This document shows, piece by piece, positions 1 to 37,791 of a stretch of DNA of 37,791 nt. The first letter of the stretch is position 1, and the number at the start of each line of letters is the position of its first letter. The translations under genes were made by a program, and so were the position numbers. The notes beneath the pieces are model-generated. The model searched no databases. It was given only the letters and a program-made list of their open reading frames with translations, and was not told where the DNA came from. The stretch is from Candidatus Iainarchaeum sp. (GTDB lineage: Archaea > Iainarchaeota > Iainarchaeia > Iainarchaeales > GW2011-AR10). The stretch is from NCBI GenBank assembly GCA_016198165.1, contig JACQJF010000013.1:1-37791 (forward strand), written 5' to 3'.

Positions 1-1
1 C

Positions 2-232
2 GCTTACCAGCAATCATTCTCCAAAGACGGCTTCTTCACCGCAAGGCCAAAAACTTTGCCATTAATCCCCATTGACACCCAAATCATAGAAGAATTACTG
101 GGCGAAGAGATTACAGTCAACCCAGGCTACTTCATAATCCTCGCCTTGGCGACTGTGGCAATCGTAATCGCGGGCTTCACGGTCATGCACAGGTTCTCGG
201 AAGAAAACAGGAAAAATAATAAGGCCAGCTAA
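2..232 (+). CDS. C-terminal fragment of a membrane-anchored protein (5' truncated by window)
   Basis: Open frame from base 2 to TAA at 230-232: ...GYFIILALATVAIVIAGFTVMHRFSEENRKNNKAS*. One C-terminal TM helix followed by a basic tail. Confidence 0.6.
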   Translation, partial: AYQQSFSKDGFFTARPKTLPLIPIDTQIIEELLGEEITVNPGYFIILALATVAIVIAGFTVMHRFSEENRKNNKAS

Positions 233-329
233 CCGCCCTTGTGCGGAGCGGATTTTTGCGGAGCGTGCGCGCTTTCGGCAACACTTGCAAAATTCCCATA
301 TGGGTTCACTGGAATTTCTTCTGTGGAGT

Positions 330-776
330 TCACGAGAAAAACTCGTTTCTCACGTTGAGTTCGAGTTCTTCGACTGGTTCTCCTGCAATGGTTTTTTCGC
401 CTGTTCCGGCGTGGCGGAAGCCGAGTTTTTCATAGATTTTTTTGGCTGCGTCGTTCTCTCTCCTGACAAGGAGGCGGATTTTTTCAGCCCCGTTGAGGGA
501 GAGGGCGTGGATTGCAAAGACCGCCAGGGTGCGCCCGATTTTTTTTCCCCTGTATTCTTTTCTGACTGCCAGGCCGTGTATGAAACCTTTGTTGCCCTGT
601 AATTCGAAGTCCACAAAGCCTGCAAAAGACCCGTTTTCCTCGGCCTTGAAGAGCATTGCCCCGTTTTTCTGCCTCTCGGAGACTTTCTGGCTTGAATGGT
701 TTTTGTAGGGGAACTCGGCTGCCGAAAGTTCTACTATTCTCCCGATGTCCTGGGGGTTTATTTTTTTGATTATCAT
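330..776 (-). CDS. GNAT-family N-acetyltransferase (RimI-like)
   Basis: MIIKKINPQDIGRIVELS...GFIHGLAVRKEYRGKKIGRTLAVFAIHALSLNGAEKIRLLVRRENDAAKKIYEKLGFRHAG; acetyl-CoA motif R-x-x-G-x-G/K-like. Start refined from 899 to 776, just after the upstream PIN gene. Confidence 0.88.
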   Translation of the reverse strand: MIIKKINPQDIGRIVELSAAEFPYKNHSSQKVSERQKNGAMLFKAEENGSFAGFVDFELQGNKGFIHGLAVRKEYRGKKIGRTLAVFAIHALSLNGAEKIRLLVRRENDAAKKIYEKLGFRHAGTGEKTIAGEPVEELELNVRNEFFS

Positions 777-1453
777 TTCGCAACCCCTTTTAGGTATTCG
801 TTTATTTCGCTGTGGGTGATTGCACAGCCCGCGTATTTTACCGAAAACAAGGCTGCTTTGAGCGAGGCTCTTGAGTGCTCGAGTTCTTTGCCGAAACAAT
901 TTTGTTCGTATGCAAGGGCGAGCATTTCGCTTGAGCGGAAAATCCTGGTGCCTCCAAAGAGGCGGCGGAATTCCAGTAGTTTTTTTTCGTCAAAGCGTAT
1001 TTTTTTCCTGTGCCTAAACTCGAGGAGGGAGCGCAGGTTCTGCGGCTCTTCAAGGAGCATCCGCGTTGTGCGCTCGTCTATTACGAGTGCATCGGCGTTC
1101 ATTTCCTTTAGGAGCGCGAGGGCTTCGAGTTCCCCCCTGTGCATTATCTGGATGGGTTGCCCGTCGGCATAGCACAGGTTTTGTGCAATCTTCATCGTTG
1201 CCTGTAATGTCCGGGCAGTTTCCGTGCCTGGTTTTACTGCAGTGAACCAGTTGTTGTTGATGGCGGACTGTATGCGGAACGCGTTGAGTTCAAACCGCCG
1301 TATCTTCATGGGGTGTGTCACGGTTTCAAAGAAAACCGATTCGGGCATGAAGAACCCGGCTTTTTTTTCCTCCGCGAGTTTCCCGATTATGTTGATGAAG
1401 CATTTTTCGGAGAGGGAGATTATGCTGCTTGCGTCAAACACGAGTTTTTTCAT
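773..1453 (-). CDS. PIN-domain protein (putative ribonuclease)
   Basis: N-terminal LVFDASSIISL, internal RGELEALALLKEMNADALVIDERTTR; acidic residue spacing typical of PIN/VapC-like folds. Confidence 0.75.
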   Translation of the reverse strand: MKKLVFDASSIISLSEKCFINIIGKLAEEKKAGFFMPESVFFETVTHPMKIRRFELNAFRIQSAINNNWFTAVKPGTETARTLQATMKIAQNLCYADGQPIQIMHRGELEALALLKEMNADALVIDERTTRMLLEEPQNLRSLLEFRHRKKIRFDEKKLLEFRRLFGGTRIFRSSEMLALAYEQNCFGKELEHSRASLKAALFSVKYAGCAITHSEINEYLKGVAK

Positions 1454-2001
1454 GCCAATAGCTCCCGCAGCATTTTCATCCTGTGCTTCATGGAACTGCT
1501 TGTTTTTCCCTCGTCGTGGATTTTCGTGAAGCCGATGTAGTTTTGCAGGTCCGCCTTGTTTGCCTGTGCAAGTTCGCTTGCCTGGCTCAGGCTGAGGCCC
1601 TGTGCATAGGCGCTGGACGCGATTTTTATTTTCGCCTTGTCCCAGGTGTTTTTGAGGTAGTTGCCGAATTTTTTGTCTATTTCGCGCGTGTCCTCTTCTA
1701 TTTCGCCGAGTTTTTCCTGGAATTCTCTTGCCTTGTTTTTGCGCAATATTTGCGCCGCTTCTTCAAGCGCTGCAAGTATGGTGTTTTTCACGTCGCTCCA
1801 TAAAGGGTTTTTCAGTATGTGCTCTTTTGACGTGATTTTGCTCAAAACGTAGGCCGCTATGGCGATTTTTGCGTATGTTTTGTCAAAGCCCGCAACAGCC
1901 ATGCCGAGGGCGCGGTTGCTTGCCTCCTTGAGTGCAAACGAGTCTTCCCGGTTGAATGATTCGCTTATTTCTTCCATCATTTCAAGCTGTTTGTAGGACA
2001 T
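1450..2001 (-). CDS. Helical protein coupled to the PIN gene (candidate antitoxin/partner)
   Basis: 183-aa ORF whose stop overlaps the PIN start by 4 bp (ATGA). C-terminal GLSLSQASELAQANKADLQNYIGFTKIHD resembles a helix-turn-helix. Confidence 0.6.
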   Translation of the reverse strand: MSYKQLEMMEEISESFNREDSFALKEASNRALGMAVAGFDKTYAKIAIAAYVLSKITSKEHILKNPLWSDVKNTILAALEEAAQILRKNKAREFQEKLGEIEEDTREIDKKFGNYLKNTWDKAKIKIASSAYAQGLSLSQASELAQANKADLQNYIGFTKIHDEGKTSSSMKHRMKMLRELLA

Positions 2002-2079
2002 TCTTTTTTCCTTATTTACTTCAGCCCGCGGGGATTTTAATCTTTTTTGTCGGCTAAACCATAAATATATAAGGTAAAA

Positions 2080-2751
2080 ATGCCTGTTTGTTGTGGTGGT
2101 GTTTGCTTGTTTCTGCAGTTTGACCTGGCCGGGGCAGGGCTTGGGCTTGGCACCGGGGCGGTTTTCCTTGCCTTGTCATTTTTTGTCTTAAAGCACTTCA
2201 ACGAGTCTTTTTCGGGTGAAAAAGATGAGCGCGCTTTAGGCGCGGCGCATGAGAAGGAGCTTTTTATCCTAAAGAAAAGGGATTCTCAAAAGCCCGGGGC
2301 AAAACAGCCTGAGGCGGAAAAAGCGGTCGGCCAAAAGGACCTGCGTGGAAACACGACTATTATAAGCACGATTCAGCAGTTGCTCAGGAATGCCACGCCT
2401 GAAGAGGAAATCGTGAAGAACCTCCACGACATGGGCCTTGACGACAGTTCTGCCCGGAAAATGGTTATGATTGCCCAGTCGGATGCGTTGGAGGTTTTCC
2501 GTGACGAGATTGAAAAAATAACCCAAAAAAACGTCCAGGAACAGCTCCAGAAAATCCAGGCCCAGCTTGACGTTCCGCCTGAAAAGTCCGTGTCGCAGAA
2601 AATCGAGAACATCAAAAAAAACCTCGGGGTAAAACTTGCCGCGGCGGAGAAAAAAACGAGCAAGCCGCGCGAAAAAATCGCTTTGGGCCTTTTGTCGCTT
2701 GAGGAGCGCCTCGAGGAAATAACTGTTCCTGAACTCAAAAAAAGCGAGTGA
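2080..2751 (+). CDS. Membrane-anchored helical/coiled-coil protein, unknown function
   Basis: N-terminal hydrophobic segment then long charged helices. Tight spacing to the next + gene; AT-rich TATA-like ataaatatataag just upstream. Confidence 0.6.
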   Translation: MPVCCGGVCLFLQFDLAGAGLGLGTGAVFLALSFFVLKHFNESFSGEKDERALGAAHEKELFILKKRDSQKPGAKQPEAEKAVGQKDLRGNTTIISTIQQLLRNATPEEEIVKNLHDMGLDDSSARKMVMIAQSDALEVFRDEIEKITQKNVQEQLQKIQAQLDVPPEKSVSQKIENIKKNLGVKLAAAEKKTSKPREKIALGLLSLEERLEEITVPELKKSE

Positions 2752-2758
2752 CTATAAA

Positions 2759-4078
2759 ATGGATTTTTGGCACGCTCCTTTCCGCTTGTTTTTTTTCCTC
2801 ATAGTGGTTTTTTCACTTTTGCAGGCAGTTGTTGCTGTAGCACCGCACGAGGCGGCGAATTTCATTGTAAAGGAAAACAGTTACCTATTGCAGGGCGAGG
2901 AGTACGAGCAGCCCGTCGTCCCTATTTCCCATGGGGGGAAAAAGTTCTGGGTCGTGCCCGTGGTTTCAGGCGGGAGTGTCGTGACTTTTTTCCCCGTCCA
3001 TTTCGAGGTTTTGGCGGTTTCCACTTCAGCTCCCGTGAACAGGGAGGTTTTCAGGACCGCTGACCTTTTGCGGGAGCTCTCCATTGAAAAAGAGGGCATT
3101 TCAAAGAACCCTTCAGTGGAATGGATTTTCACGCCCACTTATGCCCTTCGTTTTTCGAATCTTTCAAGTGTCCTGGCAAACGAGCGCTTCCAGCTGACGA
3201 CAGTGGCTTCAACCGTCGACTCTGCGCAGGCGTATGACCTCGTGGGGAAACTGAATGTGATGCTTGAAGGGATGTCTGTTTCTGCAGAAAAAACAAGCCA
3301 GCTTGTTTTGGCCGCGTCAAAAGCCGAGAGCGATTTTTTTTCACAGCCTGACACATCAATGTTTGAGTCATTGAAGGAAAATTTTGATTCTGTGGGAAAC
3401 GAGATAGGCCTCTTGAACAGCGCGGCCCTTGATTACAGGCAGGACCTTGAGGGCCTCAAGCAGATTGTTTCCGTTTCAGGCCTTGACCCCTCCACGAAAA
3501 CTTACCTCGTGTCCCTTGCTGACGTTCCAGTTGAATTCAACAGCATTGGGAACTACAAAGTTTATTCCCTCGAGCTCTCGGAATCCATAAATTCGGTTTA
3601 TGCGCGGGTTTCACAGCGCACTGACCCGCTTTTGGAGGAATTCGCGTCACGGCTTGAGCGCCAGGCTGCCTTTGACGAGATTTACGGGCAGAACCCGGAG
3701 GTAAAAGAGAAAACGGAGGGCGGGTTTTCAAGTGCCTCGGAGCTCGTGCTGTTTGTCCTTGCCCCGGAAAACCGGGAGAACTGGAAGAATTCCTCCCTTG
3801 CAAACCGGGTTGAAGACAACTGGAGGCAGGCACAATCGCTCTACAACGGGGAAAAGTATTCCCTCGCGGTTTCTTTTTCCAAAAAGGCACTCGCGGATGC
3901 CTTAAACGTTTACCAAGAGGGCTTTTACCAGCCCCCAATCCAATCCGAGGACTATTCTAGCCTGATTTTTCCGGTTATAATTGGTCTTGTGGTTCTGCTT
4001 GTCCTGCTTGTTGCTTATAATAACCGGGATAAGCTTTTGAGTTTTTCCCGGCAAAAAGATGATTCGGACGAGTATTGA
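2759..4078 (+). CDS. Secreted/surface protein with signal peptide and C-terminal TM anchor
   Basis: N-terminal LFFFLIVVFSLLQAVVAVAP; C-terminal SSLIFPVIIGLVVLLVLLVAYNNRDK. Confidence 0.7.
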   Translation: MDFWHAPFRLFFFLIVVFSLLQAVVAVAPHEAANFIVKENSYLLQGEEYEQPVVPISHGGKKFWVVPVVSGGSVVTFFPVHFEVLAVSTSAPVNREVFRTADLLRELSIEKEGISKNPSVEWIFTPTYALRFSNLSSVLANERFQLTTVASTVDSAQAYDLVGKLNVMLEGMSVSAEKTSQLVLAASKAESDFFSQPDTSMFESLKENFDSVGNEIGLLNSAALDYRQDLEGLKQIVSVSGLDPSTKTYLVSLADVPVEFNSIGNYKVYSLELSESINSVYARVSQRTDPLLEEFASRLERQAAFDEIYGQNPEVKEKTEGGFSSASELVLFVLAPENRENWKNSSLANRVEDNWRQAQSLYNGEKYSLAVSFSKKALADALNVYQEGFYQPPIQSEDYSSLIFPVIIGLVVLLVLLVAYNNRDKLLSFSRQKDDSDEY

Positions 4079-4244
4079 CTATGGGTTCTCCAAGGCTTTC
4101 AAGACTTTTTTTATTATGTTCAAAACTATATTGCCGTCCCGTTGTCAAACGGGACACATATGCGTCGCAGAACCTTTTGACAAACCCGATTTTTGCCCAA
4201 AGCAAAAATGGGCGCATTTTGGCTTCGCCAAAATCGCGAGGTTC

Positions 4245-4278
4245 ACGAAAACCTTGTATTCTCGGCCCATCTTCGATG
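4245..4278 (+). repeat. Direct repeat copy 1 (34 nt)
   Basis: ACGAAAACCTTGTATTCTCGGCCCATCTTCGATG; 33/34 identical to 4305-4338. Confidence 0.95.
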
Positions 4279-4304
4279 CCCCAGAGCCTTTTAACAAAAG
4301 GCTC

Positions 4305-4338
4305 GCGAAAACCTTGTATTCTCGGCCCATCTTCGATG
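4305..4338 (+). repeat. Direct repeat copy 2 (34 nt)
   Basis: GCGAAAACCTTGTATTCTCGGCCCATCTTCGATG; 60 bp downstream of copy 1. Confidence 0.95.
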
Positions 4339-5283
4339 GGCCACATACTGCGGTGCGGGCTGACGCATGCAGCCCATATACTGCGGTGCGGGCTGACGCA
4401 ACAGCTCCACGCAAGGGCTTTTTTGCTGTTGTTTTTCGCCGTTTTTTTGCCTTTTTTTGCTGCGGGAGAGACTGTTTTTGTTTCCATTGAACCGGTAGAG
4501 GGAAGTGGCTTTGAGTTTTATTCTTTCGAAGTCGTGCGTTTCCGCCTGATTGTTTCAAACAATAGTGGCAGTGTTGTTGAAAACTTTAATGCAGTTATTT
4601 TTGCCGGCAATGACTTGACCCTGGTCGTGGATGGGGCTGAAACAAGGTCGCAAAAAATTTCTTTCCTCTCCATAGCCCCCGGTGAAACCCTTTTCAAGGA
4701 ATTCCAGGCAAAAGGCCTTTTTTCCATTGGCAGGAAAACTTCAATCAGCGTGGATTATGGCGTGGGCGGGGAATTGTCCCAGAGTTATTCCGCAGATGTT
4801 TCAGTGAAGCGAAACCCGGTTGAATTCAATGCCCGTCTCCTCAAGGGGGCTCTTGAACCGTTTGAGGCAAACAGCGTGGTTTTCGACCTGAAAAACACGG
4901 GGGAAACCGGGATTTCCACGGTGCGCGTTGAAGCCTTCCTTCCACAGGGCTTTTCTTTCACCGGTGAAAAAATATTTTCCCCGGGTTCCCTTGCGCCCCA
5001 ACAATCTATTCTCAACGCGCGCCTCGATTTTTCCGCCGGACCGGAACCGGTGGGTGAACAGAACGTGACTGTGAAAGCGTTTTTTTCCGATGGGACAAGG
5101 GAGCATGAAATCAGTAAAACTCTCCTGGTTGATGTGCGCAAGCGCGAAAACACCCTTGTCCTGCTTGGGCTTACAGCACTCGTGATTGCAGCCCTCGTCA
5201 TTTTTTTCGGGAGGAAAAAAACAGTACAGGCCACTCCTGGCGTTTCCAATGCGGCTGAAAGCCATGCAGAGCCCCGCCATTGA
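4336..5283 (+). CDS. Surface protein with COG1361-like beta-sandwich repeats and C-terminal TM anchor; N-terminus uncertain
   Basis: ARAFLLLFFAVFLPFFAAGETVFV signal-like segment, RNPVEFNARLLKGALEPFEANSVVFDLKNTGETGISTVRVEAFLPQGF, C-terminal GLTALVIAALVIFFGRKK. The listed ORF (4075 start) is translated through a repeat array; 4336 ATG or a later TTG/CTG are candidate starts. Confidence 0.65.
   Translation: MGHILRCGLTHAAHILRCGLTQQLHARAFLLLFFAVFLPFFAAGETVFVSIEPVEGSGFEFYSFEVVRFRLIVSNNSGSVVENFNAVIFAGNDLTLVVDGAETRSQKISFLSIAPGETLFKEFQAKGLFSIGRKTSISVDYGVGGELSQSYSADVSVKRNPVEFNARLLKGALEPFEANSVVFDLKNTGETGISTVRVEAFLPQGFSFTGEKIFSPGSLAPQQSILNARLDFSAGPEPVGEQNVTVKAFFSDGTREHEISKTLLVDVRKRENTLVLLGLTALVIAALVIFFGRKKTVQATPGVSNAAESHAEPRH
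4344..4400 (+). repeat. Tandem [C/T]ATACTGCGGTGCGGGCTGACGCA units (33-bp period)
   Basis: CATACTGCGGTGCGGGCTGACGCA at 4344-4367 and TATACTGCGGTGCGGGCTGACGCA at 4377-4400; related copy at 35154-35177. Confidence 0.95.
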
Positions 5284-5303
5284 AAATAGTCCGGGCTTTT
5301 TTT

Positions 5304-6371
5304 TTATGCGGTGAGCTCTATTATGTCCCCGTTCTTGAGGATGTAATCTTTTGGGACCCTCTGGCCTTCAAACTTCGTGCTGCCCCACACGCGGACAAAC
5401 CGCAGGTTTTTTTCAAAGTCCTTGTGGAGTTTTTTCGCAAAGTCCTCGACAGTGCTTTCCTTGTCAAGCACCAGGGGGGAAGCCGTGTCGGCTTTTTCAC
5501 CGGGCTTTTTCGTGAAGACAATTATTTTTCCGGTTAACTCGAACAATTTTTTTTTGACTTCCAATGTTTCGTGTTTTTCAAACTGGTTCATGAAAAGCGC
5601 TTTTTTGTAGACTATTTTCTGGTCCAGTGCCTGTGCAAGCGTTTCGCTTGTCGAGGGCTCCTGGAAGAGCACGCTTGCATTGTGTATGCCGAATGCCTTG
5701 AGCGTGGCGGTTATTTTTTCGGGTTTTTCACGCAGGAACTGTGCTCCGCTTATGTTTATGCCCCTGTATTCGCCTGTCTTGATTATGATTTTCGGTTTTT
5801 CCCTGTTCACCAGGATGCCGGCCTTTTCAAGCTCTTTTATGACTGTTTTTTTGTCTTCTTCTGTCGTGAAAAGTATGGCCAGGGCATCGGCGTTCCGTAT
5901 TGCAGACAATACCTGCATGCCGCCTGCTTTTCCCTCGCTGCTTCCCTCGATTATCGCGGGCATTTCAACCAACTGCACCGGGGCTTCCATGTAATTCATC
6001 ATTCCAACTACGGGTTCCTTTGTAGTGAACGGGTAGGGCGCTATTTCTGTCTGCACTCCCGTGAGTTCTGAAAGAAGCGTGCTTTTTCCCGAGTTCGGGG
6101 CGCCAATGATTGCTATCTGGGCCGCGCCTTCTTTTTTCACGTTAAATGTTTGCCCGCCGCCTTTTTTCGCCCCGCTTGTTTTTTCCTTCTCTGCTTCTTC
6201 GCGCAGTTTCGCCATTTTGCGGGTGAATTCCTTGCGTATGTTTTCAGTCTGCTTGTGCTTTGGGACTGTGCGCAGCATTTCTGAAAGCGCGAGGAGTTTT
6301 TCCTGCGGAGTGTGCGCGTTATGGTATTTTTCTTCCGCTTGTATATACTCTACTCCTGGGTTCACGGGCAT
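5304..6371 (-). CDS. DRG/OBG-type GTPase with C-terminal TGS domain
   Basis: IAIIGAPNSGKSTLLSELTG (P-loop), YPFTTKEPVVGMM, VEMPAII, C-terminal TGS (FVRVWGSTKFEGQRVPKDYILKNGDIIELTA). Confidence 0.95.
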   Translation of the reverse strand: MPVNPGVEYIQAEEKYHNAHTPQEKLLALSEMLRTVPKHKQTENIRKEFTRKMAKLREEAEKEKTSGAKKGGGQTFNVKKEGAAQIAIIGAPNSGKSTLLSELTGVQTEIAPYPFTTKEPVVGMMNYMEAPVQLVEMPAIIEGSSEGKAGGMQVLSAIRNADALAILFTTEEDKKTVIKELEKAGILVNREKPKIIIKTGEYRGINISGAQFLREKPEKITATLKAFGIHNASVLFQEPSTSETLAQALDQKIVYKKALFMNQFEKHETLEVKKKLFELTGKIIVFTKKPGEKADTASPLVLDKESTVEDFAKKLHKDFEKNLRFVRVWGSTKFEGQRVPKDYILKNGDIIELTA

Positions 6372-6377
6372 GTAGGA

Positions 6378-6956
6378 TCATTCGCCTCTTTTTTTTCTCT
6401 GTGCTTTAAAGATAACGAGTTCCTCGAAAAAAAGCTTTTCCCTTGCAATGATTTGGGCTGAAAATTTTTTTTTGGAGAGCAGGGAACGGGTTTTTTCAAT
6501 GCCGTTTAAGGAACTCTGGAGGAAAAAGCACTCCCCTTTTTCCTTTAAGCGTGCCGGAAAGCCTTCAATGAACCTGTCCAGTACTTCTCTGCCGTTTTTT
6601 CCCCCGTCCACGTCCGGGTAAACCGTTTTTTCTGACGGGACGTACGGGGGATTGAAAATAATGGCGTCGAATTTTTCACGGATGTTTTCAAACAAATCGC
6701 TTTGGACAAACTCCCCTTCTAACCCGAGTTTTTCAAGGTTTTTTTTCGCGCACGCAAGTGCAAGCGGGTTTTTGTCCGCAAAAACGTTTTTCTTCGCCCC
6801 ATTAATGAGTGCGGTTATTCCCTGGATACCCGTGCCACAGCCAAGGTCAAGGACAGTTTTTCCCGTGAATCCCGGCAGGGCTTTTGCAAGCAGGTAAGAG
6901 TCTTCCAGGGGCTGGTAAACGCCTTCACAGGCTTCAGGGTGAATTAGTGTCTTCAT
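6378..6956 (-). CDS. HemK2/Mtq2-type class I methyltransferase
   Basis: VYQPLEDSYLLAKAL, VLDLGCGTGIQGI, NPPYVPSEKTVYPDVDGGKNGREVLDRFI. Confidence 0.9.
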   Translation of the reverse strand: MKTLIHPEACEGVYQPLEDSYLLAKALPGFTGKTVLDLGCGTGIQGITALINGAKKNVFADKNPLALACAKKNLEKLGLEGEFVQSDLFENIREKFDAIIFNPPYVPSEKTVYPDVDGGKNGREVLDRFIEGFPARLKEKGECFFLQSSLNGIEKTRSLLSKKKFSAQIIAREKLFFEELVIFKAQRKKRGE

Positions 6957-8184
6957 TCTGGCACGCGCCAAGCAGGGGGTTTACAAGGCACACTGCCTCA
7001 TCAATTGCCTTGAATGGAACGCTGTACTTGCAGGCAACCACTGCTGTGGCTGGAATCCTTATTGAATAGCTGACCGCCCTTTCAAGCGAGGTTCTTCTCG
7101 CATCTTCAGTAAATGACACGCAACTTTCAAGCACGTTTGCAAAAAGCTCTATTCCTGCCCCCGTTTCTGTTCTGAATCTTTCAAGTTCTTCGTTTGGAAC
7201 CGGTTTTCCGAAGTTCTTGCCTGCATTGCAGAAAAGAATCTCCTCCTTAGTGAGGTTTCTTGGGTCCCCCCCAACGTCACAGTAGTAACCAATTATTGCG
7301 TCGTGCATTTGCCTGAATTTTTCCTGGTTTGAAGCGCATACGATGTATCCGACGTTTCTCTCAAAAAGGCCTGTGTTGTTCTCGTCAATGTTTATTGTCA
7401 TGCTGGTTGTAGGAATGTACTCGAACCTTACCTGAAGGTCGTTTGAGTCGAATTTGTCGATTGCTTCGTCCAGTTCCGGTTTTAGCCTGATGCTTACTTC
7501 GTGGAACGGGTTGTCGAAAATGTTTACCCTGACTGGCAGGTCACTGGCGTTGCAGTCACCTTCAACAGGCGCCTCTAGGTATTCCCTGGAATAAATTTTT
7601 GACGAGTTTAAGTTGAATTCCGGCACGACATATTTTCCGAGGATTCGCGGGTATACTTCATCCATGGCCTCTTTCAGGCTCGGGTACTTTGTAACATCAA
7701 CTATTTCCACAAGTGCTGTCGGCACGAGTTTCACGTTGTACTGCACAATTGCCTTCACTCCTTCGGGCGAATCTATGGCCACTTCCGTGGCTTCATAGGG
7801 GATTCCATCGCGTGAAAACACGTCAAAAATCGTGTTGTATTTCTCGCAGATAGTGCACGCAGGGTCAAACAAGAGTGTCACGCGTATTTTTTCCGCAGGT
7901 TTTGGCTCATCGGGGGGAGGCTGGACAATTACCGGCGGCTGTGTGGCCTTTGGCTGAATAGCTATTCCGACAGCAACGCTAAGAAGAATGCCGGCAATGA
8001 CAAACAAAACAACAAGGTAAGCAGGTAATGCCTTAAAGGCGTGGCTTTTGTTTTCAGCTTCTTTTTCCGCTGCTTTTTTTTCTTCGTTGCCTTCTTCGTG
8101 GCTTTCTTCCTTGCCGGTCTTGGTTTCATCCATTTTTTTTCCACTTTTTCTTTTTTTTGCTTTTTCCTGTTTTTTTTCGTCCAT
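6934..8184 (-). CDS. Membrane-anchored thioredoxin-fold protein (CxxC plus a second Cys-containing domain)
   Basis: Lys/Glu-rich cytoplasmic segment, one TM (AYLVVLFVIAGILLSVAVGIAI), VTLLFDPACTICEKYNTIF. Start refined from 8259 to 8184. Confidence 0.75.
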   Translation of the reverse strand: MDEKKQEKAKKRKSGKKMDETKTGKEESHEEGNEEKKAAEKEAENKSHAFKALPAYLVVLFVIAGILLSVAVGIAIQPKATQPPVIVQPPPDEPKPAEKIRVTLLFDPACTICEKYNTIFDVFSRDGIPYEATEVAIDSPEGVKAIVQYNVKLVPTALVEIVDVTKYPSLKEAMDEVYPRILGKYVVPEFNLNSSKIYSREYLEAPVEGDCNASDLPVRVNIFDNPFHEVSIRLKPELDEAIDKFDSNDLQVRFEYIPTTSMTINIDENNTGLFERNVGYIVCASNQEKFRQMHDAIIGYYCDVGGDPRNLTKEEILFCNAGKNFGKPVPNEELERFRTETGAGIELFANVLESCVSFTEDARRTSLERAVSYSIRIPATAVVACKYSVPFKAIDEAVCLVNPLLGACQNEDTNSP

Positions 8185-8314
8185 TGCAGTCCACAATCGT
8201 CTTGGCGGCAAAAACAAGCCTTTTTTTTTCGCGTTCGCGGTTTTTTTTCTAATGTACACTAATTTTTATCCAGTAAAGCTTAAAAAGTTTTAAAGACCCA
8301 TGGTTTTCTTTGTA

Positions 8315-9067
8315 ATGCCTTTTGCTGATTCCCACTGCCACCTGGACTGGTTTGAAAAACCCCTGGAGACAATAAAAAATGCAGAAAAAGAGGGGGTTAA
8401 TGGTTTTTTTTCCTGTGCAACAAACCTAGGCTCAATGAAAAAACACCTTGGCTTGTTTTCCGGAGAGGCCTGTGTGAAGATAGGGCTTGGGTTGCACCCG
8501 GTGGACATGCTTAGGCTAAACGAGGGGGAAATCGAGGAAACCCTTGTTTTTCTGGAAGAAAACGCTTCAAAATGCCATGCTATAGGGGAAATCGGCCTGG
8601 ACTACAAGTACGCAAAGACCCAAAAAGAGCGTGATTTGCAGGAAACTGTTTTTGCCCGCCAGGTGGGCCTTGCAGTGAGGAAAAAACTCCCGGTTGTCGT
8701 GCATTCGCGCAGGGCCGAAAAAGAGTGCCTTGAAATCCTGGATTTCATGGGGGCAAAAAAAGTGCTTCTGCACTGGTTCACTTATTCCCTGCAAAGCATT
8801 CCGGCAGCAATTGAAAACGGTTTTTTCATGTCCTGTGGCCCCGTGATTTTTTCCTCGAAAAAAGACCTTGAAGCGGCCCTTGCGATACCAAAAGAACTCC
8901 TCCTGTTGGAGACCGATTGCCCGGTGGCGTTCGGCGGGGTGCGGTCGGACCCGGTTTGGGTGAAAAGGGTTGCAGAAAAGCTTTCAGCCCAGAAAAAAGA
9001 ACCTGTTGAAAAAATAGGGCGAATCGCGTGGGAAAACTATTCAAGGCTCTTTGACAAGAAGCCTTAA
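8315..9067 (+). CDS. TatD-family metal-dependent hydrolase/DNase
   Basis: FADSHCHLDWF, AIGEIGLDYKYAKTQKERDLQETVFARQVGLA, LPVVVHSR, LLLETDCPV. Confidence 0.93.
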   Translation: MPFADSHCHLDWFEKPLETIKNAEKEGVNGFFSCATNLGSMKKHLGLFSGEACVKIGLGLHPVDMLRLNEGEIEETLVFLEENASKCHAIGEIGLDYKYAKTQKERDLQETVFARQVGLAVRKKLPVVVHSRRAEKECLEILDFMGAKKVLLHWFTYSLQSIPAAIENGFFMSCGPVIFSSKKDLEAALAIPKELLLLETDCPVAFGGVRSDPVWVKRVAEKLSAQKKEPVEKIGRIAWENYSRLFDKKP

Positions 9068-9109
9068 AAGAAATACTTTGCAGAATGATTGTCTGGCGTT
9101 GAAAAAAAC

Positions 9110-9523
9110 ATGGGTGTTGAAACGGTTTTCCTGGAAGTCCTCGTGGTTGCACTCGGTTTAGGGAATGTTCTTTTAAGCCTCTTTTTCGAGGGAAAACCGC
9201 GGGTTTTTCCGGAAAACTCCTGGAAAAATGCGCTTGCCGAAGAATCCCCCGCCGTAAATCCAGCCGGGGTGCAACAGGGTGTCGAGAATGCCGCCATCAA
9301 CCAGAAACTTGTCCTGATTACCCGCCGCCTTGCAGACATTGACTCAAAGCTGCATACGCTTGACAATTTCCGCGCAAACACAAGGGTCGAACTCAAGGGG
9401 CTAATGGAAATACTCGCAGAGCTACAGGACAAGAACCTGACCATTCGGGCAAAAACGTTCCGCAAAAACGAACCCGAACTCTCCACACGGCAAATGCACG
9501 AAATAATTTACCGGTCAAGATGA
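9110..9523 (+). CDS. Membrane-anchored coiled-coil protein, unknown
   Basis: VETVFLEVLVVALGLGNVLLSLFFEG TM segment, then helical tail; 3' end overlaps the convergent RNase H gene. Confidence 0.55.
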   Translation: MGVETVFLEVLVVALGLGNVLLSLFFEGKPRVFPENSWKNALAEESPAVNPAGVQQGVENAAINQKLVLITRRLADIDSKLHTLDNFRANTRVELKGLMEILAELQDKNLTIRAKTFRKNEPELSTRQMHEIIYRSR

Positions 9524-10201
9524 TTTTTTCTTCCACGTTTTTCTTTCCGCGGCATCCCCACTTTTTTCGCGCATGAACCCGGCGACGATTGACGCGGAGC
9601 CCACGACTGGTTCGAGGTCATCTGCGGCGACAACGAATTCGATGTTTTTGCTTTTGAGTTTGAGTTGGTTCCCGTCAACGACCGTGCGCGGATTTTCGCC
9701 AAGCTCGCTGAACAATTCAATCGTCTTGTCAATCGCTTTTTCCTCTATCTCGTTAATCGTGAAGCCTTTTTTTCTCAGGCGGTCAATCATCTCTGCGTTA
9801 AAGGAAAAAACCCCGAAGGAAAGCGCGTTGCGTGAAACTATCCAGAACTTGTCTGAAACGTTTGCAGTTTTTTTCGAGTCCCTCACCTCGCGCAGTTTGT
9901 TCGTGTCGCCAAAAACCCCTGCAATCACCATCGGGCCGAAGCCCTCGCCGCGCCCGACCTCGTCAAAGCCAAGCGCGAGTTCTTCAGTCAAACCCATTTT
10001 TTCAAGCAGCCAGGCCTTGGTTTTTTCAGGTTCACTTCCCTGGATGACGGTCTTGCCGCTTGTGTAGACCACGACGACGTTTTTCTTGTCGCGAAAGCGC
10101 GCATGCTCGTGCATGGAATTTACCTTGAACCCCTCAAGGCCCCCGAGGGCTTTTTCGAGTGCAGGGATGTCTTTTTTCTGGAAGTTCAGGACGACTGTCA
10201 T
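9515..10201 (-). CDS. RNase HII/HIII-family ribonuclease with N-terminal TBP-like (HIII-type) domain
   Basis: LALGFDEVGRGEGFGPMVIAGVF, VRDSKKTANVSD, TVVDGNQ, VVAADDLEPVVGSASIVAGFMREKSG; N-terminal ~75 aa resembles the RNase HIII N-terminal domain. Confidence 0.82.
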   Translation of the reverse strand: MTVVLNFQKKDIPALEKALGGLEGFKVNSMHEHARFRDKKNVVVVYTSGKTVIQGSEPEKTKAWLLEKMGLTEELALGFDEVGRGEGFGPMVIAGVFGDTNKLREVRDSKKTANVSDKFWIVSRNALSFGVFSFNAEMIDRLRKKGFTINEIEEKAIDKTIELFSELGENPRTVVDGNQLKLKSKNIEFVVAADDLEPVVGSASIVAGFMREKSGDAAERKTWKKKSS

Positions 10202-10275
10202 ATTACTGTCAAAGAAGAGAATCCGTTGAAAGTATTTTAAAATGAGCTAAATACAATATTAATTGGTTTTTTTTA

Positions 10276-10458
10276 ATGGCTAGCGCAACTTTGAAACAGA
10301 TTTATTCAAGGCTCAACGATATTGACCAAAAGGTTTCAGCCTTGTTGGTTAAAGAAGAAAGGCCGACAAAAGAGGAATTATCCGCCATCAGGATTGGCCG
10401 CAAGCAGTTTGCAGAAGGAAAATTCAAGTCCTGGCAAGAAATCAAATCCACGCTTTAA
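10276..10458 (+). CDS. Small antitoxin-like protein upstream of RelE-type toxin
   Basis: 60 aa, MASATLKQIYSRLNDIDQKVSALLVKEERPTKEELSAIRIGRKQFAEGKFKSWQEI; 11 bp before the toxin. Related to the 26080-26283 ORF. Confidence 0.75.
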   Translation: MASATLKQIYSRLNDIDQKVSALLVKEERPTKEELSAIRIGRKQFAEGKFKSWQEIKSTL

Positions 10459-10469
10459 AGTGACTTTTT

Positions 10470-10742
10470 TTGCCTGGTTTTAACGTTTTTCTTTCGAATA
10501 ATGCTGGAAAGGGTCTGAAGAAATCCGAGCCAAATATGCGGCAGCAACTCCAAAATGCACTTGACACTTTGGAAAACAATCCGGTTCCAACCAGAGATTT
10601 TGACGTCACAAAAATTTCTTCAAGCATGTCAAATTACAGGATAAGAATCGGGCGCTACCGGATTTTATACACGATAAACTGGGAAGACAAGGAAGTCAAA
10701 GTATTTGACATTGACAAGAGAAAAGGAAGCAGTTACGATTAA
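10470..10742 (+). CDS. RelE/ParE-family toxin (mRNA interferase-like)
   Basis: ALDTLENNPVPTRDFDVTKISSSMSNYRIRIGRYRILYTINWEDKEVKVFDIDKRKGSSYD; TTG start. Confidence 0.88.
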   Translation: MPGFNVFLSNNAGKGLKKSEPNMRQQLQNALDTLENNPVPTRDFDVTKISSSMSNYRIRIGRYRILYTINWEDKEVKVFDIDKRKGSSYD

Positions 10743-10785
10743 ACTTTTACTGTTTTTTTAAAAAAAAAGAAAAATAGGTGGTTTT

Positions 10786-11295
10786 TTATTCCACCACTAT
10801 TATTTTCCCGAACATTTTTACGCTAAGGTGTTCGTGGTATGCCCATTCCCCAACCTCGTTGAAGGTGAAAGAAAAGCTCTCTCCTTGTGCAAGGCCTTTG
10901 CATGCGTCAAAAATGTCTTCGGCTTCCGCCGTACCGCACTTGGTGATGCTTGAACCCGGGTATTTTTCATGCGTTGGGTGCTGGGCGGTTGCCGGCCAGT
11001 TTTGCGTGCTGGTTTTATTGGTCCACGTTACGGTGCTGCCTTTCTTTATTGTGAGTTCCTGCGGAACGTAGCCGGCCTCAGTTATTTCCACGGCAAAGTT
11101 CCCGACTTCAAGCTCTTCTCCTTGTGGTGATGGTTCTTCCGTGTCGGGGTTACTTCCTTGCGGTTCGGGGTTTGATTCGTTCCCGCCTGGGTTTGGGGTA
11201 TTATCCCCTGTCTGTGCAGGGCCAGTGGGGTTCTGTGCACAACCTGCAACCAGGATGACTGCAATCAGGCCAAGGGCCAGCAAATACTTGTTCAT
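10786..11295 (-). CDS. Cupredoxin (plastocyanin-like) lipoprotein
   Basis: Lipobox LGLIAVILVAGCAQ; GYVPQELTIKKGSTVTWTNKTSTQNWPATAQHPTHEKYP...WAYHEHLSVKMFGKIIVVE with type-I Cu-like ligands. Confidence 0.85.
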   Translation of the reverse strand: MNKYLLALGLIAVILVAGCAQNPTGPAQTGDNTPNPGGNESNPEPQGSNPDTEEPSPQGEELEVGNFAVEITEAGYVPQELTIKKGSTVTWTNKTSTQNWPATAQHPTHEKYPGSSITKCGTAEAEDIFDACKGLAQGESFSFTFNEVGEWAYHEHLSVKMFGKIIVVE

Positions 11296-11380
11296 TGCCA
11301 AAAAAACACCTCTCTGCTTTTTTTTTGGGGAGTAGGACAAAAAAGAGAGGCGAAGGGATTTTAAAACAACCACGCGTCGC

Positions 11381-14300
11381 TTATTCAGTCAACTCGATTT
11401 CTATTTCGGACAATTTTGACTGATACGTTTGCGACTCATTGTCTGTTACTTTTACAGAGAGCGCGAGTTTTCCTTCTGCGTTAAGGAGTTCTTTTAGCGG
11501 CTTGACTATCGGTGAGAATGGTATAGGCTGGCCGGGTTCATATGCCTCTGAGAGGTCGCCAAAGCTTCGCTCTGTTAATTTCTCGTCGCCCGAGAAAAGC
11601 TCTGCCTTGGCAAAAGGGTGAATGCTGGTTGAAAAATTAACTACAATTGCTTCTTCTCCTGTTTTAACGATTTGCCTGAAGTTCCACGTTTCACCATGCT
11701 CTATTTTTTGCCCCCCGACAAAGATTTGTTCAATCAAAACACTCACGGGCTCTTGTTCTATTTCCTCTTCCGGGCTGGGTGGCCCTATGAAATCAGGCGG
11801 GCCTGTGAACGGCTCTGGTGCGGGTGGCTTTTCAAAACCGTCTTTGAAACCGTCAATTGAAAGCGTATAGTAGTTTCCTTCACCGGCTCCTTCTTTCATA
11901 AGCGTGAACAGGTCCTCCAAGTCAAACTGGAAGTAAAACCTTGAGTCGCTCTGTTCGTCCTGTTTCTGGTCGTCGCCAACGTATGTCCCGCCCGTCAAAA
12001 ACCCGAGGCCGGCGTCGATTTCGAATTCTGTTCCACTGGCCGTTTTTGCCCTGAAAAGTTTCTTCCCCTCATAGTCACTGTTGGCAAAATCCGCATTCAA
12101 AAATGCGTTCTTGACGCTGTCAAAGTCCTTGTCCAAGCCATAGGAAAAAGGCACGAGGGTGAGCCTGTTTGAGAAAAAATACGCGCCCTCGACAAAGTGC
12201 CCGAAAAAAACTTTCGCCCAGTCCCCGTCAAGCAGCAAAACGTTTTTGGGGTCCGGGAATTTTTCCTTCAGTGTGGGTTTTTCTTCGAGTATTTTTCTCA
12301 CTGCCTGCGTCACGCTTGGCGTTATCATGCCTTTGTTCGGCGAGTCATCAGTCGTCTGGAGAAGGATTACCTTGTTTTCCGCAAGCGGCGAGAGGTCATC
12401 GACGCCGGTTATTTTGAAAAGGACTTCAGAGTAGCCCTCCTCGTTTTGCCTGTTGTAAAGCTCGAGTGTTACAGTGGAGTTTGGGTAATTCAGGAACCCA
12501 AGCGTGTTCTGCATTTCTATCTCTTGCCCAAGCAGGAGGTTTCCCTCGTCGTCGCGTATCCTTGCAGACAGGATGGGTTTTCCCATGAAGTCAAACGAGC
12601 CAAAACTGCTTTTCTCGCCGTAAAGACTTATGGTGTCAAAGCCCGACACTTTACTATCTGGCAGTGGTCCCTTTGTAATAGTTTCGCTTGTCTTGCTTAA
12701 CCCGCTGTACAGGGGTTCTGCGTCTGTCGCGCCTGTTTTCTGGTTCTCGAACACGAGCTTGTACGAGTCAAACCGCAGGTGCTTGGGGTTTAGAGTGACA
12801 TTGCTTTCCTGGGCATTCTTTGTTTTTTCAAGGCTTGACAGCGTGACTTCAAAGTTCAGGCTATTGTCCTTGTTCTGCGTTATCTCCACTGTTCCGCTGG
12901 AGTCCAGAAACCCTGGGTAGAAAGCCTCGCCGGATTCAGTGTAAATAATGTTCCCCGAAAGCTCCACCATGTAAGTATCGTATTCCACGCCATTTACCTG
13001 CGTCTTGCCCGCATAGGTTCCGTCAATCAGTCCCTCGAGCACTTCCGCGTGCGTCGCGCCTCTCCAGATTTCAATGGCGGCTCTCTTGAATTCCGGGAAT
13101 TTGAATCCTTTTTGCGTGTCCTTTTGGTAAATGTCCTGTGGTTCCTGCATGGGTGAAAGCTGTCTTTGAGGCTGGTCGGTTCTGGTGACAAGCATGAGTT
13201 CCGTGTAAGGCTCGTCATTGTCCGCATACCCGTCCTTGTCAAGCACAAGCACGTAAGTCTCGCTAGGTGTCCTTTTGGTTGCGTTGGTTACAAAAGGCGT
13301 GTCTTTTTCAAGTATAGTAGCGTCTGCAACCGCGAAATTCCCTGCTTTGATGTTTTCAATCTCTTTTTCACTGAAAGGCTTGTCTTTTCCAAGGGAGAAA
13401 AAATCGTTGGGGTCAAGCCTTGGCATTTCGAGCGTGATTTCCTCGCCTTCAAGATTCATTTTCACTCTTTTGTTAGGGTCAAAAAGTGCCCCGTTTGTCC
13501 TGACGATGTTTGAAGGATCTCCATAGAGTGCATAATATTTTTCTGCTTCGTTGAATTCCGAAGCAACGGCGAGGTTAATGTAGTCTTTAAACGAGTCCCC
13601 TGCCTTGAACCGGCCGGGGATTTTTTGTGAAAGAGTGGAATAAATGTAGCTTTTCACCGTGTCTTCAAATGCATCTTTTTTTGTAAGCACGACTATGTTC
13701 GGCCCGCTTAAAAAATTCGCCGTGACTATCGGGTCACAGGCTTTGTGGAAAACAAAAGAAAAATCAGTCGGGTAATTAGATGAGCTCTCAGTGTCACCCA
13801 TCTCGCAATTTGTAAAATCATCAATGGCTCTGAAACCCGATATTACGGCAGCATTAACATTGTCAACAAAAAAACCATTTGACGGGTCGTCAAACTCCGG
13901 GCTATACCCCGTATACAAAAATTGTTTTCTGATGAAAGCATTATTGAGCTGCTGCTGGTCGAGGTTTTTCCCCTCGAATTCCCCCACATCCTGTTGCCTG
14001 TAAATTGGCCCATTGCTTGCAACATAAATGTATGGCTCTTCACTTGGCTCCCTTTTGCTGGCTGCTTCAAAATAAGCCCTTAGGTTGTCTGCGCCTGAAA
14101 ACGGTATCCTGCCCACAGAAAGCTCTACAAACGGGTCGTCATCAATGTTTCCGTAGTAAACCTGGTCAAGGATGCGCTCCTCGTCAAACTCCTCCTTATC
14201 GTTTTTTCCAAGCACTCCCGTCTCGTCATAAAAAGGGATTGAGTCGTGCCACCCAATTAGGAGGAGGTTTTTGAACGGGCCGATTGTCAGCGCAAGGGGG

Positions 14301-15316
14301 ATTTCAACTTTCTCCCCCCTGTATTGCCTGAGTATTTCCTCCTGTATTGCCTGTGGAGTGCCGTCTGTAATCGGAATCAGGCCCCAGCCTTTTTCCCCCG
14401 AGAGCTGTGCAAGGTATTCCCCAAGCTCGGTACTACCGGTCTTGTAGAGGATTGCGCCGGACTCGTTGAGGTGGATAACGAGTTCTATCGGGGGTGGCGA
14501 GTCGTATGGCAAACCAAACTGGATTTCTATTTGCCCCTTGATTGTTTGGGGTTCAATGATTTCCCGCTTGAAATAGTCGGAATAGTCAAGCGTCATTTCA
14601 AGTTCGAACAATTCATCAGTGCCGGGCACGGGCCTGACTTCAAAACCTATTTTTCCAAGTTCGGGGTAACCTGGGAAAAAAATGTCCACGTCTTCTGTTG
14701 CGGGGACTGGGAAAAAATTTGTTTCAAGCGGCGGGTCTTGTGGATTGATAAGTGTTTTTTTGTATGTCCCGGCTGGCGTTTGTTCCGTGAACCCGATTTC
14801 GATTTTTTCTTGCCAGTTTTCAAGGAGAGCTGTCCTGTCATATCCCTCGATTATCCCGCTTATCGTAATATTTTTTTCATCGTAGGCGCCGTCATTGTTT
14901 TTTGTCTCTTCTTTCACTGCGATTTTGTAATGGCTTCCGGGCCTTAACAGTTTTCCCGTGGCGCTGTCGGTTCCATCCCATTCAATCTGGTAGCCCTCGG
15001 ATTCGGTGTTTGCGGGGATTCTGACAAGCGATTTTTCCAGGGGCATGAGGTGATTCGGCGTGCCTGGCTGGTCCGAGTAGGCCAGGTAAATGTTCGCGTC
15101 GATTGCTTTGTCTGTTTTGACGGTTATTTTTATTTTCTCGCCCCTGCTGGGGTTGAAGGGGTTCTTGTCAACGTCAAGCGTTACTGTCGCTTTTTCGGGC
15201 TCGTTTAAGCCACTGTCCGGTCCTCCCTGGCCAAGGTTATCGATAAGGTAATTCGCGCCGAAAAGCGCGCCGATTATACCAAGAACAATCAGGAGAATTG
15301 CCCATATTTTGTCCAT
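11381..15316 (-). CDS. Giant membrane-anchored surface protein with gingipain (peptidase C25)-like region
   Basis: 1311 aa; N-terminal TM (IWAILLIVLGIIGALFGANYLI); FlgD-Ig-like EWDGTDSATGKLLRPGSHYKIAV; C25-like LLLIGWHDSIPFYDE...DQVYYGNIDDDPFVELSVGRIPFSGADNLRAYFEAASKRE...YYALYGDPSNIV. Confidence 0.7.
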   Translation of the reverse strand: MDKIWAILLIVLGIIGALFGANYLIDNLGQGGPDSGLNEPEKATVTLDVDKNPFNPSRGEKIKITVKTDKAIDANIYLAYSDQPGTPNHLMPLEKSLVRIPANTESEGYQIEWDGTDSATGKLLRPGSHYKIAVKEETKNNDGAYDEKNITISGIIEGYDRTALLENWQEKIEIGFTEQTPAGTYKKTLINPQDPPLETNFFPVPATEDVDIFFPGYPELGKIGFEVRPVPGTDELFELEMTLDYSDYFKREIIEPQTIKGQIEIQFGLPYDSPPPIELVIHLNESGAILYKTGSTELGEYLAQLSGEKGWGLIPITDGTPQAIQEEILRQYRGEKVEIPLALTIGPFKNLLLIGWHDSIPFYDETGVLGKNDKEEFDEERILDQVYYGNIDDDPFVELSVGRIPFSGADNLRAYFEAASKREPSEEPYIYVASNGPIYRQQDVGEFEGKNLDQQQLNNAFIRKQFLYTGYSPEFDDPSNGFFVDNVNAAVISGFRAIDDFTNCEMGDTESSSNYPTDFSFVFHKACDPIVTANFLSGPNIVVLTKKDAFEDTVKSYIYSTLSQKIPGRFKAGDSFKDYINLAVASEFNEAEKYYALYGDPSNIVRTNGALFDPNKRVKMNLEGEEITLEMPRLDPNDFFSLGKDKPFSEKEIENIKAGNFAVADATILEKDTPFVTNATKRTPSETYVLVLDKDGYADNDEPYTELMLVTRTDQPQRQLSPMQEPQDIYQKDTQKGFKFPEFKRAAIEIWRGATHAEVLEGLIDGTYAGKTQVNGVEYDTYMVELSGNIIYTESGEAFYPGFLDSSGTVEITQNKDNSLNFEVTLSSLEKTKNAQESNVTLNPKHLRFDSYKLVFENQKTGATDAEPLYSGLSKTSETITKGPLPDSKVSGFDTISLYGEKSSFGSFDFMGKPILSARIRDDEGNLLLGQEIEMQNTLGFLNYPNSTVTLELYNRQNEEGYSEVLFKITGVDDLSPLAENKVILLQTTDDSPNKGMITPSVTQAVRKILEEKPTLKEKFPDPKNVLLLDGDWAKVFFGHFVEGAYFFSNRLTLVPFSYGLDKDFDSVKNAFLNADFANSDYEGKKLFRAKTASGTEFEIDAGLGFLTGGTYVGDDQKQDEQSDSRFYFQFDLEDLFTLMKEGAGEGNYYTLSIDGFKDGFEKPPAPEPFTGPPDFIGPPSPEEEIEQEPVSVLIEQIFVGGQKIEHGETWNFRQIVKTGEEAIVVNFSTSIHPFAKAELFSGDEKLTERSFGDLSEAYEPGQPIPFSPIVKPLKELLNAEGKLALSVKVTDNESQTYQSKLSEIEIELTE

Positions 15317-15370
15317 TTAATCAATTGTATATAGTATTGGGTCAAATTTATTCCTTTCGGCTTAGAACGC

Positions 15371-16822
15371 TTATTTTCCAAGCATTTCCACTAACAGGCG
15401 CACACCGTAACCCGTGGCGCCCGTTTCCAGGTATGCCCTTGGCAGTTCTTCGAGGAAGGCTGTTCCGGCGATGTCTATGTGCAGGTAGGGCTTTTCCTCC
15501 ACGAAATTGGAGAGGAATGCCGCGCCGTAAATCATGCCGTTGGTTTTGCACTTGTTGGTTGAGCGCAGGTCAGCACGCTGGCTCTTTGTTTCCGCCAGAT
15601 AGTCCTCGTTGAGCGGCATTCTCCATGCAAGCTCCCCGGTTTTGTCTGCGGCATGCATGATTTTTTCTGCCGTGCGCTCTTCGGTGGAGCAGAAGCCCGC
15701 GACCGCGGAGCCGAGGCACTGGCGCACGTTTCCGGTGAGCGTGGCAATGCTCACAATGAGAGTTGGGTCAAAAGCCGTCGCACCGTAATACAGGCAATCG
15801 GCAAGCACGAGCCTTCCTTCGGCATCAGTGGAATTGTTCTCCACAGTCAACCCCTTCATGGAAGTCAAAACGTCCCCTTGCCTGTAGGACTTTTCGCCAA
15901 TCAGGTTCTCCGTCAGACCGAGGATTCCGACAATGTTTTTTTTGATTTTGAGTTCAGCGCATGTTTTCAGCACTCCAAGGACTGTTGCGGCCCCGGCCAT
16001 GTCCTGGCGCATTGTTTCCATTGAAGAGCCTGGCTTCAAGTCAAGCCCGCCTGTGTCAAAACAGATTCCCTTGCCGACCAGAACCGTTTTGTTTTTTGAT
16101 TGCCTGTCGCCGTTCCATTCAAGCACCACCATGCGCGGGGGTGTCGTATTAGCCTGTGACACTGCAAGGAACAGGCCCATTTTCATTTTCCGCAAATCTT
16201 TTTCGCCAAAAACTTTTATCTTCAAGCCTGTTTTTTTTGCGGTTTCGCGCGCTTTGGATTCAATGAGAGCGGGCGTGACTGTCTGGCTGTTGTCATTTAT
16301 GAGGTCGCGGCACATGTTTGCGTTCTTGCAGACCAAAAACGCGTCGCGGAGCTCTTTTTCATCGCCCGTGGAGAATTTCCCTTCAAGCTCGATTGTTTCC
16401 AATAACGATTTTTGTTCCTCTTTTTTCGTCTTGTATTTCTGGAAAGAATAATTCGCCAAAACGCCTGCTTCGGCGATTGCGCGACCTGCTTCAAGCTCCC
16501 GCACTGATGGGGTTTTTGGGGAAATGAAAGAGATTTTTTTCGCCTTGAAAAACTGCGCGGTCCTGACAGCCATGCCGGTTGCGCGCCTGATTTTTTCTGC
16601 CGTCGCGTTTTTCTCGCTCACGCCGACAACCATGAATCTTTCAAACCCGAGTGCTCCGTTGAGGAGAAAAATCGACTGTGTTTCCCTTGCCTCGAATTTT
16701 TCGCGCCCGGCGATTTTTTGGATTTGCGGGTCCAGGCCAAGCACCTGGCGTAAGGCTTTTTTCTCGGCCAAAAGGACGCCGAATTCTTTTCCCTTTGCGT
16801 GCTCCGTTAACCAAAGTTCCAT
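15371..16822 (-). CDS. pepA: Leucyl aminopeptidase (M17 family)
   Basis: VLVGKGICFDTGGLDLKPGSSMETMRQDMAGAATVLG, NSTDAEGRLVLADCL, YLHIDIAGTAF. Confidence 0.95.
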   Translation of the reverse strand: MELWLTEHAKGKEFGVLLAEKKALRQVLGLDPQIQKIAGREKFEARETQSIFLLNGALGFERFMVVGVSEKNATAEKIRRATGMAVRTAQFFKAKKISFISPKTPSVRELEAGRAIAEAGVLANYSFQKYKTKKEEQKSLLETIELEGKFSTGDEKELRDAFLVCKNANMCRDLINDNSQTVTPALIESKARETAKKTGLKIKVFGEKDLRKMKMGLFLAVSQANTTPPRMVVLEWNGDRQSKNKTVLVGKGICFDTGGLDLKPGSSMETMRQDMAGAATVLGVLKTCAELKIKKNIVGILGLTENLIGEKSYRQGDVLTSMKGLTVENNSTDAEGRLVLADCLYYGATAFDPTLIVSIATLTGNVRQCLGSAVAGFCSTEERTAEKIMHAADKTGELAWRMPLNEDYLAETKSQRADLRSTNKCKTNGMIYGAAFLSNFVEEKPYLHIDIAGTAFLEELPRAYLETGATGYGVRLLVEMLGK

Positions 16823-16890
16823 TTGTTTCCCGCCTTATAAAAAATATTAAAACCCCTGTTTTTAAAAAAACTGCCCTGGAAAAAAAAGGC

Positions 16891-18129
16891 TTACAAAAAA
16901 AACATTCTGATTAATCCAAGCGGTGAAACCAGGTTTTTCATCGCCCCTTCCTGTACAAGCGAGTGGGCTATTAAGTCGCGCAGTTCTTTTTTCCTTGCGG
17001 CCTTTCCGATTGTGAAGTTAAGCAGCCACTTGTATCTTCCAAGCCTCTGCATTTTGTAGCTTGTTTCAAGCTCCGGGCCAAGCTCTTTCCAAACGTTTTC
17101 CTCGTATTCCTTGAACGTGTTTTCCGAAAAATCGTTTGTCCTGAGTGCCTTTTCGATGACTGGTGCCGCGAGTTTTGCAGATGTCAGGGCATTTCCGACT
17201 CCTTCGCCTGAAAATGGGTCGATGAGCGAACCCGCGTCCCCCAGGAGGACCGCGCCGTTGAATGCGAGTTTCCTCCTCTTTGAGCCAAGCGGGAGTGTCC
17301 ATCCCTTGATTTCCCCGGCCTGTTTTGCATTGGCAAACCTTTTCTTGAACAGCGCGTTGTTGTGCATTGCATTGTGCATGGCGTGTTTCAGGTTGATGTT
17401 TCTTTTTTTTAGATCCGAGAAAAGCATTCCGACGCCCACGTTTGCCATCCCGTTTTCAAGGGGGAAAATCCAGAAGTAACCGGGCATGACCTCGTCAATG
17501 AAGTGGATTTCTATTTTGTCGGTCAGCCCCCCAATGCCTTCGTAATAGGCGCGGACTGCAGTGCAGTAGTGCTCGTTTTCAACCTTGTTCACCCCAAGAG
17601 CGCTTGCAACGGGTGAGTGCGCCCCGTCGGCCCCGACTACGATTTTCGCGTCAAACTCGAGTGCCTCGTTGTTTTCAAGGCTTGTCGCAGTGATTCCTTT
17701 CACGACGTTTCCCTCGATTCGCAGGCCGGTGACCTGTGTCCTCTGCATGATTGTCACGTTTTTTTCCTTTGAAGCGGTCTGGAAGACAATGTTGTCGAAA
17801 ACCTCTCGCCGCGCACAGTAACCGTAGCTTTTGAGGCCCTGCCTTTCCGGGATGTCCACCGTGAACATGTTGCCGTTTGGGGAGCTCAGGGTGACCCCGT
17901 AGATTTTTGCGTGGTAGTTTTTCTCGATTTCCTTTTCCAATCCAAGTTCGCGTATGACTGAAACGGATTTTCCTGAAATCGCGTCCCCGCAGGTCTTGTC
18001 GCGTGGAAACCGCGCCTTGTCCAAAACCAGCACTTTTATGCCTTTGCGTGCAAGGAAAGTCGCGCACGCGCTCCCCGCAGGCCCCGCGCCAGAGATGATG
18101 ACGTCGAATTTTGTTTCCTTTTTAGGCAT
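16891..18129 (-). CDS. Geranylgeranyl reductase family FAD-dependent oxidoreductase
   Basis: FDVIISGAGPAGSACATFLARKGIKVLVLDKARFPRDKTCGDAISG; VVGADGAHSPVA; LLGDAGSLIDPFSGEGVGNAL. Start refined to MPKKETKFDVII; the ORF extension to 18207 runs through a repeat element. Confidence 0.92.
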   Translation of the reverse strand: MPKKETKFDVIISGAGPAGSACATFLARKGIKVLVLDKARFPRDKTCGDAISGKSVSVIRELGLEKEIEKNYHAKIYGVTLSSPNGNMFTVDIPERQGLKSYGYCARREVFDNIVFQTASKEKNVTIMQRTQVTGLRIEGNVVKGITATSLENNEALEFDAKIVVGADGAHSPVASALGVNKVENEHYCTAVRAYYEGIGGLTDKIEIHFIDEVMPGYFWIFPLENGMANVGVGMLFSDLKKRNINLKHAMHNAMHNNALFKKRFANAKQAGEIKGWTLPLGSKRRKLAFNGAVLLGDAGSLIDPFSGEGVGNALTSAKLAAPVIEKALRTNDFSENTFKEYEENVWKELGPELETSYKMQRLGRYKWLLNFTIGKAARKKELRDLIAHSLVQEGAMKNLVSPLGLIRMFFL

Positions 18130-18151
18130 TGTAAAAAAACCATTGTGTGAG

Positions 18152-18209
18152 TTTATGCCATGTTGGGCACAAGCGGCGCATATATGCCCCTTCTTGCGAA
18201 GTGACAATA
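18152..18209 (-). repeat. Diverged copy of the double-hairpin repeat
   Basis: Minus strand: ATTATTGTCACTTC(gcaa)GAAGGGGC-ATATATGCGCCGC-TTGTGCC(caacat)GGCATAA. Aligns with the 23602-23656 copy. Confidence 0.65.
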
Positions 18210-18288
18210 ATATGTCTGCAATATTAAATTGATTATTAAAGCTACCATGAAAAGATTTTTATTCGTTGCCAAACGCTTTTTTGGCGCG

Positions 18289-19137
18289 CTAATCCAATTT
18301 CTTAATTGGGGAGAGTCTTTTCTGGCTTTCCTTTGTTTCAATGTAGTTTTCCGGTGTAGCCACTTTTTCGCTGCTCCTTTGTTCAAGTTCCTTTCTTGCG
18401 ATTCCTGCAACGGTCCCGCCTTCTTTTGCGGCTTCCTTGTTTTCAACAAACCCTTCGGCGTCCTTGTTTCGTGCAATTCTCGTGGTTGAGGCTTCTCCAA
18501 GCATCGTGAAAATGAGTTCAAGGTCATTCATGTGGTCGCGGAGGTTCTCATGTTTGAGGTTTTTGAATTTTTTGTATTCGCTTGGAGTCATTCCAAAAGT
18601 GGCTTTTGAAATTTCTCCTGTAAGGATGGAGTACTCCTTTCCTTCTTTCACGCCTCTTTTGCCCCACTCACCGGTTAGTTCATCCCTAACTGCTATCCCC
18701 CGAATTCTTTTCTCAATCCACTCATCAGAATAACCCTTGTCCTTGTATGTCTGCCTCATTCTTTTCTGGGCAAGTTCCGGGTTTTCTATCTCCTGCACTC
18801 TCTCGTAACCCACTTTTGCAAGCCACAGCTTGAAGGGCTCTGCTTTGGGTGAAGGGATTGACTGGATAATCCTGAAGGCGCCTTCTGTATTGACACAGTT
18901 TGCTTCCCTTTTTTTCCCATCCGGGGCGATAAGTTCAAGTGGGGTACAAATTGTACCCCAGTTGACATCAAGTGCAGGGTCTCGGCTTCGCATTTTTTTA
19001 ATGTATTGTTTGGGGTCAGCGCTGTCAGTTAATGCCAAAATAATATCTATTACTGAGAACCACCACTCCTTGTTGTGCCATGCTCTTCTTATGTTTCTTC
19101 CCTGAAAAACCGCCAGTGCATTGTTTTTTGCTTCCAT
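18289..19137 (-). CDS. Bro-N domain protein, DinD/phage antirepressor-like
   Basis: NALAVFQGRNIRRAWHNKEWWFSVIDIILALTDSADPKQYIKKMRSRDP...FRIIQSIPSPKAEPFKLWLAKVGYERVQEIENPELAQKRM. Start could also be 19209. Confidence 0.85.
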   Translation of the reverse strand: MEAKNNALAVFQGRNIRRAWHNKEWWFSVIDIILALTDSADPKQYIKKMRSRDPALDVNWGTICTPLELIAPDGKKREANCVNTEGAFRIIQSIPSPKAEPFKLWLAKVGYERVQEIENPELAQKRMRQTYKDKGYSDEWIEKRIRGIAVRDELTGEWGKRGVKEGKEYSILTGEISKATFGMTPSEYKKFKNLKHENLRDHMNDLELIFTMLGEASTTRIARNKDAEGFVENKEAAKEGGTVAGIARKELEQRSSEKVATPENYIETKESQKRLSPIKKLD

Positions 19138-19297
19138 AATTTGTGCCTCCACTTTTGGCACGGCCCGCCAGATATTTTCCTTGTTGAATTCAATTATAAT
19201 GCTTTTCAAACCTCATTGCCGGTGCGGGTTTTTGGCGCACCGGAAACCCGCCCTGCTTCTCCAATGCATTTAACCCCCAAAGCCATTATTTTCTTTC

Positions 19298-20440
19298 ATG
19301 AACACTCTTGAAAAACTGGAAATCCTTGGAGGTGGTACAAAGTGGGATGCCTGCACGCCCGCGCAAACCAAGCGCCAGGCACGCGGAGGTGACAGGATTG
19401 GCGCGCCATACAGCGCGGGCGTTTGCAGAAGCTTCACCCCGGACGGGAAATGCGTTTCCCTCCTCAAAGTCCTCCAGACAAACGCGTGCATTCACGACTG
19501 CAAGTATTGTGTGCACTCGACCGGCTGCAAAATCAAGAAAAAGGCGGCTTTCGAGCCGCGCGAGCTTGCAGACCTGTTCATGCAGATGTACGTGCGCAAT
19601 TACGTCGAAGGCCTTTTTTTGAGCTCGGGGGTATGTGGCAGCGCCGGCCTTGCCGCAGAAAAAATGCTTGAAACGGTTTCCATCCTGCGCGAAAAATACG
19701 ATTACCAGGGCTACATGCACCTCAAAATAATGCCAGGGGCGCATCCCTCAGACATACGGGCATTGGCGGAGCACGCCGACCGCGTGTCCTTGAACCTTGA
19801 AGCGCCTAACAAGGGCGCGTTTTCAGAGCTTTGCTCGACAAAAGACTACCATGCGGACATCCTCCGCAGGTTATCGTGGATAAACAAAATCAAAACCCGC
19901 GGCCAGGTTTCTTCCGGCATCACTACGCAGATGGTTGTAGGAGCCGCGGGTGAAACCGACCTTGACTACATTAACACAATGGAAACCTTGTACGGGGATT
20001 TTGGCTTGAAGAAGACTTATTTTTCCGCCTTTGACGCGGTGAATGGCACGCCGCTTGAAAACGGGAAATCAATTCCTTTGCGCCGGGAAAATTTCCTGTA
20101 CCGAATTGACTGGCTCTTGCGTTTTTACCATTTTTCGTTCGACGAAGTCCGGGGGATGCTTGGCGAAAACGGCATGCTGCCGTTGAACATTGACCCCAAG
20201 CTCTCGTTTGCGCTTCAGAACCGCGACCTGTTTCCCGTGGACGTGAACCTGGCGTCCTTTGACGAACTTCTCCGCGTGCCGGGCCTTGGCCTGACCGGGG
20301 CGCAGAGAATCCTTGACCTGCGCGAAAAAGCAAAAATAAAGTCCGCTGACGAGCTCACAATTTCCGTGCCTTCTGCAAAAAGGGCATTGCCTTTTCTTTT
20401 CGTGAACGGGAAACAAACAAATCTTTCGGTGTTTGCCTAA
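19298..20440 (+). CDS. Putative DNA modification/repair radical SAM protein (TIGR03916-like) with C-terminal HhH
   Basis: CIHDCKYC cluster motif; AGVCRSFTPDGKCVSLLKVLQTNACIHDC; C-terminal VNLASFDELLRVPGLGLTGAQRILDLR. Confidence 0.9.
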   Translation: MNTLEKLEILGGGTKWDACTPAQTKRQARGGDRIGAPYSAGVCRSFTPDGKCVSLLKVLQTNACIHDCKYCVHSTGCKIKKKAAFEPRELADLFMQMYVRNYVEGLFLSSGVCGSAGLAAEKMLETVSILREKYDYQGYMHLKIMPGAHPSDIRALAEHADRVSLNLEAPNKGAFSELCSTKDYHADILRRLSWINKIKTRGQVSSGITTQMVVGAAGETDLDYINTMETLYGDFGLKKTYFSAFDAVNGTPLENGKSIPLRRENFLYRIDWLLRFYHFSFDEVRGMLGENGMLPLNIDPKLSFALQNRDLFPVDVNLASFDELLRVPGLGLTGAQRILDLREKAKIKSADELTISVPSAKRALPFLFVNGKQTNLSVFA

Positions 20441-21006
20441 TGCAGACAACACGGCCTTATCAGGTGAAAAGGGTTCCTGCTATTCTTCGTCGCGGCTCAA
20501 TGAGGATGATGCAGGATAGTGATTTTGCATTTGGGCATAAAATAAAGGCTTTCCAGCGCTTTGAGTTTTTCCCGGAAATGCTCTTGTTTTCGGAACTCAA
20601 AAACCAATCCGAGGTTTCAATCGCTGACGCGCTTAGGCACTTTGTACACCGTTTCCCGACTTTTGTCATTGCTTTTTACCAGTGGCCGTTTTTGTGGACT
20701 GCCTCCTCCCGCATGGATGCCAGGTTTTTCCTGTCCCGGGAATTCGCGTCAAGGGAAAAGGCTCTCGAATGGCTTCGCAAAGAATGCCGGGAAAAAATCA
20801 GGGAGCGCCTGGATTTTTCAGTCGAGTGGAGCGAAAAATTCTATGGAACTTTTTTTGATTCCCAGTTCATCGAACAGCGCAGAAACCCCGCTCTCCAGAA
20901 ACGGCTGATGCCATTGTTTTTCCTTGACAAGGAGTCCCCCGAGTACCGCTCCGTCCAAAAGCACAGGCGCGCCGTGCCAAACACGACGCTTGGGCAGTTC
21001 GTTTAG
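20440..21006 (+). CDS. Uncharacterised partner of the radical SAM protein
   Basis: Start ATG overlaps the upstream stop (TAATG). 188 aa; ALRHFVHRFPTFVIAFYQWPFLWTASSRMDARFF. Confidence 0.65.
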   Translation: MQTTRPYQVKRVPAILRRGSMRMMQDSDFAFGHKIKAFQRFEFFPEMLLFSELKNQSEVSIADALRHFVHRFPTFVIAFYQWPFLWTASSRMDARFFLSREFASREKALEWLRKECREKIRERLDFSVEWSEKFYGTFFDSQFIEQRRNPALQKRLMPLFFLDKESPEYRSVQKHRRAVPNTTLGQFV

Positions 21007-21010
21007 GGGG

Positions 21011-21053
21011 TTACACCTACAGATTAGAGAGCCTGTCAAAATTGTAGGGGTAA
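21011..21053. repeat. Inverted repeat, 11 bp arms with one mismatch
   Basis: TTACACCTACA ... TGTAGGGGTAA with a 21-nt spacer, right after the 20440-21006 gene. Confidence 0.6.
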
Positions 21054-21142
21054 AATGATTTAAAAAAATTCGCCGCTTGCGTAGTTCTATTTTTTTTCCA
21101 AAAAACCAGGGTGTGGCGGGGGAAGTGTTTTTTTGTGCATCG

Positions 21143-22330
21143 TCATGCGCCTTGCATTTCATCTGCAATTTCCCTGTATGCTTCCCTGAATGGTTTCCCG
21201 TTTTGCGTTTTTTCAAGGACTTTTTGTGCCGCAAACAATTCAGGGATCATTGCTTTTTTGCAGTTTTCAGAATTTACTTCGAGGTTTGATATTACACGCG
21301 TCATTATTTGCAGGCAGTCCTTTGTTGACTGGATTGCGCAAATGAATGGTTCTTTTGAGAGCTGGAAGTCCCTGTTGTAGCCTGACGGCAGGCTTGAAAT
21401 TATTGAAATGATTTCAAACAACCTGCTTTTCACAGAATGCGATTTTGCCCGAATTATTTCCACAGCATCAGGGTTTCTTTTTTGCGGCATTAGTGAAGAG
21501 CCACTGCAAAATTCATCTGGCAAATCAAAAAAACCGAATTCTTTTGTAGAAAACAGCAGGATGTCGCTTGACATTTTGTTCAGGTCAAGCATTAACTGCA
21601 TCAATGCGCTCATTATCATTGACTCGAATTTTCCCCTGGAATTAGCGCAATAAAGCGGGTTTTTCTGCACTTTTTTGAATCCTAAAAGCTTTGTCGTGAT
21701 TTTTCTGTCTATGCTGTGCGGCAGGCCATACCCTGCTGCGCTTCCAAGTGGATTCTGGTCAGTGAGTTTTTTTACAGACTTTAAGAAGAGCAAATCGTCT
21801 TTGAGTGAATCGGCAAATGCATTTGCCCAAAGAGGCACGCTTGAAGGCATTGCTTTCTGCATGTGCGTATAGCCGGGCATTTTGACTTTTTTGTTTTTTT
21901 CCGCAAACCGTTCAAGGGCCGAAATGAGTTTTCCTGTTTCTTGTTCAACCTTTGAAATTTCATGTTTTGAATACAGGCGCATCGCGGTCATTACCTGGTC
22001 GTTTCTTGAGCGGTAAGTGTGGATTTTTTTCCCCGTTTTCCCAAGTTTTTTGGTTAAATGGTTTTCAATTGCCGTGTGGCAGTCCTCTTCCTCGGTTTTT
22101 ATCCTGAATTTTCCATTTTGTGCAAGTTTTCTGATTTCCAGCAACTCTTTTTGGATTTTTTTGTTTTCACTTCTTGAAAAGATGCCGTTTTTTTCAAGCA
22201 TTTTTGCGTGTGCTGATGAGGCAATGCAGTCAAATTCCACCATATTCAAGTCAACCAGAAAGTCGTTTCCAACAGTAAACTTTTCAATCTGTGCGTCAGT
22301 TTTAGTGTTTTTCTTTTCCCAAAGCTTCAT
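21143..22330 (-). CDS. argH: Argininosuccinate lyase
   Basis: YRSRNDQVMTAMRLY, GYTHMQKAMPSSVPLWANAF, NPLGSAAGYGLP, GSSLMPQKRNPDAVEIIRAK. Confidence 0.96.
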   Translation of the reverse strand: MKLWEKKNTKTDAQIEKFTVGNDFLVDLNMVEFDCIASSAHAKMLEKNGIFSRSENKKIQKELLEIRKLAQNGKFRIKTEEEDCHTAIENHLTKKLGKTGKKIHTYRSRNDQVMTAMRLYSKHEISKVEQETGKLISALERFAEKNKKVKMPGYTHMQKAMPSSVPLWANAFADSLKDDLLFLKSVKKLTDQNPLGSAAGYGLPHSIDRKITTKLLGFKKVQKNPLYCANSRGKFESMIMSALMQLMLDLNKMSSDILLFSTKEFGFFDLPDEFCSGSSLMPQKRNPDAVEIIRAKSHSVKSRLFEIISIISSLPSGYNRDFQLSKEPFICAIQSTKDCLQIMTRVISNLEVNSENCKKAMIPELFAAQKVLEKTQNGKPFREAYREIADEMQGA

Positions 22331-22348
22331 GCAATCACCCACTTTTTT

Positions 22349-23578
22349 TTACCTGAAATACTTCAACCCGAGTTTCTTGTTGAGTTTTGACTGGATTTTA
22401 AGTGGAAGTGCCTTTATGCGGAGAAAGCCAGTGGAGTCATCCTGGCTGAATACCCCGCCTTTTTCCATCGTGGAAATGCTTTCATCATAGAGGCTGTACT
22501 TGCTTTTTCTTGCAACAGGAGTGCAGTTTCCCTTGTAAAGCTTTACCTTTACTTCTCCCGTGACTCCTTTTTGCGAGGCATCAACGAATTCGTTTAGCGT
22601 CAGGAATTCCCTTGAACACCAGAACCCATAGTAAACCAATTCAGCATAGCGTGGGGCAAGTGAATCCCTCAAATGCATCAGGTCCCGGTCCATTGTCAGG
22701 CCTTCCAAATCCCTGTGCGCCGAATAAAGTATCGTTGCACCCGGCGCCTCGTAAACCCCCCTGCTTTTCATGCCGACAAACCGGTTTTCAACCATGTCCG
22801 TGACTCCAACCCCGTGTTTTCCCCCAAGGCTATTCAAATAATCGAGCAACTGTACTGGCTTCATTTTTTTTCCATTAACTGACACTGGAATCCCGTCTTG
22901 AAACATGATTGTTGCAAAGGCTGGTTTGTTTGGCGCTTTTTCAGGCGGGGATGTAATCCTGTATATCTCTGGGGGGTGCATGGTTTGCGGGTCTTCCAGG
23001 AGTCCGGCTTCGTGCGACCTGTGTGCAATGTTTGGGTCAGTTGACCATGGTTTTTGGATTGTTGCAACAACCGGTATGTCGTGTTTTTTCGCGTATCCAA
23101 TTGCCTCTTTTCTTCCAGGGATAAGCTGGCGGAATTCCTTGTCTCTCCAGGGGGCAATAATGACTGCATCAGGCATGAGTGCATGCGCGGTCAGTTCAAA
23201 GCGGCACTGGTCGTTTCCCTTTCCGGTTGCCCCATGAGCCAAAATTTTGGTTTTTTCTTTTTTTGCCACTTCCACGATTTTTTTCATTAGGAACGGCCTT
23301 GCAATTGAAGTTCCAAGAAGATAGCGCCCCTCGTACTTTGCTTCTGCTTTAAGGCACTGGAACACGCCGTGCTTTACAAATTCCTCCTTTGCATCCACGA
23401 TGAAAGCTTTTTTTGCTCCGCTTAGGAGTGCTTTTTGTTTTATTGCCTTGAGATTTTCCTTCTGCCCAAGGTCAACTGTCACAGTGATTACGTCAAAACC
23501 CTTTTGCGAAAGCCATTTTGCAATCACGCTCGTGTCAAGCCCGCCGGAGTATGCCAAAACCACTTTTTTGTTTTTCAT
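22349..23578 (-). CDS. argG: Argininosuccinate synthase
   Basis: KVVLAYSGGLDTSVIAKWL; LGTSIARPFLMKKIVEVAKKE; AHGATGKGNDQCRFE. Confidence 0.97.
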   Translation of the reverse strand: MKNKKVVLAYSGGLDTSVIAKWLSQKGFDVITVTVDLGQKENLKAIKQKALLSGAKKAFIVDAKEEFVKHGVFQCLKAEAKYEGRYLLGTSIARPFLMKKIVEVAKKEKTKILAHGATGKGNDQCRFELTAHALMPDAVIIAPWRDKEFRQLIPGRKEAIGYAKKHDIPVVATIQKPWSTDPNIAHRSHEAGLLEDPQTMHPPEIYRITSPPEKAPNKPAFATIMFQDGIPVSVNGKKMKPVQLLDYLNSLGGKHGVGVTDMVENRFVGMKSRGVYEAPGATILYSAHRDLEGLTMDRDLMHLRDSLAPRYAELVYYGFWCSREFLTLNEFVDASQKGVTGEVKVKLYKGNCTPVARKSKYSLYDESISTMEKGGVFSQDDSTGFLRIKALPLKIQSKLNKKLGLKYFR

Positions 23579-23601
23579 AGTAATACAGGATTATGTGCCA
23601 T

Positions 23602-23656
23602 ATTACCGTCCCTTCACGGAAGGGACAAGTATGCGGCGTAAACTCCCGCAAGGGTT
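23602..23656 (+). repeat. Copy of the double-hairpin repeat in the divergent argG/ACT-gene intergenic region
   Basis: ATTACCGTCCCTT(cacgg)AAGGGAC-AAGTATGCGGCGT-AAACTCCC(gcaa)GGGTTT. Confidence 0.75.
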
Positions 23657-23684
23657 TTTTTCATGCAAAGACACGCCCCTGCAT

Positions 23685-23698
23685 TGAATAAATACTTT
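23685..23698 (+). promoter_or_regulatory. Putative archaeal TATA/box A
   Basis: TGAATAAATACTTT, identical 14-mer to that at 36876-36889 upstream of tRNA-Leu. Confidence 0.45.
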
Positions 23699-23775
23699 GC
23701 GCCCCAAAAAAGACAAAAAAAACTAAATGTGTCCAAAATAAGACATTTTAAATTCTTTTGCCCTTTAATTTTTTC

Positions 23776-24414
23776 ATGGCTGAAAACTCCATTGCCAAAA
23801 AGACTGCACAGTACGTGCTTGGGCGGCCTTTTGTAAAAGAAGGGCTGAAAAAAGGCCTGGTCAATTTTTCTTCCCTTTCAAGAAAAATAATCGAGGAAGA
23901 AAATTTTTCAAGAAAGGATTTTGACGCAGTCGTCGTGGCTTTGAGAAGAATAAGGGAGAAGTCGCTTCCCTCAAACGAGTTTGAGAAAAAAATAATGTCC
24001 CTGCTAAAGAAAGGAAAGCTTGAACTGAAAAACAAGATAAGCGTTGTTGTCCTGGATGACCGCACTATTCCATCCCAGCTTGCAAAAATTGTCAACTCGG
24101 CAGTAGAAAACGATGAAAATCTTCACCTAGTGCATGGGAGCAGGACTTTTACAATAATCACTTCTTTTGAAATCTCACAGCAGATAACCTATGTTTTCCG
24201 CTCAAACGTCATCTCGGAAAAAAACAACCTCGTGGAAATAGTGCTCAGGACGGGAAGAGAAATCGAGTCCACTCCGGGTGTAGTGGCCTTCCTTTATAGC
24301 CGGTTTGCAGAGAACGGGATAAACATCATTGAAACCCTTAGCTCGTGGACAGAAACCCTTTTTGTAATTGAAGAAAAAGACGTTGAAAAAGCCATTGAAG
24401 CACTCAAATTCTGA
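23776..24414 (+). CDS. ACT-domain-containing protein (putative regulator)
   Basis: ISVVVLDDRTIPSQLAKIVNSAVE..., C-terminal ACT-like IVLRTGREIESTPGVVAFLYSRFAENGINIIETLSSWTETLFVIEEKDVEKAIEAL. Confidence 0.75.
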   Translation: MAENSIAKKTAQYVLGRPFVKEGLKKGLVNFSSLSRKIIEEENFSRKDFDAVVVALRRIREKSLPSNEFEKKIMSLLKKGKLELKNKISVVVLDDRTIPSQLAKIVNSAVENDENLHLVHGSRTFTIITSFEISQQITYVFRSNVISEKNNLVEIVLRTGREIESTPGVVAFLYSRFAENGINIIETLSSWTETLFVIEEKDVEKAIEALKF

Positions 24415-24418
24415 TTAC

Positions 24419-24970
24419 TCAGTATTCAATTCCCTTTCTTGCAGGAATTCCCTTGTCAAACGGGTGCTTGACTTTGCGCACTTCCGTCACCAGGTCTGCG
24501 AGGGCAAAGATTTTTTCAAGTGGCTTGTGCGAACCCGTGAGGATGAGCTCAGTGTTTGCGTGCTTTGATTTGATTAAGCCAATGATTTCATCTTCTGTCA
24601 AAACCCCAAGTTGTACTCCGTAAAGACACTCATCAACAACCACGACGTCGAATTTTCCGCTCTCCGCAGCTTTTTGTGCGGACTTGAGCGCGTTTTTTGC
24701 CTGTTCAATGTGCCCGGGTTTTGGTTTTCCAATTATCCATTCGCGGAAACCAAAGCGTTCAAAAGAAAAATTCGGGAATTTTTCGAGTGCCAGGATTTCC
24801 CCGGACTCTGCAAACTCGCCTGTTTTCTCAATGCCTGCTTTCATCATCTGCACAACGTGGACGGCGTGCCCGCGCCCAAGCGCGCGCAGAGCTGTTCCAA
24901 GCGCGGCTGTGGTTTTTCCCTTGCCGTTTCCCCAAAAAACCTGGACTAGTCCAAAGCTTTGTTCAGTCAT
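24419..24970 (-). CDS. cobO: ATP:cob(I)alamin adenosyltransferase (CobO/BtuR/CobA type)
   Basis: VQVFWGNGKGKTTAALGTALRALGRGHAVHVVQMMK; VVVDECLYGVQLGVLTEDEI; ELILTGSHKP. Confidence 0.94.
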   Translation of the reverse strand: MTEQSFGLVQVFWGNGKGKTTAALGTALRALGRGHAVHVVQMMKAGIEKTGEFAESGEILALEKFPNFSFERFGFREWIIGKPKPGHIEQAKNALKSAQKAAESGKFDVVVVDECLYGVQLGVLTEDEIIGLIKSKHANTELILTGSHKPLEKIFALADLVTEVRKVKHPFDKGIPARKGIEY

Positions 24971-25395
24971 AATATCTGCTCAATGGTTGAAATGAATTCT
25001 TCGGCAAACTGGTTCATTTTTTCTGCTTCTTCTTCGTTTGGCGAATATGAGACGTCGTATTGTGTGTGGGTTCTCTCGCTTTTGAATTTATCAAGAAGCT
25101 GTATCTGCTTTTGTGGAATTGTTTCTGAATATTTTTCTTCAAGGTATTTTATTATGCATTCATGGCTTTTTTCCCGGAAACCATCCCTGAACAGAACGGC
25201 TCTTGCAGCGTGAAAAATAGCCAGATAACAGACAATGACTGAAGAGTTTATTCTGTCGTCTTCAAGATTCTGTTTTGCTTCTCCAAGCAGTTCTTTTGCC
25301 TTTTCAATGCTTTGCAATGCCTTTTGTTTTGATGCAGGCATTTTTCTTATAAGTCCTTTTTCAATGCATTCTTTCAGGTTAATCAAGTGTTTCAC
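24967..25395 (-). CDS. HEPN-domain protein (HEPN/MNT pair)
   Basis: SIEKAKELLGEAKQNLEDDRINSSVIVCYLAIFHAARAVLFRDGFREKSHECIIKYLEEKY...SERTHTQYDVSY. GTG start overlapping the MNT gene. Confidence 0.82.
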   Translation of the reverse strand: MKHLINLKECIEKGLIRKMPASKQKALQSIEKAKELLGEAKQNLEDDRINSSVIVCYLAIFHAARAVLFRDGFREKSHECIIKYLEEKYSETIPQKQIQLLDKFKSERTHTQYDVSYSPNEEEAEKMNQFAEEFISTIEQIL

Positions 25396-25921
25396 CCCAT
25401 AAAACGAGCGAGCCTGCCAAAGAACAATAAAAAACAAAATCCTTTTCTTTCATTTCCCGGGCCCTTTTTTTGCTTAAAACAAGAAGGTTTGCTTCTGACC
25501 CCGTCTTTTCGCCAATAAAGATTCTCAGGGGAATTATTTTTTCATCATCTGCATTTTCTTCGGTTTTAACCCACAGGTCAATATCGCTGTCTGGATGGTT
25601 TGTCCCGGTTTGCCAGCTTCCAAAAACGCCTATGCCGCTGCATTTTGGAAATGTTTTTCTTATTTTTTTCACAAGGCCTATGTGGCTGAGTTTTGAGACA
25701 TTAAAAAGGGTTTTGACTGCCCGTGTTTCCGGGTTTGAAAGCCCGATTTTTTTCCCTGAAACAAAGCCTTTTTTTTCCAGTTCAAAAAGAGTTTTTGATA
25801 CAACTGCCGGGCTGATTTTGAGCTTTCTTGCAGTTTCCCTGACCTTGATTTCTTTGTTGGGTTCTGCAAAAAGAAACTCCAAAAGCCGTGTTTTCAGGCT
25901 GGAGCCGAAAAGTGTTTCCAT
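25379..25921 (-). CDS. wHTH-MNT nucleotidyltransferase fusion (HEPN/MNT pair)
   Basis: wHTH VRETARKLKISPAVVSKTLFELEKKGFV, then minimal NTase IGVFGSWQTGTNHPDSDIDLWV. Confidence 0.88.
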   Translation of the reverse strand: METLFGSSLKTRLLEFLFAEPNKEIKVRETARKLKISPAVVSKTLFELEKKGFVSGKKIGLSNPETRAVKTLFNVSKLSHIGLVKKIRKTFPKCSGIGVFGSWQTGTNHPDSDIDLWVKTEENADDEKIIPLRIFIGEKTGSEANLLVLSKKRAREMKEKDFVFYCSLAGSLVLWGETLD

Positions 25922-26079
25922 AAAGGAAACATAGTGTTAACAAATTATAAACGCATTTGTTCATTTGCAAGAATCAGAATAATGGATAATATGGAAAAAA
26001 GAAAAAACAATGAAATTTTCCTGCAAGCAAGCACCACTCTTTCAGAGTTTTTTTATAAACCCTGACTTCAAACAAGAAA

Positions 26080-26283
26080 TCACTTTTCTAAAATTGTTAT
26101 TGCTTCTTTTGCCGTCAAAAATTCGCCTTTTTGCATTTGCCTGCTGGCTTTTCTAAGTTCAGACAGTTCCTTTCTTGGAATCTTTTCAACAGGCAGGACA
26201 GCATATTTGAGTTCGACAATTTCCATTTCAAGTTTCCCGATTTTTTGGTAAATTTTTTCCAAAGTAACGGTTTTAGCGGACAT
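26080..26283 (-). CDS. Small antitoxin-like protein without adjacent toxin
   Basis: 67 aa, TLEKIYQKIGKLEMEIVELKYAVLPVEKIPRKELSELRKASRQMQKGEFLTAKEAI; same layout as the 10276-10458 protein. Confidence 0.65.
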   Translation of the reverse strand: MSAKTVTLEKIYQKIGKLEMEIVELKYAVLPVEKIPRKELSELRKASRQMQKGEFLTAKEAITILEK

Positions 26284-26325
26284 AAAGCACTTTATATTTA
26301 TGCAGGAAACTGTATAAAAAACCTT

Positions 26326-29300
26326 TTAAGAGCACCCGCTTGTCGTGCCGCAGTCCTCGCAGACTGTGCAGGAACCATTCCTTTTGACTCTCATGGAGCC
26401 GCAGCCGCCGCACTGCTCGCCGGTGTAGCCCTGGGTTTTGGCTTCGAGTGCCTTTGTGTCGCCCGTGGCATCCGGGGCCTTTGGCTGGGTTTTTTGCTGT
26501 GTCTTGTGGCTTGTCTGGAAAACCTGTGCAGGCGTCTGTGGCTTTTGGTGGTCGTGGTTGTTGTCAAAGTCCTTGATGTGCACGAAGTCCTCCCTGCCCA
26601 GGTATTCATACCCAAGTGCCCGAAAGATATAGTCGAGTATGGAGTTTGCGGTCTTGATTTTGTCGTGGCCCGTGACTACTCCGGCTGGTTCAAAGCGCGT
26701 GAACGTGAACGAGTCCACGAATTCTTCAAGCGGCACGCCATACTGGAGTGACTTGGAAATGGCTACTGCAAAGCAGTTCAGGAGCGACCTGTAGGCTGCG
26801 CCTTCCTTGTACATGTCAATGAAAATCTCTCCCAAGGTGCCGTCGTCGTATTCGCCTGTCTTGATGAAGACTTTGTGCCCGCCAACAGTTGCTTCCTGGA
26901 CAAAACCGTGCCTTTTGTTCGGGAGTTTCCTGCGCACGATTTGGGTGACTTTTTGCTGCAGTTCTTTTTGTCCGAATTCTTCGTTGAAGTCATCTTCCGT
27001 TCCAAGTTCCAATAGTTCGTCGCCGTCACTGACTGTGTTCAATGGCTGTGAGAGTTTGCTTCCATCCCTGTAAAGCGCGACTGCCTTGAGCATGAGGCTG
27101 TATGAACGCTCGTATGCTTTTTTCACGTCCTCGACTGTCGCGTGGTTTGGCATGTTGATTGTCTTGCTGATGGCGCCTGAAATGAAAGGCTGCACTGCAG
27201 CCATCATCCTGATGTGGCCCTCGGAGCTGATGAATCTTTTGCCCTTTCTCCCGCACTTGTTCGCACAGTCAAAGATTGGATAATGCTCTTCCTTGAGGTG
27301 CGGGGCGCCTTCGATTGTCATGGTTCCGCACACGTACTCGTTTGCGGATTCGACCTGTTCTTTGGTGAAACCCATTTCCTTGAGCATGTCAAAGTCCGGG
27401 TCATCTATCTGTTCCTTTGTGAAGCCGAGGTCCTCGCAGAATTCCGCTCCAAGCGTCCACTTGTTGAACGCGAATTTGAGTTCGAACACGTTTGGCAGTT
27501 GTGATTCAATCATTTCTATCCTTTCCTGCGTGAAACCTTTTTTGCGCAGCGAGTCGGCGTTTACATGCGGGCAGCCTTCAAGCGTGCCGCGGCCCTTGCA
27601 GTAAAGCTCGATGTCCCTGATTTGTTTGGACGTGTAACCCAGTTTTCCAAGTGCCCTTGAAACCGACTGGTTGACTATCTTGAAGTAACCCCCGCCCGCG
27701 AGTTTCTTGAATTTCACGATTGCAAAGTCCGGTTCAACGCCGGTGGTGTCGCAATCCATGACCAAAGCGATTGTCCCGGTCGGGGCGATGCAGGTCGTCT
27801 GCGCGTTCCGATAACCATGTTTTTCCCCTAAGGAAACTGCGCGGTTCCAAGAGTCGCGCGCGGCTTCAAGCATTTCAGGCGGGCATTCTGTCGGGTTTAT
27901 CCCGACGGGCTTGATTGTGAGTCCCTCGTATTCCTCGGTTTTGGCGTTGTATGCAGCGCGCCTGTGGTTCCTCATTACGCGCAGCATGTGCCCGCTGTTT
28001 TTTTCGTAACCCGGAAATGATTCGATTTTTTGCGCCATTTCCGCGCTTGCAGCATAGCTCTCGCCGCACATGATGGATGTGAGCGCGCTGGCAATGGCCC
28101 TGCCTTTTTCAGAGTCGTATGGAATCCCGCTTACCATGAGCACCGTTCCGAGGTTTGCATAACCGAGGCCGAGTGTGCGGAACACGTGGCTCTTGTATGC
28201 AATTGTTTCGCTTGGAAACTGTGCCATGAGGACGCTTATTTCGAGCGTGATTGTCCAAAGCCTTGTCGCGTGAATATATCCCGGTATGTCAAAGTTTCCT
28301 TCCTCGTCCAAAAACTTTGCAAGGTTAATGCTTGCCAAGTTGCAGTTATGTACAATTAGGCCTTCTGCAATTAGGCTATGTGTAACTGGTTCTGCGACGT
28401 CAAATACTTCTTCTAGTCCATCCGGTTCTATTGATAATACTCTGGCTCTTCTTCCGGCATAAATGTTTCCTTTGAATCCGTCTTTTGTGTACTCCTGTAC
28501 TCTTGTTTCTTTTTCTTTTGCAAGAGGAAAGCCAATTGTTTTCAAATATTTATATGCCTCGTAACCATAAAGCCTTAATTGCCCTTGAGGATTTTTCCGC
28601 CCTTTAATCGTGCTCCATCCAATGTAACTTCTGATGCCAAAATCGAATAACAATACTTGCACTTCCTTTAATAATTCCCTGGAACTTGAAGCAAGGTGAA
28701 CCGATAATGCTTCCCACCTGTCATCTCCATAAAATTTAGAAGTCCCATCAGCACTGAATAGCGCGCCGATAAAAGCTGCTTGCAGTGCTTTTGGTGCAGT
28801 AAAAATACATTTTGGAACTCTTTTTTCTGTGGCTAGGGCGGGTTTAACGCCAAGTTCTATCAAGGCGGAAATTGCATTGGTTGCTTTTGACCCAATCTGC
28901 ATTACGCCATTCTTTTTTTGTACGGAAATGTTGCAATTCCTGTTTGTTTTGCTGTTTTCTTGGACAAATGCATTGAAAACTGGCTGAAGGTATTGGGCAG
29001 CATAAACATCCTGTGGGCCGAAAACCAATCCAAATCCATTTTTTTCACCGAAAAATCCATCACCCGTCATCCACCCAAGCATCTGGGCAAACCTAAATTC
29101 TTCTTCGGTTATTTTTGAATAATCCATGGGTGATGACTCAGTCTGCATTTTTATGTCATCCATCCCGACTTGGAGTTCTTGGACTTGTTTCCAGCCTCCA
29201 CTTGTAAGGACTTTATGGTCGGATGTCAAGCGTATTTCTTGCCCTGTGGATAATTTAATTTTGGATACTTCTTTTATGCCGGTTTTTATTATCTGTGCCG

Positions 29301-31992
29301 GCCTGAAAGCAAGTTGTTTGTGATCTGCTTTTTCATCAGCAAGTTCTGTCTTTATGAAAATAGTTTCGCCTGCAAGTTGTCTCTCGTATAACTCTTTTAT
29401 TTGCAAAATCCCGTTTTTTGTGGCTATCCTGGTTTCAGGTGCAAAACACGCCGTGTCGTCAAGAAAAACATATTCTGAGCAGTTGTGGACAGAGATTCCG
29501 TTTGCTATGAATGAATGCGTGAGTGGTTCCTGCAGGTCGTAGACCTTTTCCATGCCAATGAATTCAAGGGATTTTACTTGGTCGTATGGTTTGTCCTGGT
29601 ACGTGCTTATGGTGCGGTTTACTTCTGCAAGCGCGGTGCTTTTGTGTGATTCCGGCATGAAACCTATTAGTTTTTCAAAAAGCAATCTGCTTGACCTTGA
29701 AACCCTGAGGCTGTTCATTTCTTTTACATTGTATTCTTTCATTCCGCCTTTTCCATCAGGCAGCATGGCAGTGAGTTTTCCTGCTCTCCTGTTTTTGTAA
29801 AGCTTGCTTTTGATTCCAAACCCAAGAAGAAGTATTTGTGCCCCCCTGAGCAATTCAAGGCTTGAGGAGTCAAGGGCAACATACTGTGATTTTTCACCGT
29901 AATTTGCCACTGTTCCGTCACAGGTGAAAAGCCCTTGCAGGACATATTTTTGCTCTCCAAGGCTTAATGAAAAAATGTTTTCTGAAATTGTTTTTTCGTG
30001 GGATTTTTGTGACAAGTCCACGAATTTTGAAACTTTATCAACTGCGTCTTTTGCAACCAAATGCAGTTTTGCACTCGTTTTTGTCTTCTGCATTGTTGCC
30101 CCGACAGTCTTGTATGTTTTTCTAGAAAAATTCTGTGAAGAATACTCCGAGAATTTTTGGACGATGTTCTCTTCCAGATTTTTATCCATTGTCAACTGGA
30201 TTTGGCCATGTGAACCGCATCCATCGCCAAGGTATGCTCCGACAAGCTGGAAAAAAGTCTTGTCAATGGGTTCTTTTATTTCAAGAGCGCTTGGTGAAGG
30301 GAGACATACAAAGTCGTCTTTTGTAAGCTCTGCAGCCTGGATAAACCCGCGGTTTGCAGTGAAAACTTTGTGGTCAGCTGTGAGTTTTACTTCGTACCCG
30401 CAATTTGTTTCAAGCTTGTAAACTGGTTTTTCCCCTGTCTCAAAAGAACCGGTTGTTATTCCAATGTCCATATTGTCAAGGTTTGTGATAAGCTCTGCTT
30501 CTTTTCCAACTAGGCTGTCGATTCTTTTCCACCCGGACTTTGTAAAAACTAATGTGTCGCCCGTTACGCATGGATTTGTTGCGTTTATTTTTCCGTCAGC
30601 CGGGCATGTGTGCCATTCGTTGATTGTGGTGTCGTATTGCACGCCGGGGTCTGCGGAGCTCCACGCGGCAAAGGCAATCCTGTTCCAGAGGTCTTTTGCT
30701 TTCAATGTTTTTGCCGTTTCACCAGTAGTTCTATATATGAGTTTCCAATCTTCATCATTTTCAACAGCAGCCATGAATTCGCTTTGAACCCTTATGCTGT
30801 TGTTTGAATTCTGTCCGCTTACGGTGATGTATGCTTCCGATTCGTAGTGTGTCCCAAAGACGGGAAAGTCTGCCTTGGTTTTTCCCTGCTCTGCCAAAAG
30901 CAGCACGCGCTGGACGTAGTTCATGGGGATGCCCTGCCTTGACGCGTCCTGCACGGCTTTTTTGAGTTCGGGTGATTTCGAGACGCTCGTGGTTTGTTTC
31001 TCTGCCGCGATTTTCATGATGTTGTTTAAGTGCTCTTTGCATGCCTTGCTTCCCGCAACCATTGCCGCGACTTTCTGCTCTTCAAGGAATTTCCAGTCAA
31101 TGAATTCCTCGACATCCGGATGATCAATGTCTAATATGACCATTTTTGCAGCACGCCTTGTCGTGCCGCCCGACTTGATTGCGCCAGCCGCCCTGTCATA
31201 AACCTTTAAAAAAGACATGAGGCCTGAGCTTTTGCCCCCGCCTGAGAGGTGCTCGCCTTTTGCGCGCAGCGTGCTGAAGTTTGTCCCCGTGCCCGAACCG
31301 TACTTGAATACGCGGGCTTCCTTGGTTATAAGGTCGAATATTCCGCCCTCGTTGACCAGGTCATCCCTTATTGACTGTATGAAGCAGGCGTGTGGCGTGG
31401 GTCGCGTGTAAGCGTCTTTTGACATTTCGACCCTGCCTGTCACGGGGTCCGTGTAATAGTGCCCCTGTGCATTGCCCGTAATGCCGTAGGCATAGTTGAG
31501 TCCCGTGTTGAACCATTGCGGCGAGTTCGGCGCGCCGTACTGGTGTATAAGCATGAATGCCATTTCGTCTTCGAATGCCTGTGCGTCTTTTTCGCTTGCA
31601 AAATACCCGTACTGTTCACCCCAGTGCCTCCAGCACCCGGCCATTCTCCTGATTACCTGCCTCGCGGATTTTTCGCTTCCAAGGACCGGTTTCCCGTCCT
31701 TTCCAATGATGGGATTCCCATTCTGGTCAAGTTGCGGGACCCCGGCTTTACGGAAGTATTTTTGTGAAAGTATGTCGGTTGCCACCTGGCTCCAGCTTTT
31801 CGGGACCTCTATACCCGTCAATTCGAACACAATGCTCCCGTCAGGATTCCTGATTATCGATGACCTTTTTTCATACTCGGCTTCGTCCAGCGGGTTTGTG
31901 CCTTCTTTCGTGAAACGCCTGTCGATTTTCAGGCCTTTTTTTTCCCTGGCCACTGCGGGCATTTCCACGTGCTCGGGTTTTTCATTCTTCAT
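26326..31992 (-). CDS. nrdJ: Adenosylcobalamin-dependent (class II) ribonucleoside reductase with two inteins
   Basis: [91 protein letters not shown]-terminal Zn-ribbon [22 protein letters not shown]. Confidence 0.96.
28345..29448 (-). mobile_element. Intein 2 of nrdJ (368 aa, LAGLIDADG endonuclease)
   Basis: Starts [22 protein letters not shown], block B-like [25 protein letters not shown] motifs [11 protein letters not shown] and [12 protein letters not shown], ends [15 protein letters not shown]. Confidence 0.95.
29482..30570 (-). mobile_element. Intein 1 of nrdJ (363 aa, LAGLIDADG endonuclease)
   Basis: Starts [45 protein letters not shown] motifs [11 protein letters not shown] and [11 protein letters not shown], ends [15 protein letters not shown]. 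Confidence 0.95.
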
Positions 31993-32312
31993 TTCTCCAT
32001 CAGCTCCGAGATTTTTTCCTTGAACTGGCTTTTTGCCGCGGCTCCGACGAGAGAGTCAGAGAGTTTGCCTTCCTTGTAAAACAGGAAAGTGGGAACAGCC
32101 ATTATGCTGTTTTTTTCCGCCAATGCGGGGTTTTCGTCGATGTTGACTTTTGCAAAAGTCACTTTGTCCCCGAACTCTTTTGAAAGCTCTTCAATCAGGG
32201 GGTTTGTCACCCTGCATGGCCCGCACCACTCCGCCCAAAAGTCAATGACGGAAACGCCTTTGGAAATTATGCCTTTAAGCTGAGTTTCAGACGTTACTTT
32301 CACCAGTGCCAT
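31989..32312 (-). CDS. trxA: Thioredoxin
   Basis: [27 protein letters not shown]...[16 protein letters not shown]-coupled to nrdJ. Confidence 0.95.
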
Positions 32313-32547
32313 TGCCAAAAAACCCCCCGATTTTTTTCCATTTTTTCAAAGGAATAATTTAATGCCTTTTGGGATTTAAAAACGTTTCCCGCACAAACAA
32401 CTTGCTTTGAAAAAACAATTTAATTGTATGTTTAAGTGTGTTTTTCTGATTAATTCTTTTTGGTAAAAAAAGGTTTTGTTTGTTTTCCAACTTTTAAACG
32501 CTTTTTTGTTGGCTTTCCTTACTGCTTTTTTGGGGGTTGTTTTTGCC

Positions 32548-33123
32548 TTATTTTTTTTGGAAGAGGAATGGGATTTTTTTCGGCAAAGCCCCAAGCAAAC
32601 CAATCATTTCGCGTGTTTTGTCCGCCACGTCAATCGGCAAGATGCTGGCCTGTTTGTCCAGAAAGGGCACGATGAGTGCTATGTATGCGCTTGCGCTTGC
32701 GATGTGCAGCAAGGTGAATGGTATCTGGCCAAGGAACGCCGCCTGCAGGGGCACTCCGAACAACGTCGGGCCGAAAAGGACTCCCGTGACGAAATCAAAG
32801 AACAGGATTCCAGCGATTCCTGTGCCAAGGTAGGCCTTCATGCCAACTTTTTTCCTTCCCCGAAAGTAAAAACCGGCAGCGATTGCAATGACCGTGTACG
32901 TGATTGCGGTGGTGAATGTCCAGATTCCTATCCCGCTTGTGAAATAGTCGAACACGACCATGGTCGTAAAAGCGAAGAACGCGGAGTAGAGCCACTTGTC
33001 CTGCCTTGAGAAAGGGAGCACAAACGCCATTATCGGGTCGTTGTTTGGGAAAAACCTGAACAGCCTTAGAATATTGCATGCAAGGAACGCGCCTGCATAC
33101 CTGAGCGGCTTTGATGCATTCAT
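32548..33123 (-). CDS. Polytopic membrane protein, unknown (possibly ECF S-component/DUF6580-like)
   Basis: Several hydrophobic helices; FLACNILRLFRFFPNNDPIMAFVLPF...GVPLQAAFLGQIPFTLLHIASASAYIALI. Confidence 0.7.
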   Translation of the reverse strand: MNASKPLRYAGAFLACNILRLFRFFPNNDPIMAFVLPFSRQDKWLYSAFFAFTTMVVFDYFTSGIGIWTFTTAITYTVIAIAAGFYFRGRKKVGMKAYLGTGIAGILFFDFVTGVLFGPTLFGVPLQAAFLGQIPFTLLHIASASAYIALIVPFLDKQASILPIDVADKTREMIGLLGALPKKIPFLFQKK

Positions 33124-33185
33124 GAAACAATGATTGGCAGGTGGGTGCTTAAATTGTTTTGCAAAAGGCTAACGAGGCTTACCAA

Positions 33186-33614
33186 TCAGGGTGAAATGCA
33201 TTTCCCGGCCACGCAGACAGGCTTTGGGATTTGTATGCAGCCGGCACAGTACACTGGATAGCCGTCACTGCAATTGGAAAACCGCTGGTAGTCCTGTTCA
33301 AGCCCGCTTGCTTTTTCCATGTTCACGTACTTGCCGCATGTCACAAACGGGCAGCTGAAATCGATAGTCGTGCAGTCAGAGTCAGTGGTGCAGTAGTTTG
33401 CCTGCTCGATTTTTTGCCCGAGTTCCTGGGCAATTGCGCTGCACGCACCTGGTTTTACTTCGGGGCATGGCGAGAATTCACAATTCGGCCCGGTTCTCCC
33501 GACAGCGCTCCCGTCAGGGCAGAGTTTTGCCTCAAGGGTACACGCGCCATTTGGTGTTTGGATGCAGCCGAAAAGAAAAAGTGCAAACGCCGCTGCCAGC
33601 AAAACGGGCTTCAT
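33186..33614 (-). CDS. Cys-rich lipoprotein
   Basis: Lipobox AAAFALFLFGCIQ; 16 cysteines in 142 aa. Confidence 0.7.
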   Translation of the reverse strand: MKPVLLAAAFALFLFGCIQTPNGACTLEAKLCPDGSAVGRTGPNCEFSPCPEVKPGACSAIAQELGQKIEQANYCTTDSDCTTIDFSCPFVTCGKYVNMEKASGLEQDYQRFSNCSDGYPVYCAGCIQIPKPVCVAGKCISP

Positions 33615-33670
33615 AAGCGAATTAACCGTATTACTGTTAAAAAAACTTTTGGGGCCTGATGTGCTGTAAC

Positions 33671-34237
33671 ATGGAGAAAGTTTTTTTCGTTTCCCAAAAC
33701 CGGCACAAGTTTGACGAAATCAAGCGCATTCTTGCAGGGCATGGCATAAGCCTTGCGTGGGAAAAACTTGCCCTCATCGAACCTGATTTTGCTTCCCTTG
33801 AAGAAATCGCGAAATACAAGGCAAAGCAGGCTTTTGAAAAAACCAGAAAACCGGTTGTCGTTGAAGACACGGGCGTTTTTTTTGAAGCATTCAATTCTTT
33901 TCCGGGAGTCATGGCCAAGCGCGTTTTCAACGGCATCGGCTTTGACGGCCTGTGTGCACTCATCCGGTCTGTGAAAAACAAACGCGCTTACTTTGAAACC
34001 GTCATCTGTTATTCAGACGGTGCGCGTTCTTTCAAGTGCTTTTCAGGAAAACTCCACGGCACGCTTGTTGATTCTCCGCGCGCAATTGAAGCCGACAGAC
34101 TCCCATATGAGAAACTCTTTATGCTGGACGGCTATACTAAAGTCCTGGCTGAAATTTCCGTTGAGGAAAAGAACAGGATAAGCCACAGGGGAATAGCAGC
34201 ACAAAAACTTGGACACTGGTTGTCGAAAAAAACTTAA
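33671..34237 (+). CDS. rdgB: ITPase / non-canonical purine NTP pyrophosphatase (RdgB/HAM1)
   Basis: VFFVSQNRHKFDEIKRIL; VVVEDTGVFFEAFNSFPGVMAKRVF; ISHRGIAAQKLGHWL. Confidence 0.92.
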   Translation: MEKVFFVSQNRHKFDEIKRILAGHGISLAWEKLALIEPDFASLEEIAKYKAKQAFEKTRKPVVVEDTGVFFEAFNSFPGVMAKRVFNGIGFDGLCALIRSVKNKRAYFETVICYSDGARSFKCFSGKLHGTLVDSPRAIEADRLPYEKLFMLDGYTKVLAEISVEEKNRISHRGIAAQKLGHWLSKKT

Positions 34238-34259
34238 ATACCGCCGCCGTTACTTTTTC

Positions 34260-34625
34260 ATGGCAGGAACGATTCCCCTTGACCCGCGCGTGAAAATGAT
34301 TTCCGCGCAGGAAATTAAAAAAATGCTTGACAGTAAAGTGGATTTTTTGCTTGCGGATGTCAACCCGCGCGATAGATACGACAAGCATCATATCAAGGGC
34401 GCGATTTTTGTCGAGTATGAAACTGCTGCGCGATGGTTCATACAAAACAATGTTCCAAAGGACAAAAAAATCGTGCTTTATTGTGAGAACACCATGTGCA
34501 CTTCCTCGCCGATAGTCTCAAACAAGCTGGTTAAACTTGGTTACACGGACGTTTCGGAGTTCAGCGAGGGAATCCAGGGCTGGATGAAAACCGGGTATGG
34601 CTGGGAAGGCGCGGACAAAAAGTGA
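34260..34625 (+). CDS. Rhodanese-domain protein
   Basis: ISAQEIKKMLDSKVDFLLADVNPRDRYDKHHIKGAIFVEY...IVLYCENTMCTSSPIVSNKLVKLGYTDVSEFSEGIQGW; TTAAATA ~25 nt upstream of ATG. Confidence 0.88.
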   Translation: MAGTIPLDPRVKMISAQEIKKMLDSKVDFLLADVNPRDRYDKHHIKGAIFVEYETAARWFIQNNVPKDKKIVLYCENTMCTSSPIVSNKLVKLGYTDVSEFSEGIQGWMKTGYGWEGADKK

Positions 34626-34633
34626 ACCTATCA

Positions 34634-34780
34634 ATGGTAAAAGCAAAAAATAATCTTTTTCAGTGCAATGAATGCAAGCTGTTTTACAAGGACCGTGAAA
34701 TCGCGGAAAAGTGTGAAGCCTGGTGTTCAAAGCACAAGTCCTGCAACATTGAAATAATTCAGCACGCTGTAAGTGGCTGA
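34634..34780 (+). CDS. Small Cys-rich (zinc-ribbon-like) protein, 48 aa
   Basis: MVKAKNNLFQCNECKLFYKDREIAEKCEAWCSKHKSCNIEIIQHAVSG*; not in ORF track (too short); directly after the rhodanese gene. Confidence 0.7.
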   Translation: MVKAKNNLFQCNECKLFYKDREIAEKCEAWCSKHKSCNIEIIQHAVSG

Positions 34781-34792
34781 TTTTTTGGCCAG

Positions 34793-34821
34793 GGGAGTTC
34801 GAATCTCTCCGGGGGGCTAAT
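34793..34821 (+). other. tRNA 3'-end-like remnant (T-arm plus acceptor-like tail)
   Basis: AGGGGAGTTCGAATCTCTCCGGGGGGCTA: T-arm GGGAG-TTCGAAT-CTCTC followed by a G-rich acceptor-like strand; no matching 5' half upstream. Confidence 0.45.
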
Positions 34822-34824
34822 TGT

Positions 34825-35100
34825 TCAGCTTATGTCCCTGTGTGTGCGGTACATGTAGGCTGCGTCCTTGTGGTATTTTTCGAGTTCCTTTGAAATGAAT
34901 TTGAAGATTTTTTCTGAGTTCACTGAATCGTGGTTTTCAATTTCTTTTTTGAGTGCTTCAATGATTTTTTCTGATGTTTCCTCACATTGCTTGCCATGCA
35001 GGTGCGAGCTCTTGCAGGCCCAGTACACGCTTCCATAAGCCTTTTTTTCGTCAAACTCTTCTGTATGCCCCTTTCTTTTCACGACAGTTTTTTTCCCCAT
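34825..35100 (-). CDS. Stand-alone ATP-cone domain protein
   Basis: TVVKRKGHTEEFDEKKAYGSVYWACKSSHLHGKQCEETSEKIIEALKKEIENHDSVNSEKIFKFISKELEKYHKDAAYMYRTHRDIS. Confidence 0.85.
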   Translation of the reverse strand: MGKKTVVKRKGHTEEFDEKKAYGSVYWACKSSHLHGKQCEETSEKIIEALKKEIENHDSVNSEKIFKFISKELEKYHKDAAYMYRTHRDIS

Positions 35101-35127
35101 TTTTTTTCACCCTTGCTTATTTATTGT

Positions 35128-35185
35128 ATTATCGCGCCATTGGAAATGGCGCATATACTGCGGTGCGAGCTTACGCATACAGCTC
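35128..35185 (+). repeat. Copy of the double-hairpin repeat next to the ccdA-like stop codon
   Basis: ATTATC-GCGCCATT(gga)AATGGCGC-ATATACTGCGGTGC-GAGCT(tacgcatac)AGCTC. Confidence 0.85.
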
Positions 35186-35918
35186 ACCCGAAGTTTATGG
35201 TACCGTTGGCTATGAAAATCAAAAGCCAACCAAGTGCAATCAACAATAGCCCGGTGAGCAATCGCATGTAGGGCCTGTTTCTTTCCTTCCACATTTTTAT
35301 CTCAGTTATTTTCATTCCTGCTGCGGCCAAGAACAAAATCACAAGCAATGGCAGCACAAAGATAAAGTTGTACAGTATGAGGAGCAGCAGGGCCGTGAAG
35401 TCAAAGTTCTGCTTGAGGACCAAGATGATTGCAAGGTATGGAGCGCCCGTGCATGGCAGTTCGACCGCGGAGACGAATGCTCCAAGGAAAATCATTCCCG
35501 GCACTGACAGGTTTTGCGCGTAGTCGTGGATTTTTTTCGCCATTTCAGGCGGAATTGCAAGTGAAAAGCCCTGGCCGTACCAGAAGAAGTCTTTGAATTC
35601 AACAAGTCCTGCAAAAACAATTATCGAGCCGACAAGGATTGAAATGTATTCTGCCAAGTATTGTGGAATGGTTGTGAAAAAAGCCATTAACCCGATGCCT
35701 GCAAGCAGGTAAGTCACAAAGACCGCGCTGATGTAGGCTATGCCGAGTTTGACCATTTTTTGCTTGGTCTGGGCAGTGGCAATCACTGTTGAAATCAGGA
35801 GTATGAGCACCCCGATTGCACACGGATTGATTGAATCGATTATTGCCGTGAAAATTACAGTGGACAGAGTGGGCAAGAATGCTTCAACTGCCAAGAGGAA
35901 CACCTTCCTTTGAATCAA
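35184..35918 (-). CDS. ccdA: CcdA/DsbD-type transmembrane thiol-disulfide transporter
   Basis: SINPCAIGVLILLIS and FVSAVELPCTGAPYLAIILVL paired Cys-Pro motifs; ~6 TM. Confidence 0.88.
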   Translation of the reverse strand: MIQRKVFLLAVEAFLPTLSTVIFTAIIDSINPCAIGVLILLISTVIATAQTKQKMVKLGIAYISAVFVTYLLAGIGLMAFFTTIPQYLAEYISILVGSIIVFAGLVEFKDFFWYGQGFSLAIPPEMAKKIHDYAQNLSVPGMIFLGAFVSAVELPCTGAPYLAIILVLKQNFDFTALLLLILYNFIFVLPLLVILFLAAAGMKITEIKMWKERNRPYMRLLTGLLLIALGWLLIFIANGTINFG

Positions 35919-36648
35919 AAGTCAAAACCAGGTAATCTCCTGGGGGCACGTTGAAGAATGGCTTTAGGACATACTTGTTTAGTTCCAAATTTTCCTCAAA
36001 GTTTCCTGTGTCAAAGTTTTTGAGGTACATTCTCCATTTTCCTGCTTTTCCGTCAGGGCATTCGTCGCCGTTTGAGTATTCAAGGGTGTCACCGCTTTCC
36101 AGCTTTACTTTCAAGTGATCAGCGTGGAATTCTCCTCCAATTGAGTCAAAAAACTTTCCAAGCTCAATGTCCTCTTTTTTAACCACAATGCCTTCAACGT
36201 GGATTCTTTGGTCATCGTGGTGGTGGAAAACCGGTGTGCCAACCCTGTTTGAAAGGCCTTCGGGCCCCTCCAGCTTGCCTGCTTTTTCCCCGCACACCCA
36301 TATTTCAAAGTCAGCGTGCCAGTGAATCGGGCCGCCACTCTCTGAAACAACATTGAGATAGACCGTTGAACCCGCTGCATAAATAGTTGTGAGGAAAACA
36401 GTGACTGCGACAATCACAAAAACGATTTTTTTTGTTTTTTCGCCCATTTTCCCCTGGAAAAAAATTGACAGAACAGAAAGAACCAAGACCAGGAGAAAAA
36501 CATAAGTTGCAATCGTGAACGGGTCAGCAGGAAGATAAACAGAAGGACTTTGTATTACCTCCTCTTCTTCCTCGCCTTCGTGCCCGTACACGAAAACAGA
36601 AGAAAAAACCACTAAGCCAACCAATGCAACAATTAAACTTTTTTTCAT
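35884..36648 (-). CDS. Membrane-anchored His-rich putative metal-binding protein
   Basis: TM segments, then GGPIHWHADFEIWVCGEKAG...VFHHHDDQRIHVEGIVV...FFDSIGGEFHADHLKV; overlaps the ccdA start. Confidence 0.7.
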   Translation of the reverse strand: MKKSLIVALVGLVVFSSVFVYGHEGEEEEEVIQSPSVYLPADPFTIATYVFLLVLVLSVLSIFFQGKMGEKTKKIVFVIVAVTVFLTTIYAAGSTVYLNVVSESGGPIHWHADFEIWVCGEKAGKLEGPEGLSNRVGTPVFHHHDDQRIHVEGIVVKKEDIELGKFFDSIGGEFHADHLKVKLESGDTLEYSNGDECPDGKAGKWRMYLKNFDTGNFEENLELNKYVLKPFFNVPPGDYLVLTFDSKEGVPLGS

Positions 36649-36654
36649 GGTCAA

Positions 36655-36801
36655 TCAGCAGAACTCGCAAACGTTTGCCTTGGTGTCTGGCTTGTTTTTA
36701 TCCTCGTATTGCTTCAAACAGTCCACACAACAAAAATCCTTGCCGCCTTTGCGGATGCTTTTGTCCCCGCACTTTTTACCGCATACAACGCATTTAGCCA
36801 T
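36655..36801 (-). CDS. Small Cys-rich TRASH/zinc-finger-like protein, 48 aa
   Basis: MAKCVVCGKKCGDKSIRKGGKDFCCVDCLKQYEDKNKPDTKANVCEFC*; not in ORF track (too short); immediately upstream of the His-rich protein. Confidence 0.75.
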   Translation of the reverse strand: MAKCVVCGKKCGDKSIRKGGKDFCCVDCLKQYEDKNKPDTKANVCEFC

Positions 36802-36875
36802 TTTTTCCAAAACCTCTTACCTAAAAAGTCTTTCCTGGTTTAAAAGCCTTATTGCCGCCAGGCCCGTAATAAGCC

Positions 36876-36889
36876 TGAATAAATACTTT
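36876..36889 (+). promoter_or_regulatory. Putative TATA/box A of tRNA-Leu
   Basis: TGAATAAATACTTT ~22-35 nt upstream of the tRNA 5' end; same 14-mer at 23685. Confidence 0.5.
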
Positions 36890-36910
36890 TCAGTGCATAA
36901 TTTTTTCTCT

Positions 36911-36993
36911 GCGGGAGTCCCATAGTGGCAATTGGAACACGTTTAGGCCGTGTTGGCTTAGTGCCTTCGCAGGTTCGAGTCCTGTCTCCCGCA
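36911..36993 (+). tRNA. tRNA-Leu (anticodon TAG)
   Basis: Acceptor GCGGGAG/CTCCCGC, anticodon arm ACACG-TTTAGGC-CGTGT, type II variable arm, T-arm GCAGG-TTCGAGT-CCTGT; CCA not encoded. Confidence 0.95.
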
Positions 36994-37016
36994 TTGGCCG
37001 TAAACAGACTGGTAAA

Positions 37017-37742
37017 ATGAAGAATTCAACTCTTTATTCAGAATTTGCAAGTGTTTGTGCCAAGTTTTACGATTTGTCAATTGATCCAAAAAAAGTGGCT
37101 GATTTTGTGGATTCAAAAGTAAAAAAATTCAAGCCTAAAAAGGTTCTTTTTGTTGGGGGATTTTTTGCAGTGGCAAAAGAACTCATCAAAATGGGTTATG
37201 ATTTAACTGTTGTTGACTACACTGACGAAATGGTTAAAGAAGCTGAAACCAGGTTAACAAAAACTAGGGTATTTAAAGCAGATTTGCGAGATTTGCCTTT
37301 TGAAAATGAGTTTGACCTAGTTTTGGTAATTGGAAGAGTGTTTACTCACATGTATTCTGATTATGATTTAGCAAGAGCTTTTCAAAGCGTTTCAAAAGCC
37401 CTAAAGCCAAGTGGACTCCTACTTTTCGACAATTATGAAAGCCTAAAAATTCAAAATACAAAATACTTTAACGGCGAAATAAAAGTTAAAGGCAAAAATA
37501 TAGAAATAACTAGAAAATCTTCCACCAAATTGTTATCCAAACAACCATTTATTGTGAATTGGAAACAAATCTATGCCGTTGAAGAAAATGGAAAAGTCAG
37601 TAAATTTAAGGATGAACTTAAACACCGGGCGTTTTCCAGGCGGGAAATTAAAAATTATCTTGAAAAAAATGGTTTTGAACAGATAGATTCCGGTGACAAT
37701 TTTGACGAAACAAGCTTTTATTCAATAGCCAAAAAGCAATGA
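37017..37742 (+). CDS. Class I SAM-dependent methyltransferase
   Basis: VLFVGGFFAVAKELIKMGYDLTVVDYTDEMVKEAETRL...FKADLRDLPFENEFDLVLVIGRVFTHMYSDYDLARAFQSVSKALKPSGLLLFDNYE. Confidence 0.88.
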   Translation: MKNSTLYSEFASVCAKFYDLSIDPKKVADFVDSKVKKFKPKKVLFVGGFFAVAKELIKMGYDLTVVDYTDEMVKEAETRLTKTRVFKADLRDLPFENEFDLVLVIGRVFTHMYSDYDLARAFQSVSKALKPSGLLLFDNYESLKIQNTKYFNGEIKVKGKNIEITRKSSTKLLSKQPFIVNWKQIYAVEENGKVSKFKDELKHRAFSRREIKNYLEKNGFEQIDSGDNFDETSFYSIAKKQ

Positions 37743-37763
37743 ATTTATGCTGGTAATAGCCTA

Positions 37764-37791
37764 AGCGGTTCAGTGCCTTCGGAGGTTCGAA
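37764..37791 (+). other. Partial duplication of the tRNA-Leu 3' half (variable arm + T-arm), truncated by window
   Basis: GCGGTTCAGTGCCTTCGGAGGTTCGAA versus tRNA-Leu TTGGCTTAGTGCCTTCGCAGGTTCGAG; about 21/24 identical over the core. Confidence 0.55.

Follow-up and report, generated by a model that had tools for sequence, protein, structure and literature searches.

An array of hairpins, some of them enclosed in others, lies within the signal peptide of a protein gene in the archaeon Candidatus Iainarchaeum sp. How does such a structure arise, and is it confined to this locus? The window (the whole stretch of DNA that was analysed, 37,791 nt) contains the array in its first part, and the features discussed here are collected in Table 1. 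The preliminary description, made from sequence alone, placed the array at about 4136–4407; the element is slightly longer. All of its structural claims hold. The 34-nt direct repeat, 33/34 identical with a 60-bp period, has its copies at 4245 and 4305, and each is preceded by a hairpin (GAACCTTTT, at 4170, paired with AGGTTC at 4239, and GAGCCTTTTAACAAAAGGCTC at 4284). Two further hairpins, starting at 4189 and 4216, lie within the first of these. The perfect 8-bp stem with a ttc loop (GGCCCATCTTCGATGGGCC, at 4324) and the two 33-bp-spaced units (TACTGCGGTGCGGGCTGACGCA, at 4346 and 4379) are also as described, while the hairpin GTCCCGTTGTCAAACGGGAC at 4136 was not named. We attribute both the 60-bp and the 33-bp periods to tandem duplication. 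The region 4120–4420, which the same description proposed to fold on both strands, is more stable than every shuffle on either strand: the plus strand folds at −119.5 kcal/mol (z −5.8) and the minus strand at −124.9 kcal/mol (z −4.8), with 0/100 shuffles folding as well in each case.

Table 1. Coordinates of the hairpin array, its host locus and other family copies in the window. R1 is the core covariance model.
Feature	Position	Strand	Remarks
Upstream flanking gene	2759..4078	+	neighbours host gene in congener too
Host gene, secreted-type protein	4075..5283	+	ATG at 4081; array in frame inside signal peptide
Left T-run, 7 T, presumed target/left duplication	4106..4112	+	congener empty site AAGGCTTTTTTTCCTG
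Element	~4113–4418
First unit: AT-rich head ATTATGTTCAAAACTATATTGCC, beta hairpin GTCCCGTTGTCAAACGGGAC (4136–4155), linker ACATATGCGTCGC	4113..4174	+	R1 match 4125–4174, E 6e-8
Alpha hairpin GAACCTTTT ... AGGTTC, split by ~55-nt insert with two hairpins	4170..4244	+
Two hairpins of the alpha insert	4189–4209 and 4216–4234	+
Linker CTTGTATTCTC and degenerate beta hairpin	4245..4282	+	first 34-nt direct repeat copy, 4245–4278
Second alpha hairpin GAGCCTTTTAACAAAAGGCTC	4284..4304	+
Second unit: linker, beta hairpin GGCCCATCTTCGATGGGCC (4324–4342), ACATACTGCGGTG, gamma hairpin GGGCTGACGCATGCAGCCC (4357–4375)	4305..4375	+	R1 match 4313–4367, E 6e-16
Gamma-module repeat ATACTGCGGTGCGGGCTGACGCAACAGCTC (4378–4407) and 3′ tail ACGCAAGGGC	4376..4418	+	partial model match 4370–4400
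Right T-run, 6 T, presumed right duplication	4419..4424	+
Weak family copy	18166..18216	−	R1 E 0.035
Family copy with TATA-like head and 3′ T-run	23597..23650	+	R1 E 1e-9
Family copy, empty in congener	35123..35177	+	6-bp direct duplication TCACCC; R1 E 9e-16

The locus was compared with that of a congener (genome G001). The upstream gene and the host gene show 84% and 80% protein identity to two adjacent genes of the congener, where the stop of the first gene directly precedes the start of the second (TATTGACATGGTTTTTTCAAGGCTTTTTTTCCTGTTG) and the whole array is missing. The congener signal peptide reads MVFSRLFFLLFFAIFLPFFVAG. In the window, about 310 nt split the junction of this type between the two T-runs, and the locus is 321 nt longer, equal to 107 codons. 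The array is probably a recent composite insertion, and the T-runs on both sides suggest a target duplication. There are no stops through the array in the frame of the host gene. Two frames on the plus strand and one on the minus strand lack stops, so that an open frame, taken by itself, argues only weakly for translation. From reading the sequence, an alternative in-frame ATG lies within the array near 4336.

The window is contig 43 (C43) of its own genome (G000). Elsewhere in this genome the array DNA has about ten matches, and alignment of these places defines a unit grammar: an optional alpha hairpin GARCCTTTTnnnAAAAGGYTC, a linker ending TTGTATTACC, a beta hairpin, ACATACTGCGKYG or ACATATGCGKCG, and a gamma hairpin with loop NCGCAA. 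The core covariance model combines TATTACC, hairpin beta, ACATAYTGCG and hairpin gamma with its NCGCAA loop. In the own genome (961 kb, 67% complete) it detects 60 copies at E≤1e-3 and 70 at E≤0.1. The same model gives 28 copies for the congener, 57 for G003, which belongs to a different genus of the same family and is 60% complete, and 8 weak matches for the complete genome G002. Across the remainder of 93 genomes of the phylum, those of the same order included, there are almost none, and the one or few matches seen are weak. Because most training copies came from the own genome, the counts favour close relatives. At one locus of G003 (L010), both the head and the unit are homologous to the first unit of the window. 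The core pattern found nothing in viral contigs, and a scan of a genome collection matched one Chitinophagaceae and one Kaiserbacteria contig, no more than a rough chance estimate for the pattern. As a side observation, some copies lie at the extreme ends of contigs (L096 / G001:C74, L093 / G001:C7), suggesting that the repeats may break assembly.

Pairing of flanks against 652 kb of the congener succeeded for 21 of the 40 own loci examined. Besides the window array, the sites of C10:27779, C21:2782, C21:4975, C32:6897, C43:35123, C47:18751 and C62:7480 are empty in the congener. The copy at C15:21667 is also missing there, and a different element is found about 60 nt away. The reverse case is C62:11152 of the congener, a clean 76-nt insertion in a T-run, with an empty site in the own genome. 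Presence and absence at orthologous positions occur in both directions. Several insertions carry direct duplications: T6–7 at C62:11152 of the congener, at C62:7480 and at the window array; TTTTCATG at C15:21667; TTG[C/A]ATG (TTGMATG) at C21:4975; GCTTGATGATTG at C32:6897; that at C43:35123 (Table 1); and about 25 bp with mismatches at C10:27974. Their length is not fixed but ranges from 6 to ~25 bp, and some insertions have no duplication. Such variable length is not what a typical DDE transposase leaves. The T-run duplications might also reflect slippage or the element's own T-run. Several duplications end at or just past a start codon, which leaves the gene with an intact start on the downstream side of the element.

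The landing sites include structured RNA genes. The own RNase P RNA gene (C21; L123, ~2745–2850) carries a hairpin element of ~105 nt in a peripheral loop region, and the RNase P RNA gene of the congener (RF00373 match, E 9e-23, just under the gathering score) is without it. The tRNA-Gly(UCC) gene (L111, 4191–4366, on G000:C1) has an intron of ~105 nt that contains a copy, the intron of the corresponding congener gene (L103, 3249–3428) contains one with a different beta stem, and other copies adjoin tRNA ends. In-frame insertion in protein genes is seen in two cases, the window array with its 107 codons and C52:13145. The N-terminus of the protein at the latter site is made up by the copy; homologues of this protein from the other genomes begin to align only at residue 27–29. 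Several copies with a TATA-like head sit just upstream of start codons on the same strand. Greedy ORF calling is crude, and we do not rely on its 'inside gene' calls for short ORFs. A head common to C48:1423, C47:18751, C30:13112, C15:16377, C13:3660 and C43:23597 (ATAGTAATCCAAAATTATAT) resembles an archaeal BRE/TATA promoter, and copies with this head might carry a promoter to downstream genes.

Hairpins are inserted in hairpins at several loci. The alpha hairpin is interrupted by the ~55-nt double-hairpin insert in the window and at C31, and is found without the insert at C54 and C10 of the same genome. Three sites occupied in both genomes differ in their nested hairpins. Only the own genome has the 54-nt palindrome in gamma of C13:3660 and, within the beta loop of C32:17123, an insert of 15 nt; at C3:8006 it is the congener alone whose gamma holds a palindrome, of ~50 nt. 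These differences at shared sites directly support the idea of nested insertion. Several loci share a beta-loop module, GCTTGCCCTG..AGGG. Element-bearing stretches are about 3 times as dense in hairpins as their shuffled versions; this figure and the coding figures come from selected stretches only and are biased towards such regions. The preliminary description had read the hairpins in hairpins as repeated element insertion or array growth, and this reading is largely supported by the empty site, the dispersed modules, the alpha hairpins without insert and the genome-specific nesting. An identical static locus in all relatives, named there as an outcome that would refute it, did not occur.

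Stems turn over while their pairing is preserved. Across 17 copies, 98.5% of the beta stem is paired and 19 changes are two-sided; 0/500 shuffles reach its covariation score. Gamma combines a constant loop with at least 15 distinct complementary stems. For 12 same-position pairs between the own genome and the congener, the beta stems (taken by eye from alignments) give 96 base pairs: 68 are identical, 23 show two-sided changes with pairing kept, 4 show one-sided changes with pairing kept, and 1 is unpaired in one of the two copies. Either template-switch correction or a swap of hairpin cassettes among copies would fit the excess of two-sided over one-sided change; template switching is a known source both of hairpins and of multi-base compensatory changes (PMC8794818). 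An identical beta stem is found with different gamma stems, which fits reassortment. It remains possible that some same-position pairs are instead independent insertions at one position.

We consider that the family most likely consists of selfish non-autonomous palindromic mobile elements and that the array is their composite; the data show dispersal, orthologous presence and absence, direct duplications at some insertions, nested insertion and preserved pairing, whereas selfishness and movement in trans are inferred. In this model, a basic element of ~75–85 nt (AT-rich head, TATTACC, beta, ACATAYTGCG or ACATATGCGKCG, and gamma with loop NCGCAA) would insert into host DNA, often in T-runs or beside start codons, and leave direct duplications of variable length. 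An enzyme, as yet unidentified, would move it in trans. What is conserved is the structure and not the sequence of the stems, which are exchanged or corrected without loss of pairing, and template switching or gene conversion may keep the stems perfect. An array could grow by entry of new hairpin modules into existing hairpins and also by tandem duplication of whole units, as putatively for the 60-bp and 33-bp periods here. The elements would be tolerated in gene 5′ ends, signal peptides, tRNA flanks, a tRNA intron and RNase P RNA because they fold autonomously, have few stop codons in some frames and frequently duplicate the start-codon region. No mobilising enzyme was identified in the four family genomes, three of which are incomplete, and reverse transcriptase PF00078 is absent from these four (one complete). 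No terminal inverted repeats were seen by eye at element ends, and no autonomous partner was found in these incomplete genomes. Compared with what is expected of MITE-like elements, many dispersed copies and orthologous presence and absence are met; a target duplication of fixed length is not. A bolder reading is that the folded hairpin itself moves, jumping into loops and stems and being swapped as a cassette with pairing kept, by an unknown enzyme, and so builds complex structured RNAs in essential RNA genes. This is improbable but not excluded. Within that reading the enzyme could conceivably be RNA-templated, given the 3′ T-runs, the T-run targets and the variable-length duplications.

Other accounts of the family are less satisfactory. 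The repeats could be a functional RNA motif, a leader or processing signal upstream of genes and beside tRNAs, where selection on the RNA conserves linkers and pairing. The conserved unpaired linkers and NCGCAA loop, the covarying stems, the TATA-like heads just upstream of same-strand starts and the several copies adjoining tRNA genes speak for it. However, copies occur in either orientation and within RNase P RNA, a tRNA intron and coding N-termini, and many sites are empty in the congener without apparent loss to the neighbouring genes, so that we regard this explanation as unlikely. An Rfam search of the window gave no family match above the gathering threshold. A purely local origin, in which replication template switching and slippage make the hairpins without any mobility, has a known route to hairpins (PMC8794818), and the excess of two-sided changes and the ~3 times hairpin density fit it. 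It cannot yield common linkers and heads at 60 loci that differ in their flanks, nor can it produce target duplications on either side of insertions whose empty sites are clean. As the sole cause it is already refuted by the common linkers together with the direct duplications, and we hold it very improbable, although template switching or slippage may still explain the correction of stems and some of the nested growth.

Movement of REP/BIME-like elements by a Y1 (RAYT/IS200) transposase would account for palindromic, dispersed and clustered repeats, and Y1 remnants are present in the own genome and in the congener. However, only fragments of Y1 genes are seen, with none in G003 despite its 57 copies or in the complete G002; the other three of the four genomes are incomplete. 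Insertion of the IS200/IS605 Y1 type makes no target duplications, whereas direct duplications are seen here. This explanation is therefore also given very little weight. Two further identities are rejected, as the preliminary description had anticipated in calling the array unlike any standard terminator or CRISPR. An intrinsic terminator fails as a full account with units in coding frames, in RNase P RNA, in a tRNA intron and in both orientations. A CRISPR array is rejected on structure, with hairpin modules joined by common linkers and no unique regular spacers (cas genes were not considered).

Short palindromic mobile repeats are known from bacteria and organelles, and the mobile-element reading places the archaeal family beside them. 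Rickettsia palindromic elements are likewise short palindromic repeats lying in frame in protein genes (PMC10969869); they also insert into RNA genes. Here the host is archaeal, the hairpins are shorter and modular, growth is nested and some insertions have direct duplications; the likeness is one of behaviour, without sequence comparison. BOX/RUP/SPRITE of Streptococcus pneumoniae are modular small repeats that cluster and insert in one another (PMC10969869), but differ in module order, sequences and host. Small palindromes of Volvox carteri organelles also lie in one another and cluster in an rRNA coding module (PMC2670323). Those are organellar, whereas the archaeal family is chromosomal, has conserved linkers that connect hairpins of two or three types in a set order, and shows empty sites in neighbouring species. 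The yeast mitochondrial GC clusters (GC42) are palindromic and mobile, with a putative target duplication and with merger and shuffling of clusters (PMC4478555). Their duplications are AG or ACT, compared with 6 to ~25 bp in the archaeal elements, and in them it is mostly the loops that change, the stems being conserved, whereas the archaeal stems change wholesale with pairing kept. REP/BIME/REPIN sequences with RAYT (Y1) are similarly dispersed extragenic palindromes in clusters; the archaeal family differs in its target duplications and in that no intact Y1 gene was found. Hairpin elements of sponge mitochondria (PMC2800124) are also among the closest known kinds. Likeness to the Rickettsia, Streptococcus, Volvox, sponge and yeast elements is in behaviour only and we do not claim descent. 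We found no description of an archaeal family of such elements in the limited open-licence literature searched.

Little is understood of how short palindromic mobile repeats move or of how insertion enlarges complex RNA structures. The two close archaeal genomes provide before-and-after pairs, including empty sites, simple copies, copies with an extra hairpin and copies with swapped stems, and these pairs extend into RNase P RNA and a tRNA intron. Nested hairpin growth and compensatory stem change therefore become directly testable.

Several minor observations were made along the way. On contig C47 of the own genome, a 37-bp form of the unit (CTTGTACTACCGAAGGTGTACGCGTCGCGAGCCCGCG) stands in three tandem copies (L118, ~2030–2142). 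An IS200-type Y1 transposase remnant with an end hairpin lies on G000:C46 (L038, ~1675–1920). In G022, of another family in the same order, an outer stem CTTTCTTTT..AAAAGAAAG surrounds two TTTT..AAAA hairpins in alpha-type nesting (L013, ~1455–1545), and from this case nested hairpin growth may extend beyond the element family. Hairpins of the form GAGCCTTTT..AAAAGGCTCGCGAAAA are found in several families of the order (L011–L015), sometimes adjoining tRNA genes.
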